A stretch of DNA of 64,000 nucleotides from Bacteroidia bacterium (GTDB lineage Bacteria > Bacteroidota > Bacteroidia > Flavobacteriales > Flavobacteriaceae), in contig JAUIJA010000008.1 of the NCBI GenBank assembly GCA_030431055.1, forward strand, positions 1 through 64,000. The letters run 5' to 3'. Every line of letters starts with the position of its first letter. Position 1 is the first letter of the stretch. The translations under genes were made by a program, and so were the position numbers. Positions 1 through 64,000 of this stretch are shown here, in pieces. The notes beneath the pieces are model-generated. The model did no database searches, was not told the DNA's origin, and saw only the letters and a list, made by a program, of their open reading frames with translations.

Positions 1-1532
1 ACGCTGTTGGTACGACACCAGGAAAAACATTACACGCTGGATCTAACGTTCGTGTAGAAGTAAACATTGTAGGTTCTCAAGATACTACAGGTTTAATGAC
101 GTCTCAAGAATTAGAAATGATGGCAGCTACGGTAATTTCACCAATTGTAGATGCTGGTTACCAATCTGGTTGTCATACAGCTTCTGTTTGGGATGATAAA
201 TCAAAAGCTAACATTCCGCGTTTAATGAAGTTTATGAACGACTTCGGATTAATTACGGGTCGTGATCCAAAAGGACATTATCATGCAATGACAGACGTAA
301 TTCATAAAGTATTAAACGATATTACGGTAGACGATTGGGATATCATTATTGGTGGAGATTCGCACACACGTATGTCTAAAGGTGTTGCTTTTGGTGCCGA
401 TTCTGGTACTGTGGCGTTAGCTTTAGCAACTGGTGAGGCGACTATGCCAATTCCAGAATCTGTAAAAGTAACGTTTAAAGGTAACATGAGAAGCTTCATG
501 GATTTCCGTGATGTGGTACATGCAACACAACAACAAATGTTAAAGCAATTTGATGGTGAGAATGTATTCCAGGGTCGTGTAATCGAGGTGCACATTGGTA
601 CATTAACGTCAGATCAAGCATTTACATTTACAGATTGGACTGCAGAAATGAAAGCGAAAGCTTCTATTTGTATTTCAGAAGAGGAAACTTTAATTGAATC
701 GTTAGAAATTGCAAGAGATCGTATCCAAATCATGATTGAAAAAGGTATGGATAATGAAAAGCAAATGTTACAAGGTTTAGTAGATAAAGCAAACAATAGA
801 ATTCAAGAGCTTAAGACAGGTATTAAACCTGCATTAAAACCAGATGCAGATGCTAAATATTATGCAGAAGTGGTTATCGATTTAGATGAAATCGCAGAAC
901 CAATGATCGCAGATCCAGATGTAAACAACGAAGATCCTTCAAGACGTTATACACACGATACTATTCGTCCATTATCTTACTATGGCGGAACTAAAAAAGT
1001 AGATTTAGGTTTCGTTGGATCTTGTATGGTACATAAAGGTGATATGAAAATTTTAGCGCAAATGCTAAAAAACATCGAAGCTCAACACGGTAAGGTAGAA
1101 TTTAAAGCGCCATTAGTTGTAGCGCCACCAACATACAATATTGTTGATGAATTAAAAGCTGAAGGTGATTGGGAAGTATTACAAAAGTACTCAGGATTCG
1201 AGTTTAACGATGACGCACCAAAAGCAGCTGCACGTACTAAATACGAAAACATGTTGTATTTAGAGCGTCCAGGTTGTAACCTTTGTATGGGTAACCAAGA
1301 AAAAGCAGAACCAGGAGATACTGTTATGGCGACATCAACACGTCTATTCCAAGGTCGTGTAGTAAAAGATTCAGGAGAGAAAAAAGGAGAATCTTTATTA
1401 TCATCAACTCCGGTTGTAGTATTGTCTACTATTTTAGGAAGAACACCTACAATGGAAGAATATGAAGCGGCTGTAGACGGTATTGTGTTAACAAAATTCA
1501 AGCCTTCTCAAAAACAATTAGTAATGCAATAA
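1..1532 (+). CDS. acnB: Aconitate hydratase B (AcnB), 5'-truncated by the window edge
   Basis: Frame is open upstream of the listed ATG at 96 to the window start (AVGTTPGKTLHAGSNVRVEVNIVGSQDTTGL). AcnB-like motifs GGDSHTRMSKGVAFGADSGT and LERPGCNLCMGNQ. Confidence 0.95.
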   Translation, partial: AVGTTPGKTLHAGSNVRVEVNIVGSQDTTGLMTSQELEMMAATVISPIVDAGYQSGCHTASVWDDKSKANIPRLMKFMNDFGLITGRDPKGHYHAMTDVIHKVLNDITVDDWDIIIGGDSHTRMSKGVAFGADSGTVALALATGEATMPIPESVKVTFKGNMRSFMDFRDVVHATQQQMLKQFDGENVFQGRVIEVHIGTLTSDQAFTFTDWTAEMKAKASICISEEETLIESLEIARDRIQIMIEKGMDNEKQMLQGLVDKANNRIQELKTGIKPALKPDADAKYYAEVVIDLDEIAEPMIADPDVNNEDPSRRYTHDTIRPLSYYGGTKKVDLGFVGSCMVHKGDMKILAQMLKNIEAQHGKVEFKAPLVVAPPTYNIVDELKAEGDWEVLQKYSGFEFNDDAPKAAARTKYENMLYLERPGCNLCMGNQEKAEPGDTVMATSTRLFQGRVVKDSGEKKGESLLSSTPVVVLSTILGRTPTMEEYEAAVDGIVLTKFKPSQKQLVMQ

Positions 1533-1552
1533 ACTACATTGCTGAAAATATT

Positions 1553-1587
1553 TAAAGCTCTAGTAAAAATTTACTGGAGCTTTTTTG
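1553..1587 (+). terminator. Intrinsic terminator after acnB
   Basis: AAAGCTC.AGTAAAaaTTTACTGGAGCTTTTTT hairpin plus T-run. Confidence 0.75.
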
Positions 1588-1695
1588 CTTTACTATAGAA
1601 AATTCCTATTTAGCTACATTATTTTTAAATAGTTAATTGTCTATATTCTGATGTTTTTTTGGTAAATTGCGTAAGCAAACAAAAAAAATAGAATT

Positions 1696-3960
1696 ATGGC
1701 TTTTGATATTGAAATGATTAAAAAAGTGTACGAAAAAATGCCAGAACGTGTTGATAAAGCACGTGAAATTGTTGGTCGTCCACTTACTTTGTCTGAAAAG
1801 ATTTTATATTCTCACTTATGGGATGGAAATCCTACAACTGCTTTCACAAGAGGAAAAGACTATGTGGATTTCGCACCAGATAGAATTGCTTGTCAAGATG
1901 CAACAGCACAAATGGCATTGTTACAATTTATGCATGCGAATAAAGAGAAGGTTGCAGTTCCTACAACAGTTCACTGTGATCATTTAATTCTAGCAAAAAA
2001 TGGAGCAAAACAAGATTTAGAGTTTGCAACGAAACAATCTAAAGAAGTTTTCGATTTCTTATCATCAGTTTCAAATAAATACGGAATTGGTTTCTGGAAA
2101 CCTGGTTCTGGTATTATTCACCAAATTGTGCTAGAAAACTACGCTTTTCCAGGCGGAATGATGATTGGTACTGATTCCCATACAGTTAATGCTGGTGGAC
2201 TTGGAATGGTAGCTATTGGTGTTGGTGGTGCAGATGCTGTTGATGTAATGGCAGGAATGTCATGGGAATTAAAGTTTCCAAAATTAATTGGAGTTAAGTT
2301 AACAGGTAAATTAAACGGTTGGACAGCTCCAAAAGATGTCATTTTAAAAGTTGCCGATATTCTTACTGTAAAAGGTGGAACAGGAGCTATTGTTGAGTAT
2401 TTTGGAGAAGGAGCTAAATCCATGTCGTGTACTGGTAAAGGAACAATTTGTAACATGGGTGCAGAAATAGGGGCAACAACTTCAACTTTTGGATATGATG
2501 AATCAATGCGTCGTTATTTGTCTGCTACAGGTCGTCAAGATGTTGTAGATGCTGCAGACAAAGTAGCTTCATATTTAACAGCTGATGATGAGGTTTATGC
2601 TAATCCAGAACAATATTTCGATCAATTAATTGAAATTAACTTATCAGAATTAGAGCCTCATATTAATGGGCCATTTACGCCAGATAGAGGAACTCCGGTT
2701 TCTAAAATGAAGGCAGAAGCAGAAGCTAATGGTTGGCCAATAAAAGTAGAATGGGGATTAATAGGTTCGTGTACAAACTCGTCTTATGAAGATATGACAA
2801 GAGCTGTTTCAATTGTAGAACAAGCAATTGAAAATAATATTACGCCAAAAGCAGAGTTTGGTATTAATCCAGGTTCAGAACAAATTCGTTATACTATTGA
2901 GAGAGATGGGATTATTGAAACTTTTGAAAAACTGGGAACTAAAGTCTTTACTAATGCTTGCGGACCTTGTATTGGGCAATGGGATAGAGAAGGCGCTGAT
3001 AAACAAGAAAAGAATACAATAGTTCATTCTTTTAATCGTAATTTCTCTAAAAGAGCAGATGGTAACCCAAATACGCATGCTTTTGTAACATCTCCAGAAA
3101 TGGTAGCAGCATTAGCAATTTCAGGTCGTTTAGATTTTAATCCTATAACAGATACACTAATTAATGATAATGGTGAAGCAGTAAAATTAAATCCACCACA
3201 TGGTGATGAATTACCAACCAAAGGATTTGATGTTGAAGATCCAGGTTTTCAAGCGCCAGCTAAAGATGGTTCGGGAGTTCAAGTAATTGTAGATCCTAAA
3301 TCTGAGCGTTTAGAGCTATTAGAGCCTTTTAAAGCTTGGGATGGAAAAAATATTACAGGAGCTAAATTGTTAATTAAAGCATTTGGTAAATGTACAACAG
3401 ACCACATTTCTATGGCTGGACCATGGTTGCGTTTCCGTGGGCATTTAGATAATATTTCAAATAATATGTTAATTGGTGCTGTTAATGCTTTTAATCAAGC
3501 AACAAACAAAGTTAAGAACCAATTAACTGGAGAATATGACGCAGTTCCTGCTGTTCAAAGAGCATATAAAGCTGCTGGTGTTCCTTCGGTTGTTGTAGGA
3601 GATCATAATTACGGTGAAGGTTCTTCTCGTGAGCATGCGGCTATGGAGCCTCGTTTCTTAGGAGTTAAAGCGGTTTTAGTAAAATCGTTTGCACGTATTC
3701 ACGAAACTAACCTTAAAAAACAAGGTATGTTAGGTTTAACATTTGCTAATGAAGCAGATTATGATAAAATTCAAGAAAATGATACAATCAATTTCTTAGA
3801 TTTAACAGAATTTGCTCCAGGTAAACCGTTAACATTAGAATTTGTTCATGAAGATGGATCTAAAGATATTATTTTAGCGAACCATACCTATAATGAAGGT
3901 CAAATAGAATGGTTTAAAGCGGGTTCTGCATTAAATTTAATTGCTGCAGGAAAAGCTTAA
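1696..3960 (+). CDS. Aconitate hydratase, mitochondrial-type (754 aa)
   Basis: Motifs [51 protein letters not shown]. Confidence 0.93.
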
Positions 3961-3978
3961 TATAGTTAAGTAAATTAT

Positions 3979-4014
3979 AAAAAACGCCTAAGATTTCTTA
4001 GGCGTTTTTTTATT
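3979..4014 (+). terminator. Intrinsic terminator after the second aconitase
   Basis: AAAACGCCTAAGAttTCTTAGGCGTTTTTTT. Confidence 0.85.
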
Positions 4015-4017
4015 TTA

Positions 4018-5041
4018 ACGTGAGTTCGATATAAAAATGTAAAAATATTTGGATAAAAAAGCAAAAGTTAGTATATTTAATGTATTGAATATTAAAACAA
4101 TAACTAAACTTTTGCTTATGCTTTCGCAAGATAAAATTACACAAATTTTTTGTTCTATTGATGATTTTTGTAAAGATTTTGTTCCAAACTGGGAAAATCA
4201 AATGATTTCTAATGGTAAGAAACGTATTAGAAAATCAAATTTATCTCTTTCTGAAGTTATCACAATTCAAGTCCTTTTTCATGTTTCAGGTTACCGAAAT
4301 TTTAAATTTTTTTACCTTGATTATGTCTCTAAATTTTTAACTAATGAATTTCCCAATTTAGTAAGTTACAATAGAATGGTTGAGCTAAAATCTACTTCTT
4401 TTATTCCTATGATGATTTACTTAAAAACAAAAGGTTTAGCCGATTGTACCGGGATTAGTTTTATTGACTCTACACCACTTAGAGTATGCGATACAAGAAG
4501 AATTACACAACATAAAACATTCAAAGAAATAGCCCAAAGAGGACAATGTTCTTTGGGTTGGTTCTTCGGTTTTAAACTTCATATTATAACTAACGATTGT
4601 GGCGGAATCATAGATTTTATGCTTACTCCAGCCAATGTACACGATACAAATCCGTTAAAAATGAAAGGATTTATTAATAAACTTTACGGAAAACTTTTTG
4701 GTGATAAAGGCTACTTGTCTAAAGAACTTTTTCAATCTCTTTTTTCTAATGGAATTCATCTCGTAACCAAGTTAAGAAAAAATATGAAAACAAAATTAGT
4801 TACTCCAATTCAAGATGCTTTTTACTTAAGAAAAAGAGCAATCATTGAGACCATTTTTGACCAATTAAAAAATATTTTTCAAGTGGAACACTCCAGAAAT
4901 CGTTCCCAAATTAATTATTTCAACAATATATTTTCAGCTTTAATCGCTTATAATTTTGCAGAGAAAAACCATCTCTAAAAAACAACTTTGTTGATACTAA
5001 ACAATTAATACTTTTTCAGTAATTTTATATCGAACTCACGT
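4018..5041 (+). mobile_element. Complete IS982-family insertion sequence
   Basis: 19-bp perfect terminal inverted repeats ACGTGAGTTCGATATAAAA (4018-4036 / 5023-5041), 7-bp direct repeat TATTTTA on both sides (4011-4017, 5042-5048), intact transposase inside. Confidence 0.93.
4118..4978 (+). CDS. IS982-family DDE transposase (ORF track extends to a TTG at 4049; ATG at 4118 fits family length better)
   Basis: SFIDSTPLRVCD, GDKGYLSKELF, RAIIETIFDQLKN motifs; lies inside the IS inverted repeats. Confidence 0.9.
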   Translation: MLSQDKITQIFCSIDDFCKDFVPNWENQMISNGKKRIRKSNLSLSEVITIQVLFHVSGYRNFKFFYLDYVSKFLTNEFPNLVSYNRMVELKSTSFIPMMIYLKTKGLADCTGISFIDSTPLRVCDTRRITQHKTFKEIAQRGQCSLGWFFGFKLHIITNDCGGIIDFMLTPANVHDTNPLKMKGFINKLYGKLFGDKGYLSKELFQSLFSNGIHLVTKLRKNMKTKLVTPIQDAFYLRKRAIIETIFDQLKNIFQVEHSRNRSQINYFNNIFSALIAYNFAEKNHL

Positions 5042-5075
5042 TATTTTAGTATATTTATATGTAAATGCAAATAGA

Positions 5076-5747
5076 ATGAATTCACTTTGGTTTTTTGAAG
5101 ATGTAAATCTGTTTAATTTATTATGCCCCCATAAATTTAAAGGATTTGAGGACGGGCATGAATTTAATGAATTTAAAAAAAATGATTTTGTTTATTTTGA
5201 AGAGGATGCAGCAGATAAAGTATATTTAGTAAATTCAGGTAAAATAAAAATAGGCTATGTTACTGATGATGGAGATGAAATTATAACAGCTATTTTATCA
5301 AAAGGGGAAATTTTTGGTGAGAAAGCTATTCTGGGACAAGAAAGCAGAAGTGAATTTGCTCAAGCTATTGAAAATAAAACATCAGTTTGTCCCATTACAA
5401 CACCTGAAATGATTGAGCTTTTAAGAGAAAATAAACAGTTTAGTCTTAAAATTTATAAGTTTATTGGTTTTCGATTTAAAAAATTGGAGAGAAGATTACA
5501 ATTGTTACTTTTTAAAGATACTAAAACACGATTAAAGGAATACTTGAAAGAATTGGCTGAAGATTTTGGATATACAAACAAAGTTACAGGCGATGTAGTT
5601 ATTCGTCATCCTTACACTCAAAAAGAAATTGCTACTTTAATTGGCACATCGCGACCAACCTTGAATATTTTGCTAAATGAACTCCAAAAAGAAGATTATT
5701 TACGTTTTGATAGAAAAGAAATTATTTTGAAAACGCCTTTAAGTTAG
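5076..5747 (+). CDS. Crp/Fnr-family transcriptional regulator
   Basis: cNMP-binding fold (DKVYLVNSGKIKIGYVTDDGDEIITAILSKGEIFGE) plus C-terminal HTH (YTQKEIATLIGTSRPTLNILLNELQKE). Confidence 0.88.
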   Translation: MNSLWFFEDVNLFNLLCPHKFKGFEDGHEFNEFKKNDFVYFEEDAADKVYLVNSGKIKIGYVTDDGDEIITAILSKGEIFGEKAILGQESRSEFAQAIENKTSVCPITTPEMIELLRENKQFSLKIYKFIGFRFKKLERRLQLLLFKDTKTRLKEYLKELAEDFGYTNKVTGDVVIRHPYTQKEIATLIGTSRPTLNILLNELQKEDYLRFDRKEIILKTPLS

Positions 5748-5811
5748 TTAGCTAACATAAAAAATAAAATACTGTTGGTAGCTTTGTTTAGTTAATTTAA
5801 AAAAAAGCACT

Positions 5812-6708
5812 ATGAAAAAGTATTTTTTAGGATTTTTAGGAGCTTCATTTCTTTTATTTTCATGTAATAATGATGATGATGAAGTTAGTAATTTAAACTC
5901 AAGTTTGAATTTAGATATTTCAGGTCTTGAAGATTTAGGCTCAGATTATGTGTATGAAGGTTGGATAATCGTAAACGGAAACCCAGTTTCAACAGGTCGT
6001 TTTTCAGTAAATAGTACTGGGCAATTATCAAAAAACTCCTTTTTGCTGACTAAATCACAATTGGATGCAGCTTCAACTTTCGTTTTAACAATCGAGCCTT
6101 CAGTTGGTGACGATCCAGCTCCTAGCGAAGTACATATTTTAGCTGGAGACTTTTCAGGTAATTCTGGCACAATGACCGTTTCTCACGCTGCAGCTTTTGG
6201 AAGCGATTTCTCATCTATTATAGGAAAATATATTTTAGCGACTCCAACTGATGGTGGAAGTATGGATAATGAAGAAAGTGGTGTTTGGTTTTTAGACAAT
6301 TCATCGGGTTCTCCAGTTGCAGGTTTAGAATTACCAACACTACCTAATGGATGGAAATATGAAGGTTGGGCTGTGATTAATGGAATGCCAGTTAGCACAG
6401 GTGCTTTTACAAATGTTGATATGGCTGATGATAATGCTTCAACGTCACCTTTTAAAGGGAATTCTGGAAACGGACCTGCTTTTCCAGGAGAAGATTTCCT
6501 TCAAAATGCACCAACAGGACTGACTTTTCCTACCGATTTGAGTGGGGGTAAAATTGTAATATCAATTGAACCAAGTCCAGACAATAGTAGTATGCCTTTT
6601 TTATTGAAGCCTTTGGTTCATGATGTGCCAGTAGTGGCAACTACCCATACTCCTTATACTATGATGCAAAATTTGGGATCATTACCAACAGGGAGTTTTA
6701 CGCGATAA
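5812..6708 (+). CDS. Putative surface lipoprotein with an internally duplicated domain
   Basis: Signal peptide with lipobox FLLFSC followed by NNDDDE; two copies of YEGW-I/V-NG-PVSTG.F. Confidence 0.7.
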   Translation: MKKYFLGFLGASFLLFSCNNDDDEVSNLNSSLNLDISGLEDLGSDYVYEGWIIVNGNPVSTGRFSVNSTGQLSKNSFLLTKSQLDAASTFVLTIEPSVGDDPAPSEVHILAGDFSGNSGTMTVSHAAAFGSDFSSIIGKYILATPTDGGSMDNEESGVWFLDNSSGSPVAGLELPTLPNGWKYEGWAVINGMPVSTGAFTNVDMADDNASTSPFKGNSGNGPAFPGEDFLQNAPTGLTFPTDLSGGKIVISIEPSPDNSSMPFLLKPLVHDVPVVATTHTPYTMMQNLGSLPTGSFTR

Positions 6709-6723
6709 AAAATGAAAATTTTC

Positions 6724-6757
6724 AAAAGCAAGGATATTCTGTATTCTTGCTTTTTTA
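6724..6757 (+). terminator. Intrinsic terminator after the lipoprotein gene
   Basis: AAAAGCAAG...CTTGCTTTTTT. Confidence 0.75.
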
Positions 6758-6771
6758 TTAAGTTTATAATT

Positions 6772-7650
6772 ATGAGAAGAATATTTACTTTTTTAACTTT
6801 ATTAGGTTCGTTATTTTTATATAGTCAAGGTTGTAGTGATGCAGGTTTTTGTACAATGGACAATATGAAGATTCAAAAAACGGATTCCATTCAATATAAA
6901 AGCGAAGTTAAATTAGGCTTAAACTATGGTTTGTCATATGAAGATATAAATGTGTTTGGAGCTTATGTTGCTTACATGCGTAATTTGTCTGATAAATTCA
7001 ATGTTGATTTAAGAGTTAATTATTTTAGCCAGTTTAATGATGATTTTTCATCCTCGACGTTATCGGATGCAATTGTTTCAACTAATTATAAAATAAATCC
7101 AAGCACTAAAGCAACCTTAGGTTTTAAAATACCATTTACAGATGGTAATTTAAAAGAAAATGGAATTGCATTGCCAATGGATTTTCAGCCTAGTTTAGGT
7201 ACTTTTGATGTAATAGTAGGGTTTTCTAAAAGGATAAGTAAATTAGGTTTTGCTTTGGCTTATCAGCAGCCTTTAACCCAAAATAAAAATCAATATTTTG
7301 CGCCAGCTGGTAGTCGTTTCACTACTACAAACCAATTTAAAAGAGCGGGAGATGTTTTACTTAGAGCATATTATTCATTTTATTTAAGTGAAAAATTGAC
7401 TTTTTCTCCTAGTTTATTGCCCATTTACCATGTGTCTGAAGATAAATATACAGATTTGTACGATGTTGAACGGAAAATTGAGGGGTCAGATGGCTTGACT
7501 TTAAATGCTAATTTATTTTTTAATTATAAATTAAGTAAAAATCAATCGTTTGAATTTAGTCTTGGAGGACCGCTTGTTGTAAGAGAGGTTCGTCCTGATG
7601 GATTAACTAGAGGGTTTGTGGCTAATTTAGAGTATAAAATTTTATTTTAA
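6772..7650 (+). CDS. Putative outer-membrane beta-barrel/transporter-like protein (ORF track start 6712 would span the terminator)
   Basis: Signal peptide MRRIFTFLTLLGSLFLYSQ at 6772; alternating beta-strand-like sequence ending in an aromatic-rich C-terminus (LEYKILF). Confidence 0.65.
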   Translation: MRRIFTFLTLLGSLFLYSQGCSDAGFCTMDNMKIQKTDSIQYKSEVKLGLNYGLSYEDINVFGAYVAYMRNLSDKFNVDLRVNYFSQFNDDFSSSTLSDAIVSTNYKINPSTKATLGFKIPFTDGNLKENGIALPMDFQPSLGTFDVIVGFSKRISKLGFALAYQQPLTQNKNQYFAPAGSRFTTTNQFKRAGDVLLRAYYSFYLSEKLTFSPSLLPIYHVSEDKYTDLYDVERKIEGSDGLTLNANLFFNYKLSKNQSFEFSLGGPLVVREVRPDGLTRGFVANLEYKILF

Positions 7651-7654
7651 TAAA

Positions 7655-7688
7655 AAAGCTCAACATTTGTTGAGCTTTTTTTTAAAAT
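7655..7688. terminator. Bidirectional terminator between convergent genes
   Basis: AAAAAAGCTCAACAtttgTTGAGCTTTTTTTT. Confidence 0.8.
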
Positions 7689-7706
7689 CTATATTTTTCT
7701 ATCCTA

Positions 7707-9155
7707 CTAATAATAAGTAAAACGTCTTACTTTTGAGATGTATTTTGCTAAACGAATAACTTGATGACTATATCCATATTCGTTATCATACCAAACATAC
7801 AAAACAACGTTTTTACCATTTGGCGCAACTAAAGTAGCGTTACTATCAAAAATTGAAGGAGCAGAAGTTCCTACAATATCAGATGATACCAATTCATTAT
7901 TTAGTGAAAATTTAATTTGTTCAACTAAGTTTCCTTCTAAAGCATATTTGCGTAAAATATCATTTAAGTCTTCTTTAGTTGTTTCTTTATTAACTTCTAA
8001 ATTTAATACAACTAAGGAACCATTTGGAACAGGAACTCTAATAGCATTTGAAGTTAATTTTCCAGCTAAACTAGGTAAAGCTTTAGCAACAGCGCTTCCA
8101 GCACCAGTTTCAGTAATTACCATGTTTAAAGCTGCAGCTCTACCACGACGGTATTTTTTGTGCATGTTATCAACCAAGTTTTGGTCGTTTGTGTAAGCGT
8201 GAATAGTTTCTAAATGTCCTCTTACAACACCCAAAGTTTCTTCCATTGCAGCTAAAACAGGTGTAATTGCATTTGTTGTACAAGATGCAGCAGAATAAAT
8301 ATCTACTTCGTCTGGACTGTATTCTTTGTGGTTTACACCGTAAACAATATTAGGAACACCTTTTCCTGGAGCAGTTAATAAAACTTTGTCAGCACCTTTT
8401 GCAGATAAATGACGTTTTAAATCTTCATCAGTTTTAAAAGCACCAGTGTTATCAATTATTAAAGCATCTTCAATTCCGTATTTTGTATAGTCAATTTCTT
8501 CAGGTCCGTTTGCAGAAATCATATGAACGGTTGTTCCGTTTACAATTAAAGAATTGTTTTCAAAATCAGCTTGTACAGAACCTTCAAAATCTCCATGAAC
8601 AGAATCGTGACGTAATAATGAAGCTCTTTTTTCTAAAAGAACAGCGTCGCTTTTATCTCTTGTTACAATAGCTCTTAAACGTAATTGTTGTCCTTTTCCT
8701 ATTTTGCTCATCATTTCACGAGCTAATAAACGACCGATGCGACCAAAACCATAAAGTACTACATCTTTAGGTTTGATTTCAGAATAATCTTTAGAATCTT
8801 TTAATTTGTCAATTACAAAGGCCTTAGCATCGTTGTATTTGTCGTCTTCTAAATGATATTCGTAAGTTAATTTACCAATATCAATTTTTGAAGGTGGTAA
8901 ATCTAAGCTTTGAATAGCACTTGCAATTTCAACAGAATCGAAAACATTAATAGGTTTGCGAACAAACTCACCTGCATATTCGTGTAAGTTGATGATGTCG
9001 CTAACATTTCTATCGATTAATTGATTTCTAAATAAAACCAATTCGATTGATTTGTCATACCATAAATCACTAATGATTTTAATGAATTCTACACAAGCTT
9101 TTCGTCTGTCTGCTTGAAAAGCGAGTTCTTTTTCGTATAAAGAATGGTTACTCAT
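7707..9155 (-). CDS. Glyceraldehyde-3-phosphate dehydrogenase, long form with N-terminal extension (482 aa)
   Basis: VLYGFGRIGRLLARE, ASCTTNAITPVLAAM, WYDNEYGYSHQVIRLA. Confidence 0.94.
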   Translation of the reverse strand: MSNHSLYEKELAFQADRRKACVEFIKIISDLWYDKSIELVLFRNQLIDRNVSDIINLHEYAGEFVRKPINVFDSVEIASAIQSLDLPPSKIDIGKLTYEYHLEDDKYNDAKAFVIDKLKDSKDYSEIKPKDVVLYGFGRIGRLLAREMMSKIGKGQQLRLRAIVTRDKSDAVLLEKRASLLRHDSVHGDFEGSVQADFENNSLIVNGTTVHMISANGPEEIDYTKYGIEDALIIDNTGAFKTDEDLKRHLSAKGADKVLLTAPGKGVPNIVYGVNHKEYSPDEVDIYSAASCTTNAITPVLAAMEETLGVVRGHLETIHAYTNDQNLVDNMHKKYRRGRAAALNMVITETGAGSAVAKALPSLAGKLTSNAIRVPVPNGSLVVLNLEVNKETTKEDLNDILRKYALEGNLVEQIKFSLNNELVSSDIVGTSAPSIFDSNATLVAPNGKNVVLYVWYDNEYGYSHQVIRLAKYISKVRRFTYY

Positions 9156-9234
9156 GAAGTAAAATTAAATGTGTTGTTATTAAACTTGTGCAAAAATACT
9201 CATTTCAAATAATTTGGGGAAATATTTTAAAATA

Positions 9235-9278
9235 AAAACCACGCTAGTAAAACTTTAAACTAGCGTGGTTTTTTTGAA
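9235..9278 (-). terminator. Intrinsic terminator after degQ/htrA
   Basis: AAAACCACGCTAGT...ACTAGCGTGGTTTTTTT. Confidence 0.8.
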
Positions 9279-9294
9279 TTAATAATTGACTTGC

Positions 9295-10674
9295 TTAAAA
9301 AATAACTCGCTCTATGCTACCGTTTTTAGTTAATAATTGATATTGAGAGCGTTGTTCTCCTTTTTGCTTTAAATAATTGATTACGGTTTTAATGTCTTTT
9401 GCTTTAATGTTATCAACACTTAAAACAATACTTCCTTTTAAGTAATCAGAATAATCAGCAATGGATTTATTATGTACATCTTTAATTTTAACCCCGTAAG
9501 AAATTCCGAATTCTTTTTTATCAGAAGTTGAAATTTCTTCAAACTCAATTCCGTTTGCTTCAAAAGTCAATAATTCTTTTTTAGTTAAGGTAACAGGAAT
9601 GACTTTTTCATTTTCGTTACGTAAAACTGTTACATTTACTACCTCATTAGGTCTTTTAGTATTCAAGTAAGAAGTTAAATCAGAAAAACCTTTTATTTTT
9701 TTATCGTCAAGTTTGATAATAATATCACCTTCTTTAATTCCAGCTTTTTCAGCTCCAGAGTTTTTTGTAATTCCGTTTATATAAAAACCTTGTGTTTCAG
9801 AAATGCCAACTTGTTCTGCAACAGCACTGTTTAATTCGGCACCTTCTACACCTAAAGCACCACGCTGTACATTACCAAATTGCATTAAATCTTCGATTAT
9901 CTTTCTAGTAATGTTTGATGGAACAGCAAATGAATATCCTGCATAACTACCTGTTGGAGATGAAATCATAGTGTTAATTCCAATTAATTCTCCACGAGTG
10001 TTTACTAATGCACCACCACTATTTCCAGGATTTACTGCAGCATCGGTTTGAATAAAAGATTGTAAACCTTCGTTGCTTAAATCTCTTGCTTTTGCAGAAA
10101 TAATTCCGGCGGTAACTGTCGAAGTTAAATTGTATGGATTACCAACGGCTAAAACCCATTCACCAACTTTAATCGCATCGGAATCTCCAAAAACCATATA
10201 AGGTAATTTTTCATCGGCATCAATTTTTAATAATGCAATATCCATTTTAGAATCGGTACCTACTAATTTGGCTTTGTAAGATTTATTGTTATTTAGCGTA
10301 ACTTCAAGTTCATTTGCGTTTTGAATAACGTGATTGTTTGTGGCAATGTAGCCATCCTCAGAGATAATTACTCCCGAACCAGTTCCTATTTGCATTTGTT
10401 GTTGTGAACCACCTCTGTTTCCAAAGAAAAACTCAAATGGATCTCTATAAACACGTTGCGTTGTTACATTTTTAACATGAACAACACTATGAATAGCCAT
10501 ATCTGCAGCGGCTGTAAAATCTGTATTTTCAGCACCAAGACTAACATTTTTGCTAAAAGTAGGAGCGACAGTTGTTATTGTGTTAGATTTGGGTTCTAAA
10601 AATAATTTATAAGCTCCTAATGTTACAACACCACTTAAAAGTGAGATTAAAAGTAAACTTCCTAATTTTTTCAT
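9295..10674 (-). CDS. HtrA/DegQ-family trypsin-like serine protease with PDZ
   Basis: TNNHVIQNA, DIALLKID, GNSGGALVNTRGELIGIN, PDZ GFYINGITKNSGAEKAGIKEGDIIIKLD. Confidence 0.93.
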   Translation of the reverse strand: MKKLGSLLLISLLSGVVTLGAYKLFLEPKSNTITTVAPTFSKNVSLGAENTDFTAAADMAIHSVVHVKNVTTQRVYRDPFEFFFGNRGGSQQQMQIGTGSGVIISEDGYIATNNHVIQNANELEVTLNNNKSYKAKLVGTDSKMDIALLKIDADEKLPYMVFGDSDAIKVGEWVLAVGNPYNLTSTVTAGIISAKARDLSNEGLQSFIQTDAAVNPGNSGGALVNTRGELIGINTMISSPTGSYAGYSFAVPSNITRKIIEDLMQFGNVQRGALGVEGAELNSAVAEQVGISETQGFYINGITKNSGAEKAGIKEGDIIIKLDDKKIKGFSDLTSYLNTKRPNEVVNVTVLRNENEKVIPVTLTKKELLTFEANGIEFEEISTSDKKEFGISYGVKIKDVHNKSIADYSDYLKGSIVLSVDNIKAKDIKTVINYLKQKGEQRSQYQLLTKNGSIERVIF

Positions 10675-10804
10675 TTTCTATTAGCTTTTAAATTCTTAAG
10701 TAAATTTAACGACAAATTTTTAACAAAAAATCAGTTTAACGTACGCTTAACAATGTTTAACATCTTATTAATAATTCTTACATTTGTTTTGAATTCTTTC
10801 TAAA

Positions 10805-11587
10805 ATGAAATTGACTTTTTATAAATATCAAGGTACGGGTAATGATTTTGTAATGATTGATAATCGTACTAATTTCTTTCCCAAAAATGATACCAAGCTT
10901 ATCGAATTTTTATGTGATAGAAAATTCGGCATAGGAGCCGATGGATTAATCCTATTAGAAAATCATGAAAAGTATGATTTTAAAATGGTGTATTATAATT
11001 CTGATGGAAACGAAAGTAGTATGTGTGGAAATGGTGGAAGAAGTTTGGTTGCTTTTGCAAAACAGTTGGATATTATAAAAACTAAAGCCGAATTTGAAGC
11101 TATTGACGGTTATCATTTTGCAACGATCGACGAAAATAATATTGTTTCTTTACAAATGATTGATGTTGATAAGGTTAAAGTTGAAACTGATTATACTTTT
11201 TTAAATACTGGTTCACCACATCATATTCAAATAGTTAATGATTTAAAAGAAGTAGATGTAAAAGAAGAAGGCGCAAAAATTCGTTATTCTGATTTGTGTG
11301 GAAAAGCTGGAAGCAATATCAATTTTGTGAATCAAGTTGATGGTGATACTTTTTCGGTACGAACGTATGAACGTGGTGTTGAAGATGAAACGTTATCTTG
11401 TGGAACTGGAGTTACAGCGGTTGCTTTAGCAATGTATGCTAATCATAAAACTGAATCAAACAAAGTGAATTTAAATGTAGAAGGTGGAAAATTGTCGGTT
11501 AGTTTTAAAGAGAATGATGGTAAATTTTCTGAAATCTTTTTAATTGGTCCAGCACAATTTGTGTTTAAAGGAGAAATTGAAATATAA
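10805..11587 (+). CDS. dapF: Diaminopimelate epimerase
   Basis: YQGTGNDFVMIDNR, DGNESSMCGNGGRS, ERGVEDETLSCGTGVTAVA. Confidence 0.96.
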   Translation: MKLTFYKYQGTGNDFVMIDNRTNFFPKNDTKLIEFLCDRKFGIGADGLILLENHEKYDFKMVYYNSDGNESSMCGNGGRSLVAFAKQLDIIKTKAEFEAIDGYHFATIDENNIVSLQMIDVDKVKVETDYTFLNTGSPHHIQIVNDLKEVDVKEEGAKIRYSDLCGKAGSNINFVNQVDGDTFSVRTYERGVEDETLSCGTGVTAVALAMYANHKTESNKVNLNVEGGKLSVSFKENDGKFSEIFLIGPAQFVFKGEIEI

Positions 11588-12112
11588 ATGACTTTAAAAG
11601 GACAAAATATCTATTTACGTGCACTCGAACCAGAAGATTTAGAGTTTGTTTACGTTATTGAAAACGACGAATCTATTTGGGAAGTTAGTCACACACAAAC
11701 ACCTTATAGTCGATTTTTAATTCGTCAGTATCTAGAAAATGCGCATCAAGATATTTACGAAGCGAAGCAATTACGATTAGTTATTTGTTTAACTAATTCT
11801 TCAGAAGCAATTGGTTTAATTGATTTATTCGATTTCGATCCGCAACATTCTCGCGCTGGAATTGGAATTTTAATTCAAAATTCTTCCGAAAGAAATAAAG
11901 GAATTGGTTCAGAAGCTTTGCAACTTTTAATCGAGTATGCATTTTCGCAATTGCAATTGCATCAATTATATGCAAACATTGGAACTGAAAATGAAGCAAG
12001 TTTACAACTTTTTGCTAAATTTGGTTTTCAAAAAATCGGAATCAAAAAACAATGGAATAAAATAAATAACGTTTATAAAGACGAAGCTTTATTTCAATTA
12101 ATTAACGAATAA
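11588..12112 (+). CDS. GNAT-family N-acetyltransferase (RimJ/RimL-like)
   Basis: LRALEPEDLEFVYVIEND, ERNKGIGSEALQLLIEYAF. Confidence 0.88.
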   Translation: MTLKGQNIYLRALEPEDLEFVYVIENDESIWEVSHTQTPYSRFLIRQYLENAHQDIYEAKQLRLVICLTNSSEAIGLIDLFDFDPQHSRAGIGILIQNSSERNKGIGSEALQLLIEYAFSQLQLHQLYANIGTENEASLQLFAKFGFQKIGIKKQWNKINNVYKDEALFQLINE

Positions 12113-12122
12113 TTTTTTTGCC

Positions 12123-13163
12123 TTGAACTTAAAAAAACTAATTGCTATTATCGCAGTTTCAGGAATTATAATCGCTGGAGTTATTGCTGCATATATTTAT
12201 AATCAAGCATTTACAGTAAATACAACTTTTAATCAAAAAGAAGTTTTTGTACATATTCCAACTGGTGCTACTTACGAAGAAGCAAAAGAAGAATTGAGTC
12301 CGTTTGTAAAAAATATGGATAAGTTCGATTTTGTTGCCAATCAAAGAAAATATAATGTAAATGTTAAATCTGGAAGATTTAAATTGAAGCAAAACATGAC
12401 AAGTTTCGATATGATTCAGGCTTTACGTAGTAATCTTCCAGTTAAAGTTGCTTTTAATAATCAGGAAAGTTTAGAAAAATTAGCACAACGTTTAGCGTCT
12501 GAAATTGAACCTGATAGTTTGCAATTAATTACAGCGTTCACTGATGTTGATTTTTTAAAGGAAAACGAAGTTGATAGAGAAAATGCACTGAGTTTGTTTA
12601 TTCCAAATTCGTATGAGTTTTATTGGAATACTTCTGCGGAAAAATTTGCCGATAAATTAGCAAAAGAATATAGAAAATTTTGGACAGATTCACGTAAGCA
12701 AAAAGCAGCTAATCTAAATTTATCACCACAGCAAGTTTCGGTTTTAGCGGCTATTGTTCAAAAGGAAACGGCAAAAGTTAGTGAAAGACCAAGAGTTGCT
12801 GGAGTTTACTTAAACCGATTAAAAACAGGAATGCCTTTACAAGCTGACCCTACGGTTATTTATGCAATGAAAAAAGAATCTGGAGATTTTGACCAAGTGA
12901 TAAAACGAGTTTTACATGCTGATTTGGTTATCGATTCTCCATACAATACATACAAAAATGCAGGTTTACCACCTGGGCCAATTACAATGCCTGATATTTC
13001 TTCGATTGATGCGGTTCTTAACGCTGAAAAACATGATTATTTGTATTTCTGTGCAAGTCCAGATAAACCAGGTTATCATGCATTTGCGTCAAATTATACG
13101 CAGCATACCATAAATGCACGTAAGTATGCGAATTGGGTAAACAAACTAGGAATTAATAGATAA
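12123..13163 (+). CDS. mltG: Endolytic murein transglycosylase MltG (TTG start)
   Basis: YceG-like: VLAAIVQKETAKVSERPRVAGVYLNRLKTGMPLQADPTVIYA, SPYNTYKNAGLPPGPI. Confidence 0.93.
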   Translation: MNLKKLIAIIAVSGIIIAGVIAAYIYNQAFTVNTTFNQKEVFVHIPTGATYEEAKEELSPFVKNMDKFDFVANQRKYNVNVKSGRFKLKQNMTSFDMIQALRSNLPVKVAFNNQESLEKLAQRLASEIEPDSLQLITAFTDVDFLKENEVDRENALSLFIPNSYEFYWNTSAEKFADKLAKEYRKFWTDSRKQKAANLNLSPQQVSVLAAIVQKETAKVSERPRVAGVYLNRLKTGMPLQADPTVIYAMKKESGDFDQVIKRVLHADLVIDSPYNTYKNAGLPPGPITMPDISSIDAVLNAEKHDYLYFCASPDKPGYHAFASNYTQHTINARKYANWVNKLGINR

Positions 13164-13166
13164 ATT

Positions 13167-14075
13167 TTGAAACTTCTTTATTCTATATTGGTTGTTTTTT
13201 TAGTTAATTCTATAGTTTTTTCTCAATCAAAAATAAATAGCTTTTTAACACCATCAGATTCTTTAAATGTAAGTAGAAGTAATACTGTTTTTATTTCAGA
13301 AGGTGTAGTTTTAGGCGGTGCTTTAATAGGATTGAACCAATTATGGTATAAAGATTATCCGAAATCAAATTTTCATACTGTTGATGATAATAACCAATGG
13401 TTGCAACTAGATAAAGTTGGACATTTTTATTCAACGTATCATGTTGGTAGAGCGGGAGCAGAACTTTTAGAATGGAGCGGAGCTTCTCAAAAAGAGCAAT
13501 TACTTTATGGTTCAACTTTAGGTTTTGGTTTTTTAACAGTTGTTGAGGTTTTTGATGGTTATTCGCAAGAATGGGGCTTTTCTTGGGGCGATATGTTGGC
13601 TAATGCTTCTGGAACAGGTTTGTATATTGGACAAGAATTACTTTGGAAAGAACAGCGAATTACACCTAAATTTTCTTTTCATCAAACGCGTTATGCAGAT
13701 ATTCGCCCAGAAACTTTAGGAAGTTCTCTTAACGAACAAATTTTAAAAGATTATAACGGACAAACCTATTGGCTTTCTTTTAATTTATATTCTTTTACGA
13801 AGTCAAAGGCTATTCCAAAATGGCTAAATGTAGCAATTGGTTATGGAGGAACAGGAATGTTATATGGAGATAATAATGAAGCTTTTGAAAATGGAGTTAT
13901 CCAGAATCAATCAAGAGAATTTTATGTAAGTCTTGATGTAGATTTGACGAAAATTGAAACAAAATCACATTTTTTAAAGACACTTTTTTCGGTTTTTAAC
14001 ACAATTAAAGTACCAGCTCCAACACTTCAAATCGGTGATTTTAACGGTGTTAAAGGGTATCTTATCTACTTTTAG
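13167..14075 (+). CDS. DUF2279-like predicted periplasmic/outer-membrane protein
   Basis: LDKVGHFYSTYHVGRAGAELLEW, VVEVFDGYSQEWGFSWGDMLANASG. Confidence 0.7.
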   Translation: MKLLYSILVVFLVNSIVFSQSKINSFLTPSDSLNVSRSNTVFISEGVVLGGALIGLNQLWYKDYPKSNFHTVDDNNQWLQLDKVGHFYSTYHVGRAGAELLEWSGASQKEQLLYGSTLGFGFLTVVEVFDGYSQEWGFSWGDMLANASGTGLYIGQELLWKEQRITPKFSFHQTRYADIRPETLGSSLNEQILKDYNGQTYWLSFNLYSFTKSKAIPKWLNVAIGYGGTGMLYGDNNEAFENGVIQNQSREFYVSLDVDLTKIETKSHFLKTLFSVFNTIKVPAPTLQIGDFNGVKGYLIYF

Positions 14076-14172
14076 AAAACTTTAACAGTCTGTAAATCAA
14101 TATTGTAAAAATTTTCATATCTTTGCCAACGCAAATTTCAGATGGGTGACAGACGCTGAGAAATGAAAATTT

Positions 14173-14811
14173 ATGATAAGAAAAGGTTCGTATTTTTTGG
14201 GATTAACCATCCTAGTACAATTAGTTTTAACTGGTTTTAAATCGGTAGAAAACGAAAAAGTAGAGGGCTTTCATTTACAAGGTAATGAAAATTATTTTTA
14301 CAATGTAGCCTTAGAAGAAGAAAACGAAACTGACTTTGTTGTTCCATTTGTAGGGAAAACATTCGTAGGTTTTAGAGAAGCAATTGCTTTTAGAGAATCA
14401 AGAGGAAGATTAAGTTTAGTCAATTCTTTTGGTTATATGGGAAAATACCAATTTGGAAAAAGTACATTACGTTCTGTTGGTATTTATGATTTTAACACAT
14501 TCTTGCATAACGCAGAATGGCAAGACAAAGCTTTTACAGCATTAATTGCAAAAAATAAGTGGATTTTGCGCAAAGAAATTGCAAAATATCGCGGACGTGT
14601 GATTAATGGAGTAGAAATTACAGAATCAGGTATTTTAGCTGCAGCGCACTTAGGTGGAGCAGGATCAGTTAGAAAATACTTGAGAAGTAATGGTAGAAGC
14701 GGATTTAAAGATGGATTTGGAACTTCATTAAGAAGTTACATTAAAAAGTTTGGTGGATATGATGTTTCTCATATTCAAGCCGACAAAAATGCTAAAGTAA
14801 AACTAGATTAA
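14173..14811 (+). CDS. Exported lysozyme-like/transglycosylase-like protein
   Basis: Signal peptide; AIAFRESRGRLSLVNSFGYMGKYQFGKSTL resembles a lytic transglycosylase/lysozyme-like catalytic segment. Confidence 0.6.
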   Translation: MIRKGSYFLGLTILVQLVLTGFKSVENEKVEGFHLQGNENYFYNVALEEENETDFVVPFVGKTFVGFREAIAFRESRGRLSLVNSFGYMGKYQFGKSTLRSVGIYDFNTFLHNAEWQDKAFTALIAKNKWILRKEIAKYRGRVINGVEITESGILAAAHLGGAGSVRKYLRSNGRSGFKDGFGTSLRSYIKKFGGYDVSHIQADKNAKVKLD

Positions 14812-14812
14812 T

Positions 14813-15535
14813 TTAGCTTTTGTGAATAATAAAAATGCAAGGTCGCTTATGTAAGTCGACCTTGTTTTTTTTCCACTCCTTTACAGTTTTAGTTTTAATA
14901 AATTCTGTAGGTAACGTAATATCACAAGCAACACATAGTTGTGTGTTTGGGTGAAGTGTTTGTGTGAGTGTTTCTAGTAATTTATTATTTCTGTATGGTG
15001 TTTCAATAAACAGTTGCGACTGATTTTCTTCTTGGGAAATTCTTTCAAATTTTTTAATAGCATTTTTCTTTTCGCCACTTTCTATAGGTAAATAACCATT
15101 AAAAGCAAAACTTTGACCATTCATTCCGCTTGCCATTAAGGCTAATAAAATAGAGCTTGGTCCAACTAACGGAATAACCTGAATTCCTTTTTCGTGAGCT
15201 AATTTGACAATTACAGCACCAGGATCGGCAACACCAGGACAACCAGCCTCACTCATTAGTCCAATGTTTAATCCGTTAAAAAGCGGTTGCATCATTTTAG
15301 AATAATCGCTTTCTTCGGTACGCTTATTAAGTAAACTTAGTTTTAATTCTGATTGTTTTTTTTCTGGATGAATACTTTTTATAAACCTACGTGCCGTTTT
15401 TTCGTTTTCAACAATATAGTTGTCTATAAAATCGATACTTCTTTTTATAGTTTGTGGTAATACATCTTCAGGTTTAATTTCGCCTAAAGTTGTAGGAATT
15501 AAATATAATTTACCTGTAAGTTGTATTGGTTTCAT
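14813..15535 (-). CDS. RsmI-like SAM-dependent methyltransferase (tetrapyrrole methylase fold); start moved to MKPIQ, 4-bp overlap with upstream gene
   Basis: GLMSEAGCPGVADPGAVIVKLAHEKGIQVIPLVGPSSILLALMASG. Confidence 0.88.
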   Translation of the reverse strand: MKPIQLTGKLYLIPTTLGEIKPEDVLPQTIKRSIDFIDNYIVENEKTARRFIKSIHPEKKQSELKLSLLNKRTEESDYSKMMQPLFNGLNIGLMSEAGCPGVADPGAVIVKLAHEKGIQVIPLVGPSSILLALMASGMNGQSFAFNGYLPIESGEKKNAIKKFERISQEENQSQLFIETPYRNNKLLETLTQTLHPNTQLCVACDITLPTEFIKTKTVKEWKKNKVDLHKRPCIFIIHKS

Positions 15536-15990
15536 CGGTTTAATTTTTTGGCAATAATATCGCAAGCTTGGTCGAGCATATTGTAAACTTGTTCAAATCC
15601 GTCTTGTCCGCCATAGTAAGGATCTGGAACTTCTACATTTTCATTAGGGAAAAGTTCGTTCAAAATCAGCTTTACTTTTGATTTTTGATTTTCATTTTCT
15701 GAAAGTGAAAGTACATTTTTGTAATTCGACATATCCATTACATAAATATAATCAAAAGTATCAAAATCGGAAGTTTTGAATTGTCTTGCTCTTTGGTTTG
15801 TAATGTCTAATCCTCTGTTTTTTGCGGTTTCAATAGAACGTTTGTCTGGTAATTCTCCAGCGTGCCAACCGCCAGTTCCAGCAGAATCTACTAAAAATTT
15901 ATCTTTTGGGAGTTTAGCTTGTAAAATGCCTTCAGCTAATGGTGAACGGCAAATATTACCCAAACAAACCATTAAAATTTTGGTAGGCAT
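15532..15990 (-). CDS. Low-molecular-weight protein tyrosine phosphatase
   Basis: ILMVCLGNICRSPLAEGIL (CX5R), VPDPYYGGQDGFEQVYNML. Confidence 0.93.
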   Translation of the reverse strand: MPTKILMVCLGNICRSPLAEGILQAKLPKDKFLVDSAGTGGWHAGELPDKRSIETAKNRGLDITNQRARQFKTSDFDTFDYIYVMDMSNYKNVLSLSENENQKSKVKLILNELFPNENVEVPDPYYGGQDGFEQVYNMLDQACDIIAKKLNR

Positions 15991-17417
15991 TATTGCGATA
16001 GTTTTTTATTTAAATCGTCAACGAATTTTCTGAATTGTTTATCAGTAGCAACTAAATTATCGACAGTTTTACATGCATGAAGTACAGTAGCGTGATCGCG
16101 GTCGCCAATTTGACTTCCGATGTTTGCTAGTGAATTTTTAGTGTACTTTTTAGCAAAAAACATAGCTAATTGTCTAGCTTGAACAATGTGACGTTTTCTA
16201 GTTTTAGATTGAAGCGTTTCTAAATCTAATTGGAAATAATCTGAAACTACTTTTTGAATGTAATCCACAGAAATTTCTCGTTTAATGTTCTTAACAAATT
16301 TCTCAACAACTTGTTTCGCTAAATCAATCGTTACTTCTTTTTTGTTGAAAGAAGATTGTGCGATTAATGAAATGATTGCACCTTCAAGTTCGCGAACGTT
16401 AGACTTAATGTTTTTAGCAACATATTCAATGATTTCCTCTGGCATTTCAACACCATCTCTATACAGAATGTTGTTCAAGATTGAAACTCTTGTTTCGTAA
16501 TCTGGTTGGTGTAATTCAGCAGATAATCCCCATTTAAAACGCGATAATAAACGTTGCTCGATATCTTGCATGTCAACAGGAGCTTTATCAGAAGTTAAAA
16601 TCACCTGTTTTCCATTTTGGTGTAAATGGTTGAATATATGGAAAAATACATCTTGCGTTCCAGTTTTACCCGATAAGAACTGAACATCGTCAATAATTAA
16701 TACGTCAATTAATTGATAAAAATGGATAAAATCGTTACGAGTATTTTTCTTAACCGATTCTATGTATTGTTGCGTGAAAATTTCAGCTGAAATATATAAA
16801 ACTGTTTTTTCTGGATATTTTTCTTTTATCTCAACTCCAATTGCGTGTGCTAGGTGCGTTTTTCCTAGACCAACTCCACCAAAAATCAATAATGGGTTAA
16901 AAGAGGTTCCGCCAGGTTTATTAGCAACAGCCATACCAGCACTACGAGCTAATCGGTTTGAATCTCCTTCAAGGAAATTGTCGAAACTGTAATTTGCGTT
17001 TAATTGAGAATCGATGTTAATATTTCTAATTCCAGGAATAATAAATGGGTTTTTTAATTCTGGATCTTTTTGAACAATAGGAACATCAACTTCTTGAGTT
17101 TTTACAGCTTGTCGGTCTTTACTTGGAATTTGGTGTGTAAGTGGAAGTTTGTCGCTATAAGAGTTTTCCATCTTAATTTTATACAATAACTTTGCACTAG
17201 AACCAAGTTCTTTAGTTAAGGCAACTTTTAAAAGTTTTACATAGTGTTCTTCTAACCATTCATAGAAGAATTTACTAGGTACTTGAATAGAAAGCGCGTT
17301 TTCATTTAAGTCAACTGGCTGTATAGGTTCAAACCATGTTTTATAGGCTTGTTCCTGGATGTTATCCTTTATGAATGACAGACAGTTTTCCCATACTGAT
17401 TGCGCAGTTTTACTCAT
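15990..17417 (-). CDS. dnaA: Chromosomal replication initiator protein DnaA
   Basis: FGGVGLGKTHLAHAIG, LIIDDVQFLSGK, IGSQIGDRDHATVLHA. Confidence 0.97.
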   Translation of the reverse strand: MSKTAQSVWENCLSFIKDNIQEQAYKTWFEPIQPVDLNENALSIQVPSKFFYEWLEEHYVKLLKVALTKELGSSAKLLYKIKMENSYSDKLPLTHQIPSKDRQAVKTQEVDVPIVQKDPELKNPFIIPGIRNINIDSQLNANYSFDNFLEGDSNRLARSAGMAVANKPGGTSFNPLLIFGGVGLGKTHLAHAIGVEIKEKYPEKTVLYISAEIFTQQYIESVKKNTRNDFIHFYQLIDVLIIDDVQFLSGKTGTQDVFFHIFNHLHQNGKQVILTSDKAPVDMQDIEQRLLSRFKWGLSAELHQPDYETRVSILNNILYRDGVEMPEEIIEYVAKNIKSNVRELEGAIISLIAQSSFNKKEVTIDLAKQVVEKFVKNIKREISVDYIQKVVSDYFQLDLETLQSKTRKRHIVQARQLAMFFAKKYTKNSLANIGSQIGDRDHATVLHACKTVDNLVATDKQFRKFVDDLNKKLSQ

Positions 17418-17664
17418 AAATGTAATTCTTTATAGTTGTTTTTTAGATTAATTAACTGTAATTCAAAGCGAAGACTATAAAAGTCGTTCTGTTAATTTGG
17501 GGAAACAAATATGTGAACAAATTTCTGTAAAAAAAAATGGAATTGGTATTGATTTTTTAAAAAAATTATTGTAGGTCTATTTAAGTTTTTTTTAAAAGTT
17601 AATTTAAGGATTCTTTAATACTAAAGGTAAATCTTACAAATAGAAAAATAAGATAAAAAAATAA

Positions 17665-18066
17665 ATGAAAAATTTTGATTTAAAAGTTAGGGTTAGATAT
17701 GCTGAAACTGATCAAATGGGTGTAGTGTATCATGGAAATTATGCGCAGTATTTTGAGATGGGGAGAGTAGAGTGGTTGCGTAATCTTGGGGTGTCATATA
17801 AATGGATGGAAGAAAACGGAGTTATGCTTCCTGTTGTTGCTTTAAACATGAATTATAAAAAGCCAGCTCGATACGATGATTTGCTAACTGTTAAAACAAT
17901 TTTTAAAAGTCAAACTTCAGTTAAAATTGAATTTGACTACGAAATTTATAATGAAAAAAATGAGTTGTTAACAACAGGATATTCTCTTTTAGTATTTGTA
18001 GATATGAAAACGGGTAAACCTACTGTTCCACCTAAATATGTAATGGAGAAATTAGAGAATTTATAA
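17665..18066 (+). CDS. YbgC/4HBT-family acyl-CoA thioesterase
   Basis: VRYAETDQMGVVYHGNYAQYFEMGRVEWLR. Confidence 0.92.
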   Translation: MKNFDLKVRVRYAETDQMGVVYHGNYAQYFEMGRVEWLRNLGVSYKWMEENGVMLPVVALNMNYKKPARYDDLLTVKTIFKSQTSVKIEFDYEIYNEKNELLTTGYSLLVFVDMKTGKPTVPPKYVMEKLENL

Positions 18067-18687
18067 TGTTTCTTTTTCTTTAATGGAAATTTCAAAAAGT
18101 GATTCAAAAATGTTGAAGATTTCTTCAGCATTTTTTTTGCGAATAGAAATTTCAATTTCACAATCAAGTTCCATTTTTTGATTAACTAAATTGATGTTTT
18201 TTTCTTTTATAACTCGCATTACTTTGTTCATGTTTTTGTAGTCGAACTTTACAATAAAATGTTTGTCGATAGTTTTTTCAATAATTTCAGCATTTTCTAG
18301 TGCCATTTGTGCGCCAGTTTTGTAAGCGTTAATTAAACCACTTACGCCAAGTTTAACGCCGCCAAAATAACGAACTACAACAACCAAAACATTCGTTACA
18401 TCAAAAGATAAAATTTGCCCATAAATAGGCATTCCTGCGCTATTATTTGGCTCGCCATCATCATTTGCTCTGTATTGTTTTGTTTCTGTTCCTATTTGAT
18501 AAGCATAACACCAATGACGTGCTTGATGATGTTGTTTTTTTAAATCAGATAAAATTTCTTTTACTTCTTCTTCAGAGTTTACAGGAAAAGCATAGCCAAA
18601 AAACTTACTGTTTTTATCTTTAAAAAGTGTTTCTTCAGATGGTTTTGTTATCGTTTTGTATATATCGTGATGTTTTTCTGTACTCAT
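18061..18687 (-). CDS. YigZ/IMPACT-family protein
   Basis: RANDDGEPNNSAGMPIYGQI, VVVVRYFGGVKLGVSGLINAY. Confidence 0.93.
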   Translation of the reverse strand: MSTEKHHDIYKTITKPSEETLFKDKNSKFFGYAFPVNSEEEVKEILSDLKKQHHQARHWCYAYQIGTETKQYRANDDGEPNNSAGMPIYGQILSFDVTNVLVVVVRYFGGVKLGVSGLINAYKTGAQMALENAEIIEKTIDKHFIVKFDYKNMNKVMRVIKEKNINLVNQKMELDCEIEISIRKKNAEEIFNIFESLFEISIKEKETL

Positions 18688-18688
18688 T

Positions 18689-19546
18689 TTAATTTGTTAC
18701 TAAATAAAGCGCAAATATTGAAAGTAAAATTCCTATATAATTTTTCTTGCTTAACTTTTCTTTAAAAAGGAGAATTCCTATTGTTGTGGTAAGCAAAATT
18801 ACACCAATATTTAGAATTGTAAAAATGGTAGAGCTTTCCATGTTTTCCGTTTGTAGAGCTTTTGTTAAAAAGTAAAGCGAAAAATAGTTTGGAACACCAA
18901 GAAATAATCCGCCAAGAATATTTTTAAATTCTAAAGTAATTCTTGATTGGACTAGTTTGTATGAAAAAGCAATTAGTCCAAAACCAAAAGCAGTTAAAAA
19001 GGTTATAGAGGAAAATAAAGAGGTTTCTCCTTTTGGTAAAAAACTATGCTGTGTAATGTTTATTAAAGTGTCGATTGTTCCAGCTCCAATAAAAAGTAAA
19101 ATTGGTAGTTGAAAATGCGAAAAATTTATTTCGGTATTTGGTTTTACTGAGACATAATAAACAGCAGAAAGAGCTATTAGAATTCCAATTGTATGTTGCA
19201 AAGTTGCTTGTTCATTAAAAATAAAAATTCCGTATGCAATTGGAATTATCATCGACATTTTACTAGCAACAGAAGCGACTGTTAATCCGTTAGTTTGAGT
19301 AGTTTTTGCAATAATGTAAAAAACAGCAATGAAAAGAAAACCTAAGACTAAACTAAACGGGAACCAAGTTTTTTGTGGGATTTCTTCAAATTGAAAACTA
19401 TTACTACTTAAAAATGCACCGAGAGTAAAAGCTACAATATAATTAAATAGAATAGCCTGAAAAGTATCTATGGAAAACCTACTAAAATATTTAAAAACAA
19501 CATAAAGTAAACTAGAAAAAACAATAGCAAGAAGAATAGTAATCAT
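18689..19546 (-). CDS. EamA/DMT-family transporter
   Basis: About ten hydrophobic segments; NGLTVASVASKMSMIIPIAYGIFIFNE. Confidence 0.8.
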   Translation of the reverse strand: MITILLAIVFSSLLYVVFKYFSRFSIDTFQAILFNYIVAFTLGAFLSSNSFQFEEIPQKTWFPFSLVLGFLFIAVFYIIAKTTQTNGLTVASVASKMSMIIPIAYGIFIFNEQATLQHTIGILIALSAVYYVSVKPNTEINFSHFQLPILLFIGAGTIDTLINITQHSFLPKGETSLFSSITFLTAFGFGLIAFSYKLVQSRITLEFKNILGGLFLGVPNYFSLYFLTKALQTENMESSTIFTILNIGVILLTTTIGILLFKEKLSKKNYIGILLSIFALYLVTN

Positions 19547-19554
19547 TTCAATCT

Positions 19555-20166
19555 TTAAACTGGAATAGAGTTGAATTTAGTTAAAAGTTGTGTAACATCT
19601 TCTTTTTCTGGATTCAAATGCCAAGTGTTCAGACCTAATTTTTGTGCACTTTCAATGTTTGCTAAAGTATCGTCGATAAAAAGTGTTTTTTTAGGAATCA
19701 AATTGTGGTTGTTTATTATAAACTGAAAAGCTTTGATGTCTGGTTTTCTAAAGCCAAACTCAAACGAAAAATAAACTTTTTCAAAACAGCTGTAAAAATC
19801 GCGCGAAAATGAAATTCCAAATTTGTGCTCAAATCTTTCAACATGTGTTCTATCAGCGTTACTAAGTAAATAGAGTTTGTATTTAGAAGACAACACTTGA
19901 AGAAACTCTAAGCGTTCTAATGGAAAGTCTTGAACCAAACTATTCCAAGCAGTTCTAATTTCCGCAACATCGCGATTAGGAATAAATTTTTGAAAACCAG
20001 TAAAATAATCCAGTTCATCTATTTTTCCCATTTCATATTGCGCATTCAATTCGGTTAATTCATTATTCCATTCTTTCAAGCCTAATTTCTTTAGCTCGTT
20101 CATACAAGTATCCATGTCAATATTGACAAAAACATTACCGAAATCAAATATAATTGCTTCAATCAT
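19555..20166 (-). CDS. HAD-family hydrolase (start moved to MIEAII)
   Basis: IIFDFGNVFVNID, LYLLSNADRTHVERFE, KKTLFIDDTLANIESAQKLGLNTWH. Confidence 0.9.
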   Translation of the reverse strand: MIEAIIFDFGNVFVNIDMDTCMNELKKLGLKEWNNELTELNAQYEMGKIDELDYFTGFQKFIPNRDVAEIRTAWNSLVQDFPLERLEFLQVLSSKYKLYLLSNADRTHVERFEHKFGISFSRDFYSCFEKVYFSFEFGFRKPDIKAFQFIINNHNLIPKKTLFIDDTLANIESAQKLGLNTWHLNPEKEDVTQLLTKFNSIPV

Positions 20167-21220
20167 AATTTTTGAAAATTTTAAGTTCATCTTCCATTAT
20201 GGAAAAACTAGAAACGGGGTTTCGTTTGTTGAAATTTGGAGCTAAAATTCCTTTTTTTAGGCTTGTATTTCCTTTGAAAATTCTCGCTTCGTCCCAAAGG
20301 TTTTCCTTAATAAAGTACTCTAAAGTCTTTCTTCCGCCTTCAATAATAACCGATTGAATGTTTTCTTGGTAAAGCGTTGAAAGTGTAGTTTTTATAAAAT
20401 GATTATCAAATATAGCTTTTTTGTGTGAATATTTTAAACTTTCTGTTAAAAAAATATCTTCTGAAAATATAAGTGTTTTGATTTTTCCCGATTTTATTTC
20501 GAAATCTTCAGGAATTTTATTGCTTTTGTCAATGGCAATTCTAATTGGATTGTTCCCAAAGTAATCTCGAGCATCAAGTTTCGGATTGTCATCTAGAACG
20601 GTTTGCGTACCAACTAAAATAGCTTGTTCCTCTGTTCGCCATTTATGAACCAATTGCCTAGAATTTTGATTTGTTATCCAAACTGGACGATTGTCATTCT
20701 GAGCTTGTCGAAGAATCTTATCAGGAGCAATAAAGCCATCGCTGCTTTCGGCCCATTTTAAGATAATATACGGACGCTTTTTATTATGAAAAGTAAAAAA
20801 ACGCTTGTTTAATTCTTGACATTCTTTTTCAAGAACACCTACAATTACATTTTTACCCGAATATTTTAGTTTTTGAATTCCAGTTCCAGCAACTTTAGCA
20901 AATGGATCAATTGTTCCTACAACAACATTCGGAATTTCATTGGCAATAATTAAATCGCAACAAGGCGGTGTTTTACCAAAATGACTACAAGGCTCAAGTG
21001 TAACATAAATGGTAGCTTCTTTTAAAAGCGATTTATCTTTTACCGAATTAACTGCATTAACTTCTGCATGTGGTTCACCTGCTTTTTTATGCCAACCTTC
21101 ACCTATAATTTTCCCGTTGTGTACAATAACACTTCCCACTAATGGATTAGGGTAAGTTGTTCCCAAACCATTTTTGGCTAATTGTAAAGCACGATGCATG
21201 TAAAATTCGTGAGTAGTCAT
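20159..21220 (-). CDS. ribD: Riboflavin biosynthesis protein RibD (deaminase/reductase)
   Basis: MHRALQLAKNGLGTTYPNPLVGSVIVHNG, HAEVNAV, VTLEPCSHFGKTPPCCDLI, reductase domain IIEGGRKTLEYFI. Confidence 0.95.
   Translation of the reverse strand: MTTHEFYMHRALQLAKNGLGTTYPNPLVGSVIVHNGKIIGEGWHKKAGEPHAEVNAVNSVKDKSLLKEATIYVTLEPCSHFGKTPPCCDLIIANEIPNVVVGTIDPFAKVAGTGIQKLKYSGKNVIVGVLEKECQELNKRFFTFHNKKRPYIILKWAESSDGFIAPDKILRQAQNDNRPVWITNQNSRQLVHKWRTEEQAILVGTQTVLDDNPKLDARDYFGNNPIRIAIDKSNKIPEDFEIKSGKIKTLIFSEDIFLTESLKYSHKKAIFDNHFIKTTLSTLYQENIQSVIIEGGRKTLEYFIKENLWDEARIFKGNTSLKKGILAPNFNKRNPVSSFSIMEDELKIFKNYD
20690..20720 (-). repeat. Dispersed repeat (GTCATTCTGAGCTTGTCGAAGAATCT type) in-frame within ribD
   Basis: TTGTCATTCTGAGCTTGTCGAAGAATCTTA; shares all but one base with 24120-24149; encodes KILRQAQNDN. 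Confidence 0.75.
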
Positions 21221-21299
21221 ATTACAAAAATACTATTTTTAACTATCTTTTACGCTAAGCTTGTGTGAATTTCATTACTTTTACGAATAACTTTTTAAA

Positions 21300-21776
21300 A
21301 TGATTTTACGTAAAATACAACCTCAAGATAATGAGCAAATTGCAAAAGTAATTCGAGATGTTTTTGACGAATTAAACGCTCCAAAAGAAGGAACAGCTTA
21401 TGCCGATCCTATTCTTGATCAATTGTATGAAGTATATCAAAAACCGAAATCTATTTATTTTGTAGTTGAAAATAATGGCGAAGTTATTGGCGGAGGCGGA
21501 TTAGCTCCTTTAGAAAACGCAACAGAAGAGTTTTGCGAACTACAAAAAATGTATTTAGCTCCACAGGCTAGAGGTTTAGGTTTAGGAAAAGAAATTATTG
21601 AAAAAAGTTTAACCTTTGCAAAAGAACAAAGGTTTACTAAGTGTTATTTGGAAACACTTCCATTTATGAAAGATGCCAGAAAGTTGTATGAAAAAATGGG
21701 TTTTCAGTATTTGGAAAAACCTATGGGTTGTACTGGTCACAAAAGTTGCGATGTTTGGATGATAAAAGAAGTATAG
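21300..21776 (+). CDS. GNAT-family N-acetyltransferase
   Basis: EFCELQKMYLAPQARGLGLGKEIIEKSL. Confidence 0.9.
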   Translation: MILRKIQPQDNEQIAKVIRDVFDELNAPKEGTAYADPILDQLYEVYQKPKSIYFVVENNGEVIGGGGLAPLENATEEFCELQKMYLAPQARGLGLGKEIIEKSLTFAKEQRFTKCYLETLPFMKDARKLYEKMGFQYLEKPMGCTGHKSCDVWMIKEV

Positions 21777-21779
21777 TTT

Positions 21780-21826
21780 TCGTCAGTTTGAGTGATTTTC
21801 TGAAAGAAAATTGTATCGAAAACAAG
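21780..21826 (+). repeat. Dispersed intergenic repeat, short version
   Basis: TCGTCAGTTTGAGTGATTTTCTGAAAGAAAATTGTATCGAAAACAAG; same 5' (CGTCAGTT.GAGT) and 3' (TGTATCGA.AAC) modules as other copies. Confidence 0.6.
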
Positions 21827-21845
21827 AAAAATTAAATTAGTCAAA

Positions 21846-22745
21846 GTGAAAATTAAAGAATTAAGAATACAATTTCAAAAGGAATTACAATCTATTTATG
21901 ATAAGGAAGAAATTGACAGTTTTTTCTTTATGATAACGGATATATTATATGAAATTAGACGAATTGACTTTACTTTAAATCCCGATTTTGAAATTGAAAA
22001 TAAATCTGAATGGGAAAGTATAATTTCCGATTTAAAACAAGAAAAACCTATTCAATATATTTTAGGCGAAGCTTGGTTTTATGGACTGAGATTTAATGTA
22101 AGTGAGAGTACACTTATTCCACGACCAGAAACAGAGGAATTAGTAGAATGGATAATTGAAAGTGTAAAGTCAAAAGGTGATAATGCTTCTCCATTAACCT
22201 TTAACCCAAAACCTTTAACCTTATTAGACATTGGAACAGGAACTGGTTGTATTCCGATTAGTTTAAAAGCTAATTTACCTCAAACTGAAGTTTTCGCTAT
22301 TGATGTCTCCGAAAAAGCATTGGAAGTTGCTAATCTAAATGCAAAAGAAAATAATGTTGATATTAACTTTATTCAAGCTGATATTTTAAACACCGAAGAT
22401 TTATTGTCACTTCGAACGAAGTCGAGAAATCTTCCTAAATTAGATATGATAGTTTCCAATCCTCCTTATGTTCGTAATTTAGAAAAAGAAGAAATAAAAA
22501 AAAATGTATTGGATTACGAACCACATTTGGCGCTTTTTGTTGAAGATAACGACGCGCTTTTGTTTTACAGAAAAATAGCACAACTAGCGAAAGATAATCT
22601 ACAACCAAAAGGATTGTTGTTTTTTGAAATCAATCAATACTTAGGAAAAGAAACAGTTGAATTATTAGAAAACTTAGGTTTTAAAAATATTGAACTACGA
22701 AAAGATTTAAGAGGAAATGATAGAATGATTAAAGCGAGTATTTAA
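21846..22745 (+). CDS. prmC: Peptide chain release factor N5-glutamine methyltransferase PrmC
   Basis: LIPRPETEELVEWII, LLDIGTGTGCIPISL, IVSNPPYVRNLEKEEI. Confidence 0.95.
   Translation: MKIKELRIQFQKELQSIYDKEEIDSFFFMITDILYEIRRIDFTLNPDFEIENKSEWESIISDLKQEKPIQYILGEAWFYGLRFNVSESTLIPRPETEELVEWIIESVKSKGDNASPLTFNPKPLTLLDIGTGTGCIPISLKANLPQTEVFAIDVSEKALEVANLNAKENNVDINFIQADILNTEDLLSLRTKSRNLPKLDMIVSNPPYVRNLEKEEIKKNVLDYEPHLALFVEDNDALLFYRKIAQLAKDNLQPKGLLFFEINQYLGKETVELLENLGFKNIELRKDLRGNDRMIKASI
22403..22434 (+). repeat. Repeat-like segment in-frame within prmC
   Basis: ATTGTCACTTCGAACGAAGTCGAGAAATCTTC; related to the GTCACTTCGAG / TCGAGAA modules at 58103-58140. Confidence 0.55.
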
Positions 22746-23987
22746 CTATTCATAACGCAACGCTTCTACAGGATCTAATTTCGCGGCTTTTAATGCAGGA
22801 ACTAATCCAGAAATAATCGTAACAACAATTGTTGTAATTAATGTTGCAATAATAGCTAACCAAGGCGTAGTAAATGCAAAATCTAAAACAGAGGCTAATC
22901 CAAAGCCTGTTAGAATTCCTAAAATCATTCCAAGTAATCCGCCCATTTGACTAATTACAAAGGTTTCTGTTAAGAATTGCCAACCGATAGTCGATTTTTT
23001 TGCACCAAGTGATTTTCGAATTCCAATTTCTCGTGTTCTCTCAGTAACCGAAACTAACATGATATTGGTTAAGGCAATTGTAGAACCAAAAACGGTAAGC
23101 ATACCAATTACCCAAGCGATAATTCGTAAAAAACCTGTTTGTTCAAGTAAACGTTGTCTTAAATCGTCGCTTCGAGAAATTCCGAAATTATTTTTTTCAA
23201 TCGGATTTAGTTTACGAACTTTTCGCATCGTTATAATCGCATCATCAACAGCTTCGTCTAATAAGTTTTCGTTATTTACCATCACATTTAAATCGTAATT
23301 GATATTTGGTGCCGAAAAAAGTGAACGTGCTACTTGTATCGGAATTAAAACTCGTAAATCTTGACTGTTTCCAAAGGTTGATCCTTTTTCTTTTAAAACT
23401 CCAATTACTTTAAATTTCGCTCCGCGTATAGAAATAATTTTATCTAACGGATTTTTATCTTTAAATAATCCTTTTTCAAAATCGGAACCTAAAACACAAA
23501 CATAATTGTTGTTTTCAATATCAAAAGAAGTAAAATTTCTTCCTTTTGTAACTTCCATTCCTTTATTTGGGCAGTAATTTTCATCGGTTCCTAAAACAGA
23601 AATTTCAGGATCAGTCTTTTCATGCTTATACTTAACTTCAATTCCAGATGCTGCAGTAAATGAAAGTGAAGTATTTGTTAGAGGAAAACTAAATTTATTT
23701 TGAAAGGCTTTTGCTTCAGGATAACTAATAATAGGATTGGGTTTAAATTCTTCATCATTTTGATTAATTTGAGAAGAAAAATCGTAGCGACTCATCGAAA
23801 AAGTATTCGCTCCCATCGAGGCAAAGTTTTTTATCAAAGAGTTTTCTAAAGCAGTAACCAAAGACAATACGCCAACTAATGCCCAAATTCCGATAGCAAT
23901 AATTAATACCGTTAACGATGTTCGTAAAGCTTGACTCTTAATCGAATCGAGTGCAATTTTTGTATTTTCTTTAAATAATCCTACCAT
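22746..23987 (-). CDS. MacB/FtsX-like ABC transporter permease
   Basis: VTERTREIGIRKSLGAKKSTIGWQFLTETFVIS, LVPALKAAKLDPVEALRYE. Confidence 0.93.
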   Translation of the reverse strand: MVGLFKENTKIALDSIKSQALRTSLTVLIIAIGIWALVGVLSLVTALENSLIKNFASMGANTFSMSRYDFSSQINQNDEEFKPNPIISYPEAKAFQNKFSFPLTNTSLSFTAASGIEVKYKHEKTDPEISVLGTDENYCPNKGMEVTKGRNFTSFDIENNNYVCVLGSDFEKGLFKDKNPLDKIISIRGAKFKVIGVLKEKGSTFGNSQDLRVLIPIQVARSLFSAPNINYDLNVMVNNENLLDEAVDDAIITMRKVRKLNPIEKNNFGISRSDDLRQRLLEQTGFLRIIAWVIGMLTVFGSTIALTNIMLVSVTERTREIGIRKSLGAKKSTIGWQFLTETFVISQMGGLLGMILGILTGFGLASVLDFAFTTPWLAIIATLITTIVVTIISGLVPALKAAKLDPVEALRYE

Positions 23988-24119
23988 AGTTGTTCTATAA
24001 GACTCGGTTTTCTATTTTTTGTTACAAGAAAATTTAGAAAAAACGAAATGAAAAACTGTTATTGATTTAATTTTTAAGAATCAGTTTTAAGTTCGATATT
24101 TGCATTAGAAATAACGTCT

Positions 24120-24181
24120 TGTCATTCTAAGCTTGTCGAAGAATCTTACTAAAAAATGTTTCGACTTCGTTCAACATGACA
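24120..24181. repeat. Dispersed imperfect-palindrome repeat upstream of hisS
   Basis: TGTCATTCTAAGCTTGTCGAAGAATCTTAC...GTTTCGACTTCGTTCAACATGACA; outer GTCAT/ATGAC and inner GTCGAA/TTCGAC pair. Confidence 0.7.
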
Positions 24182-24196
24182 AAAATGAAATTTAAA

Positions 24197-25570
24197 ATGT
24201 CAATAAAACCAGGAATACCAAAAGGAACACGTGATTTTTCGCCAATTGAAGTTGCTAAACGCAATTATCTATTTTCAATTATTAAAACGAATTTTGAGAA
24301 ATTTGGTTTCCAACCAATTGAAACGCCATCGTTTGAAAATTCGCAAACCTTAATGGGTAAATATGGTGAAGAAGGCGATCGTTTGATTTTTAAAATCTTG
24401 AATTCTGGTGATTTTTTGTCTAAAGCAGATGAAAAACTTTTGGCAGAAAAAGATAGTTTGAAATTAACGGCTCAAATCTCTGAAAAAGCTTTACGTTACG
24501 ATTTAACTGTTCCGTTTGCGCGTTATGTAGTAATGCATCAAAATGAAATTGACTTTCCATTTAAGCGTTACCAAATACAACCAGTATGGAGAGCAGATAG
24601 ACCTCAAAAAGGACGTTTTAGAGAGTTTTATCAATGTGATGCTGATGTTGTAGGTTCAAATTCACTTTGGCAAGAAGTAGAGTTGGTACAATTATACGAT
24701 TCGGTTTTTACTGAATTAGGTTTGAACGGAACTACAATTAAAATTAACAACAGAAAAATATTATCTGGAATTGCTGAGGTTATTGGCGCTTCAGATAAAT
24801 TAATTGATTTTACGGTTGCTTTAGATAAATTAGATAAAATAGGTGAAGATGGTGTGAAGAAGGAAATGCTTGAAAAAGGTATTGCTGAAGAAGCCATTTT
24901 AAAAGTCCAACCATTATTTAATTTTACTGGTACAATTGCTGAGAAAATTGAAAAATTAGCCAGTTTATTGTCGTCTTCTCAAGAAGGGATGAAAGGAGTA
25001 GAAGAGTTGCAATTTATTTGTGATAATGTAAATGAAATTGGGTTACAATCTGCAAATTTAGACTTGGATGTTACGCTTGCTCGTGGATTAAATTATTACA
25101 CAGGTGCTATTTTTGAAGTTGCCGCTCCAGAAGGTGTAAAAATGGGAAGCATTGGTGGCGGTGGACGTTATGATGATTTAACGGGTATTTTCGGATTGAA
25201 GAATATGAGTGGTGTTGGAATCTCGTTTGGTTTAGATAGAATTGCTTTAGTAATTGAAGAATTAGATTTATTTCCAGAAACCGTTACAGCAACATCAAAA
25301 GCTATGTTTTTGAATTTTGGAGAAAGTGAAGCGAAATATGCAATGAAAGCAATTACAAAATTGCGTCAGAATGGAATAAAAGTAGAAATGTATCCTGATA
25401 AGGCGAAAATTGGAAAACAATTTCAACATATTGATAAACGTGGAATTCCGTTTGCAATTATTGTAGGTGAAGAAGAAATGAAAACCGAACGTTTTGCTAT
25501 TAAAAACCTTGAAACAGGAATACAGGAAATTGTTGATTTTGCAACTTTAGTTACTGTTTTACAAGCGTAA
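24197..25570 (+). CDS. hisS: Histidine-tRNA ligase (ORF-track start 24176 lies inside the repeat; 24185 or 24197 more likely)
   Basis: [68 protein letters not shown]. Confidence 0.95.
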
Positions 25571-25603
25571 TTTTTAGAGCTTTGCTTTTTAAATGAAAAT
25601 TTA

Positions 25604-25948
25604 ATGAATGTAGATGACGAAGCAAAAAAAGTAATTTGGTCACTTCAAAACAATGTGCGTTCTGAAGAGGAGCGAAATGTTTTTAAACCAACAGGCAAAA
25701 AACCAAAAAGTAATAATTGGAAATACGTTACTGTCGTTTTAATTGGACTTTTAGCTATAAGTTATGTAATGGTTCAGTTTCAGAAAAAAGAAATTTATGT
25801 TTGCTTAATGGAAGGTTTTTGTTTCCATTCTAAAAATGATAAAACTTTATATCTTTTTTATGTTTTTATCACAAACGTTATTATTATAATGAGTATTTAT
25901 TTTGCTTATATAGTAGGAAAGAAATTATCAGAAAAACTACAGAAATAA
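25604..25948 (+). CDS. Small hypothetical membrane protein
   Basis: 114-aa ORF with two hydrophobic segments between hisS and a terminator. Confidence 0.55.
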   Translation: MNVDDEAKKVIWSLQNNVRSEEERNVFKPTGKKPKSNNWKYVTVVLIGLLAISYVMVQFQKKEIYVCLMEGFCFHSKNDKTLYLFYVFITNVIIIMSIYFAYIVGKKLSEKLQK

Positions 25949-25949
25949 A

Positions 25950-25984
25950 CAAAAAGGCTTTAGAAATTCTAAAGCCTTTTTTTA
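25950..25984. terminator. Intrinsic terminator
   Basis: AAAAAGGCTTTAGAAATTCTAAAGCCTTTTTTT. Confidence 0.8.
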
Positions 25985-26007
25985 TTTGTAGCGATTAATT
26001 CCAATGC

Positions 26008-27018
26008 TTACTTTTCAAGATGGTGTTCCCAATATATTCCGCTAATATCAGTTATTCTTATTTTGTATTTTCCTTTAGGTAAATTGTGAAAAATTTCATT
26101 TTGTAAATTCAACTTTGCTTTTGCGCCTAACGGAACAATCAAACTGTGTTTTCCAGGTTTTATTTTTGCGATGTAAGAGTTGGTAATATTCTCCTTAGTT
26201 AGATTAGCTAAGTCTTCTTGGTTGTACTGAATAATCGAATTACTTTCTTCATCTACTAAATTTATAGAAATTACCCATGAACCATAAACATCGACACCTT
26301 CAGTTCTAAAAACAGTAAAGGATAGCGTATTTTTTTCAATTTTACCATTAGTGATTTCTAATTTTGGTTTTACCGATTTATTATGAAGTGTTCCCCACAA
26401 ACCGCCGTGAAAAATTTGATTTGTAAATAAAGTTATTCCTAAAATAAATAGTGAACTTACGAGTATGATTTTTGGAAAAATCGATTCTTTATTTGGAATT
26501 TCGCCTGAACCAATCCAAGAGAACCATTTTTGTTTTGTAATATTAAATCCGTTTTTAATCAAGTAATAATCTACTGAATATTTACCACTTCCAGTTAGAA
26601 ATAACGTAAATCCAGTGGCTATACCCAAAACGCCAATTTGCCATTCGTCTAAACAAGTTGTACCAATCCATCCAGAACCTAATAAAATTCCCATAGCTAG
26701 ACTGAAAACGCCTATACTCATTAATCTAGTAAATAGTCCGAAAATGATAAACAAACCTACAATTCCTTCAATAATTGTAAAAATGACCATGTTAATCCAA
26801 AGAATATCTGGGTTTTCTACTAAATATTCAATTATAGGTTTAATTCCTAAGGCATTAGGTAGAAAGTGATTAAATTTTTCTCCTATATATCCTGAAATCT
26901 CAGGATCAAGTTTGTTTGCTAATATGGTTCTTCTCCAAAATGCTGAAAAATACGTCCAACCTATTACAAGTCTAACAGATAGCGTTAATAATCCAGCATC
27001 ATTTTTTATATTTTTCAT
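26008..27018 (-). CDS. DoxX/DoxD-like membrane domain fused to a DoxA-like domain (candidate thiosulfate:quinone oxidoreductase-type protein)
   Basis: N-terminal LSVRLVIGWTYFSAFWRR and repeated TM segments (DoxD/DoxX-like), C-terminal soluble domain ending KGKYKIRITDISGIYWEHHL (DoxA-like). Confidence 0.7.
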   Translation of the reverse strand: MKNIKNDAGLLTLSVRLVIGWTYFSAFWRRTILANKLDPEISGYIGEKFNHFLPNALGIKPIIEYLVENPDILWINMVIFTIIEGIVGLFIIFGLFTRLMSIGVFSLAMGILLGSGWIGTTCLDEWQIGVLGIATGFTLFLTGSGKYSVDYYLIKNGFNITKQKWFSWIGSGEIPNKESIFPKIILVSSLFILGITLFTNQIFHGGLWGTLHNKSVKPKLEITNGKIEKNTLSFTVFRTEGVDVYGSWVISINLVDEESNSIIQYNQEDLANLTKENITNSYIAKIKPGKHSLIVPLGAKAKLNLQNEIFHNLPKGKYKIRITDISGIYWEHHLEK

Positions 27019-27077
27019 GATGTTGTTTTTATAATTGATAAATAACAGTTGTTGTAACTGCTTTAAGTTTTCTATTT

Positions 27078-27470
27078 CTAGTTTAGAAAAACAATTATAA
27101 GAGCTTTAAAATGCTGGTATAAAATGTAAAGTGGAATATTTTGTTTCTTTCCAATTCTTAGAGAATTAAGATTGAAAGAATGTTTGAAAGAGGAAGGAGT
27201 TTTAAAATCAAAATGATAATTTGTATTTGTCAGTATTTGATGCTCATTTTGGTTAAAAACCTTTTTTGAAGAGTTTTTAACGACTTTTGAAGCTTCAAAA
27301 GTTTTACAATTTGATTGAGAAATTGTAGTTTGGCTTTTATTTAAAACTTCAGTCTGTGAAATTCCTAACTCGGCTTGAATAAAGTTCCTAACCTTACAAG
27401 GAGAAAGCAAAAGCAATATAACAAGACCAATAATGGACAAGTATAAATTATTTCTTTTACTTTTTTTCAT
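27078..27470 (-). CDS. Small hypothetical membrane-anchored protein
   Basis: 130-aa ORF, N-terminal TM (LYLSIIGLVILLLLSPCKV), same strand as DoxDA. Confidence 0.5.
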   Translation of the reverse strand: MKKSKRNNLYLSIIGLVILLLLSPCKVRNFIQAELGISQTEVLNKSQTTISQSNCKTFEASKVVKNSSKKVFNQNEHQILTNTNYHFDFKTPSSFKHSFNLNSLRIGKKQNIPLYILYQHFKALIIVFLN

Positions 27471-27570
27471 AATATTTAAATTTCTCGCGCTACTAATTTA
27501 GTTATCTTTTTATTAGGTATTGGTTTCTTTAGATAATTTTAACAAGAGAGATTATAAAAAAGCATAACAG

Positions 27571-27969
27571 TTATAAAACTCTAATTTCGCCATTAATACT
27601 ACATGAAGTTTTAACGGTGTTAAATATTGTTCCGAATTTTTCAATGTTCTTTTTAAGTAAATCAACATTTAATTTTTTGTCTTGACTATAAATTATCAAT
27701 TCATAATTTATTTCATCTATTCTTGGAGGTTTCTCAAGACGTGTTGCGCTAACTGTTAATTCAGCATTAGAATATTTAAAATTCATTAAATGAGAGAATC
27801 GTTCAACATTTTTTAGAATACAAGCAGAAAATGATCCTAAAAATAATTCAGCAGGGTTTGGTAAATCATCATTTGACTCTGGAGTTATGCCAAAAGTGAT
27901 TTCAGAATTTTTAATTTTTATTGAGGCATTATTGTTTGATCTTGAAATCGATTTGCAGATATACTCCAT
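27571..27969 (-). CDS. OsmC-family protein
   Basis: PNPAELFLGSFSACILKNVERFSH and C-terminal SCSINGEIRVL. Confidence 0.8.
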   Translation of the reverse strand: MEYICKSISRSNNNASIKIKNSEITFGITPESNDDLPNPAELFLGSFSACILKNVERFSHLMNFKYSNAELTVSATRLEKPPRIDEINYELIIYSQDKKLNVDLLKKNIEKFGTIFNTVKTSCSINGEIRVL

Positions 27970-28073
27970 TACTCATTAATTTATGCAGTTAATAGTTTTC
28001 ATAGGTTGTTACTATTTTTTAATCAAATGCTAAAAAAAGTGTACTTTTTGTAAAGCTAAAAAATATTTAGACA

Positions 28074-28107
28074 TAAAAAAACGGCTTAGTGAAAACTAAA
28101 CCGTTGA
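28074..28107 (-). terminator. Terminator downstream of tRNA-Met
   Basis: On the minus strand AACGGTTTAGTtttcACTAAGCCGTTTTTTT. Confidence 0.65.
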
Positions 28108-28128
28108 TTTTAAAAAGATTGTAATTCG

Positions 28129-28202
28129 TAGCGAGAGGCAGATTCGAACTGCCGGCCTCAGGGGTATGAATCCTGCGCTCTAACCAACTGAGCTACCTCG
28201 CC
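28129..28202 (-). tRNA. tRNA-Met (anticodon CAT)
   Basis: Minus strand GGCGAGGTAGCTCAGTTGGTTAGAGCGCAGGATTCATACCCCTGAGGCCGGCAGTTCGAATCTGCCTCTCGCTA; cloverleaf with T-loop TTCGAAT; CAT anticodon; no encoded CCA. Confidence 0.92.
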
Positions 28203-28350
28203 ATTGTACATCTCTCAATGCGGGTGCAAATATATAATTTATTCCGATTACTGCAAATATATTTTTATAAAATATTTTATGTTTTTTACAATAGGTATTT
28301 TGTATTTTAAAATTATTCTATATATATTTCCAAAATTAAAATATTTATCA

Positions 28351-28743
28351 ATGGAAGTAAAAGTAAAATACGAATTAGAATTCCCTATACACGCATCACC
28401 ATCATTGCTTTTTCAATATATTTCAACTCCATCTGGGCTTTCAGAATGGTTTGCCGATAATGTTAACTCTAGAGGAGAATTATTTACGTTTTTTTGGGAT
28501 GATAGCGAAGAAAAAGCAAAGCTAATTTCAAAGAGAAGTGGAGAAAAAGTAAAGTTTAGATGGTTAGATGAGCATGATGAAGAAAGTGAATATTTTTTCG
28601 AGTTGAGAATACAAGAAGATGAGATTACAAAAGATGTTTCAATTTTAGTTACTGATTTTTCAGAAGAAGATGAAATGGATGAGTCAAAATTATTATGGGA
28701 AAATCAAATTGCAGATTTAAAACATGTTTTAGGTTCTGTTTAA
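28351..28743 (+). CDS. START-like/SRPBCC (AHSA1-like) domain protein (start moved from 28204)
   Basis: MEVKVKYELEFPIHASPSLLFQYISTPSGLSEWFADNV; upstream extension is low-complexity hydrophobic. Confidence 0.8.
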   Translation: MEVKVKYELEFPIHASPSLLFQYISTPSGLSEWFADNVNSRGELFTFFWDDSEEKAKLISKRSGEKVKFRWLDEHDEESEYFFELRIQEDEITKDVSILVTDFSEEDEMDESKLLWENQIADLKHVLGSV

Positions 28744-28765
28744 CAAGTCTTCAAATTTTAAAGAG

Positions 28766-28800
28766 TATATTTGTCCCGATTTTATAATCGGGATTTTTTT
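28766..28800 (+). promoter_or_regulatory. TAnnTTTG-like -7 box followed by a terminator-like hairpin ending at the next start codon
   Basis: TATATTTG at 28766-28773, then CCCGATTttatAATCGGGATTTTTTT (28775-28800), ATG at 28801. Confidence 0.5.
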
Positions 28801-29640
28801 ATGGTAAATTTTAACGGAAATATTCAGGAAAATACAGGTGTTTTAATCGAAAACAATAGAGGTTTTTTATTTGGTGATTCACTTTTTGAAACAATTAAAG
28901 TATTGCCTAATAAAGTTCTTTTTTTAGAAGACCATTATTTTAGGTTAATGGCTTCAATGCGTATTTGTAGAATGGAAATTCCTATGAATTTTACTATGGA
29001 GTTTATGGAAACTGAAATTCTAAAATTATTACCTTTTATAGGTTCTGCTCCAGCATATCGCATTCGTTTTTCTGTTTTTAGAGAAGGAGAAGGTTTGTAT
29101 TTACCTAAATCTAGAGAAATTGGTTTTATGATTGCTGGAAATACTTTAGAAGAAGCAAAATATAACTTCAATGAAGGTAATTACGAAGTAGAACTATATA
29201 AAGATGCTCATATAACGAAACAATTGTTTTCTACGTTGAAATCAAATAATAAAATGATTCAAATTGCAGGCAGTATTTTTGCTTATGAGAATGATTATGA
29301 TAATTGTCTATTGCTAAATGATGAAAAGAATGTAGTGGAAGCATTGCAATCGAATGTTTTTATGAAAATGGGCAATACTTTAATTACGCCGCCAGTTTCA
29401 GATGGTTGTTTAAATGGAATTATGCGTAAGCAAATTTTAAATTTAGCTAATAAAATTGAAGGATTAGAAGTAGTTGAAAAATCAATTTCACCATTTGATT
29501 TACAAAAAGCTGATGAGTTGTTTTTAACTAATTCGATAAAAGGAATCCAACCTATTACAAAATACAGAAAGAAGAATTTTGAAATGGATTTATCAAAAGA
29601 GCTATTAAAGCGATTAAACGCTTACATTTTACTTAATTAA
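28801..29640 (+). CDS. Class IV aminotransferase (BCAT / aminodeoxychorismate lyase-like)
   Basis: NNRGFLFGDSLFETIKV, LKSNNKMIQIAGSIFAYE, ELFLTNSIKGIQPI. Confidence 0.88.
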   Translation: MVNFNGNIQENTGVLIENNRGFLFGDSLFETIKVLPNKVLFLEDHYFRLMASMRICRMEIPMNFTMEFMETEILKLLPFIGSAPAYRIRFSVFREGEGLYLPKSREIGFMIAGNTLEEAKYNFNEGNYEVELYKDAHITKQLFSTLKSNNKMIQIAGSIFAYENDYDNCLLLNDEKNVVEALQSNVFMKMGNTLITPPVSDGCLNGIMRKQILNLANKIEGLEVVEKSISPFDLQKADELFLTNSIKGIQPITKYRKKNFEMDLSKELLKRLNAYILLN

Positions 29641-30193
29641 GAATTGGATCTGAAGGTGCGTTTGAAAAAAGTACGTAATCACCGCCTTGTTCCTTCATTT
29701 TTTCTTTCCAAAAATGTTGTACAGGTTTTGAAAGTAACTTTTCTTTAAAGGTGTTTTCTGTTACTAACCAACTGTTTTCTTTCAATTCGTCCTCTAATTG
29801 GTTAATTTCCCAGCCGCTGTATCCTAAGAAAAAGCGAATGTGTTTTTTGGAAATTTTCCCTTCGTTTATTAAGTTTTTAGTTACTTCAAAATCGCCACCC
29901 CAGTAAATTCCATTAGCAATTTCAATACTATTAGGAATAATATCAGGGATATTGTGGATAAAATATAAGTTATCCTGTTCCACTGGTCCGCCATTGTAGA
30001 TGGTAAACTTAGCATTTACTTCAGGAACTAAATCATTAATAGTATAACCCAGAGGCTTGTTTAAAATAAAACCTACAGACCCTTCACCGCTATGTTCTGC
30101 TAAAAGAACTACAGAGCGATTGAAAGACATGTCTCCTAAAATTGAAGGTTCTGCAATTAGCAAATGACCTTTTTTGGGTAAAATTGAAATCAT
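29633..30193 (-). CDS. YqgE/AlgH-family protein (UPF0301)
   Basis: KGHLLIAEPSILGDMSFNRSVVLLAEHSGEGSVGFILNKPL, FLGYSGWEINQLEDEL. Confidence 0.94.
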   Translation of the reverse strand: MISILPKKGHLLIAEPSILGDMSFNRSVVLLAEHSGEGSVGFILNKPLGYTINDLVPEVNAKFTIYNGGPVEQDNLYFIHNIPDIIPNSIEIANGIYWGGDFEVTKNLINEGKISKKHIRFFLGYSGWEINQLEDELKENSWLVTENTFKEKLLSKPVQHFWKEKMKEQGGDYVLFSNAPSDPILN

Positions 30194-30260
30194 TAGCGTG
30201 TCTTTTTTCTTAAAATTATCAAAATTCTCTTATAAAATCAAAAAAAAGTCGATAAAGTGC

Positions 30261-30293
30261 AAAAAAAATCCCGACACTGACTGCCGGGATTAG
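30261..30293 (-). terminator. Terminator after HU gene
   Basis: Minus strand CTAATCCCGgcagtcagtgtCGGGATTTTTTTT. Confidence 0.75.
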
Positions 30294-30316
30294 TTCTTTT
30301 TAAATAGAAACTTATA

Positions 30317-30589
30317 TTAGTTTACTGATTTATCTAAATCTGCACCTGCTTTGAATTTTACAACATTCTTAGCAGCAATTTTGATAGTTTTACCAGTTTG
30401 AGGATTTCTACCATCTCTTGCAGCTCTTTTAGATACTGACCAAGATCCGAAACCTACTAAAGAAACTCTTCCACCTTTTTTTAATGTTCCTTCAACATTT
30501 CCTAAAAATGATTCTAAAGCTAATTTTGCAGCTGCTTTAGTAATTCCAGCAGAAGCTGCCATTGCGTCGATTAATTCAGATTTGTTCAT
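30317..30589 (-). CDS. HU-family DNA-binding protein
   Basis: MNKSELIDAMAASAGITKAAAKLALESF, RDGRNPQTGKTIKIAAKNVVKFKAG. Confidence 0.96.
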   Translation of the reverse strand: MNKSELIDAMAASAGITKAAAKLALESFLGNVEGTLKKGGRVSLVGFGSWSVSKRAARDGRNPQTGKTIKIAAKNVVKFKAGADLDKSVN

Positions 30590-30764
30590 AATAAATGTTT
30601 TGTTATTTGGTTAAACTTAAAATTAACTCTACAAATATAGCCGTATTCCTCAATTACACAAGCCTTAACAGCTTTTTTATGTCAAAATGTTAATAAAACC
30701 CCTAAATTGTTAATAACATTTGTTGTTTTTTATCTAATTTGAGCAATGTTAGATGAATAAAGGC

Positions 30765-31712
30765 TTACAAGGCATTAGCGTCTTTTGTAAACTGAACGCC
30801 ATTTAAAAAATCTCGTGTTTGCATTTTTTTCTTACCTGGAAACTGTAAACTCAGTACTTCAATAAAACCATCTTGAGTGGCAATTTTCATTTCCTTTTTA
30901 GTAGTAAGTATAGTTCCGTTTTTATAATCGTGATTTTCTGGAGTATATTTAGTTTCATAAAACTTTACATTCCATTCGTTTTCTTCATCTTTAATAAAAG
31001 ACCAAGCAGCAGGATAAGGACATAAACCTCTTATTAAGTTGAAAATTTCATTTCCAGGTTTATTCCAATCGATTTTACAATTATCTTTATTTAGTTTATT
31101 AGCAGATTTTATTTCGGAAGTTTCTTTTTGAATTTCGGTTTGTACATTTCCATTTTCAATCAACGCTAAAGTTTCAATTACCGTTTCGCTACCTAACTCC
31201 ATTAATTTGTCATGTAATTCGCCAGCAGTTTCTGTTTTTCCTATTTCGGTTTCCTTACTTAAAATCATTGCGCCAGTGTCGATTTTTTCATCAATAAAGA
31301 AAGTAGTAACTCCGGTTTTTGTCTCTCCGTTTATAATTGCCCAATTAATAGGAGCTGCACCACGATAATTAGGCAATAATGATGCGTGAAGATTAAAGGT
31401 TCCTAATTTTGGCATTTTCCAAACTACTTCTGGCAACATTCTAAAAGCTACGACAACTTGAAGATTAGCATTCAAACTTTTTAATTCTTCTAAAAACTCT
31501 TCCGATTTTAAATTGGTTGGTTGTAAAACTTTTAAATCTTTTTCTAACGCATACTTTTTTACAGCACTTTGGTTTAGTTTTCTTCCGCGTCCAGCTGGTT
31601 TGTCTGGAGCAGTAATTACGCCAACGATTTCGTATCCTTTAGTATATATAGCATCGAGAACGCCAACAGCAAAATCTGGTGTTCCCATAAAAACAATTCG
31701 TAATTTTTCCAT
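30765..31712 (-). CDS. fmt: Methionyl-tRNA formyltransferase
   Basis: RIVFMGTPDFAVGVLDAI, FNLHASLLPNYRGAAPINWAIINGETKTGVT. Confidence 0.96.
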   Translation of the reverse strand: MEKLRIVFMGTPDFAVGVLDAIYTKGYEIVGVITAPDKPAGRGRKLNQSAVKKYALEKDLKVLQPTNLKSEEFLEELKSLNANLQVVVAFRMLPEVVWKMPKLGTFNLHASLLPNYRGAAPINWAIINGETKTGVTTFFIDEKIDTGAMILSKETEIGKTETAGELHDKLMELGSETVIETLALIENGNVQTEIQKETSEIKSANKLNKDNCKIDWNKPGNEIFNLIRGLCPYPAAWSFIKDEENEWNVKFYETKYTPENHDYKNGTILTTKKEMKIATQDGFIEVLSLQFPGKKKMQTRDFLNGVQFTKDANAL

Positions 31713-33598
31713 TATGAAATATAATATTGATGTTTGTTGTTGCTTTTAATTTTGTTTTTATCAAGCAACATTTGCAATGCAAAGATAAGTTCTTCTTGGT
31801 CGATATTCAATTCGGCTTCGATTTGTTTTGAAGTTAGGTGTTCTTCTCTAAGAAGTGATAAGATTTTATCAACTACCAAAACAGTATTTGTTGGTTTCTT
31901 TTTTAAACAAGTCGAACATTTCCCACAAGGTTTTGCTTTTTTCTCGCCAAAGTATTCTAATAACAAAGCATTTTTACAAGTAGTTTCGTTTTCAATAAAA
32001 TCGATAATTCGCTTAAACTGTTCGAGTTTTGTTTTATTCCGAATTTCTAAATACTTACTAATTCTATTAATCGTTAAATCGTCTTCTCTAACTTCGTTAA
32101 ACGTAATATAACTATCATTATTTATTAATTGTAAACTTACCACATTAGCTTTTTCGAGATTGTGTAAAGTATCGATAACTTCTTTTTCCGTTGCTTTAGA
32201 TTTCTTTGCAATTAAATTTGGGTTAATACCAACTTCCGTTTCGAAGATTCCAGAATACGTTCTTAAAATAGTAGTAATAATTTCTTCTTCGTTTCGATGT
32301 AAACTTACATAGCGAATAACTTCTTTACTCGGAATAATAAATTGCGCCTTTACTTTTTCAGAACTTTCATTAATTAGAGTAATAATGCCTTGTCGATCTA
32401 AAAACTGTAATGCATTAAATGTTTTTAAAACAGATAATTGATATTGGCTACAAAATGCATTTAAATTAAAAGTGAAATGTTCGTTATAACCTTCGCCGTA
32501 AGCAATTTGAAAATAATTGTTCAGTTTTTTATAAACGTCTTTTAGAAATTCCTTTGAAATTGTATTGTTTGAAAATAACTTCTTGGCAAGTTCAATTTCC
32601 GTTTTATCGGTTATTAAAACGCCAAAAGCTTTCTCGCCATTTCTTCCAGCACGCCCAACTTCTTGATAATAATTTTCTAAATTTTCTGGAATTTGAATAT
32701 GAATTACCGTTTTTACATCGGGTTTGTCAATTCCCATTCCGAAAGCATTCGTGGCAACAATAACTTGCACTTTATTTTCCATCCATAAAATGCGATGCGC
32801 TTCTTTTTCTTTAAACGATAATCCGCCGTGATAAAAAGTAGCCTTAAAACCTAAATAATTCAGTTGGTTTGCAATTTCTACACAAGCTTTTCGGTTGCGA
32901 ACATAAATAATTGAAGATTGCGGATTTTTAGTTAAAATCTGCTGGATTTTAGACAATCTATCTTCGGTATGAACGATGTGATACGATAAATTTTCGCGAT
33001 TAAACGATTTGGAAAAAGTTTGTAAGTTTTCTAAACCTAATTGCGTTTCTATATCTTTTTGAACAACTTCTGTAGCCGAACCTGTTAACGCTAAAAACGG
33101 AATGGTAGGAAAATGCTCTTTTAGATCTTTAATTTTTAAATAAGCAGGTCTAAAATCATGTCCCCATTGACTCACACAATGTGCTTCGTCAATCGCAATT
33201 AAATTTATAGGTAATTGGCGTAAACGTTCAACAAGCCATTCTTGTTGTAAACGTTCTGGAGAAAGATATAAAAATTTATAGTTTCCGAATTTGCAATTGT
33301 CTAATAAATCTGAAGTTTCATCAATGGAAATTCCGCCTAATAATGCAATGGCTTTAATGTCTTTTTTTTGCAAGTTTTCTACTTGGTCTTTCATTAAAGC
33401 AATCAATGGCGAAATAACTAGCGTTATGCCATTTAGAAGCATTCCTGGAATTTGGTAACAAACCGATTTTCCACCGCCTGTTGGCAATAAAGCAAAAGTA
33501 TCATTTCCTTCTAAAACCGATTGAATAATTGCTTCTTGCGGTTCGCGAAAGGAATCGTGTTTCCAATATTTTTGAAGAATTTGTAAAGCTTCTGTCAT
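31712..33598 (-). CDS. recQ: RecQ-family ATP-dependent DNA helicase
   Basis: LLPTGGGKSVCYQIP, IDEAHCVSQWGHDFRPAY, NAFGMGIDKPDVKTVIH, YYQEVGRAGRNG. Confidence 0.95.
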   Translation of the reverse strand: MTEALQILQKYWKHDSFREPQEAIIQSVLEGNDTFALLPTGGGKSVCYQIPGMLLNGITLVISPLIALMKDQVENLQKKDIKAIALLGGISIDETSDLLDNCKFGNYKFLYLSPERLQQEWLVERLRQLPINLIAIDEAHCVSQWGHDFRPAYLKIKDLKEHFPTIPFLALTGSATEVVQKDIETQLGLENLQTFSKSFNRENLSYHIVHTEDRLSKIQQILTKNPQSSIIYVRNRKACVEIANQLNYLGFKATFYHGGLSFKEKEAHRILWMENKVQVIVATNAFGMGIDKPDVKTVIHIQIPENLENYYQEVGRAGRNGEKAFGVLITDKTEIELAKKLFSNNTISKEFLKDVYKKLNNYFQIAYGEGYNEHFTFNLNAFCSQYQLSVLKTFNALQFLDRQGIITLINESSEKVKAQFIIPSKEVIRYVSLHRNEEEIITTILRTYSGIFETEVGINPNLIAKKSKATEKEVIDTLHNLEKANVVSLQLINNDSYITFNEVREDDLTINRISKYLEIRNKTKLEQFKRIIDFIENETTCKNALLLEYFGEKKAKPCGKCSTCLKKKPTNTVLVVDKILSLLREEHLTSKQIEAELNIDQEELIFALQMLLDKNKIKSNNKHQYYIS

Positions 33599-33601
33599 AT
33601 G

Positions 33602-34141
33602 TTATTTTGCTAGATGCTGAAGCAAAAAAGCCACTCTATTCTCAACCGTATCTTTAGGAATAGTCACTAAATCGTAACCAAAATTTCTATACGTTTCTTC
33701 TAAATGTTCGTGTATTAAAACCGCTTGTTCGTAGCTTTCATAACGTTCAGCATCGCTCACGTAGATTTCTTTCCAAGGAGGTAATAAAAATACTTTGTGG
33801 TAACGATGGTTGTTACAAGCGTCAGAAAACGATTTTGGGTAGCTATCGCCAATGTAATGCATATACGCTAAAACATCAGGAATTCCTCTATCTAGAAATA
33901 CAACGTTAGTTTCTTCTTCGTGTGCTTCTTGGTGTTGTTTTATTCTACCTTGAAGTAACATTTCGCTAAATAACAGCGGTTGTTCTAAGAATAATTGGTC
34001 GATTCCTTGTTCTTGCGCTTCTTTTATAATTGCTCTCGAAATTTCAGGATAACAAATAAAACCTTTCTCAACTAAAGCATTTATCAATGTTGTTTTTCCC
34101 GAACTTGGTCCGCCAGCTAATACAATAATTTCTTTCTTCAT
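33602..34141 (-). CDS. AAA/P-loop NTPase (AAA_28-like)
   Basis: LAGGPSSGKTTLINALVEKG; VFLDRGIPDVLAYMHYIG. Confidence 0.85.
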   Translation of the reverse strand: MKKEIIVLAGGPSSGKTTLINALVEKGFICYPEISRAIIKEAQEQGIDQLFLEQPLLFSEMLLQGRIKQHQEAHEEETNVVFLDRGIPDVLAYMHYIGDSYPKSFSDACNNHRYHKVFLLPPWKEIYVSDAERYESYEQAVLIHEHLEETYRNFGYDLVTIPKDTVENRVAFLLQHLAK

Positions 34142-34265
34142 GGTAAAATTTAAAAAGCAAAAATAGTTTTTTTTAAAAATCTATTCAACTTTGTTAAATT
34201 TACGAGAATTGCGTTCGGCTTTCTGAACTTAAAAAAGTATATTTGCTATATATATACAATGAAAA

Positions 34266-34550
34266 ATGGATAAGAAGACAGAGGAATTTTATGCGCGCTT
34301 AAAAGAAGAGTTGGTAAATACTTCAATATGGCCAGCAGAATATTTATATAAATTTATATTGCCTTCAGATAAAGAAAAAGTTACTCAAGTAGAAACAATT
34401 TTCGACGGAATGGGCGCAGTAATTACTACTAAACAATCGAAAACAGGTAAATACACCAGTGTTTCGGTTAGTGTAAATATGAAAAATCCAGATGCGGTTA
34501 TTGAAAAATACAAAGAAGTATCAGTAATCGAAGGAATTATTTCATTATAA
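34266..34550 (+). CDS. DUF493-like protein
   Basis: WPAEYLYKFILPSDKEKVTQVETIF, KTGKYTSVSVSVNMKNPDAVIEKYKEVSVIEGIISL. Confidence 0.85.
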   Translation: MDKKTEEFYARLKEELVNTSIWPAEYLYKFILPSDKEKVTQVETIFDGMGAVITTKQSKTGKYTSVSVSVNMKNPDAVIEKYKEVSVIEGIISL

Positions 34551-34560
34551 AAAGTAAAGA

Positions 34561-35235
34561 ATGGAAGAAAATTTAGCATTAGAATATAATTCGCAACGAA
34601 AATCACTTATAATTCCAGAGTACGGAAGACATTTACATAAGTTAATCGACCATGTTCTTTTAATTGAAGACAGAGACGAACGCAATAAAGCGGCGCAATA
34701 TGTAATCTCAGTAATGGGAAATTTAAATCCGCATTTGCGTGATGTTCCAGATTTTCAGCATAAGTTATGGGATCAGTTATTTATCATGTCTGATTTTAAA
34801 TTAGATGTAGATTCGCCGTATCCAATTCCTTCGCGTGAAGAAATATACCAACGACCAGAACCATTAGCATATCCACAAAATTTTCCAAAATATCGTTTTT
34901 ACGGAAATAACATTTCAAATATGATTAATGTAGCGGTAAGTTGGGAAGAAGGCGAAATGAAAAATGCATTGATTATGGTTATTGCTAATCATATGAAAAA
35001 GTGCTACTTAAGTTGGAATAAAGAAACGGTTGAAGATGATGTGATTTTCGAACATTTATTTGAATTGTCAGATGGTAAAATTAACTTGGCTAACAGTAAT
35101 GAAGAGCTTTTAAACTCGCAAAACTTGTTAAAAGTAAGCCGAAAATCTTCAAATAAATCACAATACAACCAGAAAAATTCTGGACAAAAAAATCAGTATA
35201 AAAAGAGAAGTAACTCAAAAAATAAAAGAAATTAA
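34561..35235 (+). CDS. DUF4290-like protein
   Basis: EYNSQRKSLIIPEYGRHLHKLIDHVLLIEDRDERNKAAQYVISVMGNLNPH; upstream of murA. Confidence 0.75.
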   Translation: MEENLALEYNSQRKSLIIPEYGRHLHKLIDHVLLIEDRDERNKAAQYVISVMGNLNPHLRDVPDFQHKLWDQLFIMSDFKLDVDSPYPIPSREEIYQRPEPLAYPQNFPKYRFYGNNISNMINVAVSWEEGEMKNALIMVIANHMKKCYLSWNKETVEDDVIFEHLFELSDGKINLANSNEELLNSQNLLKVSRKSSNKSQYNQKNSGQKNQYKKRSNSKNKRN

Positions 35236-35240
35236 TCATA

Positions 35241-36551
35241 ATGGGAACATTTAGTATAGAAGGAGGGAAGCCACTTCAGGGCGAAATTACACCTCAAGGA
35301 GCAAAAAACGAAGCGCTACAAATTTTATGTGCCGTTTTATTAACTTCAGAAAAAGTTACTATTACTAATATTCCTGATATTATTGATGTAAATAAGTTAA
35401 TTCACTTATTAGGAAACCTTGGTGTTAAAATTAGAAAGTTAGGAAAAGGAGCTTATACTTTTCAAGCTGATGAAGTAAATGTTGAGTATTTAGAAACCGA
35501 AGCCTTTAAAAAAGAAGGTGGAAGTTTACGTGGTTCTATTATGATTGTTGGACCGCTTTTAGCACGTTTCGGGAAAGGTTATATTCCAAAGCCAGGTGGC
35601 GATAAAATCGGACGTAGAAGATTAGATACGCACTTTGAAGGATTTATCCGTTTAGGAGCGAAATTCCGTTATAATAGAGAAGATCATTTTTACGGAGTAG
35701 AAACAAAATCGAAGTTACAAGGAACTTACATGTTGCTTGATGAAGCTTCGGTAACAGGAACAGCAAATATTGTTATGGCGGCAGTTTTAGCCGAAGGGAC
35801 AACAACGATTTATAATGCAGCTTGTGAACCTTATTTACAGCAATTGTGTAAAATGTTGGTTTCTATGGGCGCAAAAATTTCAGGAATTGGTTCTAATTTG
35901 TTAACGATTGAAGGTGTTGAATCTTTAGGTGGTTGCGAACATAGAATTTTACCTGATATGATTGAAATTGGTTCGTGGATTGGTCTTGCGGCTATGACGC
36001 GTAGCGAAATTACAATTAAAGATGTTAGTTGGGATAATTTAGGGCAAATTCCAAATGTATTCGGGAAAATGGGAATTACATTGGAAAGAAAAGGCGATGA
36101 TATTTACATACCGGCTCATAAAAATGGTTACCAAATTAAAACAGATATCGATGGTTCAATTTTAACAATCGCCGATGCACCTTGGCCAGGATTTACGCCT
36201 GATTTATTAAGTATTATTTTGGTAGTGGCAACACAAGCAAAAGGTGAAGTTTTAATTCACCAAAAAATGTTTGAAAGCCGTTTGTTCTTCGTAGATAAAT
36301 TGTTAGATATGGGCGCGAAGATTATTCTTTGCGATCCGCATAGAGCAATTGTAATCGGACATAATTTCCAATCGCAATTAAAAGCAACAACGATGACTTC
36401 GCCAGATATTCGTGCTGGAATTTCATTATTAATTGCTGCGTTAACGGCAAAAGGAACTTCGACTATTCAAAACATCGAACAAATCGATAGAGGTTACGAA
36501 AACATAGACGAACGTTTACGCGCTATTGGAGCGAATATTGTAAGAGTGTAA
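35241..36551 (+). CDS. murA: UDP-N-acetylglucosamine 1-carboxyvinyltransferase
   Basis: LQGEITPQGAKNEALQILCAVLL, GGDKIGRRRLDTHFEG, IHQKMFESRLFFVDKLLDMGAKI. Confidence 0.95.
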   Translation: MGTFSIEGGKPLQGEITPQGAKNEALQILCAVLLTSEKVTITNIPDIIDVNKLIHLLGNLGVKIRKLGKGAYTFQADEVNVEYLETEAFKKEGGSLRGSIMIVGPLLARFGKGYIPKPGGDKIGRRRLDTHFEGFIRLGAKFRYNREDHFYGVETKSKLQGTYMLLDEASVTGTANIVMAAVLAEGTTTIYNAACEPYLQQLCKMLVSMGAKISGIGSNLLTIEGVESLGGCEHRILPDMIEIGSWIGLAAMTRSEITIKDVSWDNLGQIPNVFGKMGITLERKGDDIYIPAHKNGYQIKTDIDGSILTIADAPWPGFTPDLLSIILVVATQAKGEVLIHQKMFESRLFFVDKLLDMGAKIILCDPHRAIVIGHNFQSQLKATTMTSPDIRAGISLLIAALTAKGTSTIQNIEQIDRGYENIDERLRAIGANIVRV

Positions 36552-36587
36552 CTCACTAATCAGTGTTCAGTTAATAGTTTTCAGATA

Positions 36588-36621
36588 TAAAAAAAGCCTT
36601 GAATTTTCAAGGCTTTTTTAT
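36588..36621. terminator. Intrinsic terminator
   Basis: AAAAAAAGCCTTGAATTTTCAAGGCTTTTTT. Confidence 0.8.
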
Positions 36622-36624
36622 GTT

Positions 36625-37047
36625 TTATCCAATCCAATTTTTCTGAATACAGTATTTAGAATACCAAATTAAGAACAACGCAAATAGAATTACCATAATT
36701 GGCATTGCCATCGCACTTGGACCGTAAACAGCAATAGAATCGATTACAAAAAAGTTGTAATACATTTGCACTAAAATCCCAATTAAGGAAATAATGAAAA
36801 CGGTTTTTGCTAATTGTTTTCTCATTAAAAGTAAAATACAACCTAAAACTCCGCCAAAAACGGCAATGGCAAATGCAGCTGTTGCCCAACTTGGAGCTTC
36901 AGTAATCATTTTTAGTTGTTCTTCGTTATACATAGCTTTAAAAGAATCGGTCATAAACGCTTGTTGTAAATAAGCATTAACACCCATGGCGTTCCATAAA
37001 AGAGCAATAACACTTATTACCCAAAAAGAAGTACTTGGTTTTGTCAT
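36625..37047 (-). CDS. Hypothetical four-TM membrane protein
   Basis: FWVISVIALLWNAMGVNAYLQQAFMTD plus three further TM segments. Confidence 0.7.
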   Translation of the reverse strand: MTKPSTSFWVISVIALLWNAMGVNAYLQQAFMTDSFKAMYNEEQLKMITEAPSWATAAFAIAVFGGVLGCILLLMRKQLAKTVFIISLIGILVQMYYNFFVIDSIAVYGPSAMAMPIMVILFALFLIWYSKYCIQKNWIG

Positions 37048-37131
37048 AATTAGTTTACTATTGGTTAGTTAGACTAAGATAGTGAAAAAAATGACAAGTT
37101 GTTTTTTACACGGATTGTAAATGCGCGTTTC

Positions 37132-37234
37132 ATTTGTCATTCCGACATCATAAGGAGAAACGTAAGTTCAGCGTAGCTAAATCTCATAATTTATTTTTTT
37201 ATGTGTTTTCTCACTTTGTTTGAAATGACAATTG
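37132..37234. repeat. Intergenic imperfect-palindrome repeat with TTGTCATT ends
   Basis: ATTTGTCATTCC...GAAATGACAATTG terminal inverted repeats. Confidence 0.6.
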
Positions 37235-37268
37235 TGATAACTAGCGCCGAAATGTCTTCCTTACATTA

Positions 37269-39737
37269 TTAAAATTGAATTCCAAACATTACGACATCGC
37301 CTAAATAACCATTTTGATAGGCACGAACATAATCAATTCGTAAGAAACGGAATTTTCCAAAGCCAATATTATCAAAACCAACAGTAAACTCTTGATACGG
37401 TTTAAAATGCGGAACGTTTATTTGGTGAAAACTTCCTATTAAATTCCATTGTAATTTATTCAACAACGGAATTTTATTCATAATGTAACCTTTAAAGTTG
37501 TGTTCGATATGCGTTTCTAAATACGAATCGTTAGTTGAGTTACTATAATAAGGTAACAAATTAAAAGCGTTTATATAATCGCCTCTAAAGTTTACATGCG
37601 TTTGGTTTCCGTTAAAATGTTTGTAATCGATAAACGAAATATTATAGGCATTAAAGAATTTTCCAGCTTTAAAACGCAAGGCAAAATCACCTTTATTGCC
37701 AAGAGTTTTGTCGTAATCTAAACGTCCGGCGATAAAATCATATTCATAATTGCTATTTGTTGCGCCAAAAGCTTTGGTGTAACCAAAACTTAAAACTGGA
37801 TAATCGTCGTTTTGAATGTTTAATTTTCCATCGGGACGCGAAATATATTTCTGTCCGAAACGAATTCGTGTTGCAATTGTACCTTTATAGATATGATGTT
37901 TTACAAACGGAACCGAAGTTTCATTAAATGGATCTAAGGGATTGTTTGAAAAATAATCGTCCTTATTCTTAATTAGAACGTAATCGGTATTGTTAAAAAG
38001 TGGTCTGCGATTTTCATATTCTAAACTTCCGTTGAGGTAAATTCCGTTTACAATTTCTTGTCCATAATTAATTCGCGCAAATTCTTTGTTGTACAATTTC
38101 ATGTAATTGTCTTTAAAGAACAACGAACTAATCGAATTAATGAATTCAGTAATAGGTTCTGATTGGTTAAACTGACTAAGAGCGCTTCCACCAGAAACTG
38201 AAATATTTGCTTTATTGATGTTGTTGAAACGATGATAGAAATTTCCAGTAACTCGCAATCTGTCTTCGGCAAAACCATAATTAAAAATAGAAGAAATCGA
38301 AGTGTATTTTCCTTTTTCTTCATTTCGTTTTCTAAAAGTGAAACCAGAATCTAAATTCCAACCTTGAACAGTATTATAACTTAAAGAAGAAAAATCAGTC
38401 AAACCATGATAGGAAAAACTCCATTTTTTGAAACTATTATTATAGGTATAACCTGTAAGAATATATAAAAAGTGAAATTTATTCTTTTTTGCATCTACAG
38501 AATCTAAATAGGTTTGCGATTTACGTACCGTTTGAATGCTGTCTTTTTTAATATAACTCGTTACTTCTTCATCAGTCAACGGAACTTGGCGATTGTTTTG
38601 CCAGTAATTAGTGTCTTTTTTATTTGAATTTTCGGCAAATGTTACAATTTCTTTACCAAAGGTTTTCTTTTCAAAACTATCTTTAAAATCATAATTACTA
38701 AAAACGTAAGTAAATTTTCCAGTAAAGTTCATTCCGAAAATTCCAGCAATAAAATCTAACGATTGAACATTTTTAACCCAAAGCTGGTTGTTTTCATTAT
38801 AACTATAATTCTGAATTAATTTCATTGTTTCCAGAATGGGTTGTTGCATTCGATAACCTTTCAAATCGACATCAACACCATAAATAGCCCAAGAATCTTC
38901 TACTATATATAAGTAACCTTCAAAAACAGGTTCTTTGTCGCGTTTAGGTGTAACTTTAATTTTATTAATTAAATGTTGCTTGTCATCATAAAATGTACTT
39001 TCTAAAGTGTATTTATAGTAGTTGAAAGCATTATCAGCTAAAGGAGAAATTAAATTTATTCCGAAATCGACATAATTTCGGTAGAAATCATAATCAGTAT
39101 TTAACGCTGTATTGAAACTAAATCCGTTATCATCACCAGCCACTTTTGAAGCAATAATTTCTTCTTTTAGATTATTTGGTCTTTCAAATTTAATTTTAGA
39201 AACCGTTTCCGATAGATAAATTACACCACTACGAGTAGAATCTAAACTTCCTTCTAAATCGCCAATATCAACGCCCATAAATTTTTCGGGAATATCTTTA
39301 GCTCTAAAAATTCCTCTCGAATAAAAATCCGCTTCAAATTTATCAGTACGTTCTGTGTTTTTAGTTTTATTAGCTATTGCTTTTCTAATGATAATATTAG
39401 CTGGATTTTCACCTTCTGTTAAAACAACTTCGTTTAATTGAAAGTTTTCATCTTCTAATGTTACATCAAACTGATAAGGAAAAGAAGTAATTTCCAGAAC
39501 ATGCTTTTGAGTTTTATAACCTAAATATTGAAAAATTAGTGAAGTTTTACCTTTAACAGTATAGTTAAGTTCGTAATTTCCATATTCATTACTTGAAGTT
39601 CCTATATATGTGTTTTCAATAAAAATATTTACATAAGGAAGCGGATTTCCATCAGTATCTGTTATTTTTCCTTTTATTTGAGCAAAAGAAGAAATACTTA
39701 ATAATAATAAGGTAAATGAAAATAGATTTTTGAACAT
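37269..39737 (-). CDS. Outer-membrane protein, CarboxypepD_reg-like N-terminus plus DUF5686-like barrel
   Basis: Signal peptide; GKITDTDGNPLPYVNIFIENTYIGTSSNEYGNYEL; long beta-barrel-like C-terminus ending VVMFGIQF. Confidence 0.85.
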   Translation of the reverse strand: MFKNLFSFTLLLLSISSFAQIKGKITDTDGNPLPYVNIFIENTYIGTSSNEYGNYELNYTVKGKTSLIFQYLGYKTQKHVLEITSFPYQFDVTLEDENFQLNEVVLTEGENPANIIIRKAIANKTKNTERTDKFEADFYSRGIFRAKDIPEKFMGVDIGDLEGSLDSTRSGVIYLSETVSKIKFERPNNLKEEIIASKVAGDDNGFSFNTALNTDYDFYRNYVDFGINLISPLADNAFNYYKYTLESTFYDDKQHLINKIKVTPKRDKEPVFEGYLYIVEDSWAIYGVDVDLKGYRMQQPILETMKLIQNYSYNENNQLWVKNVQSLDFIAGIFGMNFTGKFTYVFSNYDFKDSFEKKTFGKEIVTFAENSNKKDTNYWQNNRQVPLTDEEVTSYIKKDSIQTVRKSQTYLDSVDAKKNKFHFLYILTGYTYNNSFKKWSFSYHGLTDFSSLSYNTVQGWNLDSGFTFRKRNEEKGKYTSISSIFNYGFAEDRLRVTGNFYHRFNNINKANISVSGGSALSQFNQSEPITEFINSISSLFFKDNYMKLYNKEFARINYGQEIVNGIYLNGSLEYENRRPLFNNTDYVLIKNKDDYFSNNPLDPFNETSVPFVKHHIYKGTIATRIRFGQKYISRPDGKLNIQNDDYPVLSFGYTKAFGATNSNYEYDFIAGRLDYDKTLGNKGDFALRFKAGKFFNAYNISFIDYKHFNGNQTHVNFRGDYINAFNLLPYYSNSTNDSYLETHIEHNFKGYIMNKIPLLNKLQWNLIGSFHQINVPHFKPYQEFTVGFDNIGFGKFRFLRIDYVRAYQNGYLGDVVMFGIQF

Positions 39738-39775
39738 GGTTATAATTTATGGTAAAAGATAATGTTTTTTAAACA

Positions 39776-39862
39776 GCGTCAGTTCGAGTGTTTTGATTCA
39801 GTTCTCTTTAATTTTCTTTTAGAAAAATTGGAAATGACGAATCAAAATGTATCGAGAACTTT
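39776..39862. repeat. Dispersed intergenic repeat copy
   Basis: GCGTCAGTTCGAGTGTTTTGATTCAG...AATGACGAATCAAAATGTATCGAGAAC. Confidence 0.7.
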
Positions 39863-39882
39863 TTTGATGAACATAATTAGTG

Positions 39883-40311
39883 TTAGTTATCGCTTTCTAA
39901 TATAAACGATTGCAATGCTAATTCGTAACTCATTAAACCAAAACCTACGATTACACCTTTAGCATCTGCAGCTAAATGAGATTGATGACGGAAACTTTCT
40001 CTAGAATATGTGTTAGTAATATGTACTTCAATAACTGGAGTATGAATTCCTTTTATGGCATCGCCTAAACCAACAGATGTATGTGTGTAAGCACCAGCAT
40101 TAAGAATAACACCATCAAAACTAAAACCAACTTCATGTAGTTTGTTGATGATTTCTCCTTCAATATTACTTTGATAATACTGTAAATCTATAGTAGGGTA
40201 TTTATCTTGTAATATTTGTAAATAGCGTTCAAAAGAAACATTACCGTAGATTTCGGTTTCTCTTTTACCTAGTAAGTTTAAATTAGGGCCGTTTAAAATT
40301 AGAATTCTCAT
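39883..40311 (-). CDS. aroQ: 3-dehydroquinate dehydratase, type II (start moved to MRILILNGPNLN)
   Basis: ILNGPNLNLLGKRE, QSNIEGEIINKLHE, NAGAYTHTSVGLGDAI, EVHITNTYSRESFRHQS. Confidence 0.96.
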   Translation of the reverse strand: MRILILNGPNLNLLGKRETEIYGNVSFERYLQILQDKYPTIDLQYYQSNIEGEIINKLHEVGFSFDGVILNAGAYTHTSVGLGDAIKGIHTPVIEVHITNTYSRESFRHQSHLAADAKGVIVGFGLMSYELALQSFILESDN

Positions 40312-40335
40312 AAGTTGATTACTTTTATGTAAAAA

Positions 40336-40370
40336 TAAAAAAACCATTCAAACAAATGAATGGTTTTTGA
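40336..40370 (-). terminator. Terminator-like hairpin upstream of aroQ
   Basis: AAAAACCATTCaaacaaatGAATGGTTTTT; the minus strand has the longer U-run, reading towards aroQ. Confidence 0.55.
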
Positions 40371-40617
40371 TAACTTTATAATTGGCTTTTAAACTTATTC
40401 AGTTTAAAATTAACGTAAGCATTCATTTATTATTGTGTCTTTTTTGAAAAAAAATAACTGTAAACTTGATTGTTTTGGCTATTTTTACGCTTGTAGTGTT
40501 AAAAAAACGTTAGTTTTTATAAAAAAAGCACTTAAAAGTTATTGTTTTATTTGTCTGAAAATCAAGTTTTTAACATTGTTTTGTTGAAAAAAACATTAAA
40601 AATTGATAAAAATCATG

Positions 40618-40650
40618 TTTGTATATTCAAAAAAACACATAAATTTGTCA
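40618..40650 (+). promoter_or_regulatory. Bacteroidetes-type sigma-A promoter of the porin-like gene
   Basis: TTTG (40618-40621), 18-bp spacer, TAAATTTG (40640-40647). Confidence 0.75.
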
Positions 40651-40679
40651 CAAGATAACTTTAAAAATTTAAACTAAAC

Positions 40680-41273
40680 ATGAAAAAAGTTTTATTATCT
40701 GCAGTAGCAATTTTAGGTTTTACTTTTGCTAACGCTCAAGAAGAAGAAACTACAAATGGTGGTTTCGCACAAGGAGATGTGTTTGTAACAGGTGCTGTTA
40801 ACTTTAACAATGAAACAACTGGTGATCAAAAAGACAATTCATTTACTTTTGCTCCGCAAGTAGGTTATTTTTTAACTGAAAATATCGCAATTGGTGCTAA
40901 AGTTGAATTCATGTCTTCTAAAACAGACGATGGTACAACTGATGCTTCTAACAGTGGTTTTGGTGTAGGTGCTTTTGGACGTTACTATTTTACTCCAGCT
41001 AATCAATTCTCTTTATTTGCTGAATTAGGAGCTGATTATAATACTTATGATAATGAGTATGGTTCAATGGCTGGTGAAGGAAGTGGTTTTGGTATAGGTT
41101 TAGGAGCTGGTATGAACTATTTCGTATCTTCTAACTTTTCAATTGAAGCTAAAGTTGGTGTTTTATCTTATGATACTACTAAGCCAGATGCAAGTGGTGC
41201 AGAATCTACTAATACTTTTGATTTCGGTGGTGACTGGAGAGCTGTAACTTTCGGTGTTAACTACAAATTCTAA
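40680..41273 (+). CDS. Outer-membrane beta-barrel (porin-like) protein
   Basis: Signal peptide MKKVLLSAVAILGFTFANAQ; beta-barrel repeats ending VTFGVNYKF. Confidence 0.88.
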   Translation: MKKVLLSAVAILGFTFANAQEEETTNGGFAQGDVFVTGAVNFNNETTGDQKDNSFTFAPQVGYFLTENIAIGAKVEFMSSKTDDGTTDASNSGFGVGAFGRYYFTPANQFSLFAELGADYNTYDNEYGSMAGEGSGFGIGLGAGMNYFVSSNFSIEAKVGVLSYDTTKPDASGAESTNTFDFGGDWRAVTFGVNYKF

Positions 41274-41287
41274 TTTGTAATTATATC

Positions 41288-41324
41288 ATATTAAAAAGCC
41301 TCGCATTGCGAGGCTTTTTTTATT
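41288..41324 (+). terminator. Intrinsic terminator after the porin-like gene
   Basis: AAAAGCCTCGCATTGCGAGGCTTTTTTT. Confidence 0.85.
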
Positions 41325-41348
41325 GTCAAAACTTTTCTATTTTTGAAT

Positions 41349-42248
41349 ATGAGTAATTGGCAATCCTACTTAAAAGAATATCAAAATTATTTGCGTTTAG
41401 AGCGTGGACTTTCTGAAAATACGATAGCAAATTATACTTTTGATATTGAGAAGTTAATTTCATTTTTAGAAAGTAATGAAATTGATGTTTCTCCTTTAAA
41501 AATTACAGAAGAAGTAGTTCAACAATTTATTTACGAAATTGCAAAAAATGTAAATGCGAGTAGTCAATCTCGAATTATTTCTGGATTGAAAAGCTTTTTT
41601 AATTTCTTGGTTTTTGAAGATTATCGAAATGACACGCCAATGGAATTAATTGAAGTACCGAAAGTAGGCCGTAAATTACCAGATACTTTGTCTACAGAAG
41701 AAATCGATAATTTAATAGGAGCTATCGATTTGTCTAAAAATGAAGGAGAACGCAATAGAGCAATTTTAGAGACTTTGTATAGTTGTGGTTTGCGTGTTTC
41801 AGAATTGGTTAATTTAAAACTATCCGATTTATTTTTTGAAGAAGGTTTTATAAAAGTTACAGGAAAAGGCGATAAACAGCGTTTTGTTCCTATAGGTGAT
41901 GTAACACAGAAATATATAAGTTTTTATATTAAAGGTTATAGAAATCATTTAGAAATTAAAAAAGGCCACGAAGACACCTTGTTTCTTAATCGAAGAGGAA
42001 AACAATTAACTCGTGCAATGATTTTTACGATAATTAAAGATTTAGTAGTTAAAATAGATTTAAAGAAAACGATTTCTCCTCATACTTTCCGACATTCATT
42101 TGCAACTCATTTATTAGAAAACGGAGCAGATTTACGTTCGATTCAGCTTATGCTTGGTCATGAGTCAATTACAACAACAGAAGTATATATGCATTTAGAT
42201 AGGAAATTTTTATCGGAAGTTTTAAATAATTATCATCCACGGAAATAA
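41349..42248 (+). CDS. xerD: Tyrosine site-specific recombinase XerD-like
   Basis: YLRLERGLSENTIANY, YSCGLRVSELVNLKLSDL, HTFRHSFATHLLENGADLRSIQLMLGHESITTTEVYMHL. Confidence 0.93.
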   Translation: MSNWQSYLKEYQNYLRLERGLSENTIANYTFDIEKLISFLESNEIDVSPLKITEEVVQQFIYEIAKNVNASSQSRIISGLKSFFNFLVFEDYRNDTPMELIEVPKVGRKLPDTLSTEEIDNLIGAIDLSKNEGERNRAILETLYSCGLRVSELVNLKLSDLFFEEGFIKVTGKGDKQRFVPIGDVTQKYISFYIKGYRNHLEIKKGHEDTLFLNRRGKQLTRAMIFTIIKDLVVKIDLKKTISPHTFRHSFATHLLENGADLRSIQLMLGHESITTTEVYMHLDRKFLSEVLNNYHPRK

Positions 42249-42270
42249 AATTTGACTTTTTTAGTTTTAC

Positions 42271-42356
42271 GTCAGTTCGAGTTTTTTTTTGGTTCGATTT
42301 TCGATAATTTTCTTTTAGAAAAACTCAAATTGACGAACAAAAAATGTATCGAGTAC
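42271..42356. repeat. Dispersed intergenic repeat copy
   Basis: GTCAGTTCGAGTTTT...AAAACTCAAATTGACGAAC...TGTATCGAGTAC; 13 of 15 positions pair between arms. Confidence 0.7.
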
Positions 42357-42394
42357 AAAAAAAAGATGTTTCATTTGAAACATCTTTTTTTATT
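42357..42394. terminator. Bidirectional terminator between xerD and rny
   Basis: AAAAAAGATGTTTCATTTGAAACATCTTTTTTT. Confidence 0.85.
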
Positions 42395-42431
42395 ACTGCT
42401 AACTTGTTTTACTGCGATTGTAAACTAAAAT

Positions 42432-43994
42432 TTACTTCGCAATATTAACTGCTCTAGTTTCTCTAATTACGGTAACCTTAACTTGACCAGGATAGGTCAT
42501 TTCAGTTTGAATTTTTTGTGAAATTTCAAAAGAAAGATTAGAAGCCATTTCGTCATTTACTTTTTCACTTTCAACAATTACACGTAATTCTCTACCAGCT
42601 TGAATTGCGTATGCATTTTTAACACCAGTAAATCCAAAAGCAATATCTTCAAGATCTTTTAAACGTTGAATATACGAGTCAAGAACTTGACGACGTGCTC
42701 CAGGTCTAGCTCCCGAAATAGCATCACAAACTTGAATAATTGGAGAAATTAAGTATTTCATTTCAACTTCGTCGTGGTGAGCTCCAATGGCATTACAAAC
42801 TTCGTCTTTTTCGCCATATTTTTCAGCCCACTGCATTCCTAAAATTGCGTGAGGTAATTCACTTTCTGTTTCAGGAACTTTTCCTATATCGTGTAATAAT
42901 CCTGCTCGTTTAGCAAGTTTTACATTTAAGCCCATTTCAGCAGCCATAATTCCACATAAATTAGCAACTTCTCTAGAGTGTTGTAATAAGTTTTGTCCGT
43001 AAGAAGAACGATATTTCATTCTACCTACAACTTTAATTAATTCAGGGTGAAGTCCGTGAATACCTAAGTCGATTACTGTACGCTTACCAACTTCGATAAT
43101 TTCTTCATCGATTTGTTTTTTGGTTTTCGAAACAACTTCTTCAATACGAGCTGGATGAATACGTCCATCAGTTACTAATTTATGTAACGATAAACGGGCG
43201 ATTTCTCTTCGTACAGGATCAAAACAAGAAAGAATAATAGCTTCAGGAGTATCATCTACAATAATTTCAACTCCAGTTGCAGCTTCTAAAGCTCTAATGT
43301 TACGACCTTCACGACCAATAATTCTACCTTTAACATCATCAGATTCAATGTTGAATACAGAAACACAGTTTTCTACTGCTTCTTCTGTTCCTACACGTTG
43401 AATAGTGTTAATGATTACTTTTTTGGCTTCTTGCTGTGCAGTCATTTTCGCTTCTTCCATTGCATTTTGAATGAAAGACATTGCTGAAGTTTTTGCTTCA
43501 GCTTTTAAACTTTCTACTAATTGCGCTTTAGCATCTTCAGCAGAAAGCCCAGAAATAACTTCTAGCTGTTCTACTTGGCTTCTGTGAAGTTTATCAATTT
43601 CTTGTTGTTTCTTCTCTAAAAACTCAATTCTGTTATTATAGTCAGCTATTTTTTCATCAAACTCTGTGTTGAGTTTTTTGTTTTTAGCTAATTCGTTAGA
43701 AACTTGCGATTCCTTATCACGCGTTCTTTTTTCGGCTTCAGCCATTTTTTTATCACGAGAAAGTATTACTTGTTCGTGTTCTGCCTTTAATTCTAAAAAC
43801 TTTTCTTTTGCTTGTAGAATTTTATCTTTTTTTATCGCTTCGGCGTCGGCTTTTGCGTCTTTTAAAATAGAAGAAGCTTCTTTTTTAGCGTTTTTAATTA
43901 GATTTGAAACATTGCTTTTTTCTAGAAATTTAGCAATACCAAAACCTAAAGCTAATCCAATGACTACAGCAATTATTATACTTATTATCTCCAT
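42432..43994 (-). CDS. rny: Ribonuclease Y
   Basis: N-terminal TM and coiled coil; KH domain [55 protein letters not shown]. Confidence 0.96.
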
Positions 43995-44016
43995 GTTTGT
44001 TTAAAAAAAATTATAT

Positions 44017-44174
44017 AAAAAAAGCCTACATTAGGTGTTTGTATAAACTCCTGAAAAACAGGTTTTGAGTTAGCTTGCAGTTCAAGTTTCCCACTTAAGG
44101 GCTTACCATAGTTGCAAAGATTCACTCATTTTAATTTGTTAGTGTTGAGTTTATCAAATTATACTAATGTAGGC
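44017..44174 (-). ncRNA. ssrS: 6S RNA candidate (6S-Flavo-like); folded element 44024-44174 plus T-run
   Basis: Minus strand GCCTACATTAG...CTAATGTAGGC 11-bp closing stem followed by TTTTTTT; second stem ATAAACTC/GAGTTTAT; rod-like with internal bubbles; lies directly downstream of zapA. Confidence 0.72.
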
Positions 44175-44208
44175 AGTATCTTTGTTTATTTTTGTAAGAA
44201 CGTCTTTT

Positions 44209-44502
44209 TTATTTTGAGAGCAACTCACTCAATTTTTTATCCAAGTTATGTAATCTTTTTAAAGAATTTTCTTGGTCTTGAACTGTGTCTATAGTTTTTT
44301 GCTCTGTTTGCGAAGCAAATTGTAAAGCACACATAGCTAATACATCTTGTTTGTCTCTTACGGCATAGTTTTGCTCAAACTGTTTAATCATCGTATCTAT
44401 TTTTTTTGAAGCGCTTCTTAATGCTTCTTCTTGCGAACTTTCAATTGAAAGTGGGTAAACCCTGTCTGCAATAGATATTTTAATATTTAGTTTTTCACTC
44501 AT
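44209..44502 (-). CDS. zapA: Cell division protein ZapA
   Basis: KLNIKISIADRVYPLSIESSQEEALRSASKKIDTMIKQFEQNYAVRDKQDVLAMCALQFA. Confidence 0.92.
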   Translation of the reverse strand: MSEKLNIKISIADRVYPLSIESSQEEALRSASKKIDTMIKQFEQNYAVRDKQDVLAMCALQFASQTEQKTIDTVQDQENSLKRLHNLDKKLSELLSK

Positions 44503-44509
44503 TTCTTTC

Positions 44510-44800
44510 TTAATCCGAAAGTTGTGCTATGCAATAATCAATTTCACGTATTAGTGAATTTATTTTGAGTTTTGTTTCTCGTTTGTTTTCGTCACTGCCT
44601 AACAATGAATTTACCATTTTTAACTTATCAAGTTGTTCTTTTAAGCTTGAAATTTCAGAACTTTTACTTTTGCTATCTTCTTCAGATTGCTCTAATAAAG
44701 CTTGTAGTTCGTTGTTTTTCTTCTCTAATTGAATTAATTTTTGATTCAATTTAAAAAACTTAACTTCAAGAGAATCAATTAATTTTGATAAATCACTCAT
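44510..44800 (-). CDS. Small coiled-coil protein, possible ZapB-like division factor
   Basis: 96 aa, nearly all heptad-like Leu/Glu/Lys coiled coil; directly upstream of zapA. Confidence 0.65.
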   Translation of the reverse strand: MSDLSKLIDSLEVKFFKLNQKLIQLEKKNNELQALLEQSEEDSKSKSSEISSLKEQLDKLKMVNSLLGSDENKRETKLKINSLIREIDYCIAQLSD

Positions 44801-44993
44801 TAATGATAATACTCATTTTCGTTACCTACAAATTTAGCACTACATTTTAATAATAACAATTTTTTTTGATAAAAATTCCGTTTTTTTGAATTGTTTTTAT
44901 AATATTTTGACTGTTAAGTAGTTGTAAATTCAGTTGGTTTTCAATTTTCTTACTTCTTAAAATATTTATATTTTAGCTAAAATACTCAACACT

Positions 44994-46685
44994 ATGAAAA
45001 AGATTTATGTTTTAACTCTATTAATCGTGAATTTTTGTTTTTCGCAAAGCGATTATCCTAAAGATTTTATTTCGCCTTTAGCGATTGATTTAGATCTTTC
45101 GGGTTCGTTTGGCGAGTTGCGAAGCAATCATTTTCATTCGGGTATTGATATAAAAACTAACAGAAAAGAAGGTTATGATGTTTTTGCTGTTGCCGATGGT
45201 TATATTTCGCGTATAAAAATTTCAACGTATGGTTATGGAAAAGCAATTTATATCACACATCCAAACGGTTATACTACGGTTTATGCACATTTACAAAAAG
45301 GAAATGGTGCTATTGAAGAATACATAAAAAATGCGCAATACACTAAAAAATCGTATCATGTAGAAATGTTTCCTAAACCTAATGAATTACCAGTAAAACA
45401 AGGTGATATTATCGCGTTTTCAGGAAATTCTGGCGGAAGTGGCGGACCGCATTTACATTTTGAGTTTAGAGAAACAGCATCAGAAAAAATTGTAAATCCG
45501 TTACATTTTGGTTTTACTAAATTGGTAAAGGATAATCATTCACCAGACTTATACGGAATTAAAGTCTATCCTATCGATAGTACAATTGTAAATAAATCGG
45601 AAAAACCTATTTCGGTTTCATTTAATAAACAAGCTGATGGAAGCTACAAATCGGCTAAAGTAATTGCTAATGGAAAAATAGGTTTTGCTATTAATGCTTC
45701 CGATAAATGTACAAATCCTTACAACAGAAACGGTTTATATAAAGTTAATGCTTATTTGAATGGCGTACTGTATTACAGTTATGAGTTTGATAAATTTGCT
45801 TTTTCTGAAACACGTTATATAAATAATTTTATTGATTACGAACAGTACGAAAGTAAACGTCAACGTTTCCAAAAGTTGTTTTTTAATACCGAATATCCAC
45901 TTTCGGTTATAAAAGCAAATAAGAAGAACGGAATAATTAATACGCAACCAAACGCAAGTTATACATTTCGAGTTGAAATGTTTGACTTTGAAGGAAACCA
46001 AACTAATTTGTTTATTCCTATTGAGTATGGAACATCTGAAGTTATGTTTAAAAAAGAAGAATCTACTTCGCCTTATTTCTTAAAATCTAAAATTGAGAAT
46101 AATTACACAAAAGATAATATTTCGGTTTACATTCCAGAAAACGCTTTGTATGATGATTTTAAAATTGATTTTGATGTAAAAGACAATGTTTTGTATTTGC
46201 ACAATGAATCGGTTCCAGTACAAAAAAATATTACCATTACGTTTTCAGATGTTGAAGGTTTAACCGAAGAACAACTTTCAAAAACATTTATCGCTTCAAT
46301 TGATGGTGTGAAAGTTCGCTATAATAATACATACAGAAAAGGAAACCGGTTGTCGACTAGAGTTAGAAAATTAGGCGTTTTTAAGTTGGTACAAGATTCT
46401 ATTCCGCCGCGAATTTATAATGTTAATTTTATTGAAGGTAGAAACTTAAAAAATCAAAAAACGTTGAGTGTTTCTATTTCAGATGATATGTCGGGAATTG
46501 ATTCTTATAACGGATATTTAAATGGCGAATGGATTTTAATGGAATACGATTATAAAACTAAAAAATTAATACATCATCTTTCTGATGGAAAATACAAAGA
46601 AGGTAGAAACGATTTTAAAGTAATTGTAACTGATGATATGAAAAATTCAACTACTTTTGAATCTCATTTTTATATGAATCCTTAA
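44994..46685 (+). CDS. M23-family metallopeptidase (exported)
   Basis: NHFHSGIDIKTNRKEGYDVFAVADGYISRI, GGPHLHFEFRE. Confidence 0.92.
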   Translation: MKKIYVLTLLIVNFCFSQSDYPKDFISPLAIDLDLSGSFGELRSNHFHSGIDIKTNRKEGYDVFAVADGYISRIKISTYGYGKAIYITHPNGYTTVYAHLQKGNGAIEEYIKNAQYTKKSYHVEMFPKPNELPVKQGDIIAFSGNSGGSGGPHLHFEFRETASEKIVNPLHFGFTKLVKDNHSPDLYGIKVYPIDSTIVNKSEKPISVSFNKQADGSYKSAKVIANGKIGFAINASDKCTNPYNRNGLYKVNAYLNGVLYYSYEFDKFAFSETRYINNFIDYEQYESKRQRFQKLFFNTEYPLSVIKANKKNGIINTQPNASYTFRVEMFDFEGNQTNLFIPIEYGTSEVMFKKEESTSPYFLKSKIENNYTKDNISVYIPENALYDDFKIDFDVKDNVLYLHNESVPVQKNITITFSDVEGLTEEQLSKTFIASIDGVKVRYNNTYRKGNRLSTRVRKLGVFKLVQDSIPPRIYNVNFIEGRNLKNQKTLSVSISDDMSGIDSYNGYLNGEWILMEYDYKTKKLIHHLSDGKYKEGRNDFKVIVTDDMKNSTTFESHFYMNP

Positions 46686-46696
46686 TTTAAACATTC

Positions 46697-49153
46697 TTGA
46701 AAAAGTTATTTATATATATAGCGTTGTTTTGTAGCGCTTTAGTTTTTAGCCAAACGGCAAGAGTAAAAGGTGTTTTATTAGATGAATTTAATAATCCAAT
46801 AGAAAACGTTACTGTAAAAACAAATCAATCAGGAACTGTAAGTGATGCAACAGGTTTTTACTTAATTGAAATTCCAGCTAATCAAGAAGTTTCTATTGTT
46901 TTTTCTCACATTTCGTTCAAAAATTCAGTGGTTAAAGTTAATTTGAAACCAAATGAAGATTACGAATTCAATCCTGTAATGAGTTCGAGTATTGAGCAAA
47001 TAGGAGAAGTTATCTTAACTAGTGATAGTAAAAAGCGAATTGAAGGAATCACAACAATTGACCCAATTATCATTAGAAAAATTCCTGGAGCAAATGCCGG
47101 AGTTGAAAATATTATCAAAACTTTACCTGGAGTTTATTCTAATAACGAATTGAGTACTTCTTACGCTGTTCGTGGTGGAAATTATGATGAAAATTTAGTG
47201 TATGTAAACGAAATCGAAGTATATCGTCCGTTTTTAATTCGTTCTGGACAGCAAGAGGGATTAAGTTTCACGAATACTGAAATGGTTCAAAATGTAGATT
47301 TCTCTGCTGGTGGATTTCAATCGAAATATGGCGATAAAATGTCATCGGTTTTAGATATTACATACCGAACTCCAAAACGTTTTAAAGCTGGACTTGAAGC
47401 TAGTCTTTTAGGTGGAAGTTTAACAGTTGAAGGTGTTTCTAAAAACACAAAATGGAGTAACATTACAGGTTTCCGTTATCGCGATAATAGTCTTTTAGTT
47501 AATAGTAAAGAAACCGAAACTAATTTCCGTCCACGTTTTATGGATGTGCAAACTTTGTTTAACTACAATGCTTCAACAAAGTGGCAATGGAGTTTCTTAG
47601 GAAATGTTTCTCAAAATAAATATCATTACCAACCTTTATCGCGTCAAACAAACTTTGGAACGGCAAGCGAACCTTTGGCTTTATTAGTAGTTTACGACGG
47701 ACAAGAAAAAGATGAATATCTAACAATGTTTGGTGCTGTAAAATCTGTTTATCAATACAACGAGAAGAATAAACTGAAGTTCATTGCTTCTACATATCAC
47801 ACAAAAGAACAAGAATATTATGATATTTTGGCACAATATCGTTTGGGTGAAGTTGATGCAAATATCGGTTCCGATACTTTTGGAGATGTAGTTTATACTC
47901 GTGGTGTTGGCGGACAGTTAACTCACGCACGTAACGATTTAGATGCTTTAATTTTTAATGCCGAAGTAAAAGGTTTTCATGAGTTAAATGAAAAAACTCA
48001 AATAGAATGGGGATTGAAATATCAGCATGAAGATATAAGAGATAGAGTAGTAGAGTGGGAAGTTATTGATTCGGCTGGGTTTTCATTACCAAGTCCAGAT
48101 TTGAGTTATCAAAATGACCAACCTTACAATCCGTATACTGGTCCGTTAGCGCCTTATTTCAATAGTCGCGGAACAAATTACACTAAAGTAAATCGCTTTA
48201 AAGGCTACGCACAATGGAATTATAGAGGAGAATGGGGTTCAAGTCAATATTGGCTAAATGCTGGTGTTCGAGCGCATTCATGGCAAGTGCAAACCCAATT
48301 AGAAAATGGGAAAACCCAATTTGTAGTTTCGCCTAGAGTTCAGTTTGCAATAAAACCAGATTGGGAAAAAGATATGTTGTTTAGAGTTTCGGGTGGAGTT
48401 TATCAGCAACCGCCATTTTATCGCGAGTTAAGAGATTCATCTGCAACTGTTCATCCAAATGTAAAAGCACAAAAATCGTATCATTTTGTTGTAGGAAATG
48501 ATTATAGTTTTAAAATGTGGAATAGACCGTTTAAGTTAGTTACAGAAGGATATTATAAAAAAATGACCGATGTTAATGTGTACACGATTAACAATGTTAG
48601 AATTCGCTATAAAGCTGATAATAATGCGGAAGCTTATGCATACGGTTTTGATGCTCGTTTAAATGGTGAATTTGTTCCAGGAACAGAATCGTGGTTTAGT
48701 TTTGGTTATTTAAAAACCGAAGAAAACTACAATGATAGAGGTTATATTGCGCGTCCAACAGATCAACGTTTGAAATTTGGATTATTGTTTCAAGATTATA
48801 TGCCGAATTTACCTAACGTAAAAGTTTATCTAAACTTAGTTTACAATACAGGTTTACCTGGTGGTTCGCCTTCTTATGCTGATCCGTATGATTACCAATT
48901 TAGATTGAAAGATTATCGTCGTGCCGATGCTGGATTTTTATATGTATTCAAAGATGAAAGTATAAAATCCAGTAAAAATTGGTTGAAAAAATTCAGTGAA
49001 TTGTCTCTTGGGGTTGAAATTTATAATTTATTCAACAATCAAAATTCAATTACTAATACTTGGGTTCGCGATGTTTATACAAAATCACAATACGGAATTC
49101 CGAATTATATGACAACTCGAGTTTTCAATGTGAAGTTGGTTGCAAAACTGTAA
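46697..49153 (+). CDS. TonB-dependent receptor with CarboxypepD_reg-like domain (TTG start)
   Basis: ARVKGVLLDEFNNPIENVTVKTNQSGTVSDATGFY; plug IEGITTIDPIIIRKIPGANAGVENIIKTLPGV; long barrel. Confidence 0.9.
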   Translation: MKKLFIYIALFCSALVFSQTARVKGVLLDEFNNPIENVTVKTNQSGTVSDATGFYLIEIPANQEVSIVFSHISFKNSVVKVNLKPNEDYEFNPVMSSSIEQIGEVILTSDSKKRIEGITTIDPIIIRKIPGANAGVENIIKTLPGVYSNNELSTSYAVRGGNYDENLVYVNEIEVYRPFLIRSGQQEGLSFTNTEMVQNVDFSAGGFQSKYGDKMSSVLDITYRTPKRFKAGLEASLLGGSLTVEGVSKNTKWSNITGFRYRDNSLLVNSKETETNFRPRFMDVQTLFNYNASTKWQWSFLGNVSQNKYHYQPLSRQTNFGTASEPLALLVVYDGQEKDEYLTMFGAVKSVYQYNEKNKLKFIASTYHTKEQEYYDILAQYRLGEVDANIGSDTFGDVVYTRGVGGQLTHARNDLDALIFNAEVKGFHELNEKTQIEWGLKYQHEDIRDRVVEWEVIDSAGFSLPSPDLSYQNDQPYNPYTGPLAPYFNSRGTNYTKVNRFKGYAQWNYRGEWGSSQYWLNAGVRAHSWQVQTQLENGKTQFVVSPRVQFAIKPDWEKDMLFRVSGGVYQQPPFYRELRDSSATVHPNVKAQKSYHFVVGNDYSFKMWNRPFKLVTEGYYKKMTDVNVYTINNVRIRYKADNNAEAYAYGFDARLNGEFVPGTESWFSFGYLKTEENYNDRGYIARPTDQRLKFGLLFQDYMPNLPNVKVYLNLVYNTGLPGGSPSYADPYDYQFRLKDYRRADAGFLYVFKDESIKSSKNWLKKFSELSLGVEIYNLFNNQNSITNTWVRDVYTKSQYGIPNYMTTRVFNVKLVAKL

Positions 49154-49197
49154 ATAGGATTAAAATTTAGTATCTTTGGTAAACTAATTATAGCATT

Positions 49198-49932
49198 ATG
49201 CGTACACTTTCAAGTTTTTTATTGGTTGTAGTTTCAGTTACTTTTTTCAGTTGTAAAAACGAAAAAGAAACACCAAAAGTTATTTATGAAGAAGCAAAAG
49301 ATACTTCGGTGGAAACTATTGAAATTCCAAAAGTAGATTCGACTTCGATTAAAGTTGCCGATTTACCTATTTTAATGGAAGGAACAAAATATTTAATTCA
49401 TCCAGTTGGCGATGTTCGTGTGTATGAAAGTTACAGAAGTTCGTACGGTTCGAGTAAAACTAATCAAGTAAGTTACGCAATTTCAAATTATAACCGATTT
49501 GAACTGACAGGTTACTTTGACAATTTGAAATTTCAACATATCGATTCTACTTCAGTTTGTGCGTTAACAACTAAAAAAGTCCAAATACAAACGGTAACGT
49601 ATTTACATGATATTGCTCAAAAAACTAAAAAGCAAATTTTGGTGTACACTTTAGTAGATAGCGATACAAATCGTGATGGGAAAATTGACCAAAAAGATAT
49701 TAAATCTTTGTATTTGAGTAACGCTGATGGAAGTATGCTAACAAAAATTTCTGATGATTTGAATGAAGTTATCGATTGGAATATTATCGAAGCTCAAAAT
49801 AGAATTTACTTTCGTTGTTTAGAAGATATTAATAAAAATGGCGCTTTCGATAAAAAAGACAAAGTACATTATCACTTCGTAAACTTAACAGATGATACTT
49901 GGAAAGCTGAAGAGTATTTCCCGATTAATTAG
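49198..49932 (+). CDS. Putative lipoprotein with EF-hand/dockerin-like Asp-rich loops
   Basis: Lipobox TFFSC; DTNRDGKIDQKD and DINKNGAFDKKD loops. Confidence 0.7.
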   Translation: MRTLSSFLLVVVSVTFFSCKNEKETPKVIYEEAKDTSVETIEIPKVDSTSIKVADLPILMEGTKYLIHPVGDVRVYESYRSSYGSSKTNQVSYAISNYNRFELTGYFDNLKFQHIDSTSVCALTTKKVQIQTVTYLHDIAQKTKKQILVYTLVDSDTNRDGKIDQKDIKSLYLSNADGSMLTKISDDLNEVIDWNIIEAQNRIYFRCLEDINKNGAFDKKDKVHYHFVNLTDDTWKAEEYFPIN

Positions 49933-49998
49933 ATTTACCTTCTTATCTATGTTTACTTTAAAATCAGTTTTTATAATTACTAATTCAATTTCCCTGAA

Positions 49999-50069
49999 GC
50001 TAGCGCGAGAATCTTGCTCGTGCAAAATCAAATAATAAATAAAGTACGAGCAAAGATGCTCTCACTAGC
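49999..50069. repeat. Imperfect palindrome (REP-like)
   Basis: GCTAGCGCGAGAATCTTGCTCGT ... ACGAGCAAAGATGCTCTCACTAGC. Confidence 0.65.
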
Positions 50070-50080
50070 AAAAATAATTT

Positions 50081-50131
50081 TTCTAAAATCTAAAATCTGT
50101 ATTCTAACTTCTAAATAAAAATCTCACTTTC
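50081..50131 (+). repeat. Left member of a repeat pair flanking the MATE gene
   Basis: TTCTAAAATCTAAAATCTGTATTCTAACTTCTAAATAAAAATCTCACTTTC; compare 51467-51516. Confidence 0.65.
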
Positions 50132-50150
50132 CTTTAAACATATAAACAAA

Positions 50151-51446
50151 TTGGCAATTCCAGCATTAATTTCTGGAATTTCAGAACCTATTTTGTCTTT
50201 AACCGATGTTGCTATCGTAGGAAATGTAGAAGAATTTCCAACAGAATCTTTAGCGGCAGTAGGAATTGTAACCACTTTTTTATCGATGTTAATTTGGGTT
50301 TTAGGGCAAACTCGAAGTGCTTTATCATCAATCGTTTCACAATATTTAGGCGCAAACAAATTGGAAGAAATTAAAAATCTTCCGGCGCAAGTAATTTACT
50401 TAATTACAGGTTTAGGAATCGTTTTAGTGTTACTCACTCTTCCTTTTGCAAACATAATTTTTAAGTTTTACAACGCTTCGGCAAAAATTTTAGAATTGTG
50501 TGTTGACTATTACCAAATAAGAGTTTTTGGCTTTCCGTTTACGCTTTTTGTTATTGCTGTTTTCGGAACATTTAGAGGTTTACAAAATACCTTTTATCCA
50601 ATGATAATTGCGATAATTGGAGCAGTTGTCAATGTAATTTTAGATTTTGTTTTTGTCTTCGGAATTGAGCATGTAATCGAACCGATGTATGTTGAAGGTG
50701 CGGCTTTAGCAAGTGTTATTGCTCAGTTTTTAATGGCGGTTATTAGTGCTATTTTATTGTTGAAAAAAACGTCAATTTCTTTACGTTTACAATTTCCAAT
50801 AAACAAAGAATTGAAACGTTTTGCTTCAATGGTTTTGAATTTGTTTATCCGAACATTAGCATTAAATGTTACGTTGTATTTAGGAACGAGTTTCGCTACC
50901 GATTACGGTCAAAATTACATTGCAGCTTACACAATTGCGATAAATATTTGGTTTTTAGGAGCATTTTTAATTGACGGTTATGCAAGTGCTGGAAATATTT
51001 TATCAGGAAAATTATTTGGCGCAAAAGAATACAAATTGCTGTTGAAATTAAGCAATATTTTAATCCGCTACGGAATTGCTGTTGGTTTTATAATGGCAAT
51101 CATCGGATTTGTTTTTTATAAACCAATCGGATTAATTTTCACTCAAGAAAAAGCGGTTTTAAACGAATTTTACTCAATTTTCTGGATAATTCTTGCGATG
51201 CAACCTATTTGTGCTTTAGCGTTTATTTTCGATGGAATGTTTAAAGGTTTGGGCGAAATGAAAGTGTTGAGAAATCTTTTGCTATTCGCTACGTTTGTCG
51301 TTTTTATTCCAGCCTTACTAATTTTAAATACGTTTGATTATAAATTGTACGCTGTTTTTATTGCCATGACATTATGGATAATCGCCAGAAGTATTCCATT
51401 AATTGTTCAGTTTAGAAAAATGTTTGTGCCTTTAGTTAAAGAGTAA
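50151..51446 (+). CDS. MATE-family efflux transporter (N-terminus uncertain; frame open from 50115)
   Basis: LAIPALISGISEPILSLTDVAIVGNV, GANKLEEIKNLPAQVI, repeated TM segments. Confidence 0.9.
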   Translation: MAIPALISGISEPILSLTDVAIVGNVEEFPTESLAAVGIVTTFLSMLIWVLGQTRSALSSIVSQYLGANKLEEIKNLPAQVIYLITGLGIVLVLLTLPFANIIFKFYNASAKILELCVDYYQIRVFGFPFTLFVIAVFGTFRGLQNTFYPMIIAIIGAVVNVILDFVFVFGIEHVIEPMYVEGAALASVIAQFLMAVISAILLLKKTSISLRLQFPINKELKRFASMVLNLFIRTLALNVTLYLGTSFATDYGQNYIAAYTIAINIWFLGAFLIDGYASAGNILSGKLFGAKEYKLLLKLSNILIRYGIAVGFIMAIIGFVFYKPIGLIFTQEKAVLNEFYSIFWIILAMQPICALAFIFDGMFKGLGEMKVLRNLLLFATFVVFIPALLILNTFDYKLYAVFIAMTLWIIARSIPLIVQFRKMFVPLVKE

Positions 51447-51466
51447 CGTTTTCGTGATGATTTAAG

Positions 51467-51516
51467 TCTAAAAATCTAAAATCTGAATTCTAATTTCTAA
51501 ATTAATATATCACTTT
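51467..51516 (+). repeat. Right member of the repeat pair flanking the MATE gene
   Basis: GTCTAAAAATCTAAAATCTGAATTCTAATTTCTAAATTAATATATCACTTTC. Confidence 0.65.
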
Positions 51517-52198
51517 CTAAATCTGATTTTTCAATTGTAAAATTAAATCCGAGTTTTCGAACCATTTCAATAACTAATTTTTTGTACCAATTTTCACTTT
51601 TCGGGTGAATGTAAATTTTTTCGATAAGTTGGTTAATATCAACATTGATTTTTAAACCATTATCGATAATTAAATTGTCTTCACTTACATCAGAAATTAT
51701 TCTAATTTCTCGTTCGTATTGAAAGCTTTTTCGTTTAAAAAGAAAAGGAAAAAAAGTATCATCAAACGGAATAAAATCTTTTTTGTAATCGATATAATTT
51801 ACTTCGCCTATATATTGTTCGAAATGCTTTTCTGGTTTTAAAGCTTCTTTTAATCTTCCAATGGTTGATTGAATAGCTAAGCCTTCATTGTTTTTTGTAA
51901 AAATTTGCCACATAGCAAACGATTCGTATTCATTAGCATGCCACGAACTAATGACAACTTTTTCACGATGCGATTTGTAATAATCTAAAAACTTCGGATT
52001 GTGCTCGGCTATCTTCTTGATTTCTTCAAATGTAGGTTCGCTAAACGTTCCTTCATATTGATCTTCAAATTTATCAGAACGCGACATAAATAACTGTTTG
52101 ACTAACAACAGATCGAGAAATTTAGATAAATCCAAATATTTCCAAACGATGGTATCGTCGTTTTCTGTCAGTTTTATATTTTGGTTGTGTATATACAT
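51497..52198 (-). CDS. DUF2971-like protein
   Basis: VWKYLDLSKFLDLLLVKQLFMSRSDKFEDQYEGTF, SSWHANEYESFAMWQIFTKNNEGLAIQST. Confidence 0.82.
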   Translation of the reverse strand: MYIHNQNIKLTENDDTIVWKYLDLSKFLDLLLVKQLFMSRSDKFEDQYEGTFSEPTFEEIKKIAEHNPKFLDYYKSHREKVVISSWHANEYESFAMWQIFTKNNEGLAIQSTIGRLKEALKPEKHFEQYIGEVNYIDYKKDFIPFDDTFFPFLFKRKSFQYEREIRIISDVSEDNLIIDNGLKINVDINQLIEKIYIHPKSENWYKKLVIEMVRKLGFNFTIEKSDLESDILI

Positions 52199-52268
52199 AA
52201 AAAAATATCTCCATAAATTTAGTAATAAATGGAGATATTATAATAATTTACTTATGTTTTTATGCGTT

Positions 52269-52395
52269 TTGTCATTCTGAACTTGTTTCAGAATCTTAAA
52301 AATAATATCGAGAAGTCATAAAAAATAGTTCTCGATATACTTCGTTACTCGAACTGACGAAATTTAATTGTCATATCGATAGGAGTCGAGAAGCA
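52269..52395. repeat. Composite cluster of dispersed repeat modules
   Basis: GTCATTCTGAACTTGTTTCAGAATCT, then AGTTCTCGATATACTTCGTTACTCGAACTGACG (inverted copy), then TTGTCATATCGATAGGAGTCGAGAAG. Confidence 0.65.
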
Positions 52396-52396
52396 A

Positions 52397-54226
52397 TTAC
52401 TCAAATGACTGCAACGAAACTAATTTAGCATACGTTCCGTTTTTAGCCATTAATTCTTCATGATTTCCTTGCTCAACGATTTCACCTTTTTGCATTACTA
52501 CAATTTTATCGGCTTTTTGTATCGTTGATAATCTATGCGCAATTACAACCGAAGTTCTGTTTTGCATCATATTTTCAAGCGCAACTTGAACTAGTTTTTC
52601 ACTTTCAGTATCTAAAGCTGAAGTTGCTTCGTCAAGAATCATTATTGGCGGATTCTTCAAAACAGCACGCGCAATAGATAAACGTTGTTTTTGCCCGCCA
52701 GAAAGTTTTCCGCCTGCATCACCGATGTTAGTATTAATGCCTTCTGGTAATTCTTTTACAAATTCGTAAGCATTTGCAATTTTTAAAGCATCAATTATTT
52801 CGTCTTCAGTTGCATCTGGTTTACCTATTAAAAGATTGTTTTTAATACTGTCATTAAATAAAATAGAATCTTGCGTAACTAAGCCCATTAAGCTACGAAG
52901 AGAATGAATATTCCAATCGCGAATATCAGTTCCATCGATTTTAATGCTTCCTTCGTTTACATCATAAAAACGAGTTAGTAAGTTGGCAATTGTACTTTTC
53001 CCTGAACCAGATTGCCCTACAAGAGCAACTGTTTTTCCTTTTGGAACTTCAAGAGAAAAATTGGTTAAAACATTTTCTTCTTCGTATCTAAAGTTGATGT
53101 TCTCAATACTAATTCCTTTGTTGAATGTTTCTTTGCTAATTGCTTCTTTTGGACTGTCTATTGTATTTTTAACTTCAAGAATTTCAAAAACTCTTTTAGC
53201 TGCAGCAAGACCAGTTTTAACTTGGTATGATGCTTTAGAAATTGCTTTTGCAGGAGTTAAAATTGTATATGCTAAGGCAATATAAGCCATAAATGCAGTA
53301 TTGGCTAAAGAGCCTTCTATTAATACTAAATGACCACCATACCAAAGCAATACAGAAATAGTTAAAATTCCTAAAAACTCACTTAGTGGAGAAGCTAAAT
53401 TGTTTTTATGACCTATTTTATTATATAAGGTGTATATTTTATTAAGAGATTTATTAAACTTAGCTTTGAAGCTATTTTCAGCATTATATGCTTTTACAAC
53501 TTTTAATCCGTTTAAAGTTTCATCTAATACAGAAATAAAATAACCTGCTTCTTCTTGCGCTTTTATTGATTTTGCTTTTAAATTTTTACCTACATATTGT
53601 ATAATAAATCCAGATATTGGTATAAAAACAAAAACAAAAAGAGTTAGTTTTGCACTAATCATTAGCATAGCAATAATCGAAAAAACAATAGTTAAAGGTT
53701 CTCTTACTACTAATTCTAAAACCTTAAAAAAAGAATCTTTAACTTCGTTAACATCTCCTAAAAGTCTTGCCATTACATCTCCTTTTCTTTTTTCTGAATA
53801 ATATGAAACAGGAAGATTTACAATTTTATCAAAAAGGTTAATTCTTAAATCTCGTAAAACACCATTTCTTAAAATGGTAATATTGCGAGAAGCAAGGTAA
53901 TTAAATAAGTTTTTAAGTAGAGCTGTAATAACTACAATGCTAATTACAAACAGTAGGGTGTTTTGTTCACCGTAATTATCAGAAATTTGTGTAATTTGAT
54001 AATTGAACCATTTTGTAGAAAAATCTTTTATTTTTAGAATACTTTCAAACTCAGGCTTAATGTTAACTCTTTCTGTTTGCTTAAATATAACATCTAAAGT
54101 TGGCATAATAGCAACCATGATTAAGGTGCTAAAAAGAGCATAGAGAATGTTGAAAAATATATTGCCAATAACATTTGATTTGTATGGCTTTATATATGGA
54201 AAAAGTTTTTTTAGATTATGGTCCAT
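52397..54226 (-). CDS. MsbA-like ABC transporter, fused permease/ATPase
   Basis: VALVGQSGSGKSTIANLLTRFYD, LSGGQKQRLSIARAVLKNPPIMILDEATSALD. Confidence 0.94.
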   Translation of the reverse strand: MDHNLKKLFPYIKPYKSNVIGNIFFNILYALFSTLIMVAIMPTLDVIFKQTERVNIKPEFESILKIKDFSTKWFNYQITQISDNYGEQNTLLFVISIVVITALLKNLFNYLASRNITILRNGVLRDLRINLFDKIVNLPVSYYSEKRKGDVMARLLGDVNEVKDSFFKVLELVVREPLTIVFSIIAMLMISAKLTLFVFVFIPISGFIIQYVGKNLKAKSIKAQEEAGYFISVLDETLNGLKVVKAYNAENSFKAKFNKSLNKIYTLYNKIGHKNNLASPLSEFLGILTISVLLWYGGHLVLIEGSLANTAFMAYIALAYTILTPAKAISKASYQVKTGLAAAKRVFEILEVKNTIDSPKEAISKETFNKGISIENINFRYEEENVLTNFSLEVPKGKTVALVGQSGSGKSTIANLLTRFYDVNEGSIKIDGTDIRDWNIHSLRSLMGLVTQDSILFNDSIKNNLLIGKPDATEDEIIDALKIANAYEFVKELPEGINTNIGDAGGKLSGGQKQRLSIARAVLKNPPIMILDEATSALDTESEKLVQVALENMMQNRTSVVIAHRLSTIQKADKIVVMQKGEIVEQGNHEELMAKNGTYAKLVSLQSFE

Positions 54227-55953
54227 TAGTTCAAATTCATTTCAGAAACGATATCTTTGATTTTACTATCAAGTTCTTGTTCTACTTTTGAATAGTCTTC
54301 GGCAGAAGTTAAAGGTTGATTTACGCTTATATAAAACTTAATTTTTGGTTCAGTTCCACTTGGGCGAGCACAAATTTTAGTTCCGTCTTCTAAATAATAA
54401 ATCAATACGTTTGATTTTGGAATTGTAATCTCAAACTCATCTCCATTCATTAAGTCTTTACCTTTTGAGGTTTGATAATCTTCAATACAAACAACTCTTT
54501 GATTAGCAATTTCTTTTAACGGATTTTCACGTAAATCAATCATCATTTGTTTGATTTCGTTGGCACCTTCTATTCCTTTTTTGGTAATTGAAATTAAGTG
54601 CTCTTTATAAAAATTAAAATCAACCGAAAGATTAATTAACTCTTTAAATAAAGTACCTCCTGATGCTTTTGCTTGAGCAGCAATTTCGCAAACTAATAAA
54701 ATAGCAGCAACTGCATCTTTATCACGAACATTATCGCCAACCATATAACCGAAGCTTTCTTCACCACCACCAATAAACTGTAATTCAGGGAAATCTTTAA
54801 TGAATTTTGCAATCCATTTAAAACCAGTTAAACCTACTTTACATTCTACGCCATAAGCTTCTGCTAAGTCTAACATCATAGGTGTAGATACAATAGTCGA
54901 GCCAATGAACTCCTTTCCTGTTAATTTGTCAGCTCTTTTCCATTGTTCTAAAAGAAAAGCAGTCATGATGACCATAGTTTGATTTCCGTTTAGCAATTTC
55001 ATGTTACCATCTAAATCGCGAACAGCAACTCCTAATCGGTCCGAATCTGGATCGGTTCCTACAACAATATCAGCATCAATTTTATTTGCCAAATCAATTG
55101 CCATAGTTAACGCTTCAGGTTCTTCAGGATTTGGTGATTTTACCGTTGGGAAATTTCCGTTAGGTTCGGCTTGTTCTTTTACAATATTTACATCAGTATA
55201 ACCAGCTAATTCTAAAACATTTGGAATGGCTTTTATCGATGTTCCATGTAAAGACGTATAAACAATTTTAAGATTGTCTTTTGCAATTTGAGATGTGTTA
55301 AAACTTGCGTTTTCAACTGTTGATTTCCAAAATGCTTCATCTAATTCTTTATCGATATATTGAATGAAAGCTTCATTAGCTTCAAAATTGATGTCGCTAT
55401 ATTGTAAACTTTCAATTTCTTTTATGATTTCTCCATCTTGTGGAGGAACTAATTGTCCGCCATCTTGCCAATATACTTTGTATCCGTTGTATTCTGGTGG
55501 ATTGTGAGATGCGGTTAAAACAATTCCCGCATGACAATTTAAATGACGAACGGTAAATGATAATTCTGGTGTAGGTCGCATTTCAGAAAAAAGAAAAACT
55601 TTAATTCCGTTAGCTGAAAAAACATCTGCAACAACTTTAGCTAAAGTATCGCTATTATGGCGACAATCGTAAGCAATAGCAACTTTTAATTCTTCACCAG
55701 CAAAAACTTTCTTCATATAATTAGAAAGTCCTTGTGTGTTTTTTCCTAAAGTATATTTGTTAATACGATTTGTTCCAACACCCATGACACCTCTCATTCC
55801 ACCAGTTCCAAACTCAAGATTTTTGTAAAAACTATCTTCCAATGTTTTTGGAGACGAAGTCATCATTTCTTTAATAACTTCTTGAGTGGTTTCATCAAAA
55901 GTAGGTGTTAACCATTCATTTACTTTGTCTAATATATGTTTTTCGATGTGCAT
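54226..55953 (-). CDS. Phospho-sugar mutase (phosphoglucomutase/phosphomannomutase family)
   Basis: FGTGGMRGVMGVG, IVLTASHNPPEYNGYKVYW, VGTDPDSDRLGVAVRD, RPSGTEPKIKFYI. Confidence 0.94.
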   Translation of the reverse strand: MHIEKHILDKVNEWLTPTFDETTQEVIKEMMTSSPKTLEDSFYKNLEFGTGGMRGVMGVGTNRINKYTLGKNTQGLSNYMKKVFAGEELKVAIAYDCRHNSDTLAKVVADVFSANGIKVFLFSEMRPTPELSFTVRHLNCHAGIVLTASHNPPEYNGYKVYWQDGGQLVPPQDGEIIKEIESLQYSDINFEANEAFIQYIDKELDEAFWKSTVENASFNTSQIAKDNLKIVYTSLHGTSIKAIPNVLELAGYTDVNIVKEQAEPNGNFPTVKSPNPEEPEALTMAIDLANKIDADIVVGTDPDSDRLGVAVRDLDGNMKLLNGNQTMVIMTAFLLEQWKRADKLTGKEFIGSTIVSTPMMLDLAEAYGVECKVGLTGFKWIAKFIKDFPELQFIGGGEESFGYMVGDNVRDKDAVAAILLVCEIAAQAKASGGTLFKELINLSVDFNFYKEHLISITKKGIEGANEIKQMMIDLRENPLKEIANQRVVCIEDYQTSKGKDLMNGDEFEITIPKSNVLIYYLEDGTKICARPSGTEPKIKFYISVNQPLTSAEDYSKVEQELDSKIKDIVSEMNLN

Positions 55954-55999
55954 TTTAAAAAATAATTAAGAGGGCAAATTTACGAAGAATTACAGTAAG

Positions 56000-56950
56000 T
56001 TATATTTCTTTAGCAATCTTGTAGCGTTCTTCGTTGTTCTTTGTACGTAAAATAATTTCGCCTAAAAAACCAGCTAAAAAGAATTGTGTCCCAATTATCA
56101 TGGTTGTTAATGAAATATAGAACCAAGGATTGTCAGTCACTAAAATAGTTGGTTCTTGATGATATAATTTCCAAAGTTTTGAAAAACCAATAAAACCTGC
56201 TGAAATAAATCCGATTAAAAACATCAATACACCTAATGCACCAAATAAGTGCATAGGTTGTTTGCCAAATCGAGATAAAAACCAAATGGTAATTAAATCT
56301 AAAAATCCATTTATAAATCGGTTCATGCCAAACTTTGATTCACCGTATTTTCTTGCTTGATGTTGAACTACTTTTTCGCCAATTTTTGTAAAACCTGCAT
56401 TTTTAGCTAATACAGGAATGTAACGATGCATTTCGCCAGAAACTTCTATGTTCTTTACTACATTTTTACCGTAAGCTTTTAACCCACAATTGAAATCATG
56501 CAATTTTACACCAGAAGTTTTTCGAGCAGCCCAATTGAATAATTTTGAAGGAATGTTTTTCCCGATAACTGAATCGTATCGCTTTTTTTTCCAACCAGAA
56601 ACTAAATCATATCCTTCGTTAGTAATTAAATTATATAATTCAGGTATTTCATCTGGACTATCTTGTAAATCAGCATCCATAGTAATGATAACATCGCCAT
56701 TTGCACGAGCAAAACCAGCGTGTAACGCTTGGCTTTTTCCGTAGTTCTTAAAAAAGCGAATACCTTTCACATTTGAATTTTCATGTGAAAGGTTTTCTAT
56801 AATTTTCCAGGAATTATCAGTACTACCATCGTCTATAAACCAAATTTCATAAGAAAAGTTATGACGTATCATAACTTCCTTAATCCAATTATGTAGTTCT
56901 GGTAACGATTCTTGCTCGTTAAGTAATGGAATTAATATGGATAGATTCAT
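56000..56950 (-). CDS. Family 2 glycosyltransferase, DPM1/ArnC-like with C-terminal TMs
   Basis: LSILIPLLNEQESLPEL, WFIDDGSTDNSW, VIITMDADLQDSPDEIPEL. Confidence 0.93.
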   Translation of the reverse strand: MNLSILIPLLNEQESLPELHNWIKEVMIRHNFSYEIWFIDDGSTDNSWKIIENLSHENSNVKGIRFFKNYGKSQALHAGFARANGDVIITMDADLQDSPDEIPELYNLITNEGYDLVSGWKKKRYDSVIGKNIPSKLFNWAARKTSGVKLHDFNCGLKAYGKNVVKNIEVSGEMHRYIPVLAKNAGFTKIGEKVVQHQARKYGESKFGMNRFINGFLDLITIWFLSRFGKQPMHLFGALGVLMFLIGFISAGFIGFSKLWKLYHQEPTILVTDNPWFYISLTTMIIGTQFFLAGFLGEIILRTKNNEERYKIAKEI

Positions 56951-56958
56951 TTATTCTT

Positions 56959-57489
56959 TTAGAATTGTTCTTTTGGTTTGCTTTTAAAGATTGCTGCTAA
57001 AATTAATCCAAAGATAGCACTAAATAAAATACTCCAAATAGAACCTTTTAATTGTTCAACGATACCAAACTGGTCTTTGTTATTCATCTCTTCAACTGTT
57101 GTTTTAATGGCTTCGGCAGGAGCATTAAATTTTTTCATCATTGAAACGGCTGCATCAATTGAAATTTCTTTTAAAGTTTCTTTTGCACTCGGATCGATGA
57201 AATTGAATAAAATAATATTAAATAAAATAGAAATTGCTATTCCGATAACAGCATATAAAAAGTAAGTTGTAAACGCATCTTTAAAAGAGTAAACTCCGTT
57301 TAACTCTTTTTTGGTTTGAATCATTGCATAAATACCTAAAGCAGTATAGATAATAATATTAGCAATTCCTATCCACCATTCAGCAAATAATTCAAGATTA
57401 ACGGCATACATTGTAGTAGTTATTAAAACAGCAATAACACCCGCGATAATTCCGAATTTAACTCCGTTTTTTTTTACAATTTCGTTCAT
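56959..57489 (-). CDS. DUF4199-like membrane protein
   Basis: NGVKFGIIAGVIAVLITTTMYAVNLELFAEWWIGIAN, four TM; beside glycosyltransferase. Confidence 0.8.
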   Translation of the reverse strand: MNEIVKKNGVKFGIIAGVIAVLITTTMYAVNLELFAEWWIGIANIIIYTALGIYAMIQTKKELNGVYSFKDAFTTYFLYAVIGIAISILFNIILFNFIDPSAKETLKEISIDAAVSMMKKFNAPAEAIKTTVEEMNNKDQFGIVEQLKGSIWSILFSAIFGLILAAIFKSKPKEQF

Positions 57490-57581
57490 AGTTTTTTTTG
57501 ATTAGTTTTGTTTTACAAATATAAAAGAATTAATACTATAAGATATAAGTATAAAATAATTAAAAAAAGTTACACTATTGC

Positions 57582-57612
57582 TTGTATATTAAAAAATTAG
57601 TGTAAATTTGCA
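57582..57612 (+). promoter_or_regulatory. Bacteroidetes-type sigma-A promoter of rpmE2
   Basis: TTG (57582-57584), 18-bp spacer, TAAATTTG (57603-57610). Confidence 0.72.
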
Positions 57613-57638
57613 CTCTCAAATAAAAAAGATTATAAACG

Positions 57639-57690
57639 AAAAGGTTATTGTGTTGCTTACACCTTTTGAAAAGAAAGCCGCGAAGTAACA
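57639..57690 (+). promoter_or_regulatory. Candidate structured rpmE2 5' leader (hairpin plus possible pseudoknot)
   Basis: AAAAGGT(57639-45)/ACCTTTT(57661-67); loop TGTTGCTT(57651-58) complementary to AAGTAACA(57683-90) with one G-U. Confidence 0.5.
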
Positions 57691-57718
57691 GATAATCAAC
57701 AATAAAAAGATTTACATT

Positions 57719-57970
57719 ATGAAAAAAGGTATTCACCCAGAAAATTACAGATTAGTGGCATTCAAAGATATGTCAAATGATGATGTTTTTATTACTAAGT
57801 CTACAGTAGACACTAAAGAAACTATCGAAGTTGATGGTGTTGAGTATCCTGTGTTTAAAATGGAGATTTCTAGAACATCTCACCCATTTTATACTGGTAA
57901 ATCTAAACTTATCGATACTGCTGGACGTATTGATAAATTCAAAAACAAATATGCTAAATTCAAAAAATAA
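57719..57970 (+). CDS. rpmE2: 50S ribosomal protein L31 type B
   Basis: [53 protein letters not shown]. Confidence 0.97.
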
Positions 57971-57987
57971 TTTTGAACTTAATAAAA

Positions 57988-58020
57988 TAGAAAAGCTTCA
58001 CATTTGTGAAGCTTTTTTTA
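57988..58020 (+). terminator. Terminator after rpmE2
   Basis: GAAAAGCTTCACATTTGTGAAGCTTTTTTT. Confidence 0.8.
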
Positions 58021-58047
58021 TGCAGTAAACTGAAAAGCAAAACGAGA

Positions 58048-58078
58048 AGGATAGCCGCGATGGAAATGGCATCTTTTA
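58048..58078. repeat. Possible remnant of a GC-richer dispersed element
   Basis: AGGATAGCCGCGATGGAAATGGCATCTTTTA, compositionally distinct from surroundings. Confidence 0.35.
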
Positions 58079-58096
58079 TAGCGTACTCGATACTTT

Positions 58097-58166
58097 TTGT
58101 TGCGTCACTTCGAGTTTTCGCTTTGCGAAATTATCGAGAAGAGCAACAAAACACTCAAACTGACGT
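58097..58166. repeat. Dispersed repeat copy with nested hairpins
   Basis: TTGTTGC...GCAACAA outer pairing, TTTCGC/GCGAAA inner; GTCACTTCGAGT and CTCAAACTGACGTC arms. Confidence 0.65.
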
Positions 58167-58273
58167 CTAAAGATACAATGTACAGCGCGAAAATTTATGT
58201 TTTGAAAACTTTTTGTGTGCTTCTTAAAATAAAAACTTTAAACTTTGTAACTTTAGACTTTTAAACTACTACA

Positions 58274-59449
58274 ATGAACTATATACTTTTCGACGGAACT
58301 GTTCGTAACGCTTTACTTCCGTTTACATTTACTCGTCCGGTTGCCGATATTCGCGTAGGAATTTTAACCATTCGTGAAAAATGGGAAAAATATTTAGGTT
58401 ATACTACAACTACTTTAACCGAAGAATATTTAATGGATAAATATCCTATGGTTGAAATGGAAGAAAACATAATGATAAACGCTTCTTTTTTTCCCAATGA
58501 AGTTTTGGTAGAAATGATTTTGAATCTTGAAAAAAATCAAGCAATTATTGTTGGCGAAGAAATCATTGCTTTTTATACTAACGATACACAAGATGATATC
58601 GATTTTGATAGTTATGAGTTAATTGATTATGATGCTGAAGTTTTACGAATTGAAAATACTTGGGATATTTTTGCTAAAAACGATTTGGCAATTCGTGAAG
58701 ACTTTGATTTACTTACCGAAGGTAGAACATCACAACCAATTCCTAAAAGTGTAAATGTAATTGCGCCAGAAAATATTTTTATTGAAGAAGGAGCAAAATT
58801 AGAATTTGTGACTTTAAACGCATCAAGTGGACCTATTTATATAGGTAGAGATGCTGAAATTATGGAAGGTTCGTTAATTCGTGGTCCGTTTGCATTAGGA
58901 GAAGAAGCGCAAGTTAAGTTAGGAGCAAAAATTTACGGAGCAACTACTGTCGGGCCGCATTGTAGAGTAGGAGGTGAAGTGAATAATTCGGTTATGTTTG
59001 CGTATTCTAATAAAGGTCATGATGGATTTTTAGGTAATGCTGTTTTAGGTGAATGGTGTAACATTGGCGCCGACTCTAATAATTCTAATTTAAAGAATAA
59101 TTATGATGCTGTACGATTATGGAGTTATGAATCGGAAAACTTTGCTAAAACAGGTTTACAATTTTGCGGATTGATGATGGGTGATCATTCTAAATGTGGA
59201 ATTAATACGATGTTTAATACAGGAACAGTAATAGGAGTTTCTTCTAATATTTTTGGAAGTGGTTTTCCACGTAATTTTGTGCCAAGTTTCTCTTGGGGCG
59301 GAGCTTCTGGATTTTCAACCTATTTAACTAAAAAAGCTTTTGAAACGGCACGAATAGTAATGAGTAGACGTAAAGTAGAGTTTACTGAACAAGATGCTGC
59401 AATTTTAGAACACGTTTTTGAAGAAACTAAAAAATGGAGAAAAGAATAA
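58274..59449 (+). CDS. GlmU-like putative sugar nucleotidyltransferase with left-handed beta-helix
   Basis: YILFDGTVRNALLPFTFTRPVADIRVGILTIREKWEKYL; hexapeptide-like repeats IYIGRDAEIMEGSLIRGPFALGEEAQVKLGAKIYGATTVGPHCRVGGEV. Confidence 0.88.
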   Translation: MNYILFDGTVRNALLPFTFTRPVADIRVGILTIREKWEKYLGYTTTTLTEEYLMDKYPMVEMEENIMINASFFPNEVLVEMILNLEKNQAIIVGEEIIAFYTNDTQDDIDFDSYELIDYDAEVLRIENTWDIFAKNDLAIREDFDLLTEGRTSQPIPKSVNVIAPENIFIEEGAKLEFVTLNASSGPIYIGRDAEIMEGSLIRGPFALGEEAQVKLGAKIYGATTVGPHCRVGGEVNNSVMFAYSNKGHDGFLGNAVLGEWCNIGADSNNSNLKNNYDAVRLWSYESENFAKTGLQFCGLMMGDHSKCGINTMFNTGTVIGVSSNIFGSGFPRNFVPSFSWGGASGFSTYLTKKAFETARIVMSRRKVEFTEQDAAILEHVFEETKKWRKE

Positions 59450-59513
59450 TTTGTTAATTTGGAAATTAGATGATTTGGGAAAAGTTACAACTCTAAATTC
59501 TAACATAGTTATA

Positions 59514-59546
59514 TTGTCAAATTACTAAATTAAATTTATCTTTGCA
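59514..59546 (+). promoter_or_regulatory. Bacteroidetes-type sigma-A promoter of mtaB
   Basis: TTG (59514-59516), 20-bp spacer, TATCTTTG (59537-59544). Confidence 0.72.
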
Positions 59547-59590
59547 CTCCTCAATTTTTTGACAACGAATTCATTGATTGAGAGTTACTT

Positions 59591-60919
59591 ATGGAAAACA
59601 AAAAAAACGTTGCGTTTTATACGCTTGGATGTAAATTAAACTTTTCTGAAACATCCACAATTGCTAGAGATTTTCAAAATGAAGGTTTTAACCGAGTTGA
59701 CTTTGATGAGGTTGCCGATATTTATGTAATTAATACTTGCTCAGTTACTGAAAATGCCGATAAACAATTCAAGCAAATTGTAAAGAAAGCATTAAAGAAA
59801 AACGAAAAAGCTTTTGTAGCTGCGGTTGGTTGTTATGCGCAATTAAAACCTGAAGAGTTAGCGGCTGTTGATGGTGTTGATTTGGTTTTAGGAGCAACAG
59901 AAAAATTTAAAATTACCGATTACATAAACGATTTGTCTAAAAATGATATGGGTGAAGTGCATTCATGCGAAATTGAAGATGCTGATTTTTATGTAGGAAG
60001 TTATTCTATTGGTGATAGAACACGTGCGTTTTTAAAAGTGCAAGATGGCTGCGATTATAAATGTACGTATTGTACAATTCCATTGGCTAGAGGAATTTCT
60101 CGAAGCGATACTATGGAAAACGTAATGAAAAATGCAGCTGAAATTTCTGCTAAAGGAATTAAGGAAATTGTTTTAACCGGAGTTAATATTGGCGATTACG
60201 GAAAAGGTGAATTCGGAAATAAAAAACACGAACATACTTTTCTAGAATTGGTACAACATTTAGATAAGGTTGAAGGAATTGAACGTTTGCGTATTTCTTC
60301 GATTGAGCCGAACCTGTTGAAAAATGAAACCATTGATTTTGTTTCAAAAAGCAGAACGTTTGTTCCGCATTTTCATATTCCATTACAATCGGGTTCAAAT
60401 GATATTTTGAAGAAAATGAAACGTCGTTATTTACGTGAGTTGTATACAGACAGAGTTGCAAAAATCCGCGAAGTAATGCCGCATGCTTGTATTGGTGTTG
60501 ACGTTATTGTTGGTTTTCCTGGTGAAACCGATGAACATTTTTTAGAAACCTATCATTTTTTGAATGATTTAGACATTTCATATTTACACGTTTTTACGTA
60601 TTCGGAAAGAGATAATACCGAAGCAGTGGAAATGGATGGAGTTGTGCCAAAAAATGTTCGCTCGAAAAGAAGTAAAATGTTACGAGGACTTTCTGTTAAA
60701 AAGCGTAGAGCATTTTATGAAAGTCAAATTGGAACTACAAGAACAGTTTTGTTTGAAGGTGAAAATAAAGAGGGTTATATTCATGGATTTACCGAAAATT
60801 ACGTAAAAGTAATTGCTCCTTGGAATCCTGAATTAGTTAATACACTTCATCAAGTTAATTTAACTAAAATTGATGAAGAAGGTCGCGTTCGAATTGAATT
60901 TGTAAATGAATTAGTTTAA
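59591..60919 (+). CDS. mtaB: tRNA t6A37 methylthiotransferase MtaB
   Basis: FYTLGCKLNFSETS, VQDGCDYKCTYCTIPLARG (CX3CX2C), ISSIEPNLL, YSERDNTEA. Confidence 0.95.
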   Translation: MENKKNVAFYTLGCKLNFSETSTIARDFQNEGFNRVDFDEVADIYVINTCSVTENADKQFKQIVKKALKKNEKAFVAAVGCYAQLKPEELAAVDGVDLVLGATEKFKITDYINDLSKNDMGEVHSCEIEDADFYVGSYSIGDRTRAFLKVQDGCDYKCTYCTIPLARGISRSDTMENVMKNAAEISAKGIKEIVLTGVNIGDYGKGEFGNKKHEHTFLELVQHLDKVEGIERLRISSIEPNLLKNETIDFVSKSRTFVPHFHIPLQSGSNDILKKMKRRYLRELYTDRVAKIREVMPHACIGVDVIVGFPGETDEHFLETYHFLNDLDISYLHVFTYSERDNTEAVEMDGVVPKNVRSKRSKMLRGLSVKKRRAFYESQIGTTRTVLFEGENKEGYIHGFTENYVKVIAPWNPELVNTLHQVNLTKIDEEGRVRIEFVNELV

Positions 60920-60922
60920 AAA

Positions 60923-61465
60923 TTATAAATCTAAAATTACATTGTAATTTTTTAAAGAAGCTAAAGACTCTTCCGAAGTATGATCAAATTTTTCTTCAAG
61001 GGTTTTTAGCTTTTTCTTTTGATTTATTTTTCTAACTGCATCGAAAAATCGTCTTACTTCTTCCAGACTTTTAATTTCTAGGGTTGGAACTTTTGTGTTG
61101 TTACCTGATTCGTTTTTTGCTACCATAGTGAAGTAACTAGAGTTGCAATGTTTTTTTACACCCGTTTGAATATTTTCAGAATCAACACGAATTCCCACTA
61201 CCATAGAACTACTACCAACATAATTAACGGAAGCTTTTAATGTAACTAATTCACCAACTTCAACTGGGTTCAAAAAGTCGACTGTATCAACTGAAGCTGT
61301 AACACAATAACAACCTGAATATTTAGAAGCAGAAGCAAAAGCAATTTGATCCATTAGTTTTAAAAGATAACCGCCGTGTATTTTTCCGCTAAAATTTGAA
61401 TGAGATGGCAGCATTAATTCAGTTAGTGTTATTTTTGAGGCTTCTACAGTGTTATTCGATTTCAT
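60923..61465 (-). CDS. Acyl-CoA thioesterase (hotdog fold)
   Basis: ELMLPSHSNFSGKIHGGYLLKLMDQIAFASASKYSG, VDTVDFLNPVEVGELVTLKASVNYVG. Confidence 0.93.
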   Translation of the reverse strand: MKSNNTVEASKITLTELMLPSHSNFSGKIHGGYLLKLMDQIAFASASKYSGCYCVTASVDTVDFLNPVEVGELVTLKASVNYVGSSSMVVGIRVDSENIQTGVKKHCNSSYFTMVAKNESGNNTKVPTLEIKSLEEVRRFFDAVRKINQKKKLKTLEEKFDHTSEESLASLKNYNVILDL

Positions 61466-61850
61466 TTTGATTAGAATTAAAGTTAAAATGAGGAGAATTT
61501 TCTTTTTGAACTTTGGTTATAAAATAACGCGTATCTCCCCACCAAAAAAATGTACGATAACGCTCAATGTAATCAACTTTTACATACATGCCTTGGTATT
61601 CTTTTAACTTATTGATGATGTCTTGGTCTTTTCCTTCTACTGAAAACTTAAAAATTTGAGCACCAGAAATTCCTTGGCTAATTTCTCCTTCCCAAGTTTT
61701 AACTAAATAGCCTTTGTTGGAAATTTTGATTAATTCACCTGAACGAACGCCTTCACTATACGGAACGTAATATGCGAAGCTGATATAACCAATTAATCCA
61801 AGTGTAAAAAATAAGACTGAATAGATGAATATTTTTCTAATTACTGACAT
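61452..61850 (-). CDS. Hypothetical single-TM protein
   Basis: N-terminal TM and conserved-looking GYLVKTWEGEISQG...VKVDYIERYRTFFWWGDTRYFIT. Confidence 0.75.
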   Translation of the reverse strand: MSVIRKIFIYSVLFFTLGLIGYISFAYYVPYSEGVRSGELIKISNKGYLVKTWEGEISQGISGAQIFKFSVEGKDQDIINKLKEYQGMYVKVDYIERYRTFFWWGDTRYFITKVQKENSPHFNFNSNQNEIE

Positions 61851-61860
61851 AACTTTTGTT

Positions 61861-63198
61861 TTAATTGTCTAATAGATTTTCGTTTTCTGTTGCTCTTTTT
61901 AAAATATTTTCTGGTAATGCTTTTTTAGCTTTTGCACCCATTTTTTTCAATTTCTCAATGCTTACAACAATATTTCCACGACCATCTACTAATTTATTCA
62001 TAGCGTTTCCATATTCGACTTTGGCATCGTCCATTTTTTTACCAATCTTAATCAAATCTTGCACGAAACCTTCAAATTTGTCATACAAAGCACCAGCTTG
62101 ACGCGCAATTTCAATTGCGTTTTCTTGTTGTTTCTGATTGGTCCACATACTATCAATTGTGCGAAGTGTAGCCAAAAGAGTCGAAGGAGTTACAATTACA
62201 ATGTTTTTTTCAAAAGCTCTGTTGTATAAAGTGTTATCTTCATTTAATGCCAAAGCAAAAGCAGTTTCAATTGGAACAAAAAGCAAGACAAAATCCGGAC
62301 TTTCCATTTGGTAAATGTCTTGATAATTCTTGTCGCCTAATTGTTCTACATGTCGCTTAATCGAATTAACATGCTCTTTTAAAAAGTTGGCTTTTAAAGT
62401 ATCGTCATCTTCATTAATATAACGCTCGTAAGCGGTTAATGAAACTTTAGAATCGACAACCATTTTCTTGCCGTCAGGAAGATTTATAATTACATCAGGT
62501 TGAATTCTGTTGCCTTCATCGTTTGTAAAACTTTGTTGTACTTCATATTCGCGACCTTTTTCTAATCCCGATTTTTCTAAAACGCGTTCTAAAACTAATT
62601 CGCCCCAATTTCCTTGCATTTTGCTATCACCTTTTAATGCTTTAGTTAAGTTTTCAGCTTCTTTGGTGATTTTGAGGTTTTGGTCTTTTAAGTTCTGTAA
62701 TTGCTCTTTTAAAGCAGCATGATAACCATGTGTTTCTTTTTGAGAGTCTTCCACTTTCTTTTCAAATAATTGAATTTTTTCTTGAAGTGGATTTAAAATA
62801 TTTTTGATGTTTTCCTTGTTCTGTTCAGTAAACTTAGAAGTTTTTTCTTCCAATATTTTATTGGCTAAAACTTCAAATTCTTTAGTGAATTTTTCTTGAA
62901 GTTCTGTTAATTCTTGTTTTTGCTCTTTATTTCGTTCCAATAAATTATCAAAATCATTTTCCTTTTTTGCTAATTGAATAGCTAAACTTTCTTTTTCTTG
63001 TTGAATTTCTAATTTTTCTGAAAGTAATTTTTCAATTGCATTTTTTTGCTCTTGAATTTGGTTTTGAAAATTTGAATTTTGAGTTTCTAAACTAGATGTT
63101 AGTGATTGATGTTGGGCTTTACTAATAGTTTTTCCAATAAAAAATCCTACTAGCGAAGCTATAATAAAAGTAATAATTCCTACTAAAACGGTTGTCAT
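61861..63198 (-). CDS. rmuC: DNA recombination protein RmuC
   Basis: N-terminal TM, long coiled coil, QGNWGELVLERVLEKSGL, QPDVIINLPDGKKMVVDSKVSLTAYERY. Confidence 0.95.
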   Translation of the reverse strand: MTTVLVGIITFIIASLVGFFIGKTISKAQHQSLTSSLETQNSNFQNQIQEQKNAIEKLLSEKLEIQQEKESLAIQLAKKENDFDNLLERNKEQKQELTELQEKFTKEFEVLANKILEEKTSKFTEQNKENIKNILNPLQEKIQLFEKKVEDSQKETHGYHAALKEQLQNLKDQNLKITKEAENLTKALKGDSKMQGNWGELVLERVLEKSGLEKGREYEVQQSFTNDEGNRIQPDVIINLPDGKKMVVDSKVSLTAYERYINEDDDTLKANFLKEHVNSIKRHVEQLGDKNYQDIYQMESPDFVLLFVPIETAFALALNEDNTLYNRAFEKNIVIVTPSTLLATLRTIDSMWTNQKQQENAIEIARQAGALYDKFEGFVQDLIKIGKKMDDAKVEYGNAMNKLVDGRGNIVVSIEKLKKMGAKAKKALPENILKRATENENLLDN

Positions 63199-63202
63199 TA
63201 AT

Positions 63203-64000
63203 CTATTTTTTTATGAATTTTTGGTAATTGTTTTTATAAATTCCTTCAAACTGAATGATGTAAATTCCAGATGATAGGTTAGAAATATCAATTTGAGTTG
63301 TATTTGTTTTCGGTTCAATTTGCTTTACTGTTTGACCTAATGTGTTTACTATTTTTAGTGATTTCAATGAGGCTACATCTGCATAATTTTCAATAGTTAT
63401 TAAGTTTTCGGCCGGATTTGGATAAACATTAACTTGGATGTTGTTGAAATTTTCAGCAGCTAAATTGGTATTTAATAATGTAATTGCTGCTTGCATATTT
63501 GGTAACGGACCAATATGTTTTGAAATATCACCACCTTGCGGAATTCCTGTTTGAATTAAAATATCTCTAATCTGTTGGCTTGTCAAATAATTTCCGGTTG
63601 CATTAAAATAAAGCGATTGTAAAATTATTGCACACGATGCAACAATTGGAGTTGCAGAGCTTGTTCCAGAAAAATTCGTGTATTGTTGGTTAAAATCGCT
63701 ACCATAAGTAACATAATCGCCATAACCAGGAGCGAGTACATTTTGTCCCCAACCTTGTAAATTTACTCTTGAGCCATAAGTACTATAGCTAATTCTTTGA
63801 TGCGTGGTATTAGATGTGCCAGCGCCAACAATTATAGCACCGCTATCGCCACGATTCATGTATGAAGTGTAATTTGAATTGTCTAAATTTTGGTTTCCAT
63901 TTCCAGCCGCAGCTACAACAACTAAGCCAGCATCTGTTGCCGCTTTTGTTAAATTCCAAACGGTTAATTCATATTCTGCAGGAACAAAATCATTACTTTG
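63203..64000 (-). CDS. S8 (subtilisin-like) serine peptidase with T9SS type A sorting domain, 5' end beyond the window
   Basis: Frame open to the window edge (SNDFVPAEYELTVWNLTKAATDAGLVVVAAAGNGNQNLDNSN); catalytic FSGTSSATPIVAS; C-terminal VYPNPAENLITIENY...GIYIIQFEG...KFIKK. Confidence 0.93.
   Translation of the reverse strand, partial: QSNDFVPAEYELTVWNLTKAATDAGLVVVAAAGNGNQNLDNSNYTSYMNRGDSGAIIVGAGTSNTTHQRISYSTYGSRVNLQGWGQNVLAPGYGDYVTYGSDFNQQYTNFSGTSSATPIVASCAIILQSLYFNATGNYLTSQQIRDILIQTGIPQGGDISKHIGPLPNMQAAITLLNTNLAAENFNNIQVNVYPNPAENLITIENYADVASLKSLKIVNTLGQTVKQIEPKTNTTQIDISNLSSGIYIIQFEGIYKNNYQKFIKK

Follow-up and report, generated by a model that had tools for sequence, protein, structure and literature searches.

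How a piece of dispersed repeat DNA comes to lie in frame within an essential enzyme is the question raised by ribD in the 64,000-nucleotide stretch of a Flavobacterium genome (2.43 Mb, 54 contigs) that we analyzed, hereafter the window. In the window, the following features bear on this question:

20159..21220, minus strand: ribD, encoding the bifunctional deaminase/reductase of riboflavin synthesis; an intact open reading frame (ORF) of 353 amino acids, assigned by Pfam, solved homologues and fold
20687..20722, minus strand: RibD loop DKILRQAQNDNR, residues 167-178, between DGFIAP and PVWIT, delimited by orthologue comparison and structure
20692..20718, plus strand: TGTC-tagged palindromic repeat within ribD, TGTC ATTCTGAG CTTGT CGAAGAAT CT; exact motif match, chance expectation 0
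24120..24146, plus strand: intergenic copy that opens an inverted pair (tags outside) directly upstream of hisS and differs from the ribD copy at one position
24154..24181, minus strand: intergenic inverted partner in the same pair, TGTCATGTTGAACGAAGTCGAAACATTT
52270..52296, plus strand: intergenic, fully paired copy, TGTCATTCTGAACTTGTTTCAGAATCT

A dispersed repeat in the reductase lid of RibD

Both RibD domains, PF00383 and PF01872, are present (Pfam), and the named relatives of the protein are almost all from Flavobacterium. As a model built from 9 sequences was poor (pLDDT 62), we used one built from 58 sequences (pLDDT 91), which matches solved RibD/RibG structures, with a TM-score of up to 0.88 to the Acinetobacter enzyme (3zpc).

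The repeat at 20692-20718, TGTCATTCTGAGCTTGTCGAAGAATCT, lies wholly within the open 353-codon frame on the minus strand. The slightly longer stretch TTGTCATTCTGAGCTTGTCGAAGAATCTTA at 20691-20720 differs from that at 24119-24148 by one mismatch over 30 bases (97% identity), and a search of the genome with the 26-mer, allowing up to three mismatches, found five copies, compared with none in the control. That a dispersed repeat is present in ribD, as the initial annotation had proposed, is thus borne out. An ordinary coding loop that resembles the repeat by chance can be ruled out: while the loop is variable, which is all that speaks for such a coincidence, the segment agrees with the family motif at 27 of 27 positions, shuffles of the window are expected to yield 0.00 matches with three or fewer mismatches, and in 200 shuffles of the loop DNA the score for the element was never as high.

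Read on the minus strand, the repeat encodes ILRQAQND; the ORF remains open across it, the context in the protein being D-KILRQAQNDN-R (repeat-encoded residues 168-177), and the segment falls between DGFIAP and PVWITN, where it had been placed before. The initial annotation also held that the repeat adds KILRQAQNDN in frame. It is in frame, but the element itself encodes ILRQAQND(N), and the loop of 12 residues compares with 7-9 in most relatives, which carry no repeat at this site. A clean insertion of 10 residues is therefore not supported, and since the net gain is only 3-5 residues, part of the native loop must have given way to the repeat. Across the genus (60 genomes), DGFIAP and PVWIT are mostly separated by 7 residues; one large clade has 9 (EKxxxQxRK), a few species have 11-23, and two of the nearest relatives (G023 and G012, 74-75% identity) have a loop of 7-9 residues without the repeat.

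In the Acinetobacter enzyme, the loop between beta6 and alpha7 (approximately residues 167-174) caps the reductase site, differs in position among subunits and superimposes on the DHFR Met20 loop, and its Trp174 has been proposed to stack on the pyrimidine of the substrate (PMC3668577). Mapping the insert onto the RibD structure places it in this beta6-alpha7 loop of the reductase domain, and the repeat-bearing loop is the counterpart of the mobile lid over the reductase site, equivalent to the Met20 loop in DHFR. Directly after the repeat-encoded stretch follow P179-V-W181-I-T183, and the common W-I-T motif in the sequence suggests that W181 is the equivalent of Trp174. In the model, residues 168-173 are predicted, with lower confidence (about 74), to form a short helix. 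Evidently, a catalytic lid that holds the repeat is tolerant in length, and RibD with the repeat-bearing loop probably stays active. The earlier description of a repeat tolerated as a short loop in an essential enzyme is therefore supported in that most relatives manage with 7-9 residues and no repeat; however, the site is not an indifferent surface loop but the lid, the native loop was partly replaced, and insertion has recurred within the genus.

The repeat family and its copies in other genes

A search of the genome with TGTCANNNTGANCNNGTNNNAGNANCT, allowing up to two mismatches, gave 35 matches compared with one in the reversed control, i.e., about 34 copies with the architecture TGTC-(8-bp stem)-CTTGT-(stem)-CT. 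All 22 distinct copies have the TGTC tag, most of which the search pattern itself required. Of the eight stem pairs, the first is A-T in 22 of 22 copies and the second is T-A in 17 of 22; the loop has five nucleotides (CTTGT in the commonest form), and nearly all copies have CT immediately after the stem, with T or A as the next base in the flanks that were read. Across these 22 copies the helix 5-12/18-25 is 87% paired, and its columns covary: there are 26 double-change cells versus 6.5 in shuffles, and the covariation score of 0.434 (0.136 in shuffles) was reached by none of 500 shuffles. When the stem partner was slid by one to three columns as a control, only one or two double-change cells remained.

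The two inner stem pairs alternate between a paired form (GA/TC) and a mismatched form (GA/AG), each accounting for roughly half of the copies. As the ribD copy has the GA/AG form, it folds weakly as naked DNA (-0.8 kcal/mol, z 0.33); a strong hairpin in this copy itself is ruled out, and the structural case for a palindrome rests on the covariation within the family. An Rfam search returned no match at the ribD repeat. Copies also occur as inverted pairs with the tags outside (HH), at 24120-24181 in the window and on contigs 33 (122407/122450), 35 (454702/454735) and 47 (17718/17750), and as one direct pair (contig 7, 85023/85053).

Several further observations were made in the window. The second unit of the pair upstream of hisS supplies an in-frame ATG at 24176, which lies 21 bases upstream of the probable true start, 24197 (MSIKPG), and the HisS segment SSSQEGMKG, once suspected to be an insert, is presumably ordinary for HisS sequences. 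A degenerate TGTC repeat lies at 52369-52396, about 75 bases after the fully paired copy, and a Flavo-1 RNA (Rfam RF01705) was detected just above the gathering score at 58049-58196 (plus strand).

When 29 copies of the motif were sorted into coding and intergenic, only four were located within ORFs, versus the approximately 85-87% expected (p below 1e-16). The four lie in ribD and in genes that we take from their sequences to be aroA, gltX and icmF (an IcmF-type mutase). The protein contexts of the latter three are VCHAEHVEASQ, RHFDKLSVTD and EILKQVQNDN (element-encoded CHAEHVEAS, RHFDKLSVT and ILKQVQND, respectively), so that the four ORF copies represent three different readings of the element. 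A related repeat was found in frame in a further gene of the window:

21846..22745, plus strand: prmC, encoding the release-factor glutamine methyltransferase; the repeat amounts to +9 codons relative to most relatives
22405..22432, plus strand: second in-frame, related repeat TGTCACTTCGAACGAAGTCGAGAAATCT within prmC, encoding SLRTKSRN

At this prmC site, several other species have LSAVEG-type versions of the TGTC repeat (e.g., TTGTCTCCCTGAGCGCAGTCGAAGGGTT in L164), and further species have the heptamer tracts (CTTCCAA)n or (CCCATTA)n. The aroA site likewise holds TGTC repeats in G013 and G032 and heptamer tracts in G023, G012 and others, and CTTCCAA and CACAATT tracts occupy equivalent prmC and aroA loops. 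In gltX and icmF, relatives have variable loops without the element, with the exception of an icmF form in G255 that starts ILKQVQ. The net length change is +9 in PrmC and about 0 in AroA, and because it varies in this way among RibD, PrmC and AroA, a simple clean insertion is not supported for RibD.

The AroA loop in question precedes ESDWSSASY (L232-L245); in three species it has TGTC repeats, in others it has various heptamer tracts, and its net length hardly changes. PrmC has a second variable loop, SKGDNASPLTFNPKPLT (window 22170-22222), which is about eight residues longer than in most relatives and contains a tandem of CCTTTAACC; in other species (L053, L208), this second loop holds heptamer tracts.

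Recurrence in RibD orthologues and its probable explanation

Among 144 RibD proteins, 16 have a recognizable element at the same point, 116 have a short loop and 12 have a long loop that could not be assigned. Many longer loops of other species consist of further versions of this repeat that are oriented alike. A scan of 400 genomes with one exact codon pattern matched at least 11. In a RibD tree from which the loop was omitted, the 16 carriers form eight groups among short-loop lineages, and the fewest changes required are eight, a count of independent events that depends on a single-gene tree and could be inflated by exchange of ribD stretches. Net length change among the carriers varies, being mostly +5 to +7 over the seven-residue loop.

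The carriers range from nearly intact to decayed. Near-perfect copies with different, compensated stems are found in G000 and G287, the latter, ATCCTTCGACAAGCTCAGGATGACA, having ATCCT/AGGAT in place of ATTCT/AGAAT. Decay is graded through Flavobacterium sp. AED (L149; GATTCTTCGAAAAACTCAGAATGACA), G032/G255, which have a TTTCAG-type version of the repeat, G009 and G239, and decayed forms are also seen in G010, G318 and others. G287 has the LRQAQND residues without nearby repeats, an outcome that the initial annotation had taken to speak against a repeat origin. Its ribD copy is the only clear one in its genome (4.2 Mb, 99% complete); nevertheless, since that copy is itself a near-perfect, compensated palindrome and is missing in the sister G025, a repeat origin stands.

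We consider it very probable that the ribD segment is a dispersed copy of a TGTC-tagged REP-type element inserted in the lid loop, and that such elements, mobile now or formerly, have inserted repeatedly and been kept only where a loop tolerates them. A copy would have landed in the part of ribD encoding the flexible lid, with the native loop partly replaced or later trimmed and the frame kept; it would have survived because an element of the type found in ribD can be read without a stop in four of six frames and because the loop tolerates change in length and sequence. The same loop would have been struck several times in the genus, with decay thereafter, and the same process would also have reached the PrmC, AroA, GltX and IcmF loops of this genome, selection leaving REP-type elements only in tolerant loops. 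We infer that the copies move, or moved, by means of a trans-acting enzyme.

The same position, orientation and, mostly, frame in nearly all carriers, together with decay series inside single clades, could alternatively reflect a single insertion into the ribD of an early Flavobacterium, with numerous later losses and with gene conversion from other genomic copies keeping some of the insertions perfect. We regard this as very unlikely, as the loop would then, on the RibD tree, have had to shrink back to 7-9 codons about 24 times independently, and a tree with ten carriers forced into one clade is rejected (p-AU 2e-42); moreover, the stems of the carriers differ by compensated changes, and the near-perfect G287 copy is without a clear donor elsewhere in its genome. 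Improbable, too, is a spread of repeat-holding ribD stretches between species by recombination, with no new insertion each time. The stretch GATGACATAAA following the repeat is indeed common to G287, L164, L185 and L056, which are not one clade, but the loop-free tree pairs carriers with non-carriers (G287 with G025, 100/100; G010 with G029, 98/81). Whole-gene transfer therefore does not account for these carriers; the exchanged tract would have to span little beyond the loop.

The orientation of the RibD insertions, which is the same in nearly all of them, is the main feature that tolerance alone does not predict, and it counts against the repeated insertion that we favor. It would be expected if an enzyme targeted the A-rich codons of the loop (T-rich on the opposite strand), and T-rich DNA does adjoin the TGTC end in many copies. 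Yet strand and frame vary by gene (CHAEHVEAS, RHFDKLSVT, ILKQVQND), and unrelated heptamer tracts (CTTCCAA, CACAATT) sit in the equivalent prmC and aroA loops, so that site-directed insertion seems unlikely. Because these unrelated repeats use the same loops, selection for tolerance probably explains the shared sites better than a shared target sequence does.

The TGTC/CGTC repeats are not known to have a mobilizing enzyme and are said to lack a transposase. Y1 transposases are present in 40 of 61 genomes of the genus, but none was found in the genome studied here and, of the 46 Y1 loci examined in relatives, none has this element at its flanks, which speaks against a Y1/RAYT protein as the local mobilizer. 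Two of these loci, L112 (in G023) and L129 (in G022), are flanked by a different TGTC-tagged hairpin, TGTC-ATCCC-TAC-GGGAT. A more far-reaching proposal, which we find doubtful rather than likely, is that an as yet undiscovered transposase, possibly a TGTC-recognizing Y1 protein such as those at L112 and L129, still inserts the family into Flavobacterium genes, and that a few loops including the RibD lid are standing landing sites where repeat DNA gives new loop sequence to be shaped by selection.

With repeated insertion as the favored reading, the active-site lid of an essential vitamin B2 enzyme has taken in repeats several times within one genus, with every stage between perfect and decayed represented, and other essential enzymes have loops that likewise took in quite different repeats. 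It thus appears that dispersed repeat DNA has landed again and again in a few loops of essential enzymes. The result is a natural series of how non-coding mobile DNA turns into protein sequence, which bears also on the tolerance of catalytic loops and on the mover of TGTC/CGTC repeats.

Relation to known repeat systems

Protein-coding palindromes are best known in Rickettsia and Wolbachia, where they are usually presented as scattered oddities, and our literature search found no paper on the present repeats in Flavobacterium. The GTAG-tagged REPs associated with RAYT (Y1) proteins are similarly short, tagged, dispersed hairpins that occur in pairs, but the Flavobacterium tag is TGTC and the genome lacks a Y1 transposase.

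A closer likeness is to the CGTC-tagged REP superfamily of Di Nocera et al. (2013), whose members have an unpaired CGTC tag (or TGTC, a frequent variant, or CCTC) at one end, a stem of 8-9 bp whose first two positions are almost always AT, a loop of 4-5 nucleotides and, at the untagged end, a three-base tail that is mostly CCA; HH dimers, with the tags outside, prevail (PMC3733652). Bacteroidetes are among the listed hosts, Flavobacterium being unmentioned in the text, and the only case given there of different elements sharing roughly one site is recB in two Xanthomonas species (PMC3733652). The Flavobacterium family shares the tag, a stem starting with A-T, the five-nucleotide loop and the HH pairs. 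It differs in that its stem alternates between the GA/TC and GA/AG forms and in that its tail is CT(T) rather than CCA, and because of this tail we leave it outside CGTC-1 to CGTC-4.

Two of those groups have been equated with the Rickettsia palindromes RPE-4 (CGTC-4) and RPE-6 (CGTC-1) (PMC3733652), and as tag, stem, loop and unit pairing match a superfamily that includes them, the resemblance to Rickettsia palindromic elements noted in the initial annotation is a structural one: the architecture agrees (TGTC tag, 8-bp stem starting with A, five-nucleotide loop). In both cases dispersed palindromes lie in frame inside essential genes. Rickettsia belongs to another phylum, and the likeness is one of architecture, linked through the published superfamily. 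Unlike RPE-4 and RPE-6, each Flavobacterium insert consists of one unit of about 9-10 codons, and the inserts recur at orthologous loops in many species.
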